DNA from: Flagellimonas algicola
GTDB taxonomy: Bacteria; Bacteroidota; Bacteroidia; Flavobacteriales; Flavobacteriaceae
DNA length: 64,000 bases
NCBI RefSeq assembly: GCF_005937185.1
Contig: NZ_VCNI01000001.1
Coordinates: 554,657-618,656, forward strand
Direction of reading: 5' to 3'
Part shown: positions 1 to 64,000 of the stretch, piece after piece
Layout of the letters: the number at the start of each line of letters is the position of its first letter
How positions within the stretch are numbered: the stretch's first letter is position 1
The notes under the pieces: generated by a model
Told to the model about the DNA's origin: nothing
Seen by the model: only the letters and a program-made list of their open reading frames with translations
The model's database searches: none
Program-made: the position numbers and the translations under genes

Positions 1-1
1 A

Positions 2-277
2 TCCTGTTTAAGACTGCCCAATGGGGATTACTATAAAAACAGTGTGGGACTTGATGATTATATTGTTGAGAAATGCTATAATATGGCCCAACAGGCACGT
101 AAACTCCATATTCCCATTACCACTTTTATGATTGCTGAAGATCCCTATTTGATGCAATTTGTTAGGGAGTTTACCAAGGCCAACAAGGGTAAAGCGTTCT
201 ATACCGGTCTAAAAGGGTTGGGTGAAATGATATTTGAGGATTACGAACAGAATAGAAGAAAAAGAATTAAAGGATAG
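2..277 (+). CDS. VWA domain protein, C-terminal end (5' partial)
   Basis: The reading frame is open back to the window edge, so only the last 91 residues are present; the ATG-less interior position at 44 is not the true start. The visible part has the alternating beta/alpha pattern of the end of a von Willebrand A fold (hydrophobic strand ITTFMIA, then a helix, a GKAFYTG strand and a final helix) and a basic tail. Such VWA proteins usually pair with a MoxR-type AAA ATPase, and exactly such a gene follows 9 nt downstream. The metal-binding MIDAS residues would be upstream of the window. The family call rests mostly on this partnership. Confidence 0.7.
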   Translation, partial: SCLRLPNGDYYKNSVGLDDYIVEKCYNMAQQARKLHIPITTFMIAEDPYLMQFVREFTKANKGKAFYTGLKGLGEMIFEDYEQNRRKRIKG

Positions 278-286
278 CAGAATACC

Positions 287-1759
287 ATGTCAAAATTAAA
301 ACATGAGAACATCAAAACCCTTGGTGAACTAAAAACCTCAGGGTACACTTATAAGAGCATCAAAGATGAATTACGGGATAATCTCCTAGAAAAGATAAGT
401 AATGGCGAAGAAACTTTTCATGGGGTTTGGGGTTATGAAAATTCCGTGATTCCCGAACTGGAACGTGCCATTTTATCTCGTCATAATATCAATTTATTGG
501 GGCTTAGGGGGCAGGCAAAAACCCGCTTGGCGCGTTTGATGGTTCAATTGTTGGACGAGTGGATTCCTGTGGTGGAAGGTTCCGAAATCAATGATGACCC
601 ATTTGAACCCATCTCACGGTATGCTTTGGAATTGATTAAAGATAAAGGGGATAAAACCCCTATCGCTTGGATTCATCGGGATGAGCGATTTTATGAAAAA
701 CTGGCCACCCCAGATGTCACTGTTGCCGATTTAATTGGGGATATTGACCCTATTAAGGCTGCCAACCTCAAATTGTCCTATGCAGATGATCGGGTAATCC
801 ATTTTGGGATGATACCCCGTGCCAATCGAAGTATTTTTGTTATAAATGAATTGCCGGATCTTCAGGCCAGAATTCAGGTGGCGTTGTTTAACATTTTGCA
901 GGAAGGTGATATTCAAATTCGAGGATTTAAACTTCGTTTATCATTGGACCTTCAATTTGTGTTTACTGCCAATCCAGAAGATTATACCAATAGGGGTAGC
1001 ATTGTTACCCCTTTGAAGGATAGAATTGGGTCACAAATTCTAACACACTATCCGGAAAACTTGGAAATTGCCAAGAAAATTACCCTTCAGGAAGCACAAT
1101 TGGATCAGCGGCAAAAGGAGATTATCCACGTGCCCGAATTGGCTTTGGAAGTGCTGGAACAAATCAGTTTTGAAGCGCGGAAAAGTGAATATGTGGATGC
1201 CAAAAGTGGCGTGAGCGCACGGATGAGCATCACAGCATTTGAGAATTTATTGAGTGCCTCGGAACGCAGAATTGCACGATCCAAAGAAGAAAAGACAACG
1301 TTGAGGCTCATGGATTTTATGGGGATAATCCCGTCCATAACCGGAAAGATTGAACTGGTCTATGAAGGAGAGCAGGAGGGAGCTGGTTCTGTCGCTGAGA
1401 CATTAATTGAAGACGCCATTAAATCCCTGTTTCCTACGTATTTTCCTAAAATAGCCAAGTTGGAGCGCAAGGATTCGGAATCAGTCTATGATGAGCTGAT
1501 TCATTGGTTCTTTGAGGGGGAAGGTTTTGATCTTTTGGATGAAGACAATGATCAGGAATATCGGAATAAATTAGATTCGATTTCTCCCCTAAATGCACTT
1601 CTGGAGGAATATCAACCCTCTTTGGCCAAGGAGGATACTTATTTTATGAAGGAATTGTTGCTATGGGGATTGGTAGCCCACAAAAAGCTGAGTAAACATC
1701 GTTTTACCCAAGGATATCAATTTAAGGACTTGTACGGAAGTTATATCCGCGGATTGTAA
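287..1759 (+). CDS. MoxR / magnesium-chelatase-like AAA+ ATPase
   Basis: 490-residue AAA+ ATPase. A P-loop lies at about residues 72-79 (GLRGQAKT, Lys78), a Walker B strand at 184-188 (FVINE, Asn where Asp is usual), sensor-1-like TANPED at 228-232 and a probable arginine finger in PLKDRIGSQ near 246. This matches the magnesium-chelatase ChlI/MoxR clade, whose members act as chaperone-like remodelling ATPases with VWA partners. The partner is the partial gene 9 nt upstream. The C-terminal ~170 residues form a lid and helical region with no motif I recognise. The client is unknown; a metal-chelatase role is not implied. Confidence 0.85.
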   Translation: MSKLKHENIKTLGELKTSGYTYKSIKDELRDNLLEKISNGEETFHGVWGYENSVIPELERAILSRHNINLLGLRGQAKTRLARLMVQLLDEWIPVVEGSEINDDPFEPISRYALELIKDKGDKTPIAWIHRDERFYEKLATPDVTVADLIGDIDPIKAANLKLSYADDRVIHFGMIPRANRSIFVINELPDLQARIQVALFNILQEGDIQIRGFKLRLSLDLQFVFTANPEDYTNRGSIVTPLKDRIGSQILTHYPENLEIAKKITLQEAQLDQRQKEIIHVPELALEVLEQISFEARKSEYVDAKSGVSARMSITAFENLLSASERRIARSKEEKTTLRLMDFMGIIPSITGKIELVYEGEQEGAGSVAETLIEDAIKSLFPTYFPKIAKLERKDSESVYDELIHWFFEGEGFDLLDEDNDQEYRNKLDSISPLNALLEEYQPSLAKEDTYFMKELLLWGLVAHKKLSKHRFTQGYQFKDLYGSYIRGL

Positions 1760-1763
1760 CAGA

Positions 1764-2246
1764 TTACATCCAGATGTTCAAATTGTCGTTATAATTTTCA
1801 AAATTATAACTGCCAACATGCCTTTTTCGTTGCCAGAAAGAAAACAACGTTAGCAAAGGTAATAGGCAATACAAAACCAAGGTGGTGATGCCTATTGGCT
1901 TAAAGGTGGATGGCACTACATAACTCTGCAATTCAGAATAGGAAGTTAGGATGTCCGCTGTATCATAAATCTTGAATGCATAAACAATCATGATGGCATA
2001 AAGCACGTATTCCAGATTTCTCATTTTTGGATCGGGCAATTCACCTTCGGTAATTTTAAACCAAAGTACATAGAGGTATAAAAAGTGTACTATGGAAAGC
2101 AATGGAAAAATATAATTGTCCAGTTTAAAAAAGTAGAACTTATTGGTATACAGTCCATAAAAATTGGACACTGCAAGAATTACCAAAACAATGAAAATCA
2201 GAATGTTGGTTCTGCGCCACGTAAGGATGTTATCTAGTAGATTCAT
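1764..2246 (-). CDS. hypothetical four-helix membrane protein
   Basis: 160 residues with about four hydrophobic segments (residues ~14-32, 43-64, 80-97 and 115-138) separated by short polar loops, ending in a polar Asn/Tyr-rich tail. No family recognised. It converges on the ATPase gene with only 4 nt between the stops and lies downstream of the DUF418 gene in the same direction, 134 nt away, so it could be co-transcribed with that gene. Location is the inner membrane by inference. Confidence 0.7.
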   Translation of the reverse strand: MNLLDNILTWRRTNILIFIVLVILAVSNFYGLYTNKFYFFKLDNYIFPLLSIVHFLYLYVLWFKITEGELPDPKMRNLEYVLYAIMIVYAFKIYDTADILTSYSELQSYVVPSTFKPIGITTLVLYCLLPLLTLFSFWQRKRHVGSYNFENYNDNLNIWM

Positions 2247-2380
2247 ACTGTTTTGAGATTTGGGATCCTCAATTCTTCACTCAAAGAACGGAATAACGAA
2301 TCGTTTTATTTCCAACAAATCGATGAACCGCCTGCAATGTTGGGTAAGTAGGTAAATATGTTGTGAATGAACCTTACAGG

Positions 2381-3598
2381 CTACCTTTTTATTGGAAAAA
2401 ACTTGAAAAAAGTGGCGCTTCTCCATAGCCATTCCAAGGGGCCATACTTGAACTTGGAGAGCCACCATTTGCTCAATATCATCTGAAAAGCAATGACCAA
2501 GAACGCAATTCCAAAGGTATAGAGGTTCCTTAGTTCTCCAATATAGCCTAACCCCCAGCCAAACAGCAGAAATGTCCCAATAACACTTTGCGCAAAGTAA
2601 TTGGTCAAAGCCATTTTTCCATAGGGAATGAATTTTTCCAAAAACTTTTGGGGTTTCGTTCTTTTATATAGTATAACAAAAACACTGATGAGTATAAAGG
2701 TAACCGCCACATTGTTCAAGTCCATCGCGGTTAAACCCAACATGGCTGTCCAATTGTCAAAAGTTACATTTCCCCCCATGCTGCCAAAAGTTACTGCCAT
2801 GAGTCCCCCGGACACCAAAAAAAGTACCAACGACCAAATCCAGGTTCGCTGTACCAATTTTTTCTGTTCCCTGTATTTTTTAAAGAATCCTGTTCGGCCA
2901 ATGTAAAGTCCCAAAAGAAAGTAACCAAAGGTTACGTAACCACGACCAAAAATTCCAAATTGGAAGTCCATTTTGTTTAAGTGGCTATTGTATGCGTTTG
3001 CTGAAAAAACATCACTCAAGCTTCCTTCCTTCAAAAGGGTGTAGTACTCCAGTACCGAAGCACTTTCTGGAGACATTTCCATGGTGCCAAACATATTTTG
3101 GCCTTGCGTATAGAAAAACACGAGATACCGTCCCAATCCTAGAAAAAGAAGAGCTACAAAACCTAAAATCCAATTGTTCTTGATTTTATAAAAAGGTATT
3201 AGAAAAATTCCAAGCAAGGCATAGACGGTAAGGATATCCCCTGCGTAAAACAAACTATGAACATAGCCAATTCCTAACAAAAGTAGCAGACGCCAGAGAA
3301 ATCGTCCTGCAAAGCTCTCACCCCTTTGATGCGCTTTATCCATTTGGATAAAAAAGCTTAAGCCAAAAAGAAAGGAGAACAGGGCAAAGAACTTCCCGCG
3401 TAGCAATAGACCGATAAATCCATCAACGGCATAGTCCATGGGTCCCTGATGTACCGCTTCATTAAAACTGGCTGGTGAGGGTGCACCAATATAGTTTTCT
3501 ACCATGTGGACGATTACAATACCGGCAAGGGCAAAGCCTCTAAGGGCATCCACAATTTTAATACGTTCCTGGGAAGGGGTATTGGAGTCAGTTTTCAT
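2381..3598 (-). CDS. DUF418 / YeiB family membrane protein
   Basis: 405-residue polytopic membrane protein. The N-terminus has the family hallmark RIKIVDALRGFALAGIV, where an acyltransferase-3-like first helix begins, and the C-terminal third matches DUF418 (TNYFAQS and a closing GPLEWLWR motif near residues 385-395). About ten hydrophobic segments are visible. YeiB-type proteins are inner-membrane proteins of uncertain biochemical role, often thought to be transporters or acyl-modifying enzymes. It is divergent from the hydrolase pair at 3736 across a 137-nt spacer. Confidence 0.85.
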   Translation of the reverse strand: MKTDSNTPSQERIKIVDALRGFALAGIVIVHMVENYIGAPSPASFNEAVHQGPMDYAVDGFIGLLLRGKFFALFSFLFGLSFFIQMDKAHQRGESFAGRFLWRLLLLLGIGYVHSLFYAGDILTVYALLGIFLIPFYKIKNNWILGFVALLFLGLGRYLVFFYTQGQNMFGTMEMSPESASVLEYYTLLKEGSLSDVFSANAYNSHLNKMDFQFGIFGRGYVTFGYFLLGLYIGRTGFFKKYREQKKLVQRTWIWSLVLFLVSGGLMAVTFGSMGGNVTFDNWTAMLGLTAMDLNNVAVTFILISVFVILYKRTKPQKFLEKFIPYGKMALTNYFAQSVIGTFLLFGWGLGYIGELRNLYTFGIAFLVIAFQMILSKWWLSKFKYGPLEWLWRSATFFKFFPIKR

Positions 3599-3735
3599 GA
3601 GGTTTGGATGATTGATGATGTTGATTGGACTGCAAATTTGCCAAAATGTTACACTTGAAGTTAAATATTTGATTTATAAATTGCTAGGGTAGTGCCAAAG
3701 CTTTTTTTTGTATTTTGGGTCAAAGGCTTTGATTC

Positions 3736-4611
3736 ATGCAAAACTGGGTTTTAATTTTATGCATCGTCCTTGGGTTATACGCACTAGTTAGTGTGTTGCT
3801 TTATTTTTTACAGGACTATTTTCTATTTAAGCCCGAAAAACTACCCGAGGATTTCCAATTTTACTACAATAACCAAGAAACAGACGAGTACAACATAGAA
3901 ACTCGGGATGGAGCGGTTATCAATGGGCTTCGTTTTAAAACCGAGAATCCCAAAGGAGTCGTTTTTTACTTGAAAGGCAATTCCAAGAGTATCAAGGGAT
4001 GGGGCAAGTTTGCGGTTGACTTTACGCGTCACGGTTACGACGTGATCATGGTAGATTACCGGGGTTTTGGAAAAAGTACCGGGAGAAGAACCCAAAAGGC
4101 CGTAAAAAGGGATATGCAGGTTATCTACAATAAAATCAAGGACAAGGTACCAGAGAAGTACATTATCCTGTATGGTCGTTCTATGGGTTCCGGTTTTGCA
4201 GCAAAATTGGCATCCATGAACAATCCAAGAATGTTGATTTTGGATGCACCTTATTACAGTCTAAGCAAGGTGGCCAAAAAATACATTCCATTTATGCCGC
4301 TCTCCATTTTAATCAAGTTTCCCATGCCCACTTATAAATGGTTACGTTATGTAAATTGCCCCATTCATATCATCCACGGAACGGATGATAAGCTAATTCC
4401 CTATAAAACCGGGGTCAAGCTCTCCAAAATCAAACCAAGTTTGACCAAACTTTATACGGTAATAGGGGGAGGACATAAAAATTTGAACAATTTTGAGTCT
4501 TACCATAAGATGCTTACCGAGATTTTAACCCAGAAACCCAAAAAAGTGGACTTGGAAGGCTCCAGTTTTCATGTCAAACACGCGTCAAAAAAAGCCAATG
4601 CAAAAGCTTAA
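3736..4611 (+). CDS. membrane-anchored alpha/beta hydrolase, copy 1
   Basis: 291 residues with one N-terminal transmembrane helix (about 5-25) and an alpha/beta hydrolase fold resembling the ABHD13/Bem46 group. The nucleophile elbow GRSMGSG places Ser149, the acid is in HGTDDK (217/218) and the His is in GGGHKN (247), so the triad is complete. The oxyanion-region motif normally reading HGN is KGN here (Lys80), unlike the copy next door. It overlaps the next gene, a clear tandem duplicate, by 14 nt. The substrate is unknown; a lipid or peptide-ester role would be a guess. Confidence 0.8.
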   Translation: MQNWVLILCIVLGLYALVSVLLYFLQDYFLFKPEKLPEDFQFYYNNQETDEYNIETRDGAVINGLRFKTENPKGVVFYLKGNSKSIKGWGKFAVDFTRHGYDVIMVDYRGFGKSTGRRTQKAVKRDMQVIYNKIKDKVPEKYIILYGRSMGSGFAAKLASMNNPRMLILDAPYYSLSKVAKKYIPFMPLSILIKFPMPTYKWLRYVNCPIHIIHGTDDKLIPYKTGVKLSKIKPSLTKLYTVIGGGHKNLNNFESYHKMLTEILTQKPKKVDLEGSSFHVKHASKKANAKA

Positions 4612-5398
4612 GCGTGTTCTTCTCGTTCTTTCATCCCTGTTTATTTTAATCACGATTATGTTCTACACATTTCAGGAAAAGCTGATTTTTTTACCCACCC
4701 AATTACCCAGTGATTATGCGTATTCTTTTGATCAGCCATTTGAAGAACTTTTTTTGGAAGCTCCGGATGGTGCCCAATTGAATGCTCTTCATTTTAAGGT
4801 AAACAATCCAAAAGGGCTTGTTCTATATTTTCATGGTAATGCGGGTGATTTATCCAGATGGGGAAGTATAGGTTCCACCTTTACGAATTTAGGGTATGAG
4901 ATAGTGGTAATGGATTACCGGGGTTACGGAAAAAGTTCCGGGGAACGAAGTGAAGCGGTGCTGTATGCAGATGCTCAACTATTTTACGACCATGTAAAGG
5001 GAATTTATGACGAAAGCCAAATCGTTTTGTATGGACGATCGCTAGGGACTGGAATTGCATCTCACCTTGCGTCCAATAACACACCCAAAAAGTTGATCTT
5101 GGAAACTCCATACTACAGTCTTGTGGATGTGGCCAAAGGTAGATTTCCCATTTTACCCGTTGGTCAAATGTTACGATATAGACTGCCTTCTTTTCAATAT
5201 TTAAAATCGGTTCAAGCTCCCATCCGTATTTTTCATGGTACTGAGGATAGGGTAGTGCCTTATGAATCAGGAAAGAAATTGTTTGAATCTATTCCAAAAT
5301 CGGACAAGAAGATGTACACCATTCCCGGAGGGCGACACAACGACCTGGAAGGGTTTGAAATCTATAAAAACGGGTTAAAATCGGAATTAACGGACTAA
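4598..5398 (+). CDS. membrane-anchored alpha/beta hydrolase, copy 2
   Basis: 266 residues from the ATG at 4598, chosen because the N-terminus (MQKLKRVLL) then lines up with copy 1 (MQNWVLIL); an in-frame ATG at 4571 would add nine residues. One N-terminal transmembrane helix is followed by the hydrolase fold with canonical HGN oxyanion motif, GRSLGTG nucleophile, HGTEDR acid and GGRHND histidine. Every landmark and the spacing match copy 1, including YRGYGKSSG against YRGFGKSTG. The coding ends overlap, so the two genes are probably translated together. It converges on cysM with stops overlapping by 4 nt. Confidence 0.85.
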   Translation: MQKLKRVLLVLSSLFILITIMFYTFQEKLIFLPTQLPSDYAYSFDQPFEELFLEAPDGAQLNALHFKVNNPKGLVLYFHGNAGDLSRWGSIGSTFTNLGYEIVVMDYRGYGKSSGERSEAVLYADAQLFYDHVKGIYDESQIVLYGRSLGTGIASHLASNNTPKKLILETPYYSLVDVAKGRFPILPVGQMLRYRLPSFQYLKSVQAPIRIFHGTEDRVVPYESGKKLFESIPKSDKKMYTIPGGRHNDLEGFEIYKNGLKSELTD

Positions 5399-6279
5399 TC
5401 AAATAGTTCTGAAGACAGATATCTGTCCCCTCGGTCGCAAACAATGGACACAATGGTTCCAGTTTCCATTGTATTGGCCAGGCGAAGTGCCACTGCCGCC
5501 GCACCGCCACTACTGACTCCGGCAAATATCCCCTCTTCCTCGGCCAATAATCTGGCCATGGACTCTGCTTCTTTCTGACTGACCTCCATTATTGTATCCA
5601 CTTTTTTGGGATTGAAGATTTTGGGAAGGTATTCTTTAGGCCATTTTCGGATACCCGGAATTCTTGATTCATCCGTAGGTTGGACCCCCACAATCTGGAT
5701 TTCAGGATTTTGTTCCTTAAGAAAGGTAGAAGTTCCCATGATGGTTCCTGTGGTTCCCATACTGGATACAAAATGGGTTATCTTTTCATGCGTGTCCCTC
5801 CAAATTTCAGGTCCGGTGGTTTTATAATGAGCCTTCCAGTTGTCGTTGTTGGCAAACTGGTTGAGCATCTTGTAGCCATCATTGTTCACCTTGGCTTCCG
5901 CATAATCCCTCGCACCCTCAATACCTACATCTGAAGGCGTCAAAGTTACTTTTGCGCCATAAGCTCTCATGGTTTGCATCCTTTCTTTAGTGGAGTTTTC
6001 GGGCATGACCAATTCAATATCCAGGCCAAATATTCCCGCAATCATGGCAAGTGCTATGCCCGTGTTGCCACTAGTGGCCTCAATGAGTTTGGTCGTATGG
6101 GTAATCTCACCGCGCTCCATACCACTCTTGATCATATTAAGGGCCGGTCTATCCTTTACACTTCCACCCGGATTTTGACCCTCCAGTTTAAAAAGGAGCT
6201 TAACATTGGGGTTAGTGTTTAATACCTTGGACTCAACAAGGGGGGTGTTCCCAATCAGGTCTAAAATGTGATTAGACAT
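5395..6279 (-). CDS. cysM: cysteine synthase B (O-acetylserine sulfhydrylase)
   Basis: 294-residue PLP enzyme that makes cysteine from O-acetylserine and a sulfur donor in the cytoplasm. The PLP lysine is in PGGSVKDRP (Lys42); the substrate loop EATSGNTG is at 67-74 and the phosphate-binding SSGGA is near 255. The length, and the arginine-containing segment after residue 205, fit CysM rather than the longer CysK. Its start overlaps the upstream cysE stop by 8 nt, so acetylserine production and use are coupled in one operon. Confidence 0.9.
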   Translation of the reverse strand: MSNHILDLIGNTPLVESKVLNTNPNVKLLFKLEGQNPGGSVKDRPALNMIKSGMERGEITHTTKLIEATSGNTGIALAMIAGIFGLDIELVMPENSTKERMQTMRAYGAKVTLTPSDVGIEGARDYAEAKVNNDGYKMLNQFANNDNWKAHYKTTGPEIWRDTHEKITHFVSSMGTTGTIMGTSTFLKEQNPEIQIVGVQPTDESRIPGIRKWPKEYLPKIFNPKKVDTIMEVSQKEAESMARLLAEEEGIFAGVSSGGAAAVALRLANTMETGTIVSIVCDRGDRYLSSELFD

Positions 6280-7063
6280 CCGTAACCGTCTTAATTTTAA
6301 CTTCGGAAGTATGAAAAACCGTTGAATTTGGAGGTACGGAAGCTGTTAACCAAGCATTTCCGCCAATCACGGAATTTTCACCAATCACCGTGTTACCTCC
6401 AAGGATAGTAGCATTGGCATATATGGTCACATTGGACATGATCGTGGGATGTCTTTTTGTCTTCTGAAGATTCTTGGCTACATAAAGCGCTCCCAGAGTT
6501 ACACCCTGATAGATTTTTACATTATCATGGATGATGGCGGTTTCACCGATAACCACGCCCGTGGCGTGATCAATGAAAAACGATTTACCAATCTGTGCTC
6601 CCGGGTTAATATCCACACCAGTTTGTCTGTGCGCATACTCGGTCATCAATCTGGGAACCAAAGGAAACCCTTGTTGATAGAGTTCATGGGCCAAACGATA
6701 AATAGCTATGGCATAAAACCCGGGATAGGCCATGTACACCTCTTGAAGTGATAGGGAAGCGGGATCCCCATTCACAATGGCCTCGGCGTCCAAATTCAGC
6801 TTCTCCAGAATACTGGGCAAGGCCTGTACATAGTTGTCCCAAACTTTGACGCATGGTCGTTCCAAGTCCCAGCAGGCCAAATCTACAAGTCTACTGAATT
6901 GGTTTTCCAACACCTCTAAATTTTCAGCTACCGGGGTGTTTACATCGAATAGCGTATGAAAAAGAAGGTTGGTGAAACTTTCAGTTTCCTCTTTAAGTCT
7001 ATAGTCTAAATAGGGTAACTTTTTGTGCCTATTCAATTCTTCAATAATCTTTCGCTTGTCCAT
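6272..7063 (-). CDS. cysE: serine O-acetyltransferase
   Basis: 263 residues. It transfers acetyl from acetyl-CoA to serine, giving O-acetylserine for the cysM product encoded directly after it (8-nt overlap). The N-terminal ~115 residues are the helical SAT domain, and residues ~165-250 carry the left-handed beta-helix hexapeptide repeats typical of the family, including DINPGAQIG, the catalytic-His stretch IDHATGVVIG and KIYQGVTLGA. It is divergent from the DUF2461 gene across 94 nt. Confidence 0.9.
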   Translation of the reverse strand: MDKRKIIEELNRHKKLPYLDYRLKEETESFTNLLFHTLFDVNTPVAENLEVLENQFSRLVDLACWDLERPCVKVWDNYVQALPSILEKLNLDAEAIVNGDPASLSLQEVYMAYPGFYAIAIYRLAHELYQQGFPLVPRLMTEYAHRQTGVDINPGAQIGKSFFIDHATGVVIGETAIIHDNVKIYQGVTLGALYVAKNLQKTKRHPTIMSNVTIYANATILGGNTVIGENSVIGGNAWLTASVPPNSTVFHTSEVKIKTVTDV

Positions 7064-7157
7064 GCTTTAAAATAAAGTTTAAAAATAGCCAATTGATTAC
7101 CACACGGTAGCAGAAATAGCTAACTTTAGCTTAAAAATAACATCTGATACCACTACT

Positions 7158-7838
7158 GTGAATAATTCCTTAATTACTAAAGAAACGTTCTATTTTCTAA
7201 AAGATTTGGCCCAAAACAATAATAAAGAGTGGTTTTCGGAACACAAAGCTACCTTTAAGAAACATGAGGCAGATGTGAAATCCTTTTACCAGCAGCTCCA
7301 AGATCTGCTAAACACCCATGATGAAATAGAAAAAATGAAAATGTTCCGGATTTATCGGGATGTTCGCTTTTCTAAGGATAAAACTCCGTACAAAACCCAT
7401 TTGGCAGGTTCGTTTTCCCGTTTGGGTGCAAGATTAAGAGGGGGGTACTACCTACATATCAAACCAGGCGGGAGTTTTGTAGCTACCGGATTTTGGGCTC
7501 CCAATAAAGAAGATCTTTTCAGGATTCGAAAGGAATTGGAAATGGATGCTGCGGAATTCCGAAAAGTAATCAATGGGAGAGGTTTTAAATCGGTTTGGGG
7601 TGAATTACAAGGAGATGGGGTTAAAACAGCGCCCAAGGGGTTTGACAAGGAGCATCCAGACATTGACTTGATTAAAAAGAAGCAGTTCATTTTTGTGCGG
7701 AATTTTTCGGATAAGGAAGTACTCTCCGAAAATTTCATCAACGAGGTGAATGAATCCTTCAAGGCAATACGACCTTATTTTGATTTAATGAGCGATATTC
7801 TTACCACCAACCTTAACGGCGAGTCCCTGTTAGACTAA
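7158..7838 (+). CDS. DUF2461 domain protein
   Basis: 226 residues starting with GTG. The DUF2461 (TIGR02453) signatures are clear: the N-terminal NNNKEWFSEHK and the central YRDVRFSKDKTPYKTH, then GGYYLHI and a C-terminal SDKEVLS segment. Members are soluble and have no established biochemical function. Full length for the family. It converges on the next gene with stops overlapping by 9 nt. Confidence 0.85.
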   Translation: MNNSLITKETFYFLKDLAQNNNKEWFSEHKATFKKHEADVKSFYQQLQDLLNTHDEIEKMKMFRIYRDVRFSKDKTPYKTHLAGSFSRLGARLRGGYYLHIKPGGSFVATGFWAPNKEDLFRIRKELEMDAAEFRKVINGRGFKSVWGELQGDGVKTAPKGFDKEHPDIDLIKKKQFIFVRNFSDKEVLSENFINEVNESFKAIRPYFDLMSDILTTNLNGESLLD

Positions 7839-8237
7839 GACCTGGTTTTCCAACAATTGCACTTGGTCTTTCAACCTGCTGATGACCATGTTCATCATGC
7901 GCTTGTTCAAGGAAGAAGAATTTAGAATGTAGTTTTGGTATTCCTCAACCGTAAAGTGACCAATGATCATGCCCTTGAGCGAGTTACGGAACTTGATATC
8001 CTTTTGGATGGAATTTTCAATAAATTCCATTCTTTTTTCCAAGGTCAACTCATAAAAAGCACCTTTGTGCTTTCTAATGTAGTTCTTAAAAACTTCGATG
8101 ATCAAGTAGTTTTGAAGCTTGATAATTGGGCGCAAAGTTTGGTTTTGAAAACGTTCATCGGAACCCATATCAGTATGGAAGTTACCTTGCCCAATTTCCG
8201 GACGCATGTCCAGAAGTTGTTCGGATCTTGAATCCAT
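7830..8237 (-). CDS. conserved flavobacterial hypothetical protein
   Basis: 135 residues, soluble and mostly helical. The N-terminus (RSEQLLDMRPEIG, then FQNQTLRPIIKLQN) looks conserved rather than random; I have a weak memory of similar flavobacterial proteins being labelled glyoxalase in databases, but nothing in the sequence shows a vicinal-oxygen-chelate fold or its metal ligands. The remaining helices (KRMEFIENSIQKD, LNKRMMNMVISRL) suggest a small helical bundle. It stands alone between convergent and divergent neighbours. Confidence 0.65.
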   Translation of the reverse strand: MDSRSEQLLDMRPEIGQGNFHTDMGSDERFQNQTLRPIIKLQNYLIIEVFKNYIRKHKGAFYELTLEKRMEFIENSIQKDIKFRNSLKGMIIGHFTVEEYQNYILNSSSLNKRMMNMVISRLKDQVQLLENQVLV

Positions 8238-8364
8238 GGTTGAAAGTTTTATTAAAATTACATAATCGGCAACCGCACATTTTTAGTGGCCTCAATAGTT
8301 TTTAACGATGTTATGAACAGGATATTTTTATTCATAACTTCGCTACACCATAATCTACATAAGC

Positions 8365-9264
8365 ATGAAATTTGGTAAAGTAGACCATCCAGAACTAGTT
8401 GATTTCACTATCCCCGATGACCATCCAGACACAGAGGTAGTGTTGTCCAACACCACAAATAATGACGCCCCGAAAATTTATGTGGGCTGCGCCAAATGGA
8501 ATAGGCAAGACCTTAAAAATTTCTATCCGCGAGGGACCAAGGACGAACTGGTTTACTATGCCTCCCAGTTCAATAGTATAGAGCTGAATGCAACTTTCTA
8601 CAGGATTTTCCCGGAAGAGCAATATCAAAAATGGTACGACAAAACTCCGGAAGGGTTCAAATTCTTTCCTAAGATGACCAATGAGGTGAGTCATTTACGA
8701 AGGCTCAACGATAAGGTATATGAGATTGCGGACAGGTATTTGGCGGTCACATCCCAATTAAAGGAAAAACTGGGGACTATTTTTTTGCAGATGCACAACA
8801 ATTTTGGCCCTAAAAATTGGGACAGGGTACAGCAATTTGTGGAATATTGGCCCAAAGAGTTTCCGCTGGCCATGGAGTTTAGGCATACCGATTGGTTTAC
8901 GGATGAAAAGGTAGCACAGGAGCTTTATCATCTGCTGAAAGAGAACAATATTGCCAATGTTTTAGTGGATACAGCCGGCCGCAGGGACATGATGCATATG
9001 CGTTTGAGCAACAACGAGGCATTTATACGATATGTTGGGGCCAATCATGAATCGGATTACCAGAGACTTGAGGATTGGGTACAGCGATTGGGGCAATGGA
9101 AGAACAAAGACTTGACCAACATCCATTTCTTTGTGCATCAAAATTTAGAAAGGGAATCTCCCTTGCTGTCCGCCCATTTTATTGAAAAATTGAACGCTCA
9201 TTTGAATTCCAATTTGACCATTCCCCAGACTTTGATCAATAGAGACAAAAGTCTATTTGGTTAA
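8365..9264 (+). CDS. DUF72 (YecE-like) TIM-barrel protein
   Basis: 299 residues. DUF72 hallmarks are present: IYVGCAKWNRQDLKNFYP near residue 32, the FNSIELNATFYRI segment near 68, FKFFPKMTNEVSH near 96 and MEFRHTDWF near 170. The family adopts a TIM-barrel-like fold and has no firmly assigned reaction. The DUF72 N-terminus is usually GTSGW; here it is GCAKW. It is a monocistronic unit by layout, followed by 186 nt of non-coding DNA containing a hairpin (9293-9322) and the promoter of the next gene. Confidence 0.85.
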   Translation: MKFGKVDHPELVDFTIPDDHPDTEVVLSNTTNNDAPKIYVGCAKWNRQDLKNFYPRGTKDELVYYASQFNSIELNATFYRIFPEEQYQKWYDKTPEGFKFFPKMTNEVSHLRRLNDKVYEIADRYLAVTSQLKEKLGTIFLQMHNNFGPKNWDRVQQFVEYWPKEFPLAMEFRHTDWFTDEKVAQELYHLLKENNIANVLVDTAGRRDMMHMRLSNNEAFIRYVGANHESDYQRLEDWVQRLGQWKNKDLTNIHFFVHQNLERESPLLSAHFIEKLNAHLNSNLTIPQTLINRDKSLFG

Positions 9265-9292
9265 TTTCAAGTTTGAAAAAATAGTTTTTTAT

Positions 9293-9322
9293 TTGGCAAT
9301 TATTGAAAGCCAAAATTGCCAA
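9293..9322 (+). terminator. hairpin after the DUF72 gene
   Basis: Nine perfectly paired bases (9293-9301 with 9314-9322, TTGGCAATT against its complement) around a 12-nt loop, 28 nt after the DUF72 stop. There is no U-run after it, so intrinsic termination is uncertain; it could equally protect the 3' end. Confidence 0.35.
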
Positions 9323-9389
9323 TTCCTAAATCTACCACCCTCAGTTATCCTGATTTCATAATTCGATTGCCATTAAGATTCTTTTGGGA

Positions 9390-9418
9390 TTGAGCATTTC
9401 CGTTTTGACCTAATTTTG
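9390..9418 (+). promoter_or_regulatory. Bacteroidota-type promoter for the thioesterase gene
   Basis: TAATTTTG at 9411-9418 matches the TAnnTTTG -7 box used by the Bacteroidota primary sigma factor, with a TTG -33 element at 9390-9392 and an 18-nt spacer. The expected transcription start near 9424 leaves about 26 nt of leader before the ATG at 9451. Confidence 0.5.
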
Positions 9419-9450
9419 TTGTAAAACAAGTCAAATAAATCCCTTTTAGT

Positions 9451-9867
9451 ATGAGATTTCACACCAGAAAATGGGTAAAACCCGAGGATCTTAATGCAAA
9501 TGGAACTCTGTTCGGAGGTAAAGTACTTGCATGGATAGATGAGGAAGCGGCATTATATAGTATTATTCAGCTGGAAAGTAAAAAAGTGGTGACCAAATAT
9601 ATATCAGAAATCAATTTTATGAGTACAGCCGTTGAAGGTGATATTGTGGAGATAGGAATGGAGGTCACCAAATTTGGTCATACTTCAATTTCATTGAACT
9701 GTGAAGTACGAAACAAAATGAACCATGAAAGCATCGTTACCGTAGATAACATAATTATGGTAAACCTTGACGCAAATGGAAATCCTACACCTCACGGTAA
9801 AACGAAAATAGAGTACGTTAAAGACAGGTTGGCCAAAAAAGATAAAGAAGCCTTGGAAAATGCTTAA
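9451..9867 (+). CDS. acyl-CoA thioesterase (hotdog fold)
   Basis: 138 residues with a single hotdog domain of the YciA/ACOT type. The segment NANGTLFGGKVLAWIDEEAAL near residues 14-34 holds the Asn/Gly/Asp pattern of the active site, followed by the long helix and the strand ISEINFMSTAVEGD. It hydrolyses acyl-CoA thioesters, chain length unknown. The C-terminal tail (DRLAKKDKEAL) is charged. A good promoter precedes it. Its stop codon overlaps the stop of the convergent dipeptidase gene. Confidence 0.85.
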   Translation: MRFHTRKWVKPEDLNANGTLFGGKVLAWIDEEAALYSIIQLESKKVVTKYISEINFMSTAVEGDIVEIGMEVTKFGHTSISLNCEVRNKMNHESIVTVDNIIMVNLDANGNPTPHGKTKIEYVKDRLAKKDKEALENA

Positions 9868-11150
9868 GATTTCTTAACCTCAGCTAAGCTTTGAACTTCA
9901 TCCAAGACCCGAAGCAAGTTTTCCCCCCATAATTTGGCAATATCCTCTTCGGAATATCCTCTTTTGACCAGTTCCAAGGTTACGTTAAAGGTTTCTGAAG
10001 CATCAGACCACCCAGCTATACCGCCTCCGCCGTCAAAATCGGAGCTGATACCTACATGGTCAATCCCAATAAGTTTAACCATATAGTCTATGTGATCCAC
10101 TAAATCGGAAACGCCAACGGCTTCTGGAGCATTGGAATCCTTGGCAGCCTTTTCATTCCCAAGTTTGGATATTTTGGGGTAGTTCTCCATAAACTCATTT
10201 TGCTGCTCCTTGGTCAATGAGGAGAACATGGAACGATCGTACCAATTTAATTCAAGTGAATCTGCAATCTTCAGGTTCACTTCCTTCATATAAGCCGCTC
10301 GAGCTTCATGTTTTTCCGTGTTTAAGTAGGAGCTAAAGGCAACAGTCTGGACCACGCCACCATTTGCCTTAAGAAGCAGCAACTGTTCGTCACTCAAATT
10401 CCTACTGTGGTCGCATAGCGCCCTTGCGGAAGAATGCGAAGCAATTATAGGTGCTTCCGAAAGTTGAACCATCTGTTTCATGGATTCAACAGATGGATGG
10501 GAGATGTCAATCATAATTCCTAGCCTATTCATCTCTTTTACAGCCTGTTTGCCCAAGTCACTTAAACCATTATGCAGCCATTCATCGTCCGCTTCACCAG
10601 TATTGGAATCACAAAACTGGCTGTGTCCGTTATGGGATAGAGAAATATATCGCGCACCTCGGTTATGATAGTCTTCAAACTTGGAAAGATCCTCACCAAT
10701 CGGATATGCATTTTCCACTCCGATCATGGCCACTTTTTTGCCCGCTTCAGTAATCCGTCTTACATCTTTGGAGGAAAAGGCCAGCTCAATTTGGTCAGGC
10801 GCATATTCCTCGCATAACCTATGGATCGCCTCAAATTTGGAAATCGCATTGTCGGAGGCCGCTGCATATCCTTCGGCATTCAAAGAATCCTGACCTGTAT
10901 AAACGATCAACCAGGCAACATCCAATCCGCCTTCTTCCATTTTGGGTAGATTTATCTGGGTCTCCAGTCTTTGGGTATAGTTTATACTGTCCGTGAAATT
11001 CTTCACATTGATGTCGTCATGGGTATCTATGGTAATGACTTTTTGATGGATTTTTTGGGCCTTTTCTTCCAAGCTTTCTGTTTTTTCGGATTTCTTTTCA
11101 GCGCATGAAAATAACAAAGGAAAACAGAACAAAATTTGAAAATATCTCAT
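9864..11150 (-). CDS. M19 membrane (renal) dipeptidase lipoprotein
   Basis: 428 residues from the ATG at 11148-11150, chosen because MRYFQILFCFPLLFSC gives a clean lipoprotein signal (Cys16); the longer frame to 11213 spoils it. M19 dinuclear-zinc ligands are visible: THDD near residue 42, the glutamate in IGVENAYP, the His in SHPSVES and ASHSSARALCDHSRN, and the aspartate in IDHVGISSDFDG. It cleaves dipeptides on the cell surface or in the periplasm. It appears to be transcribed alone. Confidence 0.88.
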   Translation of the reverse strand: MRYFQILFCFPLLFSCAEKKSEKTESLEEKAQKIHQKVITIDTHDDINVKNFTDSINYTQRLETQINLPKMEEGGLDVAWLIVYTGQDSLNAEGYAAASDNAISKFEAIHRLCEEYAPDQIELAFSSKDVRRITEAGKKVAMIGVENAYPIGEDLSKFEDYHNRGARYISLSHNGHSQFCDSNTGEADDEWLHNGLSDLGKQAVKEMNRLGIMIDISHPSVESMKQMVQLSEAPIIASHSSARALCDHSRNLSDEQLLLLKANGGVVQTVAFSSYLNTEKHEARAAYMKEVNLKIADSLELNWYDRSMFSSLTKEQQNEFMENYPKISKLGNEKAAKDSNAPEAVGVSDLVDHIDYMVKLIGIDHVGISSDFDGGGGIAGWSDASETFNVTLELVKRGYSEEDIAKLWGENLLRVLDEVQSLAEVKKS

Positions 11151-11278
11151 GGTATTAAATTTACACCTACAAATAACGCATTTTGACAACAAATTGGAAG
11201 CAGTAGAGAACATTTAGTTGTTGCTCCCAAGTGGAATGTACATATTCAGGCTAATAAGAACCATTAATTGTACATAGT

Positions 11279-12067
11279 TTGGGAACTAGGGAGTTATTAA
11301 CATATTTGGAAAAACTTGAAATTGGATTGAGCAGCTTCTCGTATGAGGAACTGGGAACAGAAGAAGCAGGAAAACTTAAGCGCTCTTTCGATATTTTTAG
11401 AACTGGACTGGAAGACAAAGTCTTTGGTGTTCCAGAAATGAAACAGTTGGATGTGATCTACGAGCAAGTGGGGATCCAGGCTTCGTCTTCTTCGCTTATT
11501 GATGAGAGCTTTACCAAAGCCGATTCAATAACTCAGTTGTTAACCCTGATAGCGCTTTTGGACAAGACCAACTTGGATCAACGGCAAAGAGAGATTGTAA
11601 GGGCATTGCATAAAGTTGGAAAACGGTTAAAAAATGATGACTCGGATCAATCCAAAACCACAGTCCAGAATAACCAATTACTGATTGGGAAAAACCTCGA
11701 ATCCTTGATGACCACATCAAAGGTCAATTTAAAACCGGTTTTGGAGGAATGCATGGGCCAAATGGAGCTTTTGGAGGAGTTGGTTCGAATTTATAAGCAG
11801 AATGTCTTGGAGTTTATTGGAAAGATCAAAGTGCATCTTCAAACTGAGAATTTCCGAGGGGTAGATTTTGCCTGTCAAAAGATACAGGCCTGTCTTAAAA
11901 TGATGAAAACCGTTAGTTTACTGGAGATTACCGAACAAATGAGTACGGTCTGCAAGACGGATAATGACATAAAATACTTAAATTTCCTATACCAACAGTT
12001 CTTGGTAGAGTACCCAAAAGTTGAGGAATTGGTCGATTTTGAAATTGATGTCCTCAGAAATATGTAA
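11279..12067 (+). CDS. hypothetical all-helical protein
   Basis: 262 residues, TTG start (no ATG is available; an upstream in-frame stop at 11255 limits extension). Predicted almost entirely alpha-helical with no membrane segment: heptad-like Leu/Ile spacing runs from ELLTYLEKLEIGL through to the C-terminal FLYQQFLVEYPKVEELV. The central stretch (ITQLLTLIALLDKTNLDQRQREIVRALHKVG) resembles a helical bundle of the HPt kind but lacks an obvious phospho-His motif. No family recognised. The next gene starts 8 nt downstream. Confidence 0.6.
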   Translation: MGTRELLTYLEKLEIGLSSFSYEELGTEEAGKLKRSFDIFRTGLEDKVFGVPEMKQLDVIYEQVGIQASSSSLIDESFTKADSITQLLTLIALLDKTNLDQRQREIVRALHKVGKRLKNDDSDQSKTTVQNNQLLIGKNLESLMTTSKVNLKPVLEECMGQMELLEELVRIYKQNVLEFIGKIKVHLQTENFRGVDFACQKIQACLKMMKTVSLLEITEQMSTVCKTDNDIKYLNFLYQQFLVEYPKVEELVDFEIDVLRNM

Positions 12068-12075
12068 AAACCTAT

Positions 12076-12429
12076 ATGGTCAAAAACCTTCCGGAATATC
12101 ACCAAAGTGTCTTCTTTCCTTTATTGGAGCATGCCACAGATGTGGACTGTAAGCTCATGCTAATTGACCAAATGTTGGAGATTGGGGACAAAAAGGATTT
12201 GGCCTTGCTGGAAGAACTGGAAACCCATGATAATCATAAGATCAGCACCAGAGCATTTGAAATTAGGTGTGCACTCCTGGAAAAATTGGGAATTGCCGAT
12301 CCATCAGAAAAAACACGTTTGCCCATGGACTTGTGCTTTATCTACGAAGAGTTCAATATAGAGCCTTCTGATGTGGATCCCGATCTGGATATGGACTTCG
12401 GCGTTCCTTTGGATATCTTGGATTCCTAG
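12076..12429 (+). CDS. HEAT-repeat-like hypothetical protein
   Basis: 117 residues. Two helix-turn-helix units (about residues 10-60) look like HEAT repeats: LIDQMLEIGDKKDLALLEEL followed by ISTRAFEIRCALLEKLG. The C-terminal 30 residues are acidic (SDVDPDLDMDFG). Only 8 nt separate it from the helical gene upstream, so they probably form a two-gene operon and may act as partners. Function unknown. A minus-strand frame overlaps its last third (12304-12585); I favour this plus-strand frame because of the operon spacing. Confidence 0.6.
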   Translation: MVKNLPEYHQSVFFPLLEHATDVDCKLMLIDQMLEIGDKKDLALLEELETHDNHKISTRAFEIRCALLEKLGIADPSEKTRLPMDLCFIYEEFNIEPSDVDPDLDMDFGVPLDILDS

Positions 12430-12585
12430 TAGTTTGAACCATTGATTATGGTTCGCAAGTCCCACTGCTCTTGTTTTCTTACCGTTTTCGTACTTTGTAG
12501 GTCTAACAATCCATTTTCCAGAAATCCCATTAACAGACTTCACCACTAAATTCACTTGTTTTACCACAAAATATTGCCCTTTCAT
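12304..12585 (-). CDS. doubtful minus-strand ORF or gene relic
   Basis: A 93-residue frame. Its first ~54 residues (MKGQYFVVKQVNL... to HNQWFKLLG) lie in the 215-nt spacer between two plus-strand genes and read like real protein, with alternating strand residues and ordinary codon choice. The remainder is antisense to the HEAT-like gene and looks arbitrary. It may be a degraded gene whose 3' end has been lost, or chance. No family recognised. Confidence 0.25.
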   Translation of the reverse strand: MKGQYFVVKQVNLVVKSVNGISGKWIVRPTKYENGKKTRAVGLANHNQWFKLLGIQDIQRNAEVHIQIGIHIRRLYIELFVDKAQVHGQTCFF

Positions 12586-12645
12586 AATCTTTGTGTTAAG
12601 TTCACGTTATAAGTATAACCCCAAACAAAAAACCACTTAATAATT

Positions 12646-12744
12646 ATGTTATACGATACCTACGGTGAAGAATATTTGGCATTTCTTCAAGAATTAAATG
12701 AAATACTGAGCTTAAACGAACTCGCAGAGTTGGATTATTTATAG
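12646..12744 (+). CDS. micropeptide A, 32 aa
   Basis: Very short ATG frame encoding a 32-residue acidic peptide. Its core EYLAFLQELNEIL aligns without gaps to AYLSFIQDLNQML of the peptide encoded 25 nt downstream, which is the main reason to accept it as a gene: two adjacent short frames sharing Y-L-x-F-x-Q-x-L-N-x-x-L are unlikely by chance. The peptide should form one amphipathic helix; there is no signal sequence or membrane span. The pair ends at a strong terminator before rpoD. Function unknown. Confidence 0.6.
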   Translation: MLYDTYGEEYLAFLQELNEILSLNELAELDYL

Positions 12745-12769
12745 AACAAACACCCCAAAACCTTAGTTC

Positions 12770-12871
12770 ATGAAAAATCAAAACCAGGAAAACACCGCTT
12801 ATTTGAGTTTTATCCAAGATTTAAATCAAATGTTGACAGATTTTAATATCAGTCAATTAAGCCGTCCATAA
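12770..12871 (+). CDS. micropeptide B, 33 aa, paralogue of A
   Basis: ATG frame of 33 residues with a polar Asn/Gln-rich start and the shared core AYLSFIQDLNQML, followed by a short tail ending in SRP. It lies 25 nt after micropeptide A, in the same direction, and 23 nt before a GC-rich terminator hairpin. Relative to A the helix core is conserved while both ends differ, as expected for old tandem duplicates under selection on the helix. No known toxin, leader or antitoxin family comes to mind. Confidence 0.6.
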   Translation: MKNQNQENTAYLSFIQDLNQMLTDFNISQLSRP

Positions 12872-12894
12872 GTTGGACCTGGGTATAAAGCATT

Positions 12895-12924
12895 AAAAAA
12901 GGGTTGCCATCGCAACCCTTTTTT
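12895..12924. terminator. strong bidirectional intrinsic terminator
   Basis: A 13-bp perfect stem (12895-12907 with 12912-12924; A6-GGGTTGC and its complement) with a 4-nt loop. A-run and T-run flank it, so it works on both strands: it ends the micropeptide transcript on the plus strand and rpoD (stop 12948) on the minus strand. Confidence 0.85.
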
Positions 12925-12947
12925 CATTTTAAGTGTAGCATTGGTTC

Positions 12948-13811
12948 TCAACCAAGATAAGACTTCAAAATCTTGCTCTTGGAAGTATGTCTTAGTTTCC
13001 GAATGGCCTTTTCCCTTATTTGACGCACCCGCTCCCTTGTCAAATCAAATGTGCTTCCTATTTCCTCCAAGGTCATGGACTGCTGATCTCCAATACCGTA
13101 GTACAAGCGAACAACATCGGCTTCTCGGGGTGATAGGGTCTCCAATGCTCTGTTGATTTCGGTATAGAGGGATTGGTGCATTAAATCCTTGTCTGGCTTT
13201 GGAGATTCGGATGAATTTAGAACATCGTAAAGGCTGGAAGTTTCTCCTTCCTTCAATGGAGCATCCATGGATACGTGTCTTCCGGTGTTCTTTAAGGATT
13301 GTTTCACTTCGGAAACGGTCATATCCAGTTCCTTGGCAATTTCTTCGGCAGAAGGGGGCCTTTCATGAGCCTGTTCCAGATAGGAAAAAGTCTTTTTGAT
13401 TTTGTTGATGGACCCAATCTTGTTCAATGGAAGTCTTACCACCCGGGACTGTTCGGCCAGAGCCTGAAGAATGGACTGTCGAATCCACCATACAGCATAA
13501 GAGATAAATTTGAACCCACGGGTCTCATCAAACCGTTGTGCAGCTTTCACTAATCCCAAATTCCCTTCATTGATCAAATCGGGTAGGGTCAATCCTTGAT
13601 TTTGATATTGTTTTGCTACAGAAACCACAAACCTTAGATTGGCGTTGGTCAACTTTTCCAAAGCAGCTTGATCACCCTCACGAATCCTTTGTGCCAATTC
13701 CACCTCTTCTTGAGCAGTAATCAGTTCAATCTTACTGATATCCTGTAAATATTTGTCAAGGGATTTTGATTCACGGTTGGTTACTTGTTTTATAATTTTT
13801 AACTGCCTCAT
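12948..13811 (-). CDS. rpoD: RNA polymerase primary sigma factor RpoD/SigA
   Basis: 287 residues from the ATG at 13809-13811; the frame extends 11 codons further, but [15 protein letters not shown] is the usual Bacteroidota start. Region 1.2 ([14 protein letters not shown]), region 2 ([38 protein letters not shown] and [15 protein letters not shown]), region 3 and region 4 with the helix-turn-helix ([27 protein letters not shown]) are all present. Region 1.1 is absent, as is normal for this phylum. It directs housekeeping transcription from TAnnTTTG promoters such as those noted here. Confidence 0.95.
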
Positions 13812-14008
13812 TGGTGTGTTTAGGATTGAAGTGAATTTAAGCATTCATAATACACTTTAAAACACAATTTTCCAAGTGCCAAATGTTATTGTTATTAAAA
13901 TGTTATTAGCAAGCAGGAAACTTATTCATTATCAGCGACCTAGGCGATTGTTGATAGTATTTTAAAAGAAATGCGACAACATTACTCAACCCGAGTGTAA
14001 AAAACCGC

Positions 14009-14016
14009 TAATTTTG
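14009..14016 (+). promoter_or_regulatory. -7 promoter box for the helicase gene
   Basis: TAATTTTG matches the TAnnTTTG consensus and sits 40 nt before the TTG start at 14057. No clear TTG is seen at the -33 position, so this rests on the -7 box alone. Confidence 0.35.
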
Positions 14017-14056
14017 TAAGGTTTGATATTTTGGAACCTTTAATCCATATTTTCCG

Positions 14057-15568
14057 TTGGAGATAGAAAAAGCCGTTAGCAAAAAAAACTTATACGATTA
14101 CCAGCAAGAAGATCTAAAAAAGATTTTCAAACACATTAATGAGTTGCCTCAAGGCACCAATATCTTGTACCAATTGCCTACAGGAGGAGGGAAGACTGTG
14201 GTTTTTTCGGAAATCACCCGAAAATATACCCAAGAAACCGGTAAAAAGGTCATCGTACTTACGCATCGAATCGAATTGAGCGGCCAAACTTCCAAAATGC
14301 TACACGGTTTTGGTGTGGCCAATAAAATTATCAATAGCGAAGTAAAAGAGCTCTACGACCAAGATGAGTATATGTGCTTTGTGGCCATGGTGGAAACGCT
14401 CAACAATCGACTTCAGGAAGAGAAGGTAAAGCTGAACAATATTGGGTTGGTGATTATTGATGAGGCGCACTACAACTCCTTCAGAAAGCTTTTTAAGTAT
14501 TTTGAGGAGTCCACCATTTTGGGAGTGACGGCCACGCCATTAAGCTCCAATATCAAACTTCCCATGAAGGACAACTACAAGCACCTTATCATTGGAGAGT
14601 CCATCAAATCTTTGATTGAAAAAAGGTTTTTGGCCAAGGCCAACCTCTATAATTATGATGTAAGCCTTCGAACATTAAAGTTGGGCATTAACGGGGACTA
14701 TACTGTGAAATCCTCTGATGAATTTTATGGCAATCATAGTATGCTTGGCAAGCTGCTGACAGCCTATGAGGATGTGGCCAAAGGGACCAAAACCTTGATT
14801 TTCAATAACGGAATTAGCACATCCCTTTACGTATACGAAACTTTTAAAAAAGCAGGCTACAACATCCGACATCTGGATAACAAGAACACGGCTAACGAAA
14901 GGCGTGAAATTCTGGATTGGTTTGCAAACACCCCGGAAGCCATTTTAACCTCGGTAAGTATCTTGACCACTGGTTTTGATGAGCCTTCGGTGCAATCCAT
15001 CATCCTAAACAGGGCAACCCGTTCCCTAACCCTATATTTCCAAATGATTGGTAGAGGTTCCCGAATCTTGGAAAACAAGGATGAGTTTTCGGTAATAGAT
15101 TTGGGAAACAACCTGGCACGCTTTGGGCCATGGGATGCCCCTGTGGACTGGCAGGAAATATTCCACTTCCCGGATTTCTATTTGGAGAACATTAAGAATG
15201 ATGAAGATATTGAGCGCGAGTTTGTTTATGAAATGCCCGATGAACTTAAGGCCAAATTCAGTAAATCCCAGGAAATAACCTTCAATATTAAAGAAGAGTA
15301 CAAAAAAGTTTTTGCTCAAGGAAAAAAGTCCAAAGAAGTATTGGAAATGAGCATTGAACAGCACGCCAAAATCTGTGTGGAAAACAGCGAGGATGTCTTT
15401 GATGCCAGAATCCTGGCCAAGGAGCTCAAAGAAGAAATTTCGTATAGGGTACGACAATATTCTTATTGCATCATGAACAATACCAAGAACTATAAAGAGT
15501 GGCTGGAGGAAGATTACGAACGAAAACTTCGTTCCAGCATTTCCAAGAAGTTTGCAGCACTGATGTAG
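14057..15568 (+). CDS. DEAH-box superfamily 2 helicase
   Basis: 503 residues, TTG start. Helicase motifs in order: Q-like YDYQQEDL at ~13, Walker A LPTGGGKT at 40-47, Ia LTHRIEL at 68-74, DEAH at 135-138, motif III TATP at 158-161, and motif VI QMIGRGSR at about 334. The RecA-like core resembles the type III restriction/UvrB-like group, and the C-terminal ~120 residues are an extra helical domain. It probably acts on DNA or RNA in repair or processing; there is no nuclease or methylase partner nearby to argue for restriction. Its stop codon is also the first three bases of a heptad repeat array. Confidence 0.85.
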   Translation: MEIEKAVSKKNLYDYQQEDLKKIFKHINELPQGTNILYQLPTGGGKTVVFSEITRKYTQETGKKVIVLTHRIELSGQTSKMLHGFGVANKIINSEVKELYDQDEYMCFVAMVETLNNRLQEEKVKLNNIGLVIIDEAHYNSFRKLFKYFEESTILGVTATPLSSNIKLPMKDNYKHLIIGESIKSLIEKRFLAKANLYNYDVSLRTLKLGINGDYTVKSSDEFYGNHSMLGKLLTAYEDVAKGTKTLIFNNGISTSLYVYETFKKAGYNIRHLDNKNTANERREILDWFANTPEAILTSVSILTTGFDEPSVQSIILNRATRSLTLYFQMIGRGSRILENKDEFSVIDLGNNLARFGPWDAPVDWQEIFHFPDFYLENIKNDEDIEREFVYEMPDELKAKFSKSQEITFNIKEEYKKVFAQGKKSKEVLEMSIEQHAKICVENSEDVFDARILAKELKEEISYRVRQYSYCIMNNTKNYKEWLEEDYERKLRSSISKKFAALM

Positions 15569-15607
15569 ATACCAGATATTAGACTTGAGACAATAGATGT
15601 TAGATTT
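15566..15607 (+). repeat. heptanucleotide array, six units NAGAYNN
   Basis: Six consecutive 7-nt units in perfect register (tagatac, cagatat, tagactt, gagacaa, tagatgt, tagattt): positions 2-4 are AGA in every unit and position 5 is always a pyrimidine. The first unit begins with the stop codon of the helicase gene. Confidence 0.7.
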
Positions 15608-15643
15608 TTTCCCATTTTAAGCATCCAACAGCCTACCACCCTT

Positions 15644-15685
15644 TACCATTAACCAAGTAACCGATAACCTTTAACTCTTATCACA
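15644..15685 (+). repeat. second heptanucleotide array, TAACC-like
   Basis: Six further 7-nt units (taccatt, aaccaag, taaccga, taacctt, taactct, tatcaca) in register, with A at position 2 and C at position 4 in five or more units. It is less regular than the first array. Both fill the non-coding stretch between the helicase and the glycosyltransferase. Confidence 0.5.
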
Positions 15686-15760
15686 TTAATAGTCCACTTG
15701 AGGGTTCGATTTACCAGCCCGTTATTGTACATTGCCAATTGATTATTGTTAACTGAACAA

Positions 15761-16999
15761 GTGAATAAAATCCTAATCATAGGGCAAGTATGGCCAGAGC
15801 CTACCACTACAGCAGCTGGTCAGCGGATGATGCAGCTTTTGGAAACCTTTAGGGATTTTGGTTATACAGTAATTTTTGGTTCCACGGCAACGCCTACTCC
15901 ATATAGCTTGGATTTGGACGCTATGCAAGTTGAGTCAGTAAGCTTGCAAATGAACCATTCCAGTTTTGACAAATTTATTCAGGACTTAAAACCTCATATT
16001 GTGGTTTTTGACCGCTTTATAACCGAGGAGCAATTTGGATGGCGCGTAGCTGAGTGTGCTCCTCAGGCAGTTAGAGTGTTGAACACTGAAGATTTGCACT
16101 CTTTGCGTAAATCCCGAGAAGATTGCTACAAAATAGGAGAAGGGTTCAATGTGAATCATTGGAAGAACCACCCCATGGCCCTTCGGGAATTGGCCAGCAT
16201 TTATCGTTCTGATTTATCGCTTATGGTTTCGTCCTATGAAATGCAGCTTTTGACCCAAGAGGCCAAAGTGCCGGATAACATATTACTGTATTTACCGCTG
16301 ATGGCATATGAGCTTTATCCAGATGATGTGCTATCATGGCCTAACTTTAACGAGTGTCAGGACTTTGTATGTGTGGGTAATGGCAAGCATGCCCCAAATG
16401 TGGAGGCCATAAAAACCTTGAAAAAGAATATTTGGCCCCAAATAAAAAAGGCATTACCTAACACAAGGCTTCTAGTTTATGGCGCATACCTTCCACAACA
16501 GGTGTTGGAAATGCACAACCCAAAAGAAGGTTTTGAGGTCAAAGGATGGGTTGAAGATTTGGATGCCGTCTTACAAAATGCCAGACTCCTATTAGCGCCA
16601 ATTCAATTTGGTGCAGGAATAAAGGGAAAGTTGATTGATGCCATGAGTAACGGAACGCCCTCGATAACGACACCTGTTGGTGCCGAAGGAATGAATGACA
16701 ATTTCCAGTGGCCAGGTTTTATCTGCCCGAATCTGGAGGGTTTTGCCCAATGTGCAATTGAGCTTTACCAAAACCAAGAAAAATGGAGTCAAGCTCAAAC
16801 CCATGGAATTATGATCATCAATTCCCTATATGCAAAACGAAAACTCCAAGATAAGTTTATTGAGTGCTTGGAAAACCTTGGAAACCAATTGGAAATTCAT
16901 CGAACCCAAAATCTTGTAGGTAAGATGCTTCATCAACAAGGTTTGGCCGCGACCAAATACATGGGAAAATGGATTGAGGAAAAGAACAAACCTAAATGA
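15761..16999 (+). CDS. GT4-type glycosyltransferase
   Basis: 412 residues from the GTG at 15761 (VNKILIIGQVWPEP), favoured over a TTG 15 nt upstream because the first strand then starts at once. GT-B fold: N-terminal Rossmann half with a GQRMMQLLETF loop, C-terminal half with KGWVEDLDAVLQNARLLLAPIQFGAGIKGKLIDAMSNGTPSITTPVGAEGM, the nucleotide-sugar site typical of group 1 transferases. It probably adds a sugar to a surface polysaccharide or glycolipid. There are no other polysaccharide genes beside it, so acceptor and donor are unknown. Confidence 0.8.
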   Translation: MNKILIIGQVWPEPTTTAAGQRMMQLLETFRDFGYTVIFGSTATPTPYSLDLDAMQVESVSLQMNHSSFDKFIQDLKPHIVVFDRFITEEQFGWRVAECAPQAVRVLNTEDLHSLRKSREDCYKIGEGFNVNHWKNHPMALRELASIYRSDLSLMVSSYEMQLLTQEAKVPDNILLYLPLMAYELYPDDVLSWPNFNECQDFVCVGNGKHAPNVEAIKTLKKNIWPQIKKALPNTRLLVYGAYLPQQVLEMHNPKEGFEVKGWVEDLDAVLQNARLLLAPIQFGAGIKGKLIDAMSNGTPSITTPVGAEGMNDNFQWPGFICPNLEGFAQCAIELYQNQEKWSQAQTHGIMIINSLYAKRKLQDKFIECLENLGNQLEIHRTQNLVGKMLHQQGLAATKYMGKWIEEKNKPK

Positions 17000-17029
17000 G
17001 GGAATTCTAAAAATCCAAATCTGCCTAGT

Positions 17030-18421
17030 TTATTCTTGATATTCTGGATTTAGTTCGGAGGGAATAGGAGCTTGGGTTTCTTGCCACCACAATGTAAGCT
17101 GACCCAGAAGTTCCATAGCTTTTTCAGGATGCTCCAAAACCAGATTATGACCTTCTCCAATATCGTCTTTCAAGTTGTACAGCTCCATTCCCTTATCTTC
17201 AAAATAGTAATGTAACTTCCAATCCGCATCGCGTATTACTGAACCCGGACGTGTCCGAAACAATGAATCTCTATTCTCATTATTTTTCTCATCATAAGCC
17301 TGCAAATAAATGGGAAAGTGCCAGTATAATGCCCTTTCCAGCTGATTTTTGGAACCGGATAAAAGGGGCAATAGATTGCCCCCGTCAAGAAGATCCTCCT
17401 CATATTCGATACCCGCCGCACCAAGAAGGGTAGGGAACAGGTCCAAATTGGTGATAGGAACTTCACTGATGGTATTGGGTTGGATTTTATCCTTCCAAAC
17501 AAAAAAGAAGGGTTCCCGGATTCCTCCCTCGTAGTAACTACCTTTTCCAGCGCGAAGCGGTTTTTGCTGGGTTATTCCATACAATCCTCCATTGTCCGAG
17601 GTAAAAACTATAAGCGTATGCTCAAAATGGCCTTTTTCTTTAAGTTTAGACAGGAGCAAACCTATGTTTCTATCCAAGTTTTCAACCATGGTGGCGTAGG
17701 CCGCATTGTTCTGCCCTTGACTTCCTGCCTTGTTTTCGTATTTGTCCAGCAATGTCGTTATCGGCTGTATGGGCGTATGAACCGCATAGGGAGAATAGTA
17801 TAAAAAGAAGGGGCCACTAACCGAATCCACAAACGCTAGCGTTTGTTCCATGACCAGGTCCGTTAGATGCCCATTTTTCCCGGCTTCAATCTTTACGTTT
17901 TTGTAGGGTGGATAATAACTACTGGGATGTCCGTTATGCCCGCCGCCAATATTCTTTTCAAAACCAAAGTCCAAAGGATTTTCGCTTAAATGCCATTTAC
18001 CAGCATGGCAGGTTGAATAACCATGTTGCTGTAAAACCTCCGGAAATACCTTATGCTTTTGTGCCAAGGTTGTTGTGTTTTTGGTTGGGATAAGCTTTCG
18101 ATGCCTGGCATTTCCTCTTTCAGAACTGGCCACGGTATAAATACCATGCTTAGGAGTCCATTGTCCGGTCATTAAGCAGGCGCGGCTAGGGGCACAATTG
18201 GCGGCAGCCGCATAGCCGTTAGTAAAAACCATCCCCTGTTTGGCCAAGGCATCCAAATTGGGGGTCTCATAAAATTCTGAGCCCATAAAACCCAAATCTT
18301 TCCAACCCATATCGTCTATGTTGATCAACACGATATTGGGTAAGGTTGAAGGGTTTTCATTTGGGATACAAGAACAAACCATCCATGCAAAAACCAGGTA
18401 AAAAAGTACACGCAATCTCAT
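17030..18421 (-). CDS. formylglycine-dependent sulfatase lipoprotein
   Basis: 463 residues, S1 sulfatase family. Cys76 in NCAPSRACLMTGQ is the C-x-P-S-R residue that the maturase converts to formylglycine; metal ligands are in INIDDMGW (~34-40) and FTSDNGG. The signal ends in VCSC, giving a lipoprotein at Cys18 on the outer cell surface or periplasmic face. The family removes sulfate esters, in marine Bacteroidota usually from algal polysaccharides. Here there is no SusC/SusD pair or glycoside hydrolase alongside, so the substrate cannot be assigned and it is not in a recognisable utilisation locus. Confidence 0.88.
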   Translation of the reverse strand: MRLRVLFYLVFAWMVCSCIPNENPSTLPNIVLINIDDMGWKDLGFMGSEFYETPNLDALAKQGMVFTNGYAAAANCAPSRACLMTGQWTPKHGIYTVASSERGNARHRKLIPTKNTTTLAQKHKVFPEVLQQHGYSTCHAGKWHLSENPLDFGFEKNIGGGHNGHPSSYYPPYKNVKIEAGKNGHLTDLVMEQTLAFVDSVSGPFFLYYSPYAVHTPIQPITTLLDKYENKAGSQGQNNAAYATMVENLDRNIGLLLSKLKEKGHFEHTLIVFTSDNGGLYGITQQKPLRAGKGSYYEGGIREPFFFVWKDKIQPNTISEVPITNLDLFPTLLGAAGIEYEEDLLDGGNLLPLLSGSKNQLERALYWHFPIYLQAYDEKNNENRDSLFRTRPGSVIRDADWKLHYYFEDKGMELYNLKDDIGEGHNLVLEHPEKAMELLGQLTLWWQETQAPIPSELNPEYQE

Positions 18422-18539
18422 GGGCGTGATATTAGCCCATATTTATCAGAATACAAAATTTGACACCTTCATTGTTGCCGCCAATCACCAAAAGAAAACC
18501 ACTTAAAGTCACTTCATTGTGATTCAATAGGAATCCAAA

Positions 18540-20018
18540 TCAATCCAAATAATCATTGGCTGCGGTAACACGTTCGGTAACATGCGAATTTAGCTCACTA
18601 ACAGCCGCTTGAAATTCAGCGCTATTGTTTAAAAAAGTATAACCTTCAATTTCTGATGTGGCGTAAGGCTCTATCAATGCAGAATACGTTGCATATTGTG
18701 ACTGAATGTTGCTAACGCTAAAAGCGTCATTGATTATTTCCTGGACATAAGTGTCATATTTCTCTTTGTAAACAGCATCTTGATATAAGTAACCTATCAA
18801 TGGCCATTCCGATGCACTTAATCCTGAAAAATCCAAAGATAGCGCTCCACCCATTTTGCCAGTTTGCAAGGCCTCATTATTGTCCCAGGGTATCCATGTC
18901 AATTTATAGGTGTCTGGGCTATTATACAAGTAGTAATTATGGGTCATGAGTCCATAGGTGTCCCAGTTCTGAATTACCGTGTTTGCTGCTAGATATTTAA
19001 GGAAAACATCGGTATCAAAAATGGCATCCAGATTTTCCCGCCAAGTTGCAGCATCTGTTGTTCTGGAATCGTCATGCAAAATGGAAAGTAATGCAGATAC
19101 ATCTGAAAAATCGGCTTCATCTTCATTGTTTTTCTTAACGTATTCATCTTCATCATAAGTGCCTTCTGCAAAACTGGCCGCATCCCCGTCGGGTTTATAA
19201 AGGTTGCCATCATCATCAGAGTAATTTGCTGCCAAAACAGTATCCTCTACATCTTCTACCATGGTATATACCCCAAAATATATTGGACCTTCACCAAAGT
19301 CCACGTAAACCGTATAAAATGCGGTATGCGAACCTGCCAATCCAGCATTTATAAACACATCCCCTGCAACTTTTTCCCTCAACATTGAGTTGTCGTCAAA
19401 ATTATTCTTTAAATGCAATTTTTTGAATCCATAAAAACGTTGATTGTCTATTTGAGGATAATCGTCTTCAAACTCATCAAAATCAAGCTTAAACGATAAT
19501 TTTAAGTTTCCCTGTTGCCAAGTTGATTGCAAACTTGAATTCCCCTTAAAACGAACACCAACTCTATACCATTCAACTCCATTGTAATATACCTCAGCGG
19601 GAACAAAAATTGGGTCTTCGTCAGTATCTATCAATCCACCGCCAATACCTCCAGAGCCAAAAGTACCATAGGTTTCCGTCATATCATCCAACATACTTTG
19701 CCAGCGAGCCTCCGTTATTTCAATATCGATACGTTTAACAGCAAGGTCTTCAAAAACTTCATCAAAATTTGGGTCCACATCATTACTATGGGTTTCAGTG
19801 GTCCAGTCCGTTGCTTCAAAATCCGTATCATCCACCACCTCTTCAGTATCATCTATTACTTGCTCCTCTTCTGCAGATGTTATGCTATCATCGTCACTAC
19901 AAGCAAAGAATAGTATTCCCATAAATAGAACCCATGAGACTCTAAATATCGTTTTTATTGCAGTTATCCTATTTCCATTTGCTGATGCCATAGCCCATTT
20001 TAAATTTTCTTTTTTCAT
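18540..20018 (-). CDS. CotH kinase family lipoprotein
   Basis: 492 residues. A signal (VSWVLFMGILFFAC) gives a lipoprotein at about residue 40, followed by a ~30-residue acidic linker (EEEQVIDDTEEVVDDTD). The CotH domain starts near residue 93 (KRIDIEITEARWQSML) and includes VGVRFKGNSSL, KKLHLKNNFDDNSMLREK, the ATP-site-like VYTMVEDVEDTV and WIPWDNNEAL. CotH proteins are atypical protein kinases of spore coats and of cell-surface proteins in other bacteria. A surface role is likely; the target is unknown. Confidence 0.8.
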   Translation of the reverse strand: MKKENLKWAMASANGNRITAIKTIFRVSWVLFMGILFFACSDDDSITSAEEEQVIDDTEEVVDDTDFEATDWTTETHSNDVDPNFDEVFEDLAVKRIDIEITEARWQSMLDDMTETYGTFGSGGIGGGLIDTDEDPIFVPAEVYYNGVEWYRVGVRFKGNSSLQSTWQQGNLKLSFKLDFDEFEDDYPQIDNQRFYGFKKLHLKNNFDDNSMLREKVAGDVFINAGLAGSHTAFYTVYVDFGEGPIYFGVYTMVEDVEDTVLAANYSDDDGNLYKPDGDAASFAEGTYDEDEYVKKNNEDEADFSDVSALLSILHDDSRTTDAATWRENLDAIFDTDVFLKYLAANTVIQNWDTYGLMTHNYYLYNSPDTYKLTWIPWDNNEALQTGKMGGALSLDFSGLSASEWPLIGYLYQDAVYKEKYDTYVQEIINDAFSVSNIQSQYATYSALIEPYATSEIEGYTFLNNSAEFQAAVSELNSHVTERVTAANDYLD

Positions 20019-20207
20019 AATAAATCGATTATACTGTTTAGGTATAATTAGATGCTATTCGAAAAAAAAACTTGTGCTTTGAATTTGAAACAGGGATAGG
20101 AAAAATGCTATTAACAGGATTGGGGACATGTAATAAGTTCGGGCTCAGGTGCTGTAGTATCAGATTTTAAGCAAAAACTATATCCGGTACTCGGTAAGAA
20201 ATAGGTC

Positions 20208-21161
20208 TTACTTGATGGTAAAAGTTCGCAGCAAACCTTTGGACGTAGGATTGGGAACTTCAGAAATCAGCACATAATTACCGGGGTCCAATTGGGCGGT
20301 AAAATAGCCGGTGCGTCCGGCGGGCATGTCGTTTACCCCGCCCAAAAAGGTAAGTCCTTCGGGTGCTGGCTCCATGAGTCCGGTTGGGGTGGCCCAGTTC
20401 ATCCAGTCTTCCAGTTCTTCCATATTGGCATCTTTGCCCAGTTTTACCAAATTGATATCGTGGCCCACAAAATTTTCGTGTACAATCTGGTCTACAAAAT
20501 GAACAGAAAAAGTCTGCAGTCCGCCCACAATGGAATCCTTGGTAAAAATACCATTGGTGCTGGATACACTTAGGTTAATATTGGCCTTTAATCCCTGGTT
20601 CCCCGATTTTTGCTCCGAGACCACCAAATCCTTGGTCATACCCATGGACGTATGGAAAATGCCGTTGCCCATTTTTACATAACACTCCAAAATGTAATTG
20701 CCCGGCTCTAGGTATAGGGTCGTCTCGGCAGTTTCACCAGGGGACAGCAACCCTGTTCCACCAAGAAATTTCACCTCACTGAACCACTCCGGCAATTGGC
20801 CAAAGGCTTCCATGGCCTCATCCATTTTACCTTCATTGATGAGTTTCATTCCAGCATCAAAAATGGGTCCTATCACTTTTTCAGCGTCCTCGGCAGTTTT
20901 ACCTGGAGGGTATTTGTCCACAAGGATAAAATGTGTTTCAGTGGATAGATTTTTATACCGAAAAGTGTTCCACCCGGAAGTTATGGTATCTGACATTTGA
21001 AAGTCCATGTTCTCCGTGACGACTTCCACCACCTTTCCAATCTCAGTAGAATCAGCAGATGTTTTCTTCTCGGGTTTACAGGACAGGCAAAAGAGGGTTA
21101 GGGACACTAACAATATTGAAAGTACCCAGGGAGTTCCCATGCCATTTAATAACGTTCTCAT
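20208..21161 (-). CDS. hypothetical lipoprotein with two beta-sandwich halves
   Basis: 317 residues from the ATG at 21159-21161; the earlier Met codons precede a non-signal stretch. The signal LLVSLTLFCLSC gives a lipoprotein. Two halves of ~130 residues each contain a similar motif: PGETAETTLYLEPGNYILECYV in the first, PAGRTGYFTAQLDPGNYVLISEV in the second, the shape of a cupredoxin-like beta sandwich. The first half has Cys, His and Met nearby (CYVKMGNGIFHTSM) that could bind copper; the second lacks them. No named family recognised. Confidence 0.6.
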   Translation of the reverse strand: MRTLLNGMGTPWVLSILLVSLTLFCLSCKPEKKTSADSTEIGKVVEVVTENMDFQMSDTITSGWNTFRYKNLSTETHFILVDKYPPGKTAEDAEKVIGPIFDAGMKLINEGKMDEAMEAFGQLPEWFSEVKFLGGTGLLSPGETAETTLYLEPGNYILECYVKMGNGIFHTSMGMTKDLVVSEQKSGNQGLKANINLSVSSTNGIFTKDSIVGGLQTFSVHFVDQIVHENFVGHDINLVKLGKDANMEELEDWMNWATPTGLMEPAPEGLTFLGGVNDMPAGRTGYFTAQLDPGNYVLISEVPNPTSKGLLRTFTIK

Positions 21162-21306
21162 GACATCTTTTTTAGTGCTCTGAGGCAGCAACACGTTTGA
21201 CCTTCGGACCAAACATTTATAAACTAGGGGAACTGTAAGGGATTGCTTACTAAGATACTAAATTTTGAAGACAAAACACTAATATTTAGTAAGTTAACTT
21301 GGATAA

Positions 21307-21741
21307 TCAAAGACCTAAAGTTGGTAAATGCTTTACTTTATGATAGTTAAGCGTGGCCTGAATACATGCCTTCAGTTCTTCGGCAGGTAACTCGGAATTA
21401 ACGGGAAACAAAATGGCTCGATTGCCCTCAAATGCGAAGTCATTGGCAAAAACCAATCGGAAAGTATGCACCAATTTGCTGGTACATTGAAAGTAAAGCG
21501 CATATTGATCTGGAGTCCTGGATTTCCAATCCATTCGAAGGGTGCTTCCTTGTTTGGTCACAAAACTGGGTTCGCCCCACTTCAAGGTTTCTTCCAAATG
21601 GGTTATACCATCCATCTCACGAACGGCTTCCAATACCAAGCCTCTTAACCCTTGCATTTTTTCTTTTATTCCTAAAGGATAATTCTGCATTCTGGTTTCA
21701 AAATCAGGGTGGGTGATGACTTTAAGTTTTCCCATGTTCAA
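21307..21741 (-). CDS. DUF1801 domain protein
   Basis: 144 residues of the YdhG-like DUF1801 fold: LEETLKWGEPSFV near residue 48, then RMDWKSRTPDQYALYFQC and the FEGNRAILFPVN strand pair and the C-terminal helix LKACIQATLNYH. Soluble, no catalytic residues known for the family. It is divergent from the acyltransferase gene. Confidence 0.8.
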   Translation of the reverse strand: MNMGKLKVITHPDFETRMQNYPLGIKEKMQGLRGLVLEAVREMDGITHLEETLKWGEPSFVTKQGSTLRMDWKSRTPDQYALYFQCTSKLVHTFRLVFANDFAFEGNRAILFPVNSELPAEELKACIQATLNYHKVKHLPTLGL

Positions 21742-21847
21742 ATCTAATTGAAATTATTTGAAGCGTATATCTATCTCAATATTGAGGCCATCAGGCAACC
21801 TTAGTTCAATTTTTTCAGTCTTCAAGATAGAACCAATACCAATCAAC

Positions 21848-23008
21848 ATGGTCAAAAGACTGCATTATATAGACTGGCTACGAGTCATGGCATTTGGTAC
21901 GCTCATCCTTTTTCATTGTGCGGTGCCTTTTGTGGAACACTATACCTGGGAAATCAACAACAAAGAGACTTCCACATGGATTACCCGTGTTATTTGGTGG
22001 CTGCACCAATGGCGTTTGCCATTGCTGTTTTTCATAGCCGGGGTTGGGGTACGGTTCTCTTTAAGGAAAAGGTCAATTCCAGCTTTTATTGGAGAACGGT
22101 TTGTTCGATTGTTCATTCCTCTGGCCTTCGCCATTTTTTTCATCACTCCTTTTCAAGTTTATTTTGAGTGGTTGCAAAAGGGGAGGATACAGGAGGGGTT
22201 TTTAGATTTCTATCCCACCGTCTATGATATAGTTCCCTATCCAGACGGGGCATTTACCTGGAGCCATATGTGGTTTGTTGCCTATCTATTTGTCTTTACT
22301 ATTCTATTGCTTCCCGTCTTTTCTTTCTCCAAGGTGAAATGGTTTGATCGTCTGAAACCTTTTTTCAATGCAATTTTTCGAAGTCCTATAGCCCATTTGG
22401 CGTTGGCCCTTCCTTTTGTGCAGTATTTTTTTCTCTTGTATATCGATTGGCCAGAGCAGGGCAGCCTTATTGACGATTGGTATGTGTTTGTTTCATCCAT
22501 CACGTTTTACCTGTTTGGTTTTGTATTGGGGAATCTGGAAACATTCTGGCAGACCTGCTTAAAACACCGAAAGTTTTTTGCGCGAATTGCCTTGGTATTG
22601 GCCCTAGTTCTTATGTGGAAATATTTTTGGAACTGGGAGTATAATAAACCTCAGGAACAAGAACAGATTTATACCTTCGGCTTGATGAATGGGTTTCATA
22701 TCTGGACCATTATTCTGGCTTCTATTGGTTATACCATGAAATACTTGAACTTTGAAAACAAGTACTTGAGCTATTTGAATACAGCGGTCTATCCGTTTTA
22801 TATTATGCACCAAGCCGTGATCGTTGCCAGCGGGTATTATGTACTGCAATGGGAATTACCTATAGCGGTTAAGTTAATGCTGTTGATCGTGATTTGTTTA
22901 GGGGTTATATGGGTATTGTACCACTATATCATCCGAAATACCATGTTGACGCGTGTGTTATTTGGAATGAAATGGAAAAGGAAAAATTCAGAAATACCTA
23001 TTCCTTAA
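21848..23008 (+). CDS. acyltransferase-3 family membrane protein
   Basis: 386 residues from the ATG at 21848, which gives the canonical start RLHYIDWLRVMAFGTLILFHC; 30 further codons upstream are open but unlikely. About ten transmembrane segments. The conserved His in LFHCAVP and the Arg in FFIAGVGVRFSL match the acyl-transfer motifs of the OafB/MdoC group. It probably O-acylates a surface glycan or osmoregulated glucan across the inner membrane. It converges on the GNAT gene with coding ends overlapping by 11 nt. Confidence 0.8.
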   Translation: MVKRLHYIDWLRVMAFGTLILFHCAVPFVEHYTWEINNKETSTWITRVIWWLHQWRLPLLFFIAGVGVRFSLRKRSIPAFIGERFVRLFIPLAFAIFFITPFQVYFEWLQKGRIQEGFLDFYPTVYDIVPYPDGAFTWSHMWFVAYLFVFTILLLPVFSFSKVKWFDRLKPFFNAIFRSPIAHLALALPFVQYFFLLYIDWPEQGSLIDDWYVFVSSITFYLFGFVLGNLETFWQTCLKHRKFFARIALVLALVLMWKYFWNWEYNKPQEQEQIYTFGLMNGFHIWTIILASIGYTMKYLNFENKYLSYLNTAVYPFYIMHQAVIVASGYYVLQWELPIAVKLMLLIVICLGVIWVLYHYIIRNTMLTRVLFGMKWKRKNSEIPIP

Positions 23009-23450
23009 TGGTTTTGATGTAATGAACCAGCACGTCTTCCTTCCGGAATCCGATTTTCTCGTGAAATTGCTGGGCATCGGTATTCCATAGCCATGTATCG
23101 GAGCCCATTTCGGTGCAGCCTTTTCTCCTGGCCCAAGCTTCGGCCTGTTCAAAGAGCTGTCGGGCTAAACCATGTTTTCTATGCGCATTCTTGACATAAA
23201 TCATGTCTATATAACCCACAGGAGAGGTTGTAGAACCTTCAACATAGTCTACGCGTAGGGAGGTGCTTATAAAACCCACGGAGATTCCATCATCCTTGGC
23301 CATAAAAGTTTGTTGACTAGATTTTTTAAGGATGGATTTCAATCCTCTTTCAATCTCTTCTGCAGGATAATCATTAAAGAGTTTTAAGGCCATATCCCTC
23401 CAATCCGAATAATCCTGTTCTTCGTATGTCGTAATGGTCAATTCAGTCAT
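22998..23450 (-). CDS. GNAT family N-acetyltransferase
   Basis: 150 residues. Acetyl-CoA loop in KNAHRKHGLARQLFEQAEAWARRKGC (the R/Q-x-x-G-x-A-like signature near 108-116), preceded by the strand GYIDMIYV and followed by the closing DTWLWNTDAQQFHEKIGF. The sequence pattern is close to the aminoglycoside 6'-acetyltransferase-like branch, but the acceptor cannot be inferred and resistance should not be assumed. It lies 25 nt after the dehydrogenase gene in the same direction. Confidence 0.8.
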   Translation of the reverse strand: MTELTITTYEEQDYSDWRDMALKLFNDYPAEEIERGLKSILKKSSQQTFMAKDDGISVGFISTSLRVDYVEGSTTSPVGYIDMIYVKNAHRKHGLARQLFEQAEAWARRKGCTEMGSDTWLWNTDAQQFHEKIGFRKEDVLVHYIKTIKE

Positions 23451-23475
23451 TGAATTTAATTAGGCGTAACAAACA

Positions 23476-24459
23476 TCAAGATGGTCGGGACTCATCTAAA
23501 TCGATTACAATTTTACCCTTATGTTTTCCTTCACCAAAATATTGGACCAACCTTGGGATGTCCTCAAGGGAATAGGGGCCATCAATGGTTGGTTTTAGCT
23601 TGTTTTGAACATATAGTTCTGCAATACGTTCCAATCCCAAATTCGCTTTAAGGGCCAATATCTGATATTTTCTTTGGCTTAGCTTGGATAAAATCCCTCC
23701 TACAATCAGTAGTTGAACCAACCGGTTTAGCTTACCACCAATGGAAATGTATTTTCCTTTTGGGTTTAGTGCCCTTCTATAGGCGAATGCAGATTGGTTT
23801 GTTTTACAGTCCAGAATGATGTCATATTGAATTCCGGTTTTGGTAAAATTCTCTTCTTGGTAATCCAGAACATGATCAAATCCTAGTTTTAGCATAGCCT
23901 CTAATTTCTCGCCTGAATCCACTCCCGTAACTTCACAGTTTTTAAGTTTGGCCAGCTGAAGCCCATGGGTGCCAACCCCTCCGCCACCGCCATTGATCAA
24001 GACTTTCCGACCCTCTTCTAGGTTTACCTTATCGAAAGCTTGCAGGGCCAACAAAGCAGCATGGGGGATGGCAGCTGCTTGCCCAAAATCCATATTGGCT
24101 GGCATTTTCCTGATTGCCTCCGGAGACAGGCAGATGTATTCGGCAAAACTCCCAAAATTATGTTCGGAGATATCGCCAAAGACCTTGTCCCCAATCTTAA
24201 AATCTTTTACTTGCTCCCCAACGTTGGAAACCACACCGGCCAATTCCATTCCCGGAATGCTCTTTTTGGGTTTGAACAGGCCAAACATCAGGCGGTACAA
24301 ATGGGGTTTGCCTGTGGCCACTGCCCAATCATAATCATTGATTGTGGTAACTTTTATGTTGATTTGAACCTCATTTGCTTTGGGTAGTGGGGTCTGCACT
24401 TCCTGTAGTTGGAGTACTTTTTCAGGGTGACCATAAGAAGTTTGAACAATAGCTTTCAC
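23476..24459 (-). CDS. NAD(P)-dependent MDR alcohol dehydrogenase / quinone reductase
   Basis: 327 residues of the medium-chain dehydrogenase superfamily. The GroES-like N-terminal domain (PGMELAGVVSNVGEQVKDFKIGDKVFG) precedes the Rossmann fold with GGGGVGTHGLQLAK near residues 152-165. Zinc-ligand Cys clusters are missing, which points to the zinc-free quinone-oxidoreductase branch. It probably reduces quinones or enones with NADPH. The GNAT gene follows 25 nt downstream and may be co-transcribed. Confidence 0.85.
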   Translation of the reverse strand: MKAIVQTSYGHPEKVLQLQEVQTPLPKANEVQINIKVTTINDYDWAVATGKPHLYRLMFGLFKPKKSIPGMELAGVVSNVGEQVKDFKIGDKVFGDISEHNFGSFAEYICLSPEAIRKMPANMDFGQAAAIPHAALLALQAFDKVNLEEGRKVLINGGGGGVGTHGLQLAKLKNCEVTGVDSGEKLEAMLKLGFDHVLDYQEENFTKTGIQYDIILDCKTNQSAFAYRRALNPKGKYISIGGKLNRLVQLLIVGGILSKLSQRKYQILALKANLGLERIAELYVQNKLKPTIDGPYSLEDIPRLVQYFGEGKHKGKIVIDLDESRPS

Positions 24460-24520
24460 TGGTTACGAAGATCAGAAATTTTGCCTCTATTTCAAAAACC
24501 AATGACAAGCTCAGCATGAT

Positions 24521-25651
24521 TTATTTCAGATTGCCGCCAATTATCTCAAAACTAAAGGAGGCTTTACCTCCTGTAGCGGTCCAAAAATTATAAAGACTGC
24601 CCCATGTACCATCAGGGTCTCCTTGCTTGGCAAAATTCTCCAAATTGGAATTCAGGGTGTCCCAGGTATCTTGCGGCACTGCTCCGGCAGAAAGTACAAC
24701 CACAAGCGCTTTAAATTCGGTTTGGGCGTTACCAAAGGAGGGAACGCGAGCACCGTGTTCCGCAATAATATTGGCAGCCGTATACGTGGTCAGGGCATCA
24801 GCGGTAAAAACACCAAATTCCCCAGTTGAAGCTGGATTTTCTGCTACGATAACCGACTCCAATTCGTCGGGATCAATAAGCCCCATGGCATAGAGTTCTA
24901 AATTGGCGTAAGGCACGGAATTTCCACCATTGGCCACCGTTCCAAATCCCACTTCGCCTCCAACACTTCCGCGATATCTTCCACTGCCCAAATCCTCTAT
25001 TTCTTCAAAACCTCCTAACTGGCCTCCCACATTGGAGTATCCCCAATGCCCTCCAGCTGTAGTGGGGATGATACCATGATTGGTCCAATAATGTTGGATT
25101 TCATGTAAGAAAGGGCCGTTTCTGATATATTCTGCCCGTGGCATATGGATGACGGTCTTTAATTTTCCTGAAGACCCAAAGGCAGCTGTGTTATCCCAAA
25201 TATCCCTGCCTAATCCCTCAATATCGTTTTGCGCAGGCGTTGACAAACCATAGTACAGATTATCGGGTTGGGAGTCCTCTACGTTTAGGATGATGATAAA
25301 ATCAAAGTCATCATTGAAAAATTCGTAGACCTTGTTGGTCACCACTCGCATATCGCCCTCATCCACCAGGAATTTGTTGTATTCACTTTCGGAAAGAATC
25401 AAATTGGTTAATTGGTACGCTTCATCAATGGTAAAACCATCCTCCAAGGTTAAAGTGGATGGAGCCTCTGGTTCTTCCGGGTTATCCGGATCATCTGGAT
25501 CGTCTGTGTTTTCGTTGTCCTCACCAGTGGTATCCGTCATTTCATTTTCTGATTCCGTATCGGGCATCACTTCCTCTGTACTGCAGGACATCACTAAAAC
25601 TGAAAGCATTAAGAAAAGGGAAAACGCGAAGTAAGATTTTGGGGTGTTCAT
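24521..25651 (-). CDS. secreted HExxH lipoprotein, putative metallopeptidase-like
   Basis: 376 residues from the ATG at 25649-25651 (MNTPKSYFAFSLFLMLSVLVMSC, a clean lipoprotein signal; the longer frame to 25708 is not). An acidic linker rich in DDPDNPEEPE follows. The motif HEIQHYW lies near residue 190, a possible zincin HExxH, in FLHEIQHYWTNHGI; the His of TNHG might be a third ligand. Gly-rich stretches follow (GGHWGYSNVGGQLGG). No known peptidase family recognised, so enzymatic activity is inference. Confidence 0.6.
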   Translation of the reverse strand: MNTPKSYFAFSLFLMLSVLVMSCSTEEVMPDTESENEMTDTTGEDNENTDDPDDPDNPEEPEAPSTLTLEDGFTIDEAYQLTNLILSESEYNKFLVDEGDMRVVTNKVYEFFNDDFDFIIILNVEDSQPDNLYYGLSTPAQNDIEGLGRDIWDNTAAFGSSGKLKTVIHMPRAEYIRNGPFLHEIQHYWTNHGIIPTTAGGHWGYSNVGGQLGGFEEIEDLGSGRYRGSVGGEVGFGTVANGGNSVPYANLELYAMGLIDPDELESVIVAENPASTGEFGVFTADALTTYTAANIIAEHGARVPSFGNAQTEFKALVVVLSAGAVPQDTWDTLNSNLENFAKQGDPDGTWGSLYNFWTATGGKASFSFEIIGGNLK

Positions 25652-25755
25652 AAGTGTTTCTTTACCTATAGCAACGGATTCTATCAATTCATATTTTAAA
25701 GAATCCAAAGATCTCGATGAAATGCGACGAGCCTTATCAATATGCTCAATCTATT

Positions 25756-25763
25756 TATCTTTG
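25756..25763 (+). promoter_or_regulatory. -7 promoter box for menB
   Basis: TATCTTTG matches the TAnnTTTG consensus exactly, 17 nt before the ATG at 25780. The implied leader is only about 10 nt. A -33 TTG is not evident. Confidence 0.45.
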
Positions 25764-25779
25764 GGCAAATATTTATTGA

Positions 25780-26625
25780 ATGACGAATACACCGAATTGG
25801 CAGACTGCCATGGAATTTGAAGATATAACCTATAAAAAGTGCGATGGCGTCGCTCGGATTGCCATTAATCGCCCCAATGTTAGGAACGCTTTTAGACCCA
25901 AGACTACAAGTGAGCTATACCAAGCATTTTATGATGCTCAAGAAGATACCTCCATTGGAGTTGTGTTGCTTTCTGGGGAAGGCCCTTCAACGAAAGATGG
26001 GAAATGGGCATTTTGCAGTGGAGGCGATCAAAAAGCACGGGGACACCAAGGATACGTAGGAGAAGATGGATATCACAGATTGAACATTTTGGAAGTCCAA
26101 CGTCTAATCCGTTTTATGCCCAAGGTGGTGATTGCCGTTGTACCTGGTTGGGCCGTTGGGGGGGGACACAGTCTTCATGTGGTCTGCGATATGAGCTTGG
26201 CCAGTAAAGAACATGCCATTTTTAAACAAACCGATGCCGATGTGACCAGTTTTGACGGAGGCTATGGTTCGGCCTATTTGGCCAAAATGGTAGGTCAGAA
26301 AAAGGCCCGTGAGATTTTCTTTTTAGGTAGGAACTACTCTGCACAGGAAGCTTATGAAATGGGAATGGTAAATGCGGTTGTTCCACATGACGAGCTTGAA
26401 TCCACTGCCTATGAATGGGCCCAGGAGGTATTGGCCAAGTCCCCAACCTCCATTAAAATGCTCAAATTTGCCATGAATCTAACTGATGATGGCATGGTAG
26501 GGCAGCAAGTATTTGCCGGAGAAGCCACTCGCTTAGCTTATATGACCGAAGAGGCCAAAGAGGGTAGAAATGCGTTTTTGGAAAAAAGAAAGCCCAATTT
26601 TGGTAAGAATAATTGGATTCCTTAG
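25780..26625 (+). CDS. menB: 1,4-dihydroxy-2-naphthoyl-CoA synthase
   Basis: 281 residues of the crotonase fold; it closes the second ring of menaquinone by Dieckmann cyclisation of o-succinylbenzoyl-CoA. The start of the core (YKKCDGVARIAINRPNVRNAFRP), the oxyanion loop CSGGDQKARG (79-88) and QTDADVTSFDGGYGS (150-164) are diagnostic. In that last motif Asp152 occupies the position that is Gly in bicarbonate-using MenB, the arrangement known for type II, bicarbonate-independent enzymes. No other men gene is nearby. Menaquinone is the main respiratory quinone of this phylum. Confidence 0.9.
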   Translation: MTNTPNWQTAMEFEDITYKKCDGVARIAINRPNVRNAFRPKTTSELYQAFYDAQEDTSIGVVLLSGEGPSTKDGKWAFCSGGDQKARGHQGYVGEDGYHRLNILEVQRLIRFMPKVVIAVVPGWAVGGGHSLHVVCDMSLASKEHAIFKQTDADVTSFDGGYGSAYLAKMVGQKKAREIFFLGRNYSAQEAYEMGMVNAVVPHDELESTAYEWAQEVLAKSPTSIKMLKFAMNLTDDGMVGQQVFAGEATRLAYMTEEAKEGRNAFLEKRKPNFGKNNWIP

Positions 26626-26645
26626 ACATACTACCCAAAAACTTT

Positions 26646-27767
26646 ATGAGGAAAAAGACAGTGGTTTTAATTCCGGATGCCGGGGCTGGGGTCTTTGATA
26701 GAATCTTGTATTGTCTAGCGCAATCCAAGGATACAGAAATTCATGTTATAGTAAATGAAAAAAAACAGTTTTATAGGCATTCCCGTTTTATAAAGACTGT
26801 AACCATATGTCCGTTAGAAATAACGAATGAAGAGCTTCAGCTAAAGATAAATGACCTTTGCGAAAAACTGGGAATTGATATCATTCTTCCTATACAAGAA
26901 AGTTTAATTCACTTTTTATCAACGAATAAAGAGCTGCTACCCAAAAATGTAAAAATCGTTGATTTACCTCCATCAAACTCCTTAAGTACAGTTACCAATA
27001 AAATTGCGTTTTCCAAACATTTGGAGAACAATAACATATCTGGACCTCTTTCTTATGTGACCTCAGATTGTAAATTGTCCAATATTGAGAATTTGCGTTT
27101 TCCACTCTTGTTTAAACCACATGCGGTAACAGAAACCGGGATGGGGAAGGGTATTGTGCTTTTAAAAGAAAAGGGAGAATTACAAAAGATATGCAACGAA
27201 GAAACCAATAATAAAGATGGGGAGTTTTTATTTCAAGAGTACATAGCTGGATACGATATTGGCTGTGGGGTGCTATGCAAAAAGGGAGAAATTATAGCAC
27301 ATACCATTCAAAAAGATATTTTGGGAGACAAGCGCAACTTTGCACCGGTCAATGGGATACAAATGATTCATGACTCTGAAGTTTTATCTATAGTTGCACG
27401 CTTAATGAAATCATTGGATTGGAATGGGGTTGCCCAAGTAGACTTGATATATGACATAGCAAAAGATAGAATCTTGGTCTTAGAAGTCAATGGACGCTAT
27501 TGGTCTACATTATTAGCTTCTTTACGCGCAGGAGTTAACTTTCCAAGCCTTGCAATTCAGTCGGCTTTGGGCAATGAACTGGGTGAAAAGCATTACAGCG
27601 AAATGAATTATTATAATCTTCGGGGATTTAAGTTTAAAATGCGGAAAAAACCTTGGATTGTTTTGGCATTTAGACATATCTGGAATCATACGCCTATTCG
27701 ATATTTCTTTAAAGATCCAATGGTTTTGTTTGCAAAACTTATCAGTAGGGCAAATTCTGTTGTTTAG
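26646..27767 (+). CDS. ATP-grasp enzyme (carbamoyl-phosphate-synthase-like fold)
   Basis: 373 residues from the ATG at 26646. ATP-grasp core: N-terminal Rossmann-like subdomain (KTVVLIPDAGAG), then FPLLFKPHAVTETGMGKGIVLL around 155-176, FQEYIAGYDIGCGVL (~205-220) and the Mg-binding LVLEVNGRYWSTL near 290. This group ligates a carboxylate to an amine or thiol using ATP. It starts 20 nt after menB, but a metabolic link is unproven. The C-terminal basic region is unusually rich in aromatic residues and may touch the membrane. Confidence 0.75.
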   Translation: MRKKTVVLIPDAGAGVFDRILYCLAQSKDTEIHVIVNEKKQFYRHSRFIKTVTICPLEITNEELQLKINDLCEKLGIDIILPIQESLIHFLSTNKELLPKNVKIVDLPPSNSLSTVTNKIAFSKHLENNNISGPLSYVTSDCKLSNIENLRFPLLFKPHAVTETGMGKGIVLLKEKGELQKICNEETNNKDGEFLFQEYIAGYDIGCGVLCKKGEIIAHTIQKDILGDKRNFAPVNGIQMIHDSEVLSIVARLMKSLDWNGVAQVDLIYDIAKDRILVLEVNGRYWSTLLASLRAGVNFPSLAIQSALGNELGEKHYSEMNYYNLRGFKFKMRKKPWIVLAFRHIWNHTPIRYFFKDPMVLFAKLISRANSVV

Positions 27768-27787
27768 ACAAGCAGTATATAAAACTA

Positions 27788-27821
27788 AAAAGAGCCTTGC
27801 CACTTGGGTCAAGACTCTTTT
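27788..27821 (+). terminator. intrinsic terminator of the menB/ATP-grasp unit
   Basis: AAAAGAG-C-CTTG (27788-27799) pairs with CAAG-A-CTCTTTT (27810-27821): eleven pairs with one internal mismatch and a 10-nt loop, ending in a short T-run. It lies 20 nt after the ATP-grasp stop. Confidence 0.65.
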
Positions 27822-27966
27822 ACGAGAACACTATATGAAAATGAAAAAATTTACTTACTTAATTATTACATGGTAAATGTACCACCAGTGTTCCCGTAAT
27901 AGAAATTATTGTTGTGAACTGCCCTTTTGTTGTGGTTAGTCCTTCTTTTTAGCACATTTCTTCGAT

Positions 27967-29301
27967 TTACTGCACGCTTTTTACTACGGCGGAAAGAAAA
28001 CTATTGACGTCAAACTCTGGCTCTTCTGCCAGTCCTGTGCGAACAACAACCAGGTCTTTGGATGGAATCATAAACACATATTGCCCCTGATATCCGTTAC
28101 AGGAAAATAAATCCTTGGGCACATCTGGATACTTACCTCCTGCATTCAACCAAAAATGCGCTCCGTACTGATCTTCAGAATGTACAGTAGGCTTGGTAAT
28201 GTACTCCACCCATTCCTCATCAAAAATTTGTTCACCATTCCAATGACCTCTGTCCAAGTATAATTGGCCAAATCGGCCCCAGTCCCTGGTATTGGCCCAG
28301 GAATAGGAAGAACCGACATAATTCCCGGCAATATCAGCTTCAAGTACCATAGAATGCATCCCAATTTTATCTATAAAAGCTTTATAGGGAAAGTCCAGGT
28401 ATTCTTGATGACTTCTAAACTGTTGGCGCAAAATTCCAGAGAGTAGGTTGGACGTCCCAGAAGAGTAATTCCAAACTTCCGTAGGCCGTGCAACTAACAT
28501 TTTTTCTCGTTGGGACAAGGTCATATCGCTTTCCAAGAACAACATTTGGGTTACATCTGAAATTTTGGAGTAGTCCTCGTCCCATTCCAGTCCACTTTGC
28601 ATACGCATCAGGTGGTTCAAGGTAATTTCTTTACGGTCGTCTTTTTCCCATTCCGTTATGGGAGCGGGCCACCCCATCTCTAGCTTACCTTGATGTTCTA
28701 AAACTCCATAACAGGTAGCCAAGACACTTTTGGTCATGGACCATCCCAAAATTGGAGTGTCCTTTGTAAATCCCTCCACATACTTTTCGGCGATCAAATG
28801 TCCTTTATAGAGAATTAGCAGCGTTCTTGTCTTTTGAACCTCTTGGTTACCAAAAGCCATGGCAATAGCTTGGTTGAGTTGGTCTTGATTAATTTCAACA
28901 ATAATTGAGTCCAGCGGAACCCCCTGCCCATGGGGATAAGGAATGGTATCCTGTTGTTGGAATCTATTGGGTTTGAAGTTGGTAGCGTTTGGGTCATACT
29001 CATCGTTTACCAAGACCGTACCTAAGCCTTCCCGGTACACTGCCTTGCGCTCCATTAAACCATACACCGAAGAACTGGCCGACTTTTCCTGTACGTCCAC
29101 CTCCGTATTGGCCAATTTGATCAGGGGGACATTATTGTCATTTTGGGTAATGGAAGCTGCAGACCTTTCGGCCACAAACACACTGGACGCCATGTTCTTG
29201 GATGCATAACCAGAGATAATCGTCAATTTGGGATAATTCAAGTATACAACCACACCAATTACCAGGAGTAGCAGTATCAAAATGCGCTTAAGTAGTTTCA
29301 T
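27967..29301 (-). CDS. serine hydrolase, class C beta-lactamase fold
   Basis: 444 residues with an N-terminal membrane anchor (residues 5-24). The penicillin-binding SxxK motif is SMTK in GWSMTKSVLA near residue 190; the YxN position reads YSS in WNYSSGTSN and the KTG position HFW. This matches the esterase/6-aminohexanoate-dimer-hydrolase-like branch rather than true AmpC. It is anchored to face the periplasm. It is divergent from the pirin gene; the true starts are about 49 nt apart. Confidence 0.82.
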   Translation of the reverse strand: MKLLKRILILLLLVIGVVVYLNYPKLTIISGYASKNMASSVFVAERSAASITQNDNNVPLIKLANTEVDVQEKSASSSVYGLMERKAVYREGLGTVLVNDEYDPNATNFKPNRFQQQDTIPYPHGQGVPLDSIIVEINQDQLNQAIAMAFGNQEVQKTRTLLILYKGHLIAEKYVEGFTKDTPILGWSMTKSVLATCYGVLEHQGKLEMGWPAPITEWEKDDRKEITLNHLMRMQSGLEWDEDYSKISDVTQMLFLESDMTLSQREKMLVARPTEVWNYSSGTSNLLSGILRQQFRSHQEYLDFPYKAFIDKIGMHSMVLEADIAGNYVGSSYSWANTRDWGRFGQLYLDRGHWNGEQIFDEEWVEYITKPTVHSEDQYGAHFWLNAGGKYPDVPKDLFSCNGYQGQYVFMIPSKDLVVVRTGLAEEPEFDVNSFLSAVVKSVQ

Positions 29302-29350
29302 GATTAAGATTTATCGTAAATTTCTGGAACTAAATATAAACATTTACCAT

Positions 29351-30232
29351 ATGTCCAACATAGGGATGATCATTGAGGAAAGAAGTCGGGATATTGGGGA
29401 CTTTTTGGTGGGGAGATTAATCCCGTTCCGCAAGAAAAGAATGATCGGCCCCTTTATATTCATCGATCATATGGGGCCTACAACGCTTGGCCCAACCAAA
29501 TATATGGATGTGGACCAGCATCCACATATAGGACTTTCCACTTTGACCTATCTTTTTGATGGGGAAGTCATGCATCGGGATAGTATTGGTACAGAACAGT
29601 TGATCCAACCCGGTTCCGTAAATTGGATGACTGCAGGAAGTGGAGTCTCGCACACGGAACGTACCCCTTCGCATCTTAGAAACGGAAACACCTTTTTGGC
29701 CCAAGGATATCAAATTTGGGTGGCTTTGCCCCAACATTTGGAGGATATGGACCCTGCTTTTCACCATATTCCCAATAATGAACTTCCTAAATGGGCAGAG
29801 GGTTCCACGGAATTCACACTCGTTGCTGGAGAGGGTTACAATAAAAAGTCACCGGTGCCGACCTATTCACCCTTGTTTATGGTTGAAATAAAGACCAAAG
29901 AAGAATTTGAATTGAATGTAAACGGAAAACTTAAAGGAGAAATCGGAATTTGCATTGATAAAGGTAGCATCGAAGCCTGTGAAGAAAAGGTTGGGAAAGG
30001 AAACATCTTGGTCAGTAAGGTAGAAGACACCTGTAATATTTTGGTGGCTCCGAATTCGCATTTGTTGTTGTTTGGAGGGCAGCCCTTTCCTGAGGAAAGA
30101 CATATCTATTGGAATTTTGTTTCCTCTAGCAAAGAAAAAATCAAAGCCTCAAGAACAGCTTGGGCCAATAAAACTTTTCCCATGATGCCCAATGACAATA
30201 CTTATGTTCCCTTACCCAAGCACGGGTTTTAA
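29351..30232 (+). CDS. pirin family protein
   Basis: 293 residues from the ATG at 29351. Two cupin domains; the N-terminal one has the metal ligands in FIFIDHMGP, DQHPHIGLSTLTYLFDG and SVNWMTAGSGVSHTER, the standard pirin pattern. The C-terminal cupin (LLLFGGQPFPEERHIYWNFV) lacks obvious ligands, as usual. Bacterial pirins have been linked to quercetinase activity and to redox or metabolic regulation, but no specific role can be assigned here. Confidence 0.85.
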   Translation: MSNIGMIIEERSRDIGDFLVGRLIPFRKKRMIGPFIFIDHMGPTTLGPTKYMDVDQHPHIGLSTLTYLFDGEVMHRDSIGTEQLIQPGSVNWMTAGSGVSHTERTPSHLRNGNTFLAQGYQIWVALPQHLEDMDPAFHHIPNNELPKWAEGSTEFTLVAGEGYNKKSPVPTYSPLFMVEIKTKEEFELNVNGKLKGEIGICIDKGSIEACEEKVGKGNILVSKVEDTCNILVAPNSHLLLFGGQPFPEERHIYWNFVSSSKEKIKASRTAWANKTFPMMPNDNTYVPLPKHGF

Positions 30233-30253
30233 AATGCAAATCAAGTACAGTCA

Positions 30254-31744
30254 ATGACCAGAATTCGAAAAACGCTCCAATCTGCACTTACTTTATTTGC
30301 AGCTTGTTTCATGTTTCATTCCTGCGCCCCTGAAAAACCGAAAAGGGAGGTGGTGTTGTACCAACAGTATTGCGCCAGTTGCCATATGTTGCCCAAAATT
30401 GAGCATTTACCCAAGGATATATGGAAAAATGGTGTCCTCCCCGATATGCTTTCAAGAATGGAAATTGAAGAAATGCATCGAGGCCCAACCCAAGTGCAGT
30501 CAGGATTCCGACCAAAAATCAAACTGGCGGATTGGCTTTTGCTGGAAAACTATATCTTAGATATGGCACCCGAGGAGCTGGAGCCCAATAAAATTCCAAC
30601 TTCGGAGTTTCTGGATTCGTTCGAACCAAGGACTCTTGCCCTGGATAATCAAAATGGGGCGTTGATTTCTTATTTGCAGGCTTTAGAGAATGGGGGGCAG
30701 ATTTACTATGGGGATATCCAAGGGAACTTAAGTGTTTATGATTTTCAAAATAAAAATGTGAATACCATATTTATTGGAAATACGCCCATAACTTGGTATA
30801 ACCAGAGCGATTCCTTGGAAATCATTACTGAAGTGGGGATACTTGACCCCTCTGAGCAGGAACATGGCAAGCTCATTTCCAAAAGAAATGGAGATGTAAA
30901 CCCCATCAATCATGCGTTACATAGACCTGTGCATACCCTAATGGAAGATTTGAACAGTGATGGCAATGTTGAGATGGTTGTTAGCGAATTCGGTGATGAA
31001 ACGGGGCAGTTGTCCATCTTGATTCAAAATGCGCCGGGCGAATACCAAAAACAAACCCTGCTCAACCAGCCAGGTTGTATCCGTACCCTCAGCAAGGATA
31101 TGGACAAGGACGGAAAGTTGGACCTCATAACGCTTACTTCCCAGGGAAACGAAAGTATTACCGTACTATATCAAATGGAAAACCTGAAGTTTAGGGCCGA
31201 AAAGGTGCTTGAGTTTAGCCCGGTATACGGTAGCAGTTGGTTCGAATTGGTGGATTACAATATGGACGGCTATTATGATATTATCACCGTTAATGGAGAC
31301 AATGCGGACAAGTCCTATGTACACAAGCCCTATCACGGAATGCGAATCCACCTAAATGATGGAACAAACTCATTTTCTGAAGCCTATTTTTATCCTCTGT
31401 ATGGGGCCACCAGGTTATTGGCCAGGGACTTTGATCAGGACGGGGATTTGGATTTTGGATTGATCAGTAGCTTTCCGGATTATGAAAATGCTCCGGAACT
31501 GTCCTTTGTTTATTTGGACAACTTGGATGCGGCCAGTTTTGATTTTTCCACAAAAATCCTTGAAAACCCTAATATTGGACGCTGGTTCTTGATGGATGCC
31601 TTGGATACAGACCAAGATGGTGATGAGGATATTGTTTTGAGTAGCTTTACCTATGTTTTCACTCCAGTACCGGAAACATTGTCCAAGCAATGGGAGGAAG
31701 ACAACGTTGACTTACTTATCCTGGAAAACAAATTGATTGAATAA
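30254..31744 (+). CDS. cytochrome c / FG-GAP (VCBS) repeat lipoprotein
   Basis: 496 residues. Signal ending FHSCAP gives a lipoprotein at about Cys25. One c-type heme motif CASCH is at ~38-42, within a short cytochrome-like domain. The rest is a beta-propeller of FG-GAP/VCBS units with calcium-loop motifs: DLNSDGNVE, DMDKDGKLD, DYNMDGYYD, DFDQDGDLD and DTDQDGDED. It should be exported and bound to the outer membrane. It overlaps the next gene by 8 nt. A role in electron transfer or surface binding is inference. Confidence 0.8.
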   Translation: MTRIRKTLQSALTLFAACFMFHSCAPEKPKREVVLYQQYCASCHMLPKIEHLPKDIWKNGVLPDMLSRMEIEEMHRGPTQVQSGFRPKIKLADWLLLENYILDMAPEELEPNKIPTSEFLDSFEPRTLALDNQNGALISYLQALENGGQIYYGDIQGNLSVYDFQNKNVNTIFIGNTPITWYNQSDSLEIITEVGILDPSEQEHGKLISKRNGDVNPINHALHRPVHTLMEDLNSDGNVEMVVSEFGDETGQLSILIQNAPGEYQKQTLLNQPGCIRTLSKDMDKDGKLDLITLTSQGNESITVLYQMENLKFRAEKVLEFSPVYGSSWFELVDYNMDGYYDIITVNGDNADKSYVHKPYHGMRIHLNDGTNSFSEAYFYPLYGATRLLARDFDQDGDLDFGLISSFPDYENAPELSFVYLDNLDAASFDFSTKILENPNIGRWFLMDALDTDQDGDEDIVLSSFTYVFTPVPETLSKQWEEDNVDLLILENKLIE

Positions 31745-32171
31745 GTTCCAATACATATTAGGTATTTTAGTGGTCGTTGGATGCTATGGATGTAACAAAC
31801 CTGTAAAAGAGGAAAAGAGCACCCATAGGTATCAATGGTATGGTCATGAAGTGGTTGTCTCCGCGTACAATTCTGTGTCTTGGCAAACCGAAGGCAATCC
31901 CAATATTGCAGCATGGGGCGACACCTTAAAACCTGGTATGAAGTGCATTGCCGTTTCAAGGGATTTGATTAAAATCGGATTTAAGCATAACACCATGGTA
32001 TTGATAGATACTTTTTCAGATACATTTTATGTAAAAGATAAAATGCATAGGAGGTGGAAGAACAGGATTGATATTTACATGGGGAACGATGTTGGAAAAG
32101 CAAGAGAATGGGGGAAACAACACTTAGATATATGCTACGCCTTAAGTATAGATTCAACCAATCAAAATTAA
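31737..32171 (+). CDS. 3D-domain (double-psi beta-barrel) lipoprotein
   Basis: 144 residues, TTG start overlapping the previous stop by 8 nt. The signal ends GCYGCNK, a lipobox with Cys19. The remainder matches the 3D domain, with a double-psi barrel like that of lytic transglycosylases: VVSAYNSVSWQTEGNP, ITAWG-like IAAWGDTLKPGMKCIAVSRDL, then FYVKDKMHRRWKNRIDIYMGND carrying the three conserved aspartates. It probably cleaves or binds peptidoglycan glycan strands in the periplasm. It is followed 11 nt later by an amidase, supporting a cell-wall role. Confidence 0.75.
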   Translation: MNKFQYILGILVVVGCYGCNKPVKEEKSTHRYQWYGHEVVVSAYNSVSWQTEGNPNIAAWGDTLKPGMKCIAVSRDLIKIGFKHNTMVLIDTFSDTFYVKDKMHRRWKNRIDIYMGNDVGKAREWGKQHLDICYALSIDSTNQN

Positions 32172-32182
32172 AATTGAACCAA

Positions 32183-32845
32183 ATGGGCAAAAAAATTGGA
32201 CTATTTATTTTGGCGGTGGTACTAAATGCATGCTCTACCACAAAAGAAATTAAGGATAAACCGATTGTTTTTAATGAGGAGCGAATAGCCCTGACCAAAG
32301 AATATTTGAATCAGCGCTATAATTTGGTGCAGGATATCCCTGAAATTGTTCCGAAAATGATTGTGCTGCACTGGACGGCCATCCCAACTTTACAGGGCTC
32401 CTTTGAGGCATTTGAGAACCCTACTTTACCCAATTGGCGACCCGATATTAAGGGTGTAAGTGGGTTGAATGTCTCCACTCAGTTTTTGATTGACCGGGAT
32501 GGAACCATTTACAGGTTGATGGATGAAACCACCATGGCACGGCACGTCATTGGCCTTAACCATTGTGCCATTGGGGTTGAAAATGTGGGAGGTACAGCAG
32601 AAACCCCTTTGACCAAGGCACAGTTGAAATCCAACATTTATTTAGTTGCGTATTTGGCGGGTAAATACAACATCGATTACCTCATTGGTCACTATGAATA
32701 CACCCTTTTTGAAAATCACCCCTTATGGTTGGAAGTGGATGACGGCTATCGTACTGAAAAAACCGACCCCGGAACAGATTTTATGGAAAAGGTACGGAAG
32801 GCCTCAAAAAGATTTAATTTTAAACCGGTTCCAACAAAACAATAA
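32183..32845 (+). CDS. N-acetylmuramoyl-L-alanine amidase (PGRP fold) lipoprotein
   Basis: 220 residues from the ATG at 32183, chosen because it yields the lipoprotein signal LFILAVVLNAC (Cys17). Amidase_2 zinc ligands are His63 (VLHWTA), His170 (LIGHYEY) and Asp195 (KTDPG), with Glu133 in GVENVG. It cuts the bond between muramic acid and the stem peptide in the periplasm. It lies 11 nt after the 3D-domain gene and only 1 nt before the carboxypeptidase gene, so the three are one unit. Confidence 0.88.
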   Translation: MGKKIGLFILAVVLNACSTTKEIKDKPIVFNEERIALTKEYLNQRYNLVQDIPEIVPKMIVLHWTAIPTLQGSFEAFENPTLPNWRPDIKGVSGLNVSTQFLIDRDGTIYRLMDETTMARHVIGLNHCAIGVENVGGTAETPLTKAQLKSNIYLVAYLAGKYNIDYLIGHYEYTLFENHPLWLEVDDGYRTEKTDPGTDFMEKVRKASKRFNFKPVPTKQ

Positions 32846-32846
32846 T

Positions 32847-34298
32847 ATGGTTAGAATAATTGCTGTTGTCTTTATTTGGTTTCTAGGTGTCAACTGCCAG
32901 TCTCAGGAAGCCATCACCTCCAAACTTTACGAAACCTACGAAACGTACAAAGAACCCAGTCTCGACAAAAGGAGAATTAAGTATAACCAACTGCAACCAC
33001 TGATTCAAAGGTTTGATGCCAACCCAAAATTCGAGGTTCAAAAAGTAGGGGAGTCCATTGAAGGGCGGGATTTGAACCTCATAAGTATAGGGAGCGGTGA
33101 TCAAAACATTTTTTTGTGGTCTCAAATGCACGGTAACGAACCCACGGCAACCCAATCCATATTTGATATCTTGAATTTTTTGGATGCACCTGATTTTAAA
33201 GATGAAAAACAAGAGATTTTATCGAAATTAAAGCTTCATTTTTTACCCATGCTCAATCCAGATGGGGCAGAGGTCTATCAAAGACGCAATGCGTTGGGAA
33301 TCGATATCAACAGGGATGCATTGCGTTTGCAATCTCCTGAAGGACAAACCTTAAAACGAATCAGGGATAGCCTGGATGCCAAATTTGGCTTCAATTTGCA
33401 TGATCAAAGTACCTATTATAATGCAGAGCTTACGGACAAGCCCGCTACCATTTCCTATTTGGCGACGGCCTATAATTATGAAAAAGAAATCAATGAAGTT
33501 CGTTCCAATGCCATGAGGGTCATTGTATATATGAACAACATCATACAAAACTATGCACCAGGACAGGTAGGGCGCTATAGTGACGATTTTGAGCCACGGG
33601 CATTTGGGGACAACATAGCTAAATGGGGCACCAGCTTAATTTTGATTGAATCTGGAGGTTATCGGAATGATGTGGAAAAACAGGAAATCCGAAAACTAAA
33701 CTATGTTTCCATTTTGTCGGCATTGTACACTATTGCCAAAGAAAGCTATTTGGACATTCCCATGGAAGATTATGAGAGGATTCCAAGAAATGACCGTAAA
33801 CTGTTTGACTTAAAACTGGAAAATGTAACCTATAAGCTATTGGGCAAGGACTATATTTTGGATTTGGGAATCTATCGCCAGGAAGTGGACTTGGAAGGGC
33901 ATCAAGACTTCTACAATAAAAGTATCATTGTAGATCAAGGGGATCTCTCAACCTTTTATGGATATGAAACTTTTGACGCTTCCGGATATACCATAGTACC
34001 GCCCAATGTTTTTCAAGGTGAACCCAAAAATCTTGGTGGCATCTTGGGTACTTTAAAGAAAGGGATAGGCTATCTGTCGTCCAAAAAACTAAGTTCCAAT
34101 CACTTCACAAGTGAACCAATCAACCAAATCCAATTGGGATATCAATTACCTAGTTTTAGATTGGCTGTAGGACAAAACCCTACTTTCTTTTTGGAAAAGG
34201 AGGGAGTCATCTCTCATGCCGTGATTAATGGATTCCTTCTGGATTTGTCCCAGGATTTGGACCTTCAGAATTTTGGAAATGCCTTGATTTACCGTTAG
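32847..34298 (+). CDS. M14 zinc carboxypeptidase
   Basis: 483 residues from the ATG at 32847; the frame is open 200 nt further inside the amidase gene but a signal peptide begins here (IIAVVFIWFLGVNCQS). M14 metal site: His95 and Glu98 in MHGNEPT, His185 in NLHDQS, substrate-binding NRD at 155-157, and the catalytic Glu in LILIESGGYRND. It removes C-terminal residues from peptides in the periplasm; with the amidase upstream, stem-peptide trimming is a fair inference. The C-terminal ~190 residues form an extra beta domain. It overlaps the stop of the small minus-strand gene. Confidence 0.85.
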   Translation: MVRIIAVVFIWFLGVNCQSQEAITSKLYETYETYKEPSLDKRRIKYNQLQPLIQRFDANPKFEVQKVGESIEGRDLNLISIGSGDQNIFLWSQMHGNEPTATQSIFDILNFLDAPDFKDEKQEILSKLKLHFLPMLNPDGAEVYQRRNALGIDINRDALRLQSPEGQTLKRIRDSLDAKFGFNLHDQSTYYNAELTDKPATISYLATAYNYEKEINEVRSNAMRVIVYMNNIIQNYAPGQVGRYSDDFEPRAFGDNIAKWGTSLILIESGGYRNDVEKQEIRKLNYVSILSALYTIAKESYLDIPMEDYERIPRNDRKLFDLKLENVTYKLLGKDYILDLGIYRQEVDLEGHQDFYNKSIIVDQGDLSTFYGYETFDASGYTIVPPNVFQGEPKNLGGILGTLKKGIGYLSSKKLSSNHFTSEPINQIQLGYQLPSFRLAVGQNPTFFLEKEGVISHAVINGFLLDLSQDLDLQNFGNALIYR

Positions 34299-34462
34299 TA
34301 TCCAAATTGAATATTGGTTTCGGACCCATAACGTAGTAACAATACCAACATTATGAACAGGGTGCAAACAATGGAGGCGAATAGGGAGAGCACCATTCCT
34401 TGAAATCTCTTGGAGAATGGACCTATAGCGCTGTTTCTGATAATTTCTTTTACTACATCCAT
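34295..34462 (-). CDS. 55-aa single-span membrane protein
   Basis: A short gene of 55 residues: an amphipathic N-terminus (MDVVKEIIRNSAIGPFSKRF) leads into one hydrophobic span of about 22 residues (VLSLFASIVCTLFIMLVLLL) and a short polar tail. Its stop overlaps the M14 stop by 4 nt and no other gene uses this DNA. The Met start, the clean membrane span and ordinary codons support it. Function unknown; one of several small membrane proteins that standard length cut-offs miss. Confidence 0.6.
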   Translation of the reverse strand: MDVVKEIIRNSAIGPFSKRFQGMVLSLFASIVCTLFIMLVLLLRYGSETNIQFGY

Positions 34463-34627
34463 GACATTTTGTTTGAGTTAAACTTCTTCTTAGTTATTGG
34501 GATGCAATTAGTTGTTGTCTGTATAATTAGAACAACTGTTGGTCTAAAAACCCTACTATCTGGGTTTGTTTAGCTGTCTAAATTCCTACCTTCAAAGCTT
34601 CAAAAACAGGACCAAAAAAAAGAAAAC

Positions 34628-35227
34628 ATGAAAAAATACAGTTTGATTTTAGCTTTTCTAGCCGCATTTCAATTGGGAAGTGCCCAGGAATCCATTAATC
34701 TGTTTAATGGTAAGAATCTGGATGGATGGATCAATCATGGATCAGAGAAATGGTATGTGGAGGATGGATTAATGGTATGCGAAAGTGGCCCAAAAGCTGA
34801 ATATGGGTATCTAAGTACAGAGAAAAACTATAAGAATTTTGAGCTTACCTTGGAGTTCAAACAAGAAAGTGACGGCAATAGCGGCGTTTTTATTCGTTCT
34901 ACGTTTGAAGGAACCAAAGTTTCTGGTTGGCAAGTAGAAGTAGCCCCCCCAAACAAGCATACCGGAGGTATTTATGAATCTTATGGTCGTGGCTGGCTGA
35001 TCAAGCCGGATGCCGAAAAGGAAAAGGCCTTAAAAATGGGGGAATGGAATACCTTAAAGATAGTTGCCAACGGCCCAAACATTACTTCTTGGCTCAACGG
35101 AGTGGAAATGGTTCATATCTCCGACGAAAAAATTGGTCAAGGTGAAGGAGCCGTGGCACTTCAAATCCATGACGGAGGGGGAATCAAAGTAAAGTGGAGA
35201 AATATTAAGCTTAAACCTTTAAAGTAA
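34628..35227 (+). CDS. DUF1080 (3-keto-glycoside hydrolase-like) secreted protein
   Basis: 199 residues with a signal peptide (ILAFLAAFQLGSAQ). The single concanavalin-like DUF1080 domain shows INLFNGKNLDGWINHG near residue 24, SGVFIRS, GGIYESYGRGW and the closing QIHDGGGIKVKWRNIKL. The family includes enzymes that cleave 3-keto-disaccharides; many members are uncharacterised periplasmic proteins. It converges on a second, longer DUF1080 gene with 10 nt between stops. Confidence 0.82.
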   Translation: MKKYSLILAFLAAFQLGSAQESINLFNGKNLDGWINHGSEKWYVEDGLMVCESGPKAEYGYLSTEKNYKNFELTLEFKQESDGNSGVFIRSTFEGTKVSGWQVEVAPPNKHTGGIYESYGRGWLIKPDAEKEKALKMGEWNTLKIVANGPNITSWLNGVEMVHISDEKIGQGEGAVALQIHDGGGIKVKWRNIKLKPLK

Positions 35228-35237
35228 CATCTCAGAA

Positions 35238-36182
35238 TTAGTAATCTGAAGTCTTAACAGGGGTCACCTTAAAACTGCGGAATTCAACCGGGCCATGATC
35301 TCCCTGGATCATTATAGGGCCTGGTTGCCATTCATGACTATCCAACGCTCCACCTGTTATGCCGGGAATCGTTTGGTCACTAATAATAGTTTTGCCATTG
35401 GCCACAATGGTCACCCGTCTACCAATTAAGGTTATGTCATAGGTCTGCCATTCATTGGCAGGTTTGGCAGCATTTTCATTGGGCTCCAAAAATCCATAGA
35501 TTCCGCCAAAATAGATATCGGAGGGCTCCAATCCGGCATTGTCGGCAATTTGTACTTCGTATCTGCCACGAAGATAGATTCCACTGTTACTTCCTTCAGG
35601 GAAACGGAATTCAGCATGTAATTTAAAATCGCCGAATTTCTGGTCGCTTATCAAATTGGCGCCAGCTTGTGGACTGGTAAGAATTCCATTTTTGATTACC
35701 CATTGGTTTTCACCATCAGTATGCCATCCATCCAAGTTTTCACCATTGAACAACCCTATGGGTTCATCCCATTCAGGATTTGTGTTATGGGGTAATTTTG
35801 GAGATTTAACTCCCTTCCATGAATGCACAGAGCCATCAGTATAGGTCATTGTGCCACTTAAAGCGTTTCCATCCAATTTCCCTTCAATCTTCATGTCTTG
35901 TCCCTCAGGTTCCCATTGGCGGGGAATCACGAATGAAAATCCGTTGTCTTTGGATTCCACTTCTGCAATAGGCCGAGCGCTTCCGTTGTAGGATACATAC
36001 CTTCCTATCAAAGTGGCGACTCCCGACTTTCTAATCTCCAACCAAGAAGGAACGGTTTTACCCTTGAACTCCACTTCCAAATCCCATCTTCCTTCCAAGG
36101 GGTTTGCTTTTTGGGTGAATGCAAGTGACGAAAGCAAGAGGGCAATACTTAGGGCAGCCCATCTTTTAGAAGTAGAAATCAT
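35238..36182 (-). CDS. two-domain secreted protein with C-terminal DUF1080
   Basis: 314 residues from the ATG at 36180-36182, which gives the signal WAALSIALLLSSLAFTQ. Residues ~30-125 form an extra beta domain (LEGRWDLEVEFKGKTVPSWLEI); residues ~140-310 are DUF1080 (IGLFNGENLDGWHTDG, SNSGIYLRGRYEVQIAD, GGIYGFLEP, PIMIQGDHGPVEFRSFKV). It faces its shorter relative tail to tail. Probably periplasmic glycan metabolism; substrate unknown. Confidence 0.82.
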   Translation of the reverse strand: MISTSKRWAALSIALLLSSLAFTQKANPLEGRWDLEVEFKGKTVPSWLEIRKSGVATLIGRYVSYNGSARPIAEVESKDNGFSFVIPRQWEPEGQDMKIEGKLDGNALSGTMTYTDGSVHSWKGVKSPKLPHNTNPEWDEPIGLFNGENLDGWHTDGENQWVIKNGILTSPQAGANLISDQKFGDFKLHAEFRFPEGSNSGIYLRGRYEVQIADNAGLEPSDIYFGGIYGFLEPNENAAKPANEWQTYDITLIGRRVTIVANGKTIISDQTIPGITGGALDSHEWQPGPIMIQGDHGPVEFRSFKVTPVKTSDY

Positions 36183-36253
36183 GATACAAAATTTTAGTGA
36201 TGCGAAAGATACAGATAAATCAGAATCTGTAAGTGAGAAGTCTTTCAAAAAAA

Positions 36254-37348
36254 CTATTCACATCCTCCGGTAAACCCAGTGGCACTGAACTTGGTCTGTA
36301 CAGCACCTTGAAGACCGGCATGTGTTAATTGAATCACTAAATTATTGTCTCCGCTTCCATCTCGCTTAGGGGTACAGTATTCAAAAAGATAAAAACTATT
36401 GGCTTGTTCCGATACGCGCTGCGAAATTTGGGTGAAAGTGGCTTCCAGTTCCTCCTTGTTGCCTGCAAACACACTAGCTGTACGTCCAATATCCGTTAAA
36501 ACTTCCGTGTCAATTTCGGCTCCAAGACCAATGGTAAAGAAAGAAATATTCCGATCAGCATCAGTGACTGCCTTCAAGGCTGATTCCTCGGTATAGCGGG
36601 ACGCCTGATCGGTTCCATCCGTGAAAAGGACAACGGACGCAGCCCCAATCACACTTTGTTGATTGTTAGCTTGAATCAATTCTTCCGCTTTGTCTGTAGC
36701 TTTTATGACCGCTCCATATAAATCGGTTGAAGGATCATTGCTGATATCAGCGGTTATGCCCGAAATGGCGTTGACCAATTCTGTGGATGAAGAGGTGAGG
36801 TCGTTAAGCAAATGCAATTCATCTTCCCCATCAAACCAATAAATACCCATTTTAAAGGATTCCGTTTCGGGGCTTGGCATTACATTATTTATAAAACTCG
36901 TTGATGCCGATTTAAGCTCATCCAAACTATTTTCAAGCACACTGTTGCTCAAATCCAGAATCAACAAGGTGTTGTTACTGAATACTTGGGAATTGGGGGA
37001 AATCCTAGCCTGAGACTCGGAAGAGGAAATCGTATTGAAACAATCATCGTTGCGCCCCTGTTCATAGATGGTAAACTGGTTGGCCTCCAATCCCGAAATA
37101 GGATTGCCAAGCACATCGGATACCCGAAACAATATAGAGACCTTACCAGGCAAGGTGGTAAACTGATCTTGGATGGACAACAGCAATTCATTGTCCTCAA
37201 AACCCAAGCAGTTGTCAGGTTCCTTGCCAAGACCCAATTCTTGATGATTGATGTCAAAACTGACATCGTCATCGGCATTTCCGCAAGAAGCGATCAACAA
37301 AACAAAAAGGTAAACAGGAAAAATCTTGAAAGGAATTTTCATTTTCAA
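36254..37348 (-). CDS. von Willebrand A domain lipoprotein
   Basis: 364 residues; signal LFVLLIASCGN gives a lipoprotein at about Cys22. After a ~95-residue beta domain (VSILFRVSDVLGNPISGLEANQFTIYE), the VWA domain begins with the intact MIDAS DLSNS (DxSxS) near residue 132, followed by VVLFTDGTD with the distal Thr/Asp. A surface or periplasmic adhesion or protein-interaction role is likely. It lies 71 nt downstream of the DUF1080 gene start and is transcribed toward it in the opposite sense of the plus-strand operon that follows; a 174-nt spacer separates it from that operon. Confidence 0.8.
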   Translation of the reverse strand: MKMKIPFKIFPVYLFVLLIASCGNADDDVSFDINHQELGLGKEPDNCLGFEDNELLLSIQDQFTTLPGKVSILFRVSDVLGNPISGLEANQFTIYEQGRNDDCFNTISSSESQARISPNSQVFSNNTLLILDLSNSVLENSLDELKSASTSFINNVMPSPETESFKMGIYWFDGEDELHLLNDLTSSSTELVNAISGITADISNDPSTDLYGAVIKATDKAEELIQANNQQSVIGAASVVLFTDGTDQASRYTEESALKAVTDADRNISFFTIGLGAEIDTEVLTDIGRTASVFAGNKEELEATFTQISQRVSEQANSFYLFEYCTPKRDGSGDNNLVIQLTHAGLQGAVQTKFSATGFTGGCE

Positions 37349-37522
37349 AAGTTTGAGGTTCTGATTGCTTAACGCATAAAAGGCTTGAAAATTATTTTCA
37401 GATTGCTCATAACCATTAAAGAAAAGTTAAAAAAAGTGCCCTCTTGTTAAAAAAAAACCAATCCGACCATTTTTTGGTAACTTCAACTGAATCTTTCTAA
37501 AATCAATCAATACAATTAAAGT

Positions 37523-37984
37523 ATGCCAACGTATCAAATTAAAGTAAATGGAGCGTCCAAAACAGTGGATGTAGCTGAGGACACTCCAGTATTGTGGGTG
37601 CTCAGGGATCATCTTGATCTTGTGGGCACAAAATATGGTTGTGGAATAGGGCAGTGCGGTGCATGTACAGTTCATGTGGATGGAACCGCCATGCGAAGTT
37701 GTTCCTTGACCCTTGCCCAAGTGGACGGAAAGTCCATTACTACTATTGAAGGACTATCCGAAGATGGGTCACATCCTGTACAGCAAGCCTGGAAGGAAGT
37801 GGATGTACCACAATGTGGCTATTGTCAAGCAGGTCAGATTATGACTGCTACCGCCTTTTTGGAAAACAACCCGAATCCGACGGAAGAGGAAGTGAAAAAT
37901 GCCATGCACGGAAACATTTGTAGATGTGCTTCTTACACCCGAATCAAGAAAGCGGTTTTAACTGCCGCTGAGAATATGGGCTGA
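37523..37984 (+). CDS. 2Fe-2S subunit, isoquinoline 1-oxidoreductase / xanthine dehydrogenase family
   Basis: 153 residues, electron-transfer subunit of a molybdenum hydroxylase. The plant-ferredoxin-type cluster is held by Cys40, 45, 48 and 60 (YGCGIGQCGAC...C) and the second 2Fe-2S cluster by Cys98, 101, 133 and 135 (QCGYC...CRC). It is cytoplasmic in sequence but may be exported with its partner, whose Tat signal starts 37 nt downstream. It is the first gene of a ten-gene operon for the enzyme and its cofactor. Confidence 0.92.
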   Translation: MPTYQIKVNGASKTVDVAEDTPVLWVLRDHLDLVGTKYGCGIGQCGACTVHVDGTAMRSCSLTLAQVDGKSITTIEGLSEDGSHPVQQAWKEVDVPQCGYCQAGQIMTATAFLENNPNPTEEEVKNAMHGNICRCASYTRIKKAVLTAAENMG

Positions 37985-38021
37985 TTCCAACACAACGTAA
38001 ACCACCTCTAAAAACATTAAA

Positions 38022-40250
38022 ATGTCATCAAACTCAACAATAACATTTAGTAGAAGGGCTTTTATGCGTACTTCCTCCTTGGCTGGGGGCGGAATGCTGA
38101 TCGGCTTTAATCTTTTCCAGGCGTGCAAACCCAAGGCGGAACCGCCTGTGGATCTCTCACTTCTAAACTACAACGACTTTAATGCCTTTATCAAAATTGC
38201 GGATAATGGCGCCGTAACCATATATTCTCCAAACCCTGAAATTGGACAGGGCGTTAAGACCTCCATGCCCATGATCATAGCTGAAGAGCTGGATGTGGCC
38301 TGGAAAGATGTCTACGTGGAACAAGGTATATTGGATACAGAAAATTATCAGCGACAAGTTGCGGGTGGTAGCCAATCCATTCGTTTTGGTTGGGATGCAC
38401 TAAGACAAACCGGAGCTACCGCTAAACAAATGTTGGTCAATGCCGCAGCAGCTCGTTGGGGTGTGGATGCCGCCGAGTGCAGCGTAAGCGAAGGTGTCAT
38501 TACCAACGCGGCTGGAGAAACTTTGGGATATGGGGATGTGGTCAATGAGGCTGCATTGCTGGAAGTCCCGGAAGAAGTAGCTCTTAAGGAGCCCAAGGAT
38601 TACAAAATCATGGGAAAAAATGCCACTAATGTGGATATAGACAAAATAACAACGGGCAAGCCGCTCTTTGGATTGGACTATAAGGCTGAAGGTATGGTTT
38701 ATGCTGCATTGGTTAGACCTCCTGCCTTTGGAAAGAAGTTGGTCTCCTATGATGATAGCAAGGCGAAAAGTATGCCTGGAGTGATTGATGTTGTCAAAAT
38801 TGGTGAAAAGGTGAGAGGCCTATTGGCGGAAGACCCCAGTTTTGGAAGCAAGATTTCTTCCAGCGATAAAATAGCGGTAATAGCTGAAACAACCTGGCAA
38901 GCCTTCAAGGCCAAAGAAGCTATTGAAGCGGTTTGGGAGGATGACACTACGGTTGAAAGCACTGAGGACCATGATAAAAAACTCACAGCTTTACTAGATG
39001 GAAACGAGTTCAATACCATGCGTTCAGACGGGGATGTGAAAAAAGCTTTTGCGGAAGCAGATGAGATTCTTGAACGCACCTATGAATCACCCTTCTTACC
39101 TCACAACTGTCTGGAGCCCATGAATTTCTATGCCGATGTAACGGATGAAAAAGTACATCTTGTAGGCCCCATTCAAACCCCAGCTTGGAAGGCTGGTTTA
39201 GTTGCCAAAATGTTGGGAAGGGAAGAAAAAGACATCCTTCTGGAAATGACCCGCATGGGTGGAGGATTTGGTAGGCGATTGTTTGGGGACTTCGTTATTG
39301 AGGCCGCAGAAGTATCCGATGCCATAAGAAAACCGGTAAAAGTGGTTTTCACCCGAGAAGATGATATGGGAATTGGGGTATACCGCCCCGCGATAAAATA
39401 CCGAATCAAGGCTGGAGTTAAAGATGGAAAAATCACAGCTTACCACCTAAAGGAAGCTGCTATCAATGATGGTATGTACGGATTGATTCCAAATTTCTTT
39501 CCTGCAGGTGCCATTGAAAATTACCAAGTGGACTCCGCGGCATACGATAGTAACATTACTACCGGGGCCTGGAGGGCACCTTATACCAATTTCTTGGCAT
39601 CCGCAGAGCAAAGTTTCTTTGATGAGCTTGCAGAGCTAATGGAAGTGGACAAGATACAGATGCGCTTGGATTTATTGGACAAAGTAGATGCAGAAGCAGA
39701 TGAACGCATCCAGTATTCCCCAGAACGTATGAAAGAGGTTATAAAGGTTGCAGTGGAAAAATCTGGATGGGGCAATAAACCCAGCCACGTATACCAAGGA
39801 TTTGTGAACTACTATTGTCATAACTCCCATGTAGCGGAGGTGGCCGATGTTGAGATTGAAAATGGTGAACCTGTGGTCAAGAAATTAACTTGTGTTGTTG
39901 ACTGCGGAATTGTGGTAAATCCAACGGGAGCAGCCAATCAGGCAGAAGGTGGCGTAATTGATGGGGTAGGACATTCCATGTACGGTGATTTTACCTTTGA
40001 TGGCGGAAAAGGACATGCCCAGAATTTTGATAAATACAGACTCATCCGAATGCGTGAAGTTCCAGAAGTGGAAACCCATTTCATCAAGAATGAACTTTCT
40101 CCAACAGGTTTGGGTGAACCTACTTTACCGCCGGCTGGAGGGGCAATTGCCAACGCATTCAAGGCAGCTACGGGCAATAGGCTATATCAACAACCGTTCA
40201 CCAAAAATCCAGAACTTTTAAAAGTACCTGAAAAGGAAGTAATAGGTTGA
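38022..40250 (+). CDS. molybdopterin-binding subunit, IorB / xanthine dehydrogenase family
   Basis: 742 residues. The N-terminus has a Tat motif (SRRAFMR) and then a lipobox-like LFQAC, so it may be a Tat-exported lipoprotein. Cofactor-binding segments include IGQGVKTSMPMIIAEEL, RMGGGFGRR, GAWRAPYTNF and, near residue 711, GEPTLPPAGGAIANAF, whose Glu is the conserved catalytic base of molybdenum hydroxylases. It hydroxylates an unknown N-heterocycle or aldehyde. It is paired with the 2Fe-2S subunit upstream; there is no FAD subunit, as expected for the Ior type, so electrons should go to the respiratory chain. Confidence 0.9.
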   Translation: MSSNSTITFSRRAFMRTSSLAGGGMLIGFNLFQACKPKAEPPVDLSLLNYNDFNAFIKIADNGAVTIYSPNPEIGQGVKTSMPMIIAEELDVAWKDVYVEQGILDTENYQRQVAGGSQSIRFGWDALRQTGATAKQMLVNAAAARWGVDAAECSVSEGVITNAAGETLGYGDVVNEAALLEVPEEVALKEPKDYKIMGKNATNVDIDKITTGKPLFGLDYKAEGMVYAALVRPPAFGKKLVSYDDSKAKSMPGVIDVVKIGEKVRGLLAEDPSFGSKISSSDKIAVIAETTWQAFKAKEAIEAVWEDDTTVESTEDHDKKLTALLDGNEFNTMRSDGDVKKAFAEADEILERTYESPFLPHNCLEPMNFYADVTDEKVHLVGPIQTPAWKAGLVAKMLGREEKDILLEMTRMGGGFGRRLFGDFVIEAAEVSDAIRKPVKVVFTREDDMGIGVYRPAIKYRIKAGVKDGKITAYHLKEAAINDGMYGLIPNFFPAGAIENYQVDSAAYDSNITTGAWRAPYTNFLASAEQSFFDELAELMEVDKIQMRLDLLDKVDAEADERIQYSPERMKEVIKVAVEKSGWGNKPSHVYQGFVNYYCHNSHVAEVADVEIENGEPVVKKLTCVVDCGIVVNPTGAANQAEGGVIDGVGHSMYGDFTFDGGKGHAQNFDKYRLIRMREVPEVETHFIKNELSPTGLGEPTLPPAGGAIANAFKAATGNRLYQQPFTKNPELLKVPEKEVIG

Positions 40251-40254
40251 TTTT

Positions 40255-40509
40255 ATGACAATACTGTTGTTCGGGATAACCAAGGACATAGTGGGCAGCT
40301 CCACTTTGTCTGTTCCCACAGCTAGCGCTACAGGTAGAAAAATTCCAAAAACAGTCAAAGAGCTTAAAGAGTTCCTGGGGGAAACCTATCCGGAACTCAA
40401 TAAGCTTTCTTCCTTGGCTGTTGCTGTAAACAATGCTTACGCGCAAGATGAAACATCCATAGACGCTTATGACGAAATTGCACTTATCCCACCAGTCAGC
40501 GGAGGTTAA
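40255..40509 (+). CDS. moaD: molybdopterin synthase small subunit
   Basis: 84 residues with a beta-grasp fold and the C-terminal diglycine (PPVSGG) that is adenylated and thiocarboxylated before sulfur transfer to precursor Z. The MoeB-like gene four places downstream would activate it. It starts 4 nt after the large-subunit stop. Its partner moaE is not in the window. Confidence 0.88.
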   Translation: MTILLFGITKDIVGSSTLSVPTASATGRKIPKTVKELKEFLGETYPELNKLSSLAVAVNNAYAQDETSIDAYDEIALIPPVSGG

Positions 40510-40554
40510 CTGTGGGCAAAGTAGTATCTTGCACTTAGGTAGAGAAGCTGAATT

Positions 40555-41541
40555 ATGCTGATAGACAATCATAACAGACAAATCAATTATTTAAGACTTG
40601 CGGTTACGGATCGGTGTAATCTTCGATGCAACTATTGCATGCCTTCAGAAGGAATTGATTTTGCAGAAAACAATAAGCTCCTCACAGTAGATGAACTCAT
40701 CCAGGTGAGTGAGGTCCTTGTAGGGCAGGGGATAGATAAAATTCGGATTACGGGTGGTGAACCTTTTGTGCGCAAGGATTTAATGCGCTTATTAAGGGCT
40801 TTGACCAAAATGTCTGGATTGAATGATATTTCTGTAACGACCAACGCTACGGTAATAGGCCCCCATATTGATGAGTTAAAGGAACTGGGGATTAAAAACA
40901 TCAACGTAAGTCTGGATTCCATAAACAGGGAAACCTTTGAGCGGATTACCCGTAGGAACCAGTTTGATACGGTGCACAACAACTTAATACGTTTGATTAC
41001 CGAAGGATTCAATGTGAGAATCAATTTTATTGTGTTGGAAGGGCAGAACGAACAAGACATTATCCCCATTTTGGAGGTCATGAAACATCATAAGGTTTCG
41101 GTTAGATTTTTGGAAGAAATGCCTTTTAACGGTGGCTCTAAAAACTTTGATGGTATTAAATGGGATCACAAAGCCATTTTGGAACACGTGACCCTTGCCT
41201 ATCCGAATTTTCAGAAGTTGGAATCCCCCAAGACCTCTACCTCTGTGAATTACAAAATTCCAGGGCATGCTGGAACTTTTGGGATCATCCCTTCCTTTAC
41301 CCGTACATTCTGTGGAAGCTGTAATCGACTAAGAATTACGGCCACGGGTGATGTGATTACCTGTCTCTATGGGAAACCAAAATCGAATATTAGGGATATT
41401 ATCCGAGGGGAAGCTGCTAAGGAAGGAATTGAAAACGCTATTCTAAAAGCCGTTGGTTCCAGAGCCAAAACTGGATTTGAGGCACAAAAAGAACATTCCC
41501 GAACGGTGTTCGATAATTCCATGACCTCCATTGGCGGTTAA
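40555..41541 (+). CDS. moaA: GTP 3',8-cyclase
   Basis: 328-residue radical-SAM enzyme that starts molybdopterin synthesis from GTP. The N-terminal 4Fe-4S cluster is held by Cys21, 25 and 28 (CNLRCNYC) and the C-terminal cluster by Cys253, 256 and 270 (FCGSCNRLR...C). GGEP (68-70) binds SAM and the intact C-terminal GG is present. The moaC gene that normally completes this step is not nearby. Confidence 0.93.
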   Translation: MLIDNHNRQINYLRLAVTDRCNLRCNYCMPSEGIDFAENNKLLTVDELIQVSEVLVGQGIDKIRITGGEPFVRKDLMRLLRALTKMSGLNDISVTTNATVIGPHIDELKELGIKNINVSLDSINRETFERITRRNQFDTVHNNLIRLITEGFNVRINFIVLEGQNEQDIIPILEVMKHHKVSVRFLEEMPFNGGSKNFDGIKWDHKAILEHVTLAYPNFQKLESPKTSTSVNYKIPGHAGTFGIIPSFTRTFCGSCNRLRITATGDVITCLYGKPKSNIRDIIRGEAAKEGIENAILKAVGSRAKTGFEAQKEHSRTVFDNSMTSIGG

Positions 41542-41562
41542 TTCAAAAATTTAATTCAATTT

Positions 41563-42156
41563 ATGTCAAAGGAAATTCCACAATTATATGGTTTGGTACT
41601 TGCAGGAGGCAAAAGTACTCGTATGGGCTCTGATAAAGGGCTTATAGATTACCATGGTCGTCCACAGCAGGAATATTTATATCATCTTTTGGAACAAGTA
41701 TGTACTGAAGTTTATGTCAGTATGAGGGATGAGCAACAAGCATCAATTTCAAATGAGTTTAATGTTATTTCGGATCAAAACGAATATCGTGGACCCTTTA
41801 ATGGAATTTTAAGTGCCCATAAAGCGCATCCCAATGTAGCTTGGATGGTTTTGGCCTGCGACCTTCCCCTTTTGGACTTGGACTCCATAAAAAATTTGGT
41901 TATGCAGCGCAATCCAGATAAATTGGCCACTTCATATGCTACTCATGAAAGTGGTCTTCCGGAACCCTTGGTGACTATTTGGGAGCCTGCAGCGCTTAAA
42001 AAATCAATTGAACATTTGGAAAGTACGGATAGCAGCTGTCCACGGAAATATTTAATCAATTCAGATATCCAGTTGATACATCCCGATCAGGATGAAGTAT
42101 TGTACAATGCGAATTCATTATCTGATTACGAATTTGCCAAATCCAAATTGGGATAG
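41563..42156 (+). CDS. mobA: molybdenum cofactor guanylyltransferase
   Basis: 197 residues of the nucleotidyltransferase fold. GTP-binding motif LAGGKSTRMGSDKGLIDYHG at ~12-31 and the Mg-binding LACDLPLLD near 98 are textbook MobA. It adds GMP to molybdopterin. The operon also has a MocA-like transferase, so both guanine- and cytosine-dinucleotide cofactors may be made; see the findings. The stop is 1 nt before the next start. Confidence 0.87.
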   Translation: MSKEIPQLYGLVLAGGKSTRMGSDKGLIDYHGRPQQEYLYHLLEQVCTEVYVSMRDEQQASISNEFNVISDQNEYRGPFNGILSAHKAHPNVAWMVLACDLPLLDLDSIKNLVMQRNPDKLATSYATHESGLPEPLVTIWEPAALKKSIEHLESTDSSCPRKYLINSDIQLIHPDQDEVLYNANSLSDYEFAKSKLG

Positions 42157-42157
42157 C

Positions 42158-43231
42158 ATGGACTTTAGGTACGACAGACAGACCCGTTTAAAAGATTTTG
42201 GTCCTGATGGACAGGACAAGCTTACCAAGGCCATGGTTTTGGTTGTTGGTTTGGGGGGATTGGGTCTACCTGTAGTGCAATATCTAAATGCGATGGGAGT
42301 GGGAACCCTGGGTCTTATGGATCAAGATGTGGTGGAACTTCATAATCTACAACGGCAAGTATTATATTCAGAAAAGGATTTGGGACAATCCAAATTAGAA
42401 GTGGCCCATGAGAAACTACAAGCACAGAATTCGCAGACCATTTTCGAGATTTACGATACATTTTTGACCAAGGAAAATGCACTTGGAATTATTTCGGAAT
42501 ACGATGTAGTGGTAGACGCTACGGATAACTTCCCCACACGTTATCTCATTAATGATGCTTGCGTTATTTTAAACAAGCCTTTTGTGTATGGGGCTTTACA
42601 CGGTTTTGAAGGACATGTAAGTGTGTTCAATTATCAAGGAGGTCCTACGTATCGCTGCCTATATCCCAACATGCCCACCGCAGAAGAAATTCCTGATTGC
42701 AATGATAATGGAGTCTTGGGGGTGATTCCGGGAGTAATAGGGACGCTCCAAGCTTTGGAAGCAGTTAAGCTGGTTGCTGGTATAGGAGAAGTATTGTCAG
42801 GAAAGTTACTGATATACGATGGCTTAAGCCAGCAAATGAGCACGTTCAACTTTAAGACAAATCCCGTCAACAAAGAAATCAATGCGCTCCAAGAGTTTTA
42901 TGAGACTCCACATTGTGAAGTGATTCCGGAAATCTCAGCGAATGCGTATTGGCAGTTCCGAAATTTGGAAACGGAACATATACTGATTGATGTTAGAACA
43001 GTTGCCGAATTTGAAGCCAACCACTTGTCCAACGCCATAAATATACCGCTGAACCAACTGGATCCAAAGCAGTTGGATTTCACTTTGAATGATATGATCT
43101 ATGTCATTTGTCAGTCTGGAAAACGAAGTGCTCAGGCGGTAAAACAACTACAATCCGATTATCCCAACATCCAATTTTACTCTATTTTAGGCGGGATGAA
43201 CCAAATGATGGCACTAAGCCACAACCCATAA
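42158..43231 (+). CDS. moeB: MoeB/ThiF-type adenylyltransferase fused to rhodanese
   Basis: 357 residues from the ATG at 42158; the frame is open 66 nt further into mobA. ThiF domain: GLGGLG at 31-36, Asp55 (MDQD), ATDNFPTRYLIND at 121-133 and Cys181 in PDCNDNG as the likely thioester site. A rhodanese domain follows (270-350) with the active Cys318 in ICQSGKRSA. The enzyme adenylates the MoaD diglycine and the rhodanese domain can supply sulfur. Only one Cys remains of each CxxC zinc pair (Cys167, Cys253). It overlaps moeA by 1 nt (TAATG). Confidence 0.88.
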   Translation: MDFRYDRQTRLKDFGPDGQDKLTKAMVLVVGLGGLGLPVVQYLNAMGVGTLGLMDQDVVELHNLQRQVLYSEKDLGQSKLEVAHEKLQAQNSQTIFEIYDTFLTKENALGIISEYDVVVDATDNFPTRYLINDACVILNKPFVYGALHGFEGHVSVFNYQGGPTYRCLYPNMPTAEEIPDCNDNGVLGVIPGVIGTLQALEAVKLVAGIGEVLSGKLLIYDGLSQQMSTFNFKTNPVNKEINALQEFYETPHCEVIPEISANAYWQFRNLETEHILIDVRTVAEFEANHLSNAINIPLNQLDPKQLDFTLNDMIYVICQSGKRSAQAVKQLQSDYPNIQFYSILGGMNQMMALSHNP

Positions 43232-44430
43232 TGATTTCACACGAAAACGCATTACAGGAGGTATTGAACCTTTCCTCTAATTTTGGTTCCGAAGAGGTTC
43301 ACCTTTCGGATTGCCTTGGTAGAGTTTTGGCAGAGCCAATTCATGCAGATCGGGATTTCCCTCCATTTGATAGAGCAACCAAGGACGGTATTGCCATAAA
43401 TTTTGTCGGAATTCAGTCAACCAACCAAAACTTTCCGGTTTCGGGAATGGCCCAAGCGGGTAGTCCCCAACAACACCTTTTGGACGTCTCACAATGCATT
43501 GAGGTCATGACCGGGGCCATGGTCCCCAAAAATGCGGATACCGTAATCATGTATGAACACTTAGAAGAGGAGGATAACGGTTTTTCACTTCGGGAATCGG
43601 TCAAAAAAGGACAGAACATTCATTATAAGGCAAGTGATGTAGCACAAGGTGAGGTGTTACTTCAAGAAGGAGTCCAAATAAGCGAAGCAGAGATAGGGGT
43701 ATTGGCTTCGGTTGGGAAGTCCAAAATCCAGGTTAAAAAATTACCCAAGGTCGCAGTGATTTCTACGGGGAATGAGTTGGTGGATGTAGAGGAGACCCCA
43801 GCTCCCCATCAAATCCGAAAATCAAACGTACATACGCTTCAAGCGTTGCTTAAAAGGCTACAAATTCCATCAGATTGTTTCCACTTTATTGATGATCCAT
43901 CCATCCTGAAAGATAAATTGGGCGAAATCTTAAAAAATTATGACGTGATGTTGTTGAGTGGGGGGGTGTCCAAGGGCAAATTTGATTTCTTGCCCCAGAC
44001 TTTTGATGCCTTGGGGGTGGAGAAAATATTTCATATGGTTCGTCAGCGCCCTGGTAAACCGTTTTGGTTTGGACAACATAAAAAGTCCAATACGACCATT
44101 TTCTCCTTTCCTGGAAACCCCGTTTCCACCTTCGTAAGCTATCATGTGTATTTTAAACCTTGGCTTAACAAAACTTTGGGAATGGCTTCCCCGCAATTTG
44201 ATGTATTTTTAAAAGAACCAACGGAAAATACCACGGATCTTACCCTTTTTATTGGAGTCGGGGTAGATTGGGTCAACGGAAAACTAATGGCCAAGAGGAT
44301 ATCAACAACAGGTTCTGGAGATTTAATGGCTCTTTCAAAGGCAGATGGGTTTATTTGCTTAAAGCCAGATGAAATGGTTGGAGCAGAGCAATTGGTTCCA
44401 TTTATTCCAGCTAGAAATAGGATTTCATGA
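43231..44430 (+). CDS. moeA: molybdopterin molybdotransferase
   Basis: 399 residues from the ATG at 43231, sharing its first A with the upstream stop. MoeA motifs: PPFDRATKDGIA near 44-55, MTGAMVP near 91, SGGVSKGKFDFLP near 247 (GGxSxGxxD) and FSFPGNPVSTF near 290. It inserts molybdate into adenylated molybdopterin. The partner MogA/MoaB, which makes the adenylated form, is not here. Overlaps xdhC by 4 nt. Confidence 0.9.
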   Translation: MISHENALQEVLNLSSNFGSEEVHLSDCLGRVLAEPIHADRDFPPFDRATKDGIAINFVGIQSTNQNFPVSGMAQAGSPQQHLLDVSQCIEVMTGAMVPKNADTVIMYEHLEEEDNGFSLRESVKKGQNIHYKASDVAQGEVLLQEGVQISEAEIGVLASVGKSKIQVKKLPKVAVISTGNELVDVEETPAPHQIRKSNVHTLQALLKRLQIPSDCFHFIDDPSILKDKLGEILKNYDVMLLSGGVSKGKFDFLPQTFDALGVEKIFHMVRQRPGKPFWFGQHKKSNTTIFSFPGNPVSTFVSYHVYFKPWLNKTLGMASPQFDVFLKEPTENTTDLTLFIGVGVDWVNGKLMAKRISTTGSGDLMALSKADGFICLKPDEMVGAEQLVPFIPARNRIS

Positions 44431-45437
44431 CGCACGAACTAAAGCACATCGTACAGGAATTCGAAGAAAAAAGGAAACTGGGTAGGAAATCGGTTTTGGC
44501 CACCGTAGTCGCATTGGATGGTTCATCGTACCGCAGGCCAGGGGTTAGAATGCTGATCTTTGAAAATGGAGACATGGTAGGGGCTGTAAGTGGCGGATGT
44601 GTCGAGAAAGAAGTTTTGAGGCAGGCAGAATCTGTATTTACCACCGCAGTTAGCAAAGTCATGGTTTACGACGGGAGGTATAGGTTGGGTTGCGAAGGCA
44701 TTCTTTATCTTCTTTTAGAAGAATTTGACCCTGAAACAGCGTTCCTTGAACAGTTTTGGGACACCATCAAAACACGTCGAAGCTTTTCCATTAGTTCGTA
44801 TTTTGACAAAGAACCCGGTGAAAATCCGAATTACGGTACTTTGTTCCACTTTCATGAAGGTACAAATCCAATAAATAACACAGAAGCTTTAAAAAATAAA
44901 GGTCTACTGCAATTTGAACAGGAGATGCATCCTTGTTTTCAGCTGGTGATTATAGGGGCCGAACATGATGCTGTGCAATTGTGCAAATATGCTGCTACCA
45001 CGGGCTGGGAGGTTACTGTCGTGGCCAATCCAAGAGAAGAAAAATCCGAAAAGGATTTTCCCGGAATTCAACAACTAATAAGCGTGGAACCAGAGCTCTA
45101 CCAACCCAATTTGGATAATCAAACTGCTGTGGTTGTTATGACCCATAGCTATGTTAAGGATTTACAATTCTTGATGGCATTAAGGGAGCAGAAGGGAATA
45201 TACATTGGTCTTTTGGGCCCATTTAGAAGGAGGGAAAAACTCTTTGACGAGCTTATGGAGCGGTGTCCCGATGTTTCCGAGGAATTTTTGGAAAGTGTCC
45301 ATGGCCCGGCTGGAATTGATATTGGCGCTGAAACCCCTCAGGAAATAGCCATTTCCGTGGTCTCGGAGATTCTCACGGTGGTAAGGGGAAAAGAACCTGC
45401 ACTGTTGAAGCATAAAATGGGTCGGATTCACACATAA
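44427..45437 (+). CDS. XdhC/CoxI family molybdoenzyme maturation protein
   Basis: 336 residues. The N-terminal XdhC_CoxI domain carries GSSYRRPGVRMLI and GAVSGGCVEKEV, and a Rossmann domain follows (LVIIGAEHDAVQL near 172, then TAVVVMTHSYVKDL). XdhC proteins bind the finished cofactor, help add the terminal sulfido ligand and insert it into xanthine-dehydrogenase-type enzymes, which matches the enzyme encoded first in this operon. Its start overlaps moeA by 4 nt. Confidence 0.88.
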   Translation: MTHELKHIVQEFEEKRKLGRKSVLATVVALDGSSYRRPGVRMLIFENGDMVGAVSGGCVEKEVLRQAESVFTTAVSKVMVYDGRYRLGCEGILYLLLEEFDPETAFLEQFWDTIKTRRSFSISSYFDKEPGENPNYGTLFHFHEGTNPINNTEALKNKGLLQFEQEMHPCFQLVIIGAEHDAVQLCKYAATTGWEVTVVANPREEKSEKDFPGIQQLISVEPELYQPNLDNQTAVVVMTHSYVKDLQFLMALREQKGIYIGLLGPFRRREKLFDELMERCPDVSEEFLESVHGPAGIDIGAETPQEIAISVVSEILTVVRGKEPALLKHKMGRIHT

Positions 45438-45440
45438 ATA

Positions 45441-46055
45441 ATGACCAAGCAAATTTCAACGATTATATTGGCTGCTGGGGCATCCACTCGTATGCCAGGG
45501 ACTATCAAACAGCTCTTACCTTGGAGGAAGACCACTTTGTTAGGGAATGCCATTGAACAGGCCAAACCAGTTTCTTCCAAAGTTTATGTGGTTCTGGGAG
45601 CAAACGCCAAGCATATATCAGAATCTATGGAGATAACGGCAAATGTTGTCCATAACCCTGATTGGAACACGGGAATGGGAAGCTCCATTGCTTTTGGCAT
45701 GAATGAGGTTATGAAATCCGATGAAATCCCACAGGCAGTTTTGCTCATGCTCGCTGACCAACCGTTGATAGATTCTTCGTACTTAACCGCACTAAAAACA
45801 AAATTTTTCGCTGGTACCAATAAAATTGTGGCTACGGAGTACGAAAATGGTCTTGGCGTGCCTGCAATTTTTCATGTTTCCCTGTTTGAAGAGTTGTCCC
45901 GATTAGATCAAAAATTTGGAGCTAGAAAAATCATTGCCAAATACAAAAAGGATTGTATATCCATCCCATCCATGGATAAGTCAATTGATATTGACACCAT
46001 TGATGAATATAATTATATAATTGAAAAACAGGATATTAATAATGAAAATATATAG
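45441..46055 (+). CDS. mocA: MocA-like molybdopterin cytidylyltransferase
   Basis: 204 residues of the nucleotidyltransferase fold. N-terminal ILAAGASTRMPGTIKQLLPW is the MocA-type variant (MobA has GG-x-SxRMGxDK), and MLADQPLID is the metal-binding motif. It would add CMP to molybdopterin, the form used by xanthine-dehydrogenase-family enzymes of the Ior type. It starts 3 nt after xdhC and overlaps the next gene by 14 nt. Confidence 0.8.
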   Translation: MTKQISTIILAAGASTRMPGTIKQLLPWRKTTLLGNAIEQAKPVSSKVYVVLGANAKHISESMEITANVVHNPDWNTGMGSSIAFGMNEVMKSDEIPQAVLLMLADQPLIDSSYLTALKTKFFAGTNKIVATEYENGLGVPAIFHVSLFEELSRLDQKFGARKIIAKYKKDCISIPSMDKSIDIDTIDEYNYIIEKQDINNENI

Positions 46056-47124
46056 TTTTACTTTAATCTTTATTATCGTTTTTGGAACTGCCTTTGGTCA
46101 AGAAATGGGGTTTGAGGAATACAACCCAAAATCAACCTTGGTTGTACCAGAAAATCCTGTAAAGAGGGCAAAATTCACTTTTATCGATGTGCATAGCCAT
46201 CAATTTAATATGGAATCCCAAGATTTGTCCGAGTTGATTAGGAATATGGATCAGATGAACATGGGGGTAATGGTTAATCTGAGTGGTGGCTCGGGAGCTG
46301 GGCTAAGGGCAAAGCTTAAAAATGTGAATGAAAATTATCCCAACCGATTTGTCGTTTTCGCCAACGTGGACTTTAGTGGGGTAGGTACTGCCAACTGGGG
46401 AGAACTGGCCGCAGCCCAATTGGAGTTAGATGTTAAAAGTGGTGCAAAAGGTCTTAAAATCTATAAAAGCCTAGGGTTGCGATACAAGGATAACGAAGGC
46501 AATCGGGTGGCCATAGATGACCCAAGATTAGATCCCATTTGGGAAAAGTGCGCTGAATTGGCAATCCCTGTTTTGATACATGCCGCAGACCCAAAATCTT
46601 TTTGGGACCCTATGGATAGCAGCAACGAGAGGTGGTTGGAGCTGAAAACACGACCGAGAAGAAAGCGTTCCGCTACCAATCCCGTCCCTTGGCAACAAAT
46701 CATTGATGAGCAACATCGAATGTTTAAAAATCACCCTAAAACTAAATTCATTAATGCCCATATGGGCTGGTATGCCAATAATCTGGGCAGGTTAGGGGAG
46801 TTGATGGATGAAATGCCAAACATGTATGTGGGTATTGGTGCCATCATAGCCGAGCTAGGGCGTCAACCCAGGCAGGCCAAACAGTTTTTCATTACATATC
46901 AGGACAGGATTTTATTTGGAAAGGATAGTTGGAAACCAGACGAGTTCCCAACATATTTTAGAGTTCTGGAAACGGCGGATGAGTACTTTCCGTACTATAA
47001 AAAATACCATGCATTCTGGGCCATGTATGGCTTGGACTTACCAAACGAAGTCTTGAAAAAGGTGTACTATAAAAATGCGGTAAAGTTGATTCCCGGAGTG
47101 GATAGCTCTTTATTCAAGGATTAG
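46042..47124 (+). CDS. exported amidohydrolase
   Basis: 360 residues from the ATG at 46042, giving the signal peptide IYSFTLIFIIVFGTAFGQ; seven codons further upstream would break it. TIM-barrel amidohydrolase-2 with metal motif DVHSHQFN near 52, LIHAAD, FINAHMGW and the active-site Asp in LFGKDSWKP. It overlaps mocA by 14 nt and closes the operon. A link to the substrate or product of the molybdenum hydroxylase is an inference from position. Confidence 0.8.
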   Translation: MKIYSFTLIFIIVFGTAFGQEMGFEEYNPKSTLVVPENPVKRAKFTFIDVHSHQFNMESQDLSELIRNMDQMNMGVMVNLSGGSGAGLRAKLKNVNENYPNRFVVFANVDFSGVGTANWGELAAAQLELDVKSGAKGLKIYKSLGLRYKDNEGNRVAIDDPRLDPIWEKCAELAIPVLIHAADPKSFWDPMDSSNERWLELKTRPRRKRSATNPVPWQQIIDEQHRMFKNHPKTKFINAHMGWYANNLGRLGELMDEMPNMYVGIGAIIAELGRQPRQAKQFFITYQDRILFGKDSWKPDEFPTYFRVLETADEYFPYYKKYHAFWAMYGLDLPNEVLKKVYYKNAVKLIPGVDSSLFKD

Positions 47125-47126
47125 AT

Positions 47127-47270
47127 TTACTTGGATTTCTGAGTTTGCTCGCTTTCCAATTCTTGTTTTCCCAAATCTTGGAAAATGCCACAAGAAATTT
47201 GCTTTTTGATTAATGAAGTGGAAGTCTTGCGTTTGACCAGGGATTCAATTTCCTTATTTAAGAATTGCAT
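47127..47270 (-). CDS. possible 47-aa protein after the GntR gene
   Basis: A 47-residue ATG frame in the spacer between two convergent genes, 52 nt downstream of the GntR stop and in the same direction. The product is polar and Lys/Gln/Ser-rich with one Cys and no span or signal (MQFLNKEIESLVKRKTSTSL...). Nothing supports it other than the open frame, which a spacer of this size can hold by chance. Confidence 0.3.
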   Translation of the reverse strand: MQFLNKEIESLVKRKTSTSLIKKQISCGIFQDLGKQELESEQTQKSK

Positions 47271-47322
47271 AGGTGAGACTTTTATGGATTAACGCTATCC
47301 CTAGACTTTTAGTATTTAAAAG

Positions 47323-47949
47323 CTAGGTAGTTAACTGCTTCTCCACATATTCCAACACAACCATCCAGTTCATTTTAAGAATCAAGGCCGCCGTTGGGAC
47401 GTTATTTTCTGCGATGGCGTGAATGATTGCTTCATTTTGATTGTCCACGTTTTCATAAAAACTGGCATCATTCCCATATCCTTGCTCGTAAAATAGCAAG
47501 CGGGTTTTCAAATCCTCTAGAATTTGCAGCAATACGGTATTCGCACAGTTTCTAACCAAAATATGATGGAAATCAAACCGCGCCTCCAACCTCTTTAATG
47601 GGGTATGGGACTGCTGTAGCCTGATTTGCTGTCTCCTCAACGCCTCAATATCCGAATCGGTATATTGGGACCCTTCCACAGCCATAATTTCCAACTGGGC
47701 AACGGTCTCATAAATATTCTTTGCCTCCTTCTTACTGAGTTGGGTCACTACAAATCCTCTGTTGGGAACTGCACAAATTACCCTGGATTGTTCCAATTGG
47801 CTCAGCGCTTCACGGATTGGCGTTACGCTCACCCCTAATTGACGCGATAGTAAGGCAAGATTAATGGTTCTGCCTACTTGAAGTTTTCCGTTTTGGATTT
47901 GACCAAGCAAATGGGATTTTACTTGGTTTCTGAGTATCAAAGTTTGCAT
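47323..47949 (-). CDS. GntR family (FCD-domain) transcriptional regulator
   Basis: 208 residues from the ATG at 47947-47949 (MQTLILRNQV); 11 further codons upstream are open. The winged-helix N-terminal domain shows NLALLSRQLGVSVTPIREALSQLEQSRVICAVPNRGFVV, the GntR DNA-binding motif, and the C-terminal FCD effector domain contains RFDFHHILVRNCAN. It is divergent from a small lipoprotein gene at 48045 and convergent on the molybdenum operon, so its target is not obvious from position. Confidence 0.88.
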   Translation of the reverse strand: MQTLILRNQVKSHLLGQIQNGKLQVGRTINLALLSRQLGVSVTPIREALSQLEQSRVICAVPNRGFVVTQLSKKEAKNIYETVAQLEIMAVEGSQYTDSDIEALRRQQIRLQQSHTPLKRLEARFDFHHILVRNCANTVLLQILEDLKTRLLFYEQGYGNDASFYENVDNQNEAIIHAIAENNVPTAALILKMNWMVVLEYVEKQLTT

Positions 47950-48044
47950 ACGTCTAAATATACAGAATCGTATACGATTCATACATAAACATCGGTCAAC
48001 GGCTTTAAAAATGCTACATTCGGTAAAGAAGAAAATGATTAGTC

Positions 48045-48224
48045 ATGAAAAATACAATCAAAAACGGGCTCTTTTTAATGCTGTTCGGAACTATGCTTCT
48101 GATGGCTTGCAGTAGTAGTAAATCAGATGATTACGAACCTCCAAGGGATGAGGAGGAAGCTAGGGAACAAATGGTAGCAGATAGTTTGAGCGCTATTCAA
48201 AATTCTAGTGGGGTCAAAAATTGA
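48045..48224 (+). CDS. small lipoprotein, 59 aa
   Basis: ATG frame of 59 residues with a strong lipoprotein signal: MKNTIKNGLFLMLFGTMLLMAC, lipobox Cys22, followed by a short, very acidic mature part (YEPPRDEEEAREQMVADSLS). No further domain. It is divergent from the GntR gene. The hairpin at 48304 may terminate its transcript. Confidence 0.7.
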   Translation: MKNTIKNGLFLMLFGTMLLMACSSSKSDDYEPPRDEEEAREQMVADSLSAIQNSSGVKN

Positions 48225-48303
48225 TTCAATAACTACCACACCCGCATTCCAATGTCTCTCTCCTCGGAACTGTAGTTGTCTTGAATGAAGAATCACACCA
48301 CGG

Positions 48304-48347
48304 GGTTCAGAAAATGGGATTAATTCCCTAATTTTCTGAACCTTTTT
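48304..48347 (+). terminator. terminator-like hairpin before the trehalase gene
   Basis: A 12-bp stem (48304-48315 with 48331-48342, GGTTCAGAAAAT and complement) with an inner GGGA/TCCC helix in the loop, then TTTTT and a further T-rich run. It lies 80 nt after the small lipoprotein stop and only 26 nt before the trehalase ATG, so it either terminates the former or attenuates the latter. Confidence 0.75.
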
Positions 48348-48372
48348 GTTTTTCAATACAATTCCCTTTCCA

Positions 48373-49950
48373 ATGAAACTACGATTCATCGCATTTGTTC
48401 TTCTTTGTTTACTTATCATTTGCTGCAGGCAGCAATATTCCGCTACACCCGAAAGTTTATATCAAACAGAACTGTTCAAAGCTGTCCAGCTCTCTGGATT
48501 GTTCAAGGATTCCAAAACGTTTGTTGATTTAGTACCACAAAAGCATTTTTTAAAACTTGAAGGGGAGTACCTTACTGCTAAACAGGAGGAGGGGTTTGAT
48601 TTATCCGTTTTTGTTGCAAATAACTTTGAAGACCAATCCATGAAAGCATTGGAATTTGAAACAGACACCACCAAAACCATGTATGAACACATTGCGTTGA
48701 TGTGGGACAAACTTACGCGAGGACCAGATACCGCTGTGCCGCATGCTTCTAGGATATCACTGCCTTATAAGTATGTTGTTCCCGGAGGAAGGTTTCAAGA
48801 AATCTACTATTGGGACAGTTATTTTACGTTGGAAGGGCTTTTAGTGGCTGGCAGGGATGATCTTGCCACCAACATGGTGGACAATTTTAGTTTTTTGATT
48901 GATTCCATAGGTTTTATACCAAACGGTACGCGTAATTATTATAGAACTAGGTCCCAACCTCCTTTCTATGCCCTTATGGTTGGGGCAATAGCCCGAAAGG
49001 ACCATGAGTTAACGGTAAAATACTTGCCACAACTCATCAAAGAATATGAGTTTTGGATGCAAGGATCGGCCGACGGTAAAATTGAGGCTGCAGTCCAACA
49101 TGTAGTTCCCATGGGGCAGTCGGGCTTTTTGAATCGTTACTGGGATAAAGGTACAACCCCTAGGCCAGAAGCTTACAAGGAAGACCTGCATTTGGCCAGT
49201 GAATTGTCAACCGATTCATCCAAACAAACTTTATACAAGAACTTAAGGTCGGCCGCAGCCTCTGGCTGGGACTTTAGTTCCCGATGGTATGGTGAAAAAG
49301 GGAAATTTGAAACCACTGAAACCACGGCCATTATACCCATTGACTTGAATTGCCTAATGTATTATTTGGAGCAACTAATTGCAACAGGAGCAAATCTAGA
49401 TGGCAAGCCTGAGCTGGAAGAAAAATATACTCTGTTAGCCGAAAAGAGGAAAACATTGATTCAAGAATACCTTTGGAATCAGGAAGAAGGATTCTATCTG
49501 GACTACAATTTTGAAAAGGAGGGTAGTACACCCAACCCAACTCTGGCGGCTATGTTTCCGCTTTATTTTAAAATAGCTACCCAAGAACAGGCAAACTTGG
49601 TAAAGGAAGTTATCATGACCCAATTTTTGAAGGATGGTGGTTTGCTTACTACCTTGGAGCATTCCGGACAGCAGTGGGACGCTCCAAATGGCTGGGCACC
49701 GCTACAGTGGATTGCCGTTAAAGGCCTCTTGAACTATGGTTTTAAAGAGGAAGCTATCGAAATTATGCACCGGTGGTTGGCCCTCAACGAAAAGGTGTAT
49801 AAGAATACCGGCAAAATGATGGAGAAGTATAATGTGGAGGATTTAAGCCTGTTATCAGGAGGCGGGGAGTATGAAACCCAGGATGGTTTTGGCTGGACCA
49901 ATGGAGCGGCCCTTGGATTCAAACAAATGTTGACCGAGTTGGAAGAGTAA
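48373..49950 (+). CDS. treA: trehalase (GH37) lipoprotein
   Basis: 525 residues from the ATG at 48373, which gives the lipoprotein signal FVLLCLLIICC; nine codons upstream are open but spoil it. GH37 signatures: PGGRFQEIYYWDSYF near 140 and QQWDAPNGWAPLQWIAV near 442, and the general-acid/base region (GWDFSSRWYG). It hydrolyses trehalose to two glucoses at the periplasmic or surface side. A terminator-like hairpin sits immediately upstream. It stands alone; there is no transporter or phosphorylase beside it. Confidence 0.9.
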   Translation: MKLRFIAFVLLCLLIICCRQQYSATPESLYQTELFKAVQLSGLFKDSKTFVDLVPQKHFLKLEGEYLTAKQEEGFDLSVFVANNFEDQSMKALEFETDTTKTMYEHIALMWDKLTRGPDTAVPHASRISLPYKYVVPGGRFQEIYYWDSYFTLEGLLVAGRDDLATNMVDNFSFLIDSIGFIPNGTRNYYRTRSQPPFYALMVGAIARKDHELTVKYLPQLIKEYEFWMQGSADGKIEAAVQHVVPMGQSGFLNRYWDKGTTPRPEAYKEDLHLASELSTDSSKQTLYKNLRSAAASGWDFSSRWYGEKGKFETTETTAIIPIDLNCLMYYLEQLIATGANLDGKPELEEKYTLLAEKRKTLIQEYLWNQEEGFYLDYNFEKEGSTPNPTLAAMFPLYFKIATQEQANLVKEVIMTQFLKDGGLLTTLEHSGQQWDAPNGWAPLQWIAVKGLLNYGFKEEAIEIMHRWLALNEKVYKNTGKMMEKYNVEDLSLLSGGGEYETQDGFGWTNGAALGFKQMLTELEE

Positions 49951-50021
49951 ACGAAACGGTTTAAGTGACGTAAGTTTCTTTTTCCAGACCAGACTATTTA
50001 GTGTAACGCTCAATCAAAAAC

Positions 50022-51101
50022 ATGTCCAAATCCCTTTTGTTCATTCCAGATATCTCTGGATATACCAAGTTTATTCAAACAACGGAAATAGAACATAGCC
50101 AACATGTAATATCGGAATTATTGGAAGTGCTGGTTAATGCCAACACCCAAGATTTAAAACTGGCAGAAATTGAAGGTGATGCCCTTTTCTTTTATAAGGA
50201 GAATGAAGTACCCTCCCAAGAAAATCTCTTGGCGCAGATTGAATCTATGTTCACGGCTTTTTACAGCCACCTAAAGATGTTGGAGAAAAATAGGGTTTGT
50301 CCATGCAATGCATGTGCCACAGCTCCCAATCTACAGCTCAAGATCATTGCTCATAGCGGACATCTGCAGCATATAGAGGTGCAGGGCACCCGAAAACCTT
50401 TTGGGGAACAAGTGATAGAAGCCCACAGACTATTGAAGAATTCTGTGGACAGCGATAACTATGCGCTGATAAGTCGGAAATTGGCGCTGGACATCATGTT
50501 GTCCCCATATTATTCCAGCAAGATGTTTAGGTTTAGGCAAGGCTCAGACATTTATGATGAAAATGAAGTGGAATACATCTATTCCGTCATAGACCCCAAT
50601 GAGTTAAAACTACGAAGTTTTGTTCAACCCAAGTTGCTAAGATTTGATATACCTCCCAAAGTTGTAGTGCAACAGGATTTTCCGGTTCCGGCAGAGGAGG
50701 TTATGGAAAACATAACCAACTATGCGCTTAGACACAATTGGCAGCAGGGAGTGGACAAATTGGAATACAACGAACATGAGGTTACCAGATTGGGAAGTGA
50801 ACATACCTGTGTGATCAATGGCAAGCATCTGGATTTTATCACCATTTCCAAGGAGACCAATCCAGGAAATTTAATTTATGGGGAATTGACCCATAACCAC
50901 CCTTTGTTTGACGACTTTTACCAATTCTATATTTTTTCACCAAAATCGGATGGAACCAGCCACTTAAAAGTTGAGTTCTATTGGGAGTCCAAATCCCTTC
51001 TTAAAAAGATTCTCGGGTTCTTAATTGGAAAAAAGGCGGTTCAGAAAAGTGCCAGTGGCGCTATTGACAACTTGTTACAATTTATAAAGACCCAAAACTA
51101 G
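50022..51101 (+). CDS. DUF2652 protein with cyclase-like N-terminal domain
   Basis: 359 residues. The N-terminal half resembles a class III nucleotide-cyclase fold: FIPDISGYTKFIQ (metal-binding Asp9-like) and EIEGDALFFY, but catalytic residues downstream are not obvious and activity is doubtful. A CPCNAC motif at 92-97 may bind metal. Residues ~210-355 form a second, SRPBCC/START-like domain (PAEEVMENITNYALRHNWQ...). Such DUF2652 proteins are cytoplasmic and uncharacterised. Confidence 0.75.
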   Translation: MSKSLLFIPDISGYTKFIQTTEIEHSQHVISELLEVLVNANTQDLKLAEIEGDALFFYKENEVPSQENLLAQIESMFTAFYSHLKMLEKNRVCPCNACATAPNLQLKIIAHSGHLQHIEVQGTRKPFGEQVIEAHRLLKNSVDSDNYALISRKLALDIMLSPYYSSKMFRFRQGSDIYDENEVEYIYSVIDPNELKLRSFVQPKLLRFDIPPKVVVQQDFPVPAEEVMENITNYALRHNWQQGVDKLEYNEHEVTRLGSEHTCVINGKHLDFITISKETNPGNLIYGELTHNHPLFDDFYQFYIFSPKSDGTSHLKVEFYWESKSLLKKILGFLIGKKAVQKSASGAIDNLLQFIKTQN

Positions 51102-51135
51102 GAATCATAACTTATTTTAGCCCTAAAACAGTATT

Positions 51136-51552
51136 TTGAATACAATCACAGGATATTCAGGAACTCCTCTGGCCAAGAAATTGGGGATAAAGGAAGGTTT
51201 TGCCATCCTGCTGGTCAATGAACCTGAGTATTACCTGAATTTGTTTTCTGATTTGCCATCTGAGATTTCATTTGTCGAGGAGGCTCGTCCGGAATCAATC
51301 GATTTCATTCATATTTTCTGTACAATCTGGTCAGAACTTGAAGCAGCTGTTGAGAGCAATAAACCTGCTTTAAAAAAAACTGGCATGTTATGGGTAAGTT
51401 GGCCTAAAGGAAGTTCCAAAATAGCAACAGAACTAAAACGTGACCCGATAAGGGAATATCTATTGGCTATTGGTTTGGTGGACACCAAAGTAGCCGCTGT
51501 GAACGAGGACTGGAGCGGCTTAAAATTTGTTTATCGATTAAAAGATAGATAA
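51136..51552 (+). CDS. DUF3052-like protein
   Basis: 138 residues, TTG start. GYSGTPLAKKLGIKEGF at the N-terminus and MLWVSWPKGSSKIATEL in the middle match DUF3052, a small alpha/beta family of unknown role; the full family length is present. It follows DUF2652 by 34 nt and may share its transcript. Confidence 0.72.
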   Translation: MNTITGYSGTPLAKKLGIKEGFAILLVNEPEYYLNLFSDLPSEISFVEEARPESIDFIHIFCTIWSELEAAVESNKPALKKTGMLWVSWPKGSSKIATELKRDPIREYLLAIGLVDTKVAAVNEDWSGLKFVYRLKDR

Positions 51553-51635
51553 ACTCATTTTTTCACATTTTTTTTAGATTTAAGGCTGATGTATTTACTT
51601 ATCTTTCAGCGACTAATTCAATCTAATTTTTTAAA

Positions 51636-54600
51636 ATGAAACACCGCTTGAGAATTTATTCAGCAATCCTATTTCTTTTTGTTTTTTCCCTTCACTTAAC
51701 CGCCCAAAAAACAGATTCAACAACTTTCAAAGGACTCGAGTTTAGAAGTCTAGGTCCGGCCCTTACTTCGGGTCGAATTGCAGACATTGCCATCCATCCA
51801 AAAAATGAAAGTGTTTGGTATGTGGCCGTAGGTTCTGGCGGCGTATGGAAAACCGTTAACAATGGTACTACGTGGAAACCAATTTTTGACAAACAGTCCA
51901 GCTATTCCATTGGCTGTGTTACCATTGACCCCAATAACCCGAGCACCATTTGGGTGGGAACCGGTGAAAATGTTGGAGGTAGGCACGTTGGTTTTGGAGA
52001 CGGAATCTATGTAAGCCATGATGAAGGAAAGACATGGAAAAACATGGGCTTGAAATCTTCCGAGCATCTTTCAGAAATTATTGTGCATCCAGATAACTCC
52101 AATGTTATTATGGTAGCATCCCAAGGTCCACTTTGGAGCAAAGGCGGACAACGCGGATTCTATAAGTCCACAGATGGTGGCAAGACCTGGCGTAAAACAT
52201 TGGGGAACAATGAGTGGACCGGTGTTACAGATATTGCCATGGACCCAACCAATCCGGATGTGATCTATGCTGCCACTTGGGACAGACACAGAACGGTTGC
52301 TGCGCTTATGGGCGGTGGCCCTGGTTCCGGACTACATAAAAGTACAGATGGAGGCGATACCTGGACCAAATTGAGCAATGGCCTTCCCAAATCCAATATG
52401 GGGAAAATTGGTTTTGCACTATCACCTTTTAATAACGAAACCCTGTATGCTGCCATTGAGCTGGATAGAAGAAAAGGTGGGGTTTACATTTCCAAAAATG
52501 GAGGGGCTTCCTGGAAAAAGCAATCAGATGCCGTAGGTGGAGCCACAGGTCCTCATTACTATCAAGAATTATACGCATCTCCCCATCATGAAGGGAAATT
52601 ATTTCTCATGAACAATGTGGTACAAGTGTCAGATGATCATGGAAAGACCTTTACAAGCATGAACGAAGAGAAAAAGCATGTGGACAGTCATGCCATGGCT
52701 TTTAAGAAGTCGGACCCAAATTATGTCCTTTTTGGAACGGACGGTGGACTATATGAATCATACGACTTGACAAAGACTTGGAGATATTTTGGAAATCTAC
52801 CCTTGACCCAATACTATAAGGTTGCCGTAGATGATTCTGCTCCATTTTACAATATCTATGGGGGAACACAGGACAACGGTTCCCATGGTGGGCCATCCAG
52901 AACGGCTAGTAGTGCAGGAATCTTAAATTCCGATTGGTGGATTACGTTGGGGGCTGACGGACATCAATCTGCCACCGAACCTGGAAACCCAGATATCACT
53001 TATGGTGAGTTCCAGCAGGGTTGGCTATGGCGAATAGATCAAACTACAGGTGAAACGGTATTTATTCAACCCCAGCCTGCAGCGGGAGAGCCCCATGAGA
53101 GATTTAATTGGGATGCTCCCATTTTGGTTAGCCCGCACAATCCTACGCGATTGTACTTTGCTTCCTACCGGGTTTGGAAATCCGAGAATAGGGGAGATGA
53201 GTGGACAGCCATTTCGGGTGATTTGACAAGAAATGAAGAACGCTTGAACTTGCCAATCATGGGTCGTCAGCAAAGCTGGGACAACTCATGGGATGTACTG
53301 GCTATGTCCAATTACAATACCATTACGTCATTGGCAGAATCACCCATCCAAGAGGGATTGATCTATGCGGGTACGGATGATGGAATTCTTCAAGTGACTG
53401 AGAATGGAGGTAGCAGTTGGAGAAAAATCAACTTGGGAACTATTAAGGGAGTTCCTTCCAGAGCTTTTGTAAACGATGTAAGGGCTGATCTTTATGATGC
53501 CAATACGGTGTATTTGGTGTTGGACAATCACAAGGAGGGTGACTTCAAACCTTATATCTTAAAAAGTTCGGACAAGGGAAACAGCTGGACCTTCATCAAT
53601 GGAAACCTTCCAAAGCGATTGATTACATGGAGGATTGTTCAAGACCATAAGAAAAAAGGTCTTTTGTTTGCTGCCACTGAGTTCGGCATATATTTCACCA
53701 GTAATGGTGGGGCCACTTGGATGCAGTTGGAGGGTGGATTACCTACAATCTCCTTCCGTGACATTACCATTCAAAGAAGGGAAGATGACTTGGTCGGTGC
53801 TTCCTTTGGACGTGGATTCTATGTATTGGATGATATTTCGGCTTTGAGGGATTTTGATGCCTCCAAAATGGGAGAAGCTACCCTTTACAAAGTAAAACCA
53901 GCCTATTGGTACATCGAAAAAGATGAGGTTTACGGTCAAGGTAATACGCAATATGCCGCAAAAAATCCATCTTACGGAGCGGTGTTCACCTATTTCCTTC
54001 CAGAGAAATTAAAAACACTGAAAGAAGCAAGGGTCAAGCGTGAGAAAACATTGAACAAGCAGAACTCCAGTATTGCTTTCCCAGGTTGGGAGGCCTTGGA
54101 TAAAGAAAACAATCAGGAAAAACCAGAGTTGGTACTTTTGGTTAGGGATGCTCGAGGAAATGTGGTCAATTCCGTAATGGGAACCAATAAAAAAGGATTC
54201 AACAGAGTGTCCTGGAATCTAAAATATGCTGACAGAACCGGTATCAAACTTGAAAAACCCAAAGGGGATGATGATGACTTTTTAGGGTCGCCATATACAG
54301 CTACACCTGGCAAATATTCAGTAACCCTTTACCAGCGGGTTAATGGAGAACTGAAAGAACTTTCCGGAGCTCAAAATTTTGAAGTGAAACCGCTGAGAAA
54401 AGGTGCGTTACCTGCGAAACCTACTAGCGAGATTGATGCCTTTAGGGAACAGTTCCAAGCTTTTCAGCAGAATATGACCGCGACCAATACCAATTTGGAT
54501 AGAAGCATAGCCAAGGTTGATGCTATGAAGCGTGCCTTTGCTCAAGCTTCAAATCCAACTGCAGCCTTGTCTACCAAACTTTATGAGCTTAGGTCCCAAC

Positions 54601-54887
54601 TGCAGGCCATCAAAAAGACAATGAGTGGTAGCCCATCCAGAAATGAGGTAGGGGAGAAGAACCCACCTTCACCGGCAGATGGAGCATTTATTGGGCAGGT
54701 GGCATTGGGCAATACCTACGGGCCTACGGGTAACCACAAAGCAGCTCTTCAAAGGGCCAGCAAGCAATTGAGCGATGTTAAAAAGGAACTTAACGCGCTA
54801 ATACAGAATACCATTCCGTCCATTGAGGCAGAACTGAAAGCGGCTGGCGCACCTTGGATAGAAGGGCAAGGCCTAATTGAGGATTGA
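51636..54887 (+). CDS. VPS10 / BNR-repeat secreted protein
   Basis: 1083 residues with a signal peptide (AILFLFVFSLHLTAQ). The first ~750 residues are a large beta-propeller built from sortilin/BNR-type repeats with Asp-box-like units (STDGGKTW, SKNGGASW, SSDKGNSW, TSNGGATW, TENGGSSW). After an Ig-like beta domain (VVNSVMGTNKKGFNRVSWNL), a C-terminal helical region of ~170 residues follows (FREQFQAFQQNMTATN onwards). Related proteins are annotated as glycosyl hydrolase; no catalytic site is apparent. It is secreted or surface-bound. It is followed 8 nt later by a methyltransferase gene. Confidence 0.82.
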   Translation: MKHRLRIYSAILFLFVFSLHLTAQKTDSTTFKGLEFRSLGPALTSGRIADIAIHPKNESVWYVAVGSGGVWKTVNNGTTWKPIFDKQSSYSIGCVTIDPNNPSTIWVGTGENVGGRHVGFGDGIYVSHDEGKTWKNMGLKSSEHLSEIIVHPDNSNVIMVASQGPLWSKGGQRGFYKSTDGGKTWRKTLGNNEWTGVTDIAMDPTNPDVIYAATWDRHRTVAALMGGGPGSGLHKSTDGGDTWTKLSNGLPKSNMGKIGFALSPFNNETLYAAIELDRRKGGVYISKNGGASWKKQSDAVGGATGPHYYQELYASPHHEGKLFLMNNVVQVSDDHGKTFTSMNEEKKHVDSHAMAFKKSDPNYVLFGTDGGLYESYDLTKTWRYFGNLPLTQYYKVAVDDSAPFYNIYGGTQDNGSHGGPSRTASSAGILNSDWWITLGADGHQSATEPGNPDITYGEFQQGWLWRIDQTTGETVFIQPQPAAGEPHERFNWDAPILVSPHNPTRLYFASYRVWKSENRGDEWTAISGDLTRNEERLNLPIMGRQQSWDNSWDVLAMSNYNTITSLAESPIQEGLIYAGTDDGILQVTENGGSSWRKINLGTIKGVPSRAFVNDVRADLYDANTVYLVLDNHKEGDFKPYILKSSDKGNSWTFINGNLPKRLITWRIVQDHKKKGLLFAATEFGIYFTSNGGATWMQLEGGLPTISFRDITIQRREDDLVGASFGRGFYVLDDISALRDFDASKMGEATLYKVKPAYWYIEKDEVYGQGNTQYAAKNPSYGAVFTYFLPEKLKTLKEARVKREKTLNKQNSSIAFPGWEALDKENNQEKPELVLLVRDARGNVVNSVMGTNKKGFNRVSWNLKYADRTGIKLEKPKGDDDDFLGSPYTATPGKYSVTLYQRVNGELKELSGAQNFEVKPLRKGALPAKPTSEIDAFREQFQAFQQNMTATNTNLDRSIAKVDAMKRAFAQASNPTAALSTKLYELRSQLQAIKKTMSGSPSRNEVGEKNPPSPADGAFIGQVALGNTYGPTGNHKAALQRASKQLSDVKKELNALIQNTIPSIEAELKAAGAPWIEGQGLIED

Positions 54888-54895
54888 TTCCAAAG

Positions 54896-55540
54896 ATGAA
54901 AAAATACCATTCCACGCTTTGGCTTTTCTTTCTGGGTTTAGTTGTCTGTGAGGCACAATACACCGAGGAAGATTGGCCTGAGCGTGATTTATGGATGAAG
55001 ACCGAGTATCTCTTACAACTTTCTGGAATTGAAAGTGGTGATAAGGTTGCGGATATAGGATGCCACGAAGGTTATTTGTCCATTCGGTTGGCACGCCTGG
55101 TTAAGGATGAGGGTAGGGTATATGCCGTAGATGTACGCTCAGACCGACTGGAAACTTTGAGGGAAAATGCGGCTGACCGCAACCTTAAAAACATCATTAC
55201 CATTAGAGGGGATTATGACGACCCAAAACTTCCAGAGGATGAACTCGATGCCATATTCATAATAGACACCTATCATGAAATGGATTCCCATGAGAAAATC
55301 CTGAGACATGTCAAGGATGCTTTAAAAGTGGGAGGCAAGGTGATACTGTTGGAAAAATTGAAGGACAGGGTCCGGGGAAAATCCAGAAGAGATCAGGTCA
55401 ATGCCCATTCCTTGGGACCTAAATATGTTCGAAGGGAATTGCGTCAAGCCGGCTTTACCGTAATTTCTGAAATCGGGGATCATGGTGACTGGGAACGTGA
55501 TGACAGCAAACAAATGTGGATAATCATTGCCCAAAAATAG
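54896..55540 (+). CDS. class I methyltransferase with an N-terminal signal peptide
   Basis: 214 residues from the ATG at 54896 (MKKYHSTLWLFFLGLVVCEAQ, a typical signal peptide with a Sec cleavage pattern). Then the SAM-dependent Rossmann core: motif I VADIGCHEGYLSI near residue 58, VYAVDVRSDRL, and FIIDTYHEMDSHEKILRHV. The His in TYHEMD occupies the usual motif IV region. Methyltransferases need cytoplasmic SAM, so the signal peptide is odd: either it is uncleaved and acts as a membrane anchor, or the protein is exported and does not methylate. It starts 8 nt after the VPS10 gene. Confidence 0.75.
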   Translation: MKKYHSTLWLFFLGLVVCEAQYTEEDWPERDLWMKTEYLLQLSGIESGDKVADIGCHEGYLSIRLARLVKDEGRVYAVDVRSDRLETLRENAADRNLKNIITIRGDYDDPKLPEDELDAIFIIDTYHEMDSHEKILRHVKDALKVGGKVILLEKLKDRVRGKSRRDQVNAHSLGPKYVRRELRQAGFTVISEIGDHGDWERDDSKQMWIIIAQK

Positions 55541-55542
55541 CC

Positions 55543-56208
55543 TTAATCCCGCTCCACTTCCTCTATCATTTGATCAAAAGAAGTAATCCAGCTATACAGT
55601 TTTCCTCCTAGACTGATTATAGGGTTAGACAAGGAATCCATTTCTTGGGTGGATTTGGCCAAAAACTTGCCCAATTGTTCCTTTACTTCCGGTTTTTCAT
55701 CCAACGAAACACTTCTAAAAATGTAATTTTTGGAATTTAATTGATTTACAATGCTATCACAGCTGGCACAACCAGAGGAAGTGTAAATGGTAATTTGCTT
55801 TTTGGGTTTGATTTTGGGAGGGGGAATGTCCAGGACCTCAAATTCCTTTTTCAATGCCCGCTTGGACAAACTGTCGTTGGTCTTTAACGTTTTGGTGTAA
55901 ACCGGTTGCTTGTCCCGTAACAAGATAATGGTCTTCAGATGTACCCTGGAAGCAGCAGGAACCCTTACCCATCTAGGCTTTGCAGCACTCTGCCTAAAAT
56001 TGGTTCCCTTTACTTCGAACAAAACGTCATAGTCAGTAAACGTCCTGTTCTCGGCAAAAAAGGCAATTCGGTTCTTGCTTTTGGTTTCTGTTACCTTAAC
56101 TGGTCCTACTTGTGCTGTTAGGTGAGATACTATAAAACAAAGCACCAGGGTTAACACCTTTTTCAACGTATGTAATGCACAAATTTCTTTGTAAACGGAT
56201 AATTGCAT
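55543..56208 (-). CDS. exported protein with C-terminal glutaredoxin-like domain
   Basis: 221 residues from the ATG at 56206-56208; a TTG at 56166 would give a shorter product starting right at the signal LKKVLTLVLCFIVSHLTAQ. The middle is a beta domain (VLFEVKGTNFRQSAAKPRWVRVPAASRVHLKTIILL) and residues ~130-220 have a thioredoxin-like fold with CASC (ITIYTSSGCASCDSIVNQL), i.e. CxxC, and a cis-Pro-like NPIISLG. It would act on periplasmic disulfides or as an adaptor. It converges on the methyltransferase with 2 nt between stops. Confidence 0.65.
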   Translation of the reverse strand: MQLSVYKEICALHTLKKVLTLVLCFIVSHLTAQVGPVKVTETKSKNRIAFFAENRTFTDYDVLFEVKGTNFRQSAAKPRWVRVPAASRVHLKTIILLRDKQPVYTKTLKTNDSLSKRALKKEFEVLDIPPPKIKPKKQITIYTSSGCASCDSIVNQLNSKNYIFRSVSLDEKPEVKEQLGKFLAKSTQEMDSLSNPIISLGGKLYSWITSFDQMIEEVERD

Positions 56209-56344
56209 ACCGTAAAATAAGACAAATCCTTGGATTTTTACTGATATTCGGAATGAAGAGCGCATTTTATCGATTTGTCCCCTTTGGCGACACTAAAGCC
56301 CTTTCTTGTTACGTTAGTGCAAACAACACATAAACTATAGTAAC

Positions 56345-57133
56345 ATGGACAGACTGAACAGAACCTGGAAAGCCTTGGCCTTATTTTCGTTGATAATAGC
56401 TGGTTTTCAATCTTGTAGTGAGGATGCTACCTCCACGGGTGACCAAATACTAACGGAAGCAAACCTTCAAACTATTTTAAGCACTGATGATATTGCCGGA
56501 ACTGCGGATAACGCCTTGGCAGAATTGTTTGCCAATAGCGCAACGGCTAAATCGGCCAAGGGAAGTAACGACTGTTATTCTGCGGAGTACACGGATACTG
56601 GATTTGTGGCCACTTTTAATAACTGTGTCCTGAATGGTACAGATAACGTTAATGGCACATTGACCGTTACCTATGAAGTTGGAAATGAAACTGCCGCCTT
56701 TACAGCAGTATATGAAGACTTTTATGTAGGTGACATCAAAATCAATGGTACACGAATCTATGCGCTGTCTGCCAACTCAGAGCAGAATACAATTTCATTT
56801 ACTGTAGAGAGTGATATGACCATTGAGATGGAGGATGGAAGCATTGTTTCTGAAAATGGAACCAAAACTTTTAGCTTTACCTTTGGTGATTCCTTGGAAA
56901 ACAGCACATTTAGTTTATCAGGAACCTGGCAAGTTGAGGCCGATGGCGACACCTATTCGGTGACCACCGTAAATGACCTTCAGGGTGCCTTGGGTTGCGA
57001 ATACTTGACCAGCGGAAGTATGAACGTTGCCAAAAATGGTTTGACCATCTTAGTTGATTTTGGCGATGGAGAATGCGACGATGATGCAACCTTAACATAT
57101 CCCGACGGCACCGTCCAAGATATCAAACTTTAA
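56345..57133 (+). CDS. hypothetical lipoprotein
   Basis: 262 residues. The signal LFSLIIAGFQSC gives a lipoprotein. Beyond it the protein is Thr/Asn/Asp-rich and strand-rich (GTLTVTYEVGNETAAFTAVYED; FTVESDMTIEMEDGSIVSENGTKTFSFTFGD), like an exported beta-sandwich, with four Cys that may form two disulfides. Typical surface lipoprotein architecture; no family recognised. A strong terminator follows. Confidence 0.7.
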   Translation: MDRLNRTWKALALFSLIIAGFQSCSEDATSTGDQILTEANLQTILSTDDIAGTADNALAELFANSATAKSAKGSNDCYSAEYTDTGFVATFNNCVLNGTDNVNGTLTVTYEVGNETAAFTAVYEDFYVGDIKINGTRIYALSANSEQNTISFTVESDMTIEMEDGSIVSENGTKTFSFTFGDSLENSTFSLSGTWQVEADGDTYSVTTVNDLQGALGCEYLTSGSMNVAKNGLTILVDFGDGECDDDATLTYPDGTVQDIKL

Positions 57134-57152
57134 AACAAGATATTTACATCAT

Positions 57153-57185
57153 GAAAAAGACCACCTGTAAAAGGTGGTCTTTTTC
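57153..57185. terminator. strong bidirectional terminator
   Basis: A 14-bp perfect stem (57153-57166 with 57172-57185) and 5-nt loop, with A-run and T-run at its ends. It ends the lipoprotein transcript on the plus strand and the copper operon on the minus strand (stop 57203). Confidence 0.88.
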
Positions 57186-57202
57186 ATTCTTAAAGAATTC
57201 GC

Positions 57203-58060
57203 TTAAAACTCCAATTCAAAATATAAACTACTACTTTCGTTATCGTCTGTAACTTCCTCTCCCTTAATTACTTCACTACTTTCATTTTTCAATATCATAT
57301 TGATTTTCCAGTATCCCGTCATAGTCAAGGACAGCTTTCCTTGATAGCTTTTGGATTCGGCGTCGTAAACAAGGGGTTCATTGTTGGGTGAACTATGGTT
57401 GCCCATACCCGGCATCCGGGGATCAATATTTACCCTATAATTTTCCACTATGGGGAAGGATATCATGTTCTCCATTTTAAACAGCATTGCTGCTATGTCA
57501 TTTACCGCAACTTCGGGCTCCAAAGGCATCATGGCCAGGACATAACGTGTTTCATCTGATCCCATAAACACGGAAACCCGTTGATTTCCGTCAGTAGGTG
57601 CCGTCACTTCAATATGCTCGGATACGTAATACGATTGCCCGTCTATGGTAAATTCCACTTCCATTTCCCAATATTCCTCTGAGTTGCCCGGCATTTGAAA
57701 TACCGCGTAACCTTTATAGACCGAGGCATTCTCAGTCACTGATATGCTGGATGTTGGGCAGGAATGCATCATTTCTGTCATGTGCATCATCGGCTTCCAG
57801 GAAATATCCGCATTGGAGATATACGTATCGCTTGACTCATCTTTAATTCGAAGAAAGAGTTCATTGTAACCAACAGTAAATGCTTGCTGGGCTTCTGAAT
57901 AAATCTCCACGCTATGGGTATTGGATACAATAGCGGTCAGCATTACATAATCCGATAGGGGGTTATCATCAATTATTATAGGGTCGTCTTCACTGTCAGA
58001 ACAGGACGAAAATCCCAATATCAGTGTTAGTGCTATTAAAAAAGGTCTTATTGTTTTCAT
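57203..58060 (-). CDS. Met/His-rich lipoprotein, probable copper-binding partner of the receptor
   Basis: 285 residues; signal ILGFSSC gives a lipoprotein. Two beta-sandwich halves resemble YtkA/FixH-like domains. Met/His clusters are present: KPMMHMTEMMHS near residue 90 and DPRMPGMGNHSS near 210, typical of Cu(I)-binding proteins. It starts 27 nt after the TonB receptor stop in the same direction. I infer a periplasmic or surface copper-binding role in the operon; the biochemistry is not shown. Confidence 0.7.
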   Translation of the reverse strand: MKTIRPFLIALTLILGFSSCSDSEDDPIIIDDNPLSDYVMLTAIVSNTHSVEIYSEAQQAFTVGYNELFLRIKDESSDTYISNADISWKPMMHMTEMMHSCPTSSISVTENASVYKGYAVFQMPGNSEEYWEMEVEFTIDGQSYYVSEHIEVTAPTDGNQRVSVFMGSDETRYVLAMMPLEPEVAVNDIAAMLFKMENMISFPIVENYRVNIDPRMPGMGNHSSPNNEPLVYDAESKSYQGKLSLTMTGYWKINMILKNESSEVIKGEEVTDDNESSSLYFELEF

Positions 58061-58087
58061 AGTTGATGTATTTCTGTTTTTAATGAT

Positions 58088-60157
58088 TTAATTAATGGCG
58101 TAGGAAACGGTCATATAAAAATTCCGCCCCATTCTTGGAATATTGTTCCAATCGGTATAGGTGGAGTAGAAGGTGTCAAACATATTCTCAACTCCAGCTT
58201 TTACAAGCATTTTGTCTTTCTGAATGGAAAAGGTCTTTCCCAAAGACGCCGAGAATACCGTATATGCGGCTGTTCGGTCTTCTCCAAACTCCGGATTGAA
58301 GTTCACCTGATCAGCTGCACCACGCATGCTAAAGGAACCTGAAAAACTTCCATTTCCGTATTGCAATTGTGCTGCATACGAAAGCGGGCTTATAAAAGGG
58401 AGGTTTCTATCATCTTGATCCTTACCCCGATGGTAGGTAACGGTACCACTGAGGTCAAGGGCAGGACTAAACTTATAGCCGGCATCTAAACCAAGATTGT
58501 ATAGCGCTGCATAATCCAGGTTATTATAGACCTTGACACCTTCAGCACCAATGGTCATAACATCTAGATTAGGGCTTATCTCTCCAATGATATAATCCAT
58601 GGTATGGAAATAATTGGCATCCAATCCAAGACTGAGTTTTTCCAAAGGCACGGAAAGTTTCAATTTGGCCTCAAGAGCTTTCTCGTTCTTTAAGTCTGGA
58701 TTCCCAATGTAGTCATGATTGTCAAAACTGTTGAACAGATAAAATCCAAAGCCTTCAGACACCGTGGGAGCCCTGTCGCCGTAGGACACGCCACCCGTAA
58801 AGTGAACGGTCTTGAACTTCTTGTGAAACTGCGCGGCCACACTTTTTAAAAATCGGGTTTGACGTTGTTCCATTTCTGGATAAAAGATGCGCAGACTGTT
58901 AAGCCCAAAAGAATCGGCAACATTAAACCCTTGAAATGTAGCTCTAGTGGACAATTTTAAGGTGCCTCCTTGCAGCCCAATAGTGTCCTCTCCATAAAAG
59001 CCGGTATTCAGGGTTCGAACATCGGGCCAGGTCAGCATAAACATTTCTTGCTGATTGGGGTCATTGGGATACATGGTCATCTCCGCTAAAGAGCGATTGT
59101 AAAATCCATCCAGCTTGAGTAGCAATGTATGATCATCCAATTTTAATTGGGCCTGGGAAAAATATCCGTAAGTATCGCTCCATCCCGGCATATCCATTCG
59201 AATAGGAACATCCGGACGCTGGCTATCATCCATCACATGTGTAATGGAATTGGCATACAGTTTGGTTTCCCATTGCTCAAACTCTCCGATAAAATTGGAT
59301 TGCTCCCAGCTAACCGAACCGATTAAAGCCCTTGCCAAAGAAACATCCATGGGCAAGGCCGGATACCCAACATCACGGGCCTCATCAAAAATAAAACTGG
59401 CCAAAAACTGTTTTCCTTCGGCAACCTTATATCCGGCATTGGCAGAGAGATTATACTTTTCAAATTGGGAATAGGCGATTTCCTCACCATTACCATCCAC
59501 ATAATTATCTGCCTTGCGATAAATAATATCCGTATCCAGATAAAACTGTTCATTGGAATAGTTGAGTTCCCCACCCACAATTTGGGCCATATTGTTGCTT
59601 TCGAACCCTGTTTCAATGGATGCGGTCCAATCCAGAGGTCTAAAATTGCTCTTCTCCAAACGTAGGTCTATGGCGCCCCCAATGGTTGCACCCTGTTTGG
59701 CTCCCTGCTGTCCGCCGGTCACATGAACATCGGACAGATTGGAAACATCCACGTAGGAGGTTATCGGATCCATACGGTCCGTGCAGGCTCCAAAAATGCG
59801 CATCCCATCAATGGTAACTGCCAAACGTTCGGTGCCCATGTCATTTAATATGGGCTCCCAGGCATAGGCTCCACGTTTTATCAAGTTTACTTTTTTGGAA
59901 GACTCCAAATATTCATCCAGAGTGGAAAGCGGTTTGTGATGCGAATTGTGCTCCAAGGATTTTTTATATGAAGAAATAAGAATGACCTCCTCCAAACTAA
60001 CCGGCAAAATGGTTTGGGTAAGGGAGTCCATTTGGAACTCTTGTCCATACAACTGCCCAAATAATGGAAAAAGACAGAGGTAAGCGAGGACCAAGACTTT
60101 ATTTCCAGGGGCAATTTCACCTAAAGAAAAACGCCCAAGATTACTATTGATTTTCAT
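58088..60157 (-). CDS. TonB-dependent copper receptor (OprC/NosA-like)
   Basis: 689 residues: signal peptide, a plug domain starting near residue 55 (EEVILISSYKKSL) and an ~500-residue beta-barrel ending in the C-terminal aromatic strand FYMTVSYAIN. Two features match the copper receptors OprC and NosA: CTDRM (Cys125, Met129; a CxxxM motif) in the plug and HVM (His307, Met309; HxM) in the barrel, the residues that coordinate Cu in OprC. It would import copper across the outer membrane. There is no SusD partner. Confidence 0.8.
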   Translation of the reverse strand: MKINSNLGRFSLGEIAPGNKVLVLAYLCLFPLFGQLYGQEFQMDSLTQTILPVSLEEVILISSYKKSLEHNSHHKPLSTLDEYLESSKKVNLIKRGAYAWEPILNDMGTERLAVTIDGMRIFGACTDRMDPITSYVDVSNLSDVHVTGGQQGAKQGATIGGAIDLRLEKSNFRPLDWTASIETGFESNNMAQIVGGELNYSNEQFYLDTDIIYRKADNYVDGNGEEIAYSQFEKYNLSANAGYKVAEGKQFLASFIFDEARDVGYPALPMDVSLARALIGSVSWEQSNFIGEFEQWETKLYANSITHVMDDSQRPDVPIRMDMPGWSDTYGYFSQAQLKLDDHTLLLKLDGFYNRSLAEMTMYPNDPNQQEMFMLTWPDVRTLNTGFYGEDTIGLQGGTLKLSTRATFQGFNVADSFGLNSLRIFYPEMEQRQTRFLKSVAAQFHKKFKTVHFTGGVSYGDRAPTVSEGFGFYLFNSFDNHDYIGNPDLKNEKALEAKLKLSVPLEKLSLGLDANYFHTMDYIIGEISPNLDVMTIGAEGVKVYNNLDYAALYNLGLDAGYKFSPALDLSGTVTYHRGKDQDDRNLPFISPLSYAAQLQYGNGSFSGSFSMRGAADQVNFNPEFGEDRTAAYTVFSASLGKTFSIQKDKMLVKAGVENMFDTFYSTYTDWNNIPRMGRNFYMTVSYAIN

Positions 60158-60248
60158 CCTGATTATTGTTTATAAATTTTCGAAAAGAAAGGGTAGCAGC
60201 TATCCATAAGACATGGCCTATTTGGACAAACAACTACAATGGGCAACA

Positions 60249-60626
60249 TTAGGAAATCTCAGGAGGCTGGCTTATATCCTCTGCAAAAAGCATGGGAAAT
60301 AGGAGGGAAGTATGATTAAAATTTTCATCTGATTTACTGGTAAATTGGATTGCTAGTCCAGTCTCTAATAAGGACTGGAAAAAGACGGGATGCTGAATCT
60401 CGGTATTTGGGTTATGTTCCCCAAATGGATTTTGTTCATCCTGACCCGAGCTTTTTTCCAATTGTTTGGCCAAGTAACATTTCCCATTGCATTGAAGCTG
60501 TGGTTTTTCCTTGTTTTCACAAAGCACTGTCGCGATATAGTTGTAGTTGACAACATATTCCACAATGGGCCAAAGCGGTCTCACCAGCATGGATAAAGCA
60601 ACGAAAAGAATCACACAGCTTTTCAT
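60249..60626 (-). CDS. small exported Cys-containing protein of the copper operon
   Basis: 125 residues from the ATG at 60624-60626, chosen because the longer frame (60668) begins inside the probable promoter. An N-terminal hydrophobic segment (KSCVILFVALSMLVRPLWPIV) acts as signal or anchor, followed by CENKEKPQLQCNGKCYLAKQL, three Cys in CxxxxxxxxxCxxxC spacing, suited to metal binding. It starts the operon that continues into the TonB receptor (91-nt gap). Function not established; a metal-handling role fits the context. Confidence 0.65.
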   Translation of the reverse strand: MKSCVILFVALSMLVRPLWPIVEYVVNYNYIATVLCENKEKPQLQCNGKCYLAKQLEKSSGQDEQNPFGEHNPNTEIQHPVFFQSLLETGLAIQFTSKSDENFNHTSLLFPMLFAEDISQPPEIS

Positions 60627-60631
60627 GCGCA

Positions 60632-60639
60632 CAAAATTA
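60632..60639 (-). promoter_or_regulatory. -7 box of the copper operon
   Basis: Read on the minus strand, TAATTTTG (TAnnTTTG) ends 5 nt before the ATG at 60626. A transcription start would fall at or just beside that ATG, so the mRNA may be leaderless. Confidence 0.45.
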
Positions 60640-60723
60640 GAGGGGGGTGGTTCCAAATAATATGACAATTATCAGATTTAGGATATTTATATCCTTTTTA
60701 CTTTTTCCGAATTAGGCATTGTC

Positions 60724-60754
60724 ACTTTCCAGATAGTTCAAACCATCCGGAAAA
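60724..60754. promoter_or_regulatory. imperfect palindrome between divergent genes
   Basis: Half-sites of ~14 bp (CTTTCCAGATAGTT and AACCATCCGGAAAAG) around a CA centre, with three mismatches. It lies between the copper operon and the deacetylase gene and could be an operator. Confidence 0.3.
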
Positions 60755-60852
60755 GTCCTGTTTTACAGCAGGATAGGTCGATTATTTTAAACTCAAGAGA
60801 TAATCCTGGAAACTATATCACGTATATTTGAAAGAACCACAAATCAGCAATT

Positions 60853-61842
60853 ATGGAAAGAAGATCATTTATAGGCAAAAGTGTTGCCATGGGATTGCTG
60901 CCCACCTTCCCAAAATCTTTTGAATACACCCAAAAGTTGAACAATACGGACAAGGTAGTCATAGAAAAACATGTGTCGGGAAAACCACATAAGGGCAAGG
61001 TCTTGGCGGCCATTCAACCCCACAATGATGATATTTCCCTATTTGCGGGAGGAACGGTGGCCAAGCTCATTCAAGAGGGGTACACTGGCTATTTGATTCG
61101 GACCAGCAATGATGACCATGCCGGTAGGGGAGCTACGGTGGGAGAGGTGATCTATAACAATGAAAAAGACAATGAACGTGTGGCCAAGGCTCTTGGAATA
61201 TCCAAAGTTTATGATTTGGGATACCGCAATCATCGTATGGACAATATCAGCATACAAGAGTTGCGAGGGAGACTTATTTTTTTGTTTCGCTTATTGAAAG
61301 TGGATACCATAATCACTTATGATCCTTGGGGGCACTACGAAGAAAACCCTGATCACTATATCACGGCAATGGCGGTAGAATCGGCACGGTGGATGTCTGG
61401 CGGACGCCTTGATTATCCCGAGCATTTTGAAGCGGGCTTGAAACCGCATGTTGCCGCAGAGCGCTATTATTTTGCCAGAGGACCGCAGTTGGTCAATAGG
61501 ATTGTGGAAATCACCGAAACTATAGACCGTAAAGTAGAGGCCAATGCCGTAATTGTGACCCAGGGCCCGGGTGGCGAAGCAGGGGCAAGACTTAAAAAAA
61601 GTTTATCCGAAAAAGGAAAATCCCTGCCCATTTTGGGCAATGATGATGCAACGGCCAACCGGAATTACATCAAGCACTTTGTTTTGGACAAGGATTCGCA
61701 GCGTATGCGGGGTGTACCTTCGGACAAGGAAATTGGCAAACCCTATGAACTGGAGTGGGCAGAGCGCTTCCATTATATTGGCCCTGAGCCTTCAATGTTA
61801 CAGGAGTATATAGAAGAACACGCTATTAGTGAGAAACCTTAG
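60853..61842 (+). CDS. PIG-L family deacetylase, exported
   Basis: 329 residues. The N-terminus RRSFIGKS...LLPTF looks like a Tat-type signal. Zinc motif PHNDD (56-60, in place of AHPDD) and the second-ligand region NPDHYITAM near 176 define the LmbE/PIG-L fold. These enzymes remove N-acetyl groups from sugars or related amides. Its acceptor is unknown. It is divergent from the copper operon across 226 nt that hold a near-palindrome (60724-60754). Confidence 0.83.
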   Translation: MERRSFIGKSVAMGLLPTFPKSFEYTQKLNNTDKVVIEKHVSGKPHKGKVLAAIQPHNDDISLFAGGTVAKLIQEGYTGYLIRTSNDDHAGRGATVGEVIYNNEKDNERVAKALGISKVYDLGYRNHRMDNISIQELRGRLIFLFRLLKVDTIITYDPWGHYEENPDHYITAMAVESARWMSGGRLDYPEHFEAGLKPHVAAERYYFARGPQLVNRIVEITETIDRKVEANAVIVTQGPGGEAGARLKKSLSEKGKSLPILGNDDATANRNYIKHFVLDKDSQRMRGVPSDKEIGKPYELEWAERFHYIGPEPSMLQEYIEEHAISEKP

Positions 61843-61988
61843 GTTCGGAGAAGAATCTTTCCGTTTATTTCCAGTTACCTTTCATACATCCATAGCTACC
61901 AGTGGCACAAATTGGGAAGTATGTTATGCTTGATCGGGATACATTTAAAGCTTTCAAATTGTAAATCCCCCCGCAAAATCAGTTTCAT

Positions 61989-62939
61989 ATGTTGAGGAAT
62001 TTAAAAATCCTTGCTTGTCAGCTGCTATCCATTTGGGCATTTTCACAAACGGATGGAAGTATTGTTGAACGGGTCGAGTTAAAGAATTTTGAGGAGCTTT
62101 TAACCTATATCCAAAATACGGAAGAAAGGGCAAGGGACAGTATAAAGTTGGATACAAGTCGGTTTGCGCATTTTGACAAAGTAGATGTTCAAGGGATTAC
62201 CTATTGGAGTGATAGTTTAAGAGTTAAGGGGTTCTTGTTGCAGCCCAAGAAGCCTGGAAAATATCCAGCAATTATTTACAATCGGGGAGGAAGTCTTGAA
62301 TTTGGGTCGCTTACCCATTATGTTTCGTCCATAGGATTGGGAGAGTTGGCTCGATTGGCCCACGAAGGGTATGTTATCGCCGCAAGTCAATACAGAGGTA
62401 ATGGTGGAAGCGAAGGGCAAGAGGAATATGGAGGCCGTGATATTAATGATGTTTTAAACCTGATACCCGTATTGGCAGCTGAGCCTAAGGCAGACGTTTC
62501 CCGGTTGGGGATGTTTGGATGGAGCAGAGGAAGCATGACTTCGTTTTTGACCTTAAAACGAACGGACAAATTCAAAGCTATGGCCATTGGTGGTCCTTCA
62601 ACTGATATTTTAAGAACGGCCATTGATGATCCAGAATTGGATGAATGGTGGTCCGAATTCATTCCCAATTACAATGTAAACAAGAAGGCAGTCCTGGAAA
62701 GAAGATCACCCATATATTGGGTGCATGAACTGCCCAAAACTGTTCCCATTCTAATTTTGCAAGGTGAAAATGACGCATCGATACCGCCAGAATATACTTT
62801 GGATTTTGCTAAAAAGCTTAGTAAGCATAAAGTGCCCTACAAATTGGTCAAGTACGTTAACGGTACACATTCATTAAAGGAAGTGCGGGATGAATATTTT
62901 GAAGAATTGTATGCTTGGTTTGGGAGGTATTTGAAGTAG
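61989..62939 (+). CDS. prolyl-oligopeptidase-type alpha/beta hydrolase, exported
   Basis: 316 residues with a signal peptide (ILACQLLSIWAFSQ). The serine elbow GWSRGSM places the nucleophile near residue 178; Asp in QGENDASIPPEY and His in NGTHSLKE complete the triad. AIIYNRGG near residue 92 contributes the oxyanion hole. It belongs to the S9 peptidase-like hydrolases and acts on short peptides or esters. No operon partner; 146 nt separate it from the deacetylase. Confidence 0.85.
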   Translation: MLRNLKILACQLLSIWAFSQTDGSIVERVELKNFEELLTYIQNTEERARDSIKLDTSRFAHFDKVDVQGITYWSDSLRVKGFLLQPKKPGKYPAIIYNRGGSLEFGSLTHYVSSIGLGELARLAHEGYVIAASQYRGNGGSEGQEEYGGRDINDVLNLIPVLAAEPKADVSRLGMFGWSRGSMTSFLTLKRTDKFKAMAIGGPSTDILRTAIDDPELDEWWSEFIPNYNVNKKAVLERRSPIYWVHELPKTVPILILQGENDASIPPEYTLDFAKKLSKHKVPYKLVKYVNGTHSLKEVRDEYFEELYAWFGRYLK

Positions 62940-63077
62940 GATAATAGCGGTTGAAATGTATTCTTAAATATTTTATTTGACATAATATAAATTATAGTAC
63001 AAATGCCAGTTTATAAGCCCCCGTAAAACGGGAATTTTAACATTTCGAAAATTTAGGAACTTTGAAGGACAATATAA

Positions 63078-63233
63078 TCATTCTTGCCCTTTGGTCAAAA
63101 ATTCAAGCTGCCCGAGCAACGCCCAGTACTTTTTATCACTTGTACAAGTAGTTAGCAATCTCTCGGTCTCGGCAATTTTCGCCTTTCTGTAAGACTCACC
63201 ATCTACCACTTGTTGTAGCCCCTTATCGCACAT
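63078..63233 (-). CDS. 51-aa protein of the right-edge gene cluster
   Basis: A 51-residue ATG frame overlapping the previous gene's end by 31 nt. The product is soluble and polar with a short amphipathic helix (SYRKAKIAETERLLTTC) and a second (KKYWALLGQLEFL). The coding look of the sequence and the same-strand overlap suggest it is the last gene of a compact operon. No family recognised. Confidence 0.5.
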   Translation of the reverse strand: MCDKGLQQVVDGESYRKAKIAETERLLTTCTSDKKYWALLGQLEFLTKGQE

Positions 63234-63445
63234 TCCATGTAATTTGATTGTATTGCCTCCCGCACCGCCTTTGTCTTGTACTTTCTACTACGGGCGTAAG
63301 TCGTTACGCCCGTGTACATGTTCGTACACCGTACATGGTAGGCAATTCGAAACGAACAGTTGAACGGGTCAAAACCCCAGTGCAGCCAAACCAAATTACC
63401 CTCGATGACCTTGATTAGGCCGCCGCTCTCAGCTTGCTTTGACAT
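63203..63445 (-). CDS. hypothetical protein, right-edge cluster
   Basis: 80 residues from the ATG at 63443-63445 (MSKQAESGGLIKVIEGN), which overlaps the upstream gene's end by 17 nt; an earlier ATG at 63475 is also possible. Strand-rich N-terminus (LVWLHWGFDPFNCSFRIAYHV) and a basic C-terminus (RSRKYKTKAVREAIQSNY). Three Cys. Its dense packing and lack of resemblance to the housekeeping genes nearby suggest an accessory, possibly phage-derived, origin. Confidence 0.5.
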   Translation of the reverse strand: MSKQAESGGLIKVIEGNLVWLHWGFDPFNCSFRIAYHVRCTNMYTGVTTYARSRKYKTKAVREAIQSNYMECAIRGYNKW

Positions 63446-64000
63446 TGCTATGGATTCTATCCCACTTTTTGGCAAAAGCGGACATTATTACAAGAAATAG
63501 CACCTTATCGATTTGGATGTCGGGCATGCCCTCCAATCCATCGGCCAGCGTATAAGTGACACAAACGGCCTTCTCCATCTGTTTTAACAACTTCAAAACG
63601 GCCTCATGTTCGATATCGGTAAAGCCATAGGCATTTACATCATTGGGATAGAAGCCATTTTTATCACATTTGCCGCCCGGTTCAAAGTCACTTGGCCCAC
63701 AAGGCCTATCGCAACCCTTAACCTCTTCAAAAACAACTTCAAAGTCCCTGATGTCATGGGCTATCTCGGCAGCCTCGCAAAGCATATCCAGAATTGGGAA
63801 CATATGAGCGTTCACCGGGCCTTTTGGCCTTTTCCCTTGCTCATTCTCATTGTCAAAACCGCTAAGGTTTTTCTCAATGTATCCTTCTTTATCAAATTTA
63901 TCGTTCTCGATAATCGATTTGATATTGAGCAAGGCACAACGATAGCCAGAGCTTGCCGCATTTTTATTGTCAAAACCCTTAAGGTTTATCTCAATGTATT
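63429..64000 (-). CDS. repeat-containing hypothetical protein (5' partial)
   Basis: The frame runs off the window; about 189 residues are visible. Two copies of YIExNLxGFDNxN occur 39 residues apart, encoded by 41-bp DNA repeats 117 bp apart (36 of 41 positions identical), so the unit is probably repeated upstream. The C-terminal part is different: helical (ILDMLCEAAEIAHDIRDFEVVFEEV), then a Cys cluster (KGCDRPCGPSDFEPGGKCDKNG). No family recognised. It is the first visible gene of a three-gene overlapping cluster. Confidence 0.6.
   Translation of the reverse strand, partial: YIEINLKGFDNKNAASSGYRCALLNIKSIIENDKFDKEGYIEKNLSGFDNENEQGKRPKGPVNAHMFPILDMLCEAAEIAHDIRDFEVVFEEVKGCDRPCGPSDFEPGGKCDKNGFYPNDVNAYGFTDIEHEAVLKLLKQMEKAVCVTYTLADGLEGMPDIQIDKVLFLVIMSAFAKKWDRIHSNVKAS
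63842..63882 (-). repeat. 41-bp direct repeat, copy 1
   Basis: Matches copy 2 at 63959-63999 at 36 of 41 positions, 117 bp (39 codons) apart and in the same reading frame, encoding YIEKNLSGFDNEN against YIEINLKGFDNKN. Confidence 0.8.
63959..63999 (-). repeat. 41-bp direct repeat, copy 2
   Basis: Partner of the repeat at 63842-63882; it touches the window edge, so more copies may follow beyond it. Confidence 0.8.

Follow-up and report, generated by a model that had tools for sequence, protein, structure and literature searches.

Introduction

Several small proteins acting on sigma factors or on the transcription machinery have been described. CsfB of Bacillus is a small sigma-factor inhibitor (PMC5890618); an anti-sigma-like or cofactor-like role is considered below for a pair of micropeptides, P1 and P2. 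The structure of CsfB is solved and its function is known (PMC5890618), and a profile search of the PDB revealed no relation between it and the peptides. CsfB is longer than P1 and P2 and binds zinc. CrsL of Mycobacterium, a recently found partner of the transcription machinery, resembles the pair in being very small (5.7 kDa; PMC12709188); however, it is intrinsically disordered, was found through CarD and is actinobacterial, unlike P1 and P2 (PMC12709188). Crl, Rsd, AsiA and Fin are small sigma-binding regulators and possible functional models for the pair. They exceed P1 and P2 in length by a factor of two to four or more, and to our knowledge none of them forms a tandem paralogous pair of 32-33 aa. 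A second RpoD in Flavobacteriaceae, like the RpoD2 described here, has been reported for Dokdonia; its promoter sequence is stated as unknown, and unlike the present case, no micropeptides are described in the relevant sections of that report (PMC3587595). No description of P1 or P2 was found in the open-licence literature searched.

The locus analyzed here lies in a 64,000-nt stretch of the Flagellimonas algicola genome (NZ_VCNI01000001.1, positions 554,657 to 618,656 of the forward strand), hereafter called the window, and all coordinates refer to it unless another genome or locus is named. The features of the locus are as follows.

11279-12429, + strand: neighbouring unit of two genes (262 aa and 117 aa), outside the P1-P2 unit
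12538-12568, + strand: TTTCACMAC-type direct repeat in two copies 21 nt apart, the second ending in ACCACA (12563-12568); candidate regulator site
12574-12604, + strand: putative promoter of the TTG/TAnnTTTG type, with -33 TTG (12574-12576), 20 nt, and -7 TAAGTTCA (12597-12604); promoter role inferred
12646-12744, + strand: P1 micropeptide gene, 32 aa, MLYDTYGEEYLAFLQELNEILSLNELAELDYL; 8 acidic and 0 basic residues
12770-12871, + strand: P2 micropeptide gene, paralogue of P1, 33 aa, MKNQNQENTAYLSFIQDLNQMLTDFNISQLSRP
12895-12924, both strands: bidirectional intrinsic terminator, perfect 13-bp stem and 4-nt loop
12948-13811, - strand: RpoD2 (287 aa), a paralogous second sigma factor of primary type, with Sigma70 r1.2, r2, r3 and r4; convergent with P1-P2
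14057-15568, + strand: ResIII/DEAD-type helicase (Pfam), on the far side of RpoD2; syntenic landmark matched in 75 of 80 named loci

Paralogy and purifying selection of P1 and P2

The initial annotation, made from sequence alone, had proposed two ATG frames of 32 and 33 aa at 12646-12871, 25 nt apart, and this was confirmed at the same coordinates: both frames begin with ATG, and 25 nt separate the P1 stop codon from the P2 start. In the alignment of P1 and P2, the core Y-L-x-F-x-x-x-L-N-x-x-L is free of gaps, which occur only before it. The annotation had given this core as Y-L-x-F-x-Q-x-L-N-x-x-L; the alignment of the core held, but the family as a whole does not conserve the Q. The wider core common to both peptides across the family is Y-x-x-F-[LIV]-x-x-[LI]-N-x-[IMV]-L, and some P2s carry K instead of N. 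The best ungapped BLOSUM62 score between P1 and P2 was 47, which was matched by 0 of 3000 shuffles of P2. In this test, and in the hydrophobic-moment, RNA-energy and promoter-motif shuffles described below, only single-letter composition was preserved. A membrane-type stretch is absent from both peptides, as judged by sequence, and neither peptide of the window contains cysteine.

A search with a two-row profile found P1 and P2 side by side in all 36 sampled genomes of the genus Flagellimonas, including the window's own genome. Every one of these pairs is open from ATG to stop, and P2 varies at its end, with a length of 33-37 aa. Most changes fall on codon position 3 in both genes. Over the 36 genomes, synonymous versus non-synonymous differences per site were 0.68 versus 0.046 for P1 (pN/pS 0.068) and 0.74 versus 0.14 for P2 (pN/pS 0.19), P1 being the more conserved of the two. 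These results show that both frames are under strong purifying selection and behave as genes, while translation itself is inferred, without peptide or footprint data; no ribosome profiling or proteomics of a pair-carrying species was found in the open-licence literature searched.

The annotation had reasoned that paralogy of neighbouring frames implies that both are real, and had proposed to look for conserved short homologues in relatives and for synonymous excess as opposed to frame-disrupting indels. The inference held, according to the homologues, the purifying selection and the shuffle test. Homologues were found in all 36 genus genomes, and pairs of them in 70 of the 397 genomes of the family; change was overwhelmingly synonymous, and no genus frame was broken. 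Chance likeness of two random short ORFs is ruled out by the genus-wide homologues, the pN/pS values and the shuffles. P1 and P2 are genuine paralogous micropeptide genes.

Distribution of the peptides

P1 was detected at E<1e-15 in 73 of 397 sampled Flavobacteriaceae genomes, and P2 lay directly beside it in 70 of these. The count with P2 was read by eye, and the P1, RpoD2 and adjacency counts were recounted by script; weak P1 matches in G130, G239 and G316 (E 0.008-0.01) were excluded. Named carriers of the pair include Allomuricauda/Flagellimonas, Croceitalea, Croceivirga, Arenibacter, Kriegella and Maribacter. A relative was encoded in 160 of 221 candidate stretches, and the best 80 of the 160 were kept as named loci, which overlap in part with the genus genomes. 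All 80 contain both P1 and P2, P2 being recognized by regular expression in 72 and by reading the sequences in the other 8. The regular expressions missed some P2s and one P1, and the pair of G427 was recovered by inspection.

P1 is nearly invariant between genera, its usual form being MLYDTYGEEYL.FL..LNEILS.NEL.ELDY, and P2 retains Y..F[IV]..LN.IL in most rows, plus a later I..L. With 32 residues that barely change across a branch of the family, and a length below the usual limits for genes, P1 is an example of a conserved gene that is easily missed. In 23 genomes of other families of the order, no peptide match was better than E 0.0126, and a class-wide sample of 395 genomes gave, at E<=0.01, only three pair-carrying members of the family and one partial match (E 0.004) in another family. 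Convincing relatives outside Flavobacteriaceae were thus not present in the samples searched, and within the samples used the P1/P2 family is limited to one branch of Flavobacteriaceae.

Neither peptide matched Pfam or NCBIfam at E<=1. The best hits were E 0.045 in PHROGs and E 0.52 in the PDB, so that no known relative was identified, anti-sigma and sigma-cofactor families included. Searches of 50,697 phage and 72,556 plasmid records with P1 returned nothing at E<=1.

With two small adjoining ORFs, a toxin-antitoxin system or a bacteriocin-like pair of peptides could be considered. Against this, P1 and P2 are paralogues without a membrane-type stretch, P1 is acidic (8 acidic, 0 basic), the pair is present in every genome of the genus sample, P1 finds no match in the phage and plasmid collections, and P1 alone is retained in five genomes described below. 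We regard this explanation as very improbable.

Promoter, terminator and transcript

Upstream of P1, most of the 36 genus loci share a block with rigid spacing, which consists of TTTCACMAC, 12 nt, TTTCACCACAATTTATTG, 7 nt, ATAATCTTT, and then TAGRTTYACGTTATAA. The first repeat is missing in L011 and L024, and some loci deviate in later parts of the block. CACCACA, TTG and TAnGTTTAC are retained in most of the aligned loci from other genera. The flavobacterial promoter has been described as having the consensus TAnnTTTG (PMC9723704) and as TTG/TANNTTTG (PMC3587595), and on this basis TTG at 12574-12576 and TAAGTTCA at 12597-12604 are taken to be the promoter of the pair. ACCACA plus A/T was found upstream of P1 in 56 of 59 loci (L060, L061, L064 and L073 being excluded from this set) versus 2.6% in mononucleotide shuffles, and the other three have near versions.

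The core pattern WYACCACAWWWWRTTG occurs once in the window's own genome, at the P1 promoter, and zero to four times per genome in 40 genus genomes, and therefore no regulon was found for the CACCACA element. A large CACCACA regulon had been considered and was rejected: the two-repeat pattern used on the own genome, spaced wrongly by 13 nt rather than 12 nt, matched only at chance level (18 matches versus 15 for the control) and missed the site itself. None of the five P1 genes that lack P2 has ACCACA in the 140 nt before it. Separately, ATAATCTTT at 12584-12592, between the -33 and -7 elements, is well conserved in the genus and mostly lost in other genera; it is possibly a second promoter or a regulator site.

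The perfect 13-bp terminator that had been annotated was confirmed. Because it is terminator-like on both strands, it can serve both P2 and the facing sigma gene. The annotation had also inferred that the frames form their own transcript, and this is supported by the conserved upstream promoter block together with the terminator after P2. P1-P2 thus forms a small operon with its own terminator and, by inference, its own sigmaA-type promoter.

Short ORFs with their own promoter could also be leader peptides or attenuators of a downstream gene. However, there is no same-strand gene before the terminator, the next gene is opposed, and the peptides contain no single-residue run of the attenuator kind. 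The anatomy of the locus, a terminator followed by a facing gene, contradicts this explanation and all but excludes it.

No match to tRNA or Rfam was found in the window at the gathering scores or thresholds used, and RNAalifold gave no consensus structure over all 36 genus sequences. Over 10 genus sequences it gave -4.1 kcal/mol, and 1 of the 13 base pairs carried changes in both partners. Folding energies of single sequences, computed for 12 of the 36, were near those of mononucleotide shuffles.

The facing gene encodes a second primary-type sigma factor

The label rpoD initially given to the facing gene held only in part, as the gene is a paralogous second RpoD and not the canonical copy. 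It satisfies Sigma70 regions 1.2, 2, 3 and 4 but fails membership of the canonical clade. Its open frame, 12948-13844 (298 aa), opens 11 codons early, and homologues indicate MRQLK at 13811 as the likely start; of the 80 named loci, 71 show the start motif MRQLKIIKQ, and three of the nine where it was not found are contig ends. The canonical RpoD of the window's own genome (G000:C8:74596-75462) is 83% identical to RpoD2, and another RpoD, 82-85% identical to that of the window, was present in 22 of 22 examined genomes with the pair beside a sigma gene. In L195, the sole example viewed, the canonical gene has a KH/S1 (PNPase-like) gene and rpe as its flanking neighbours.

When 91 sigma sequences were placed in a tree, canonical RpoD formed one slow clade of 50 rows (support 100/100), with RpoD2 outside it. 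The RpoD2 of the window fell in a separate group of 23 rows (95/91) whose inner forks are partly open, and the bootstrap had not settled according to a warning from the tool. Among these 23 rows, 21 were flagged with P1 by regular expression, G427 carried the pair on inspection, and the long-branch G377 was without it. Comparison of 22 RpoD2 with 50 RpoD1 rows gave 21 diagnostic residues. Since few of these lie in promoter-contact regions, the borders of which in RpoD are our own reading, RpoD2 probably reads promoters similar to those of RpoD1.

A related second-RpoD group (7 rows) in other Flavobacteriaceae has no peptide pair adjoining it. The Dokdonia copy may belong to this pair-less sister group, and its orthology to RpoD2 is not established. 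As a separate observation, the next gene in the pair-less group is of the bS21/rpsU type and runs in the same direction in 6 of 7 cases (L199, L200, L281, L282, L283 and L285), the bS21 identity having been checked with Pfam in one case. The ribosomal protein bS21 helps to hide the anti-Shine-Dalgarno sequence (PMC9976891), and a link between sigma factor and bS21 is possible in that group.

Co-occurrence of the pair and RpoD2

A sigma factor at least 86% identical to that of the window was found in 67 family genomes, all 67 of them among the 70 pair genomes. When G208, where RpoD2 is frameshifted, and G362, where it is split over contig ends, are counted, RpoD2 is present in 69 of 70. At >=86% identity it was found in none of the other 327 family genomes among matches down to about E 2e-159, a limit below which a truncated RpoD2 in a genome without the pair may have escaped detection. 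RpoD2 was on the contig of the pair, with match starts no more than 1338 nt apart, in 65 of the 67. Each of the 80 named loci has a convergent sigma gene at a distance of 262-507 nt from the start of P1, and it is >=86% identical to that of the window in 79, for three of them only via contig-end pieces of 51-141 residues.

Pair and RpoD2 are separated in G315 (by 130 kb) and G283 (other contig), and both are kept in each genome. RpoD2 appears to be broken by frameshifts or assembly errors in L148 (Maribacter litopenaei), and frameshifted in G208 (L339), with both peptides intact in each; decay and assembly error are both possible. In G193 (L338), P1 and P2 occupy the usual place by the helicase and RpoD2 is missing, indicating that the peptides do not strictly need RpoD2. 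G193 is thus a natural test case for the working of the pair in the absence of RpoD2.

In a quick gene tree of canonical rpoD (58 rows, SH-aLRT only), 28 pair genomes formed one clade (99). The association of the pair with RpoD2 is strong but phylogenetically clustered, and it may reflect one ancient linkage inherited by a clade rather than a function.

Another explanation is that the locus works through transcription or RNA, by convergent interference with RpoD2 or as a dual-function small RNA, with the peptides being secondary. The sigma gene being convergent at every named locus, the short transcript and the conserved promoter block fit this view. On the other hand, a perfect bidirectional terminator lies between P2 and RpoD2 in the window, there is no conserved fold or Rfam match, selection is strong at the protein level, and peptides and RpoD2 persist when separated (G315, G283). 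We consider a role of this kind very unlikely.

Solo P1 and the history of the locus

P1 without detectable P2 was found in five genomes of three genera, namely G135, G345, G115 and, in diverged form, G079 and G307. A motif scan of the DNA following P1 revealed no P2 in these five genomes. The canonical RpoD is the only one in four of them, and G115, which has 8% contamination and gave not a single RpoD match, allows no genome-wide judgement. In the canonical-rpoD tree, the four formed their own clade (92), outside the pair clade. A search of 237 relatives of G135 recovered 4 of the 5 known solo-P1 genomes and no new one, all listed carriers having been searched before.

In G079 and G307, solo P1 is located inside a DUF72-thioesterase block, which lies upstream in the window, and in G115 it adjoins the helicase of the window. 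For this reason, these three solo-P1 sites look orthologous to the place of the pair in the window. Because solo P1 occurs in five genomes, four of them without RpoD2, P1 appears to be the older gene, and P2 apparently arose together with the RpoD2 locus. The simplest history is that an old solo P1 was duplicated to P1-P2 when RpoD2 joined the locus. It remains possible that P2 and RpoD2 were instead lost together.

Predicted structure and proposed function

AlphaFold2 predicted a helix at residues 8-23 of P1 (mean pLDDT 76) and 4-24 of P2 (mean pLDDT 78), the models being single helices of moderate confidence (pTM 0.41). Of 5000 shuffles of each peptide, 603 attained the hydrophobic moment of P1 and 100 that of P2. 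The peptides had been annotated as amphipathic helices, perhaps protein-binding or regulatory. A helix is predicted for both, amphipathy is only weakly supported by the hydrophobic moment, and binding or regulation remains an inference without binding, expression or phenotype data.

Our main reading is that the P1-P2 operon encodes two small helical proteins whose role is to tune the RNA polymerase bearing RpoD2. We give it a probability of roughly 0.35, that is, we hold it as a working hypothesis that could well be wrong, and the binding is inferred. Each peptide would be a short helix whose conserved Y..F...LN..L face binds a protein; P2 would have evolved from a copy of the older solo P1 upon linkage of the locus to RpoD2; and the peptides would adjust the activity or the holoenzyme share of RNA polymerase with RpoD2, in an anti-sigma-like or cofactor-like manner. 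P1 may perhaps act on RNA polymerase or canonical RpoD more generally. This reading is supported by the pN/pS values, the paralogy, the co-distribution with RpoD2, the co-retention in G315 and G283, the solo-P1 pattern, the rpoD tree, the helix predictions and the absence of an RNA fold. Evidence against it comes from G193, solo P1 without RpoD2, the broken RpoD2 of G208 and L148, the pair-less RpoD2 relatives (7 rows) and the unexceptional helical moment of P1.

The strongest competitor is that the peptides are real but unrelated to sigma, being helical subunits or adaptors of another complex (ribosome, protease or cytoskeleton) whose nearness to RpoD2 was inherited. In favour of this, P1 persists with no RpoD2 beside it in five genomes of three genera, four of which carry canonical RpoD alone, G193 retains both peptides without RpoD2, and conservation is higher in P1 than in P2. 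In addition, the place of P1 may predate the link to RpoD2, since the solo P1 of G079 and G307 shares the DUF72-thioesterase block of the window. Against it, the co-distribution of RpoD2 and P2 is nearly perfect (69/70), both are kept when separated (G315, G283), and P2 was not found at any of the five solo-P1 loci. Because the co-distribution is largely that of one clade, and G193 and the solo-P1 genomes show the peptides to be partly independent of RpoD2, we rate this explanation about as probable as the tuning of RpoD2-bearing polymerase, and neither above even odds.

A bolder form of the tuning model, which we regard as unlikely, is that ancestral P1 would act on canonical RpoD or core RNA polymerase and that its duplicate P2 would be the dedicated partner of the incoming RpoD2. 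If true, the locus would be a two-sigma, two-peptide switch, in which the pair sets the sharing of RNA polymerase between two near-identical primary sigma factors. The RpoD2-linked pair with its near-unique promoter element offers a handle on the role of the second sigma and on the sharing of one RNA polymerase.

Upstream neighbours

A helical operon upstream had been annotated as preceding the pair. Among the 80 named loci, the two upstream genes occur at 55 and 52, and of the 25 family loci viewed with flanks of 1.5 kb just two have them, both of the Flagellimonas genus. This patchy occurrence indicates that they are not part of the P1-P2 unit. Part of the 262-aa protein (11279-12067) is similar to the C-terminal end of the hybrid histidine kinase, with HisKA, HATPase and receiver domains, that adjoins solo P1 in G115 (L262 3318-5183 (-)), which belongs to another genus. 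It is likewise similar to the C-terminal end of an ORF that adjoins the pair in G283 (L340 3087-4049 (-)). The 262-aa protein is possibly a shrunken phosphotransfer protein.
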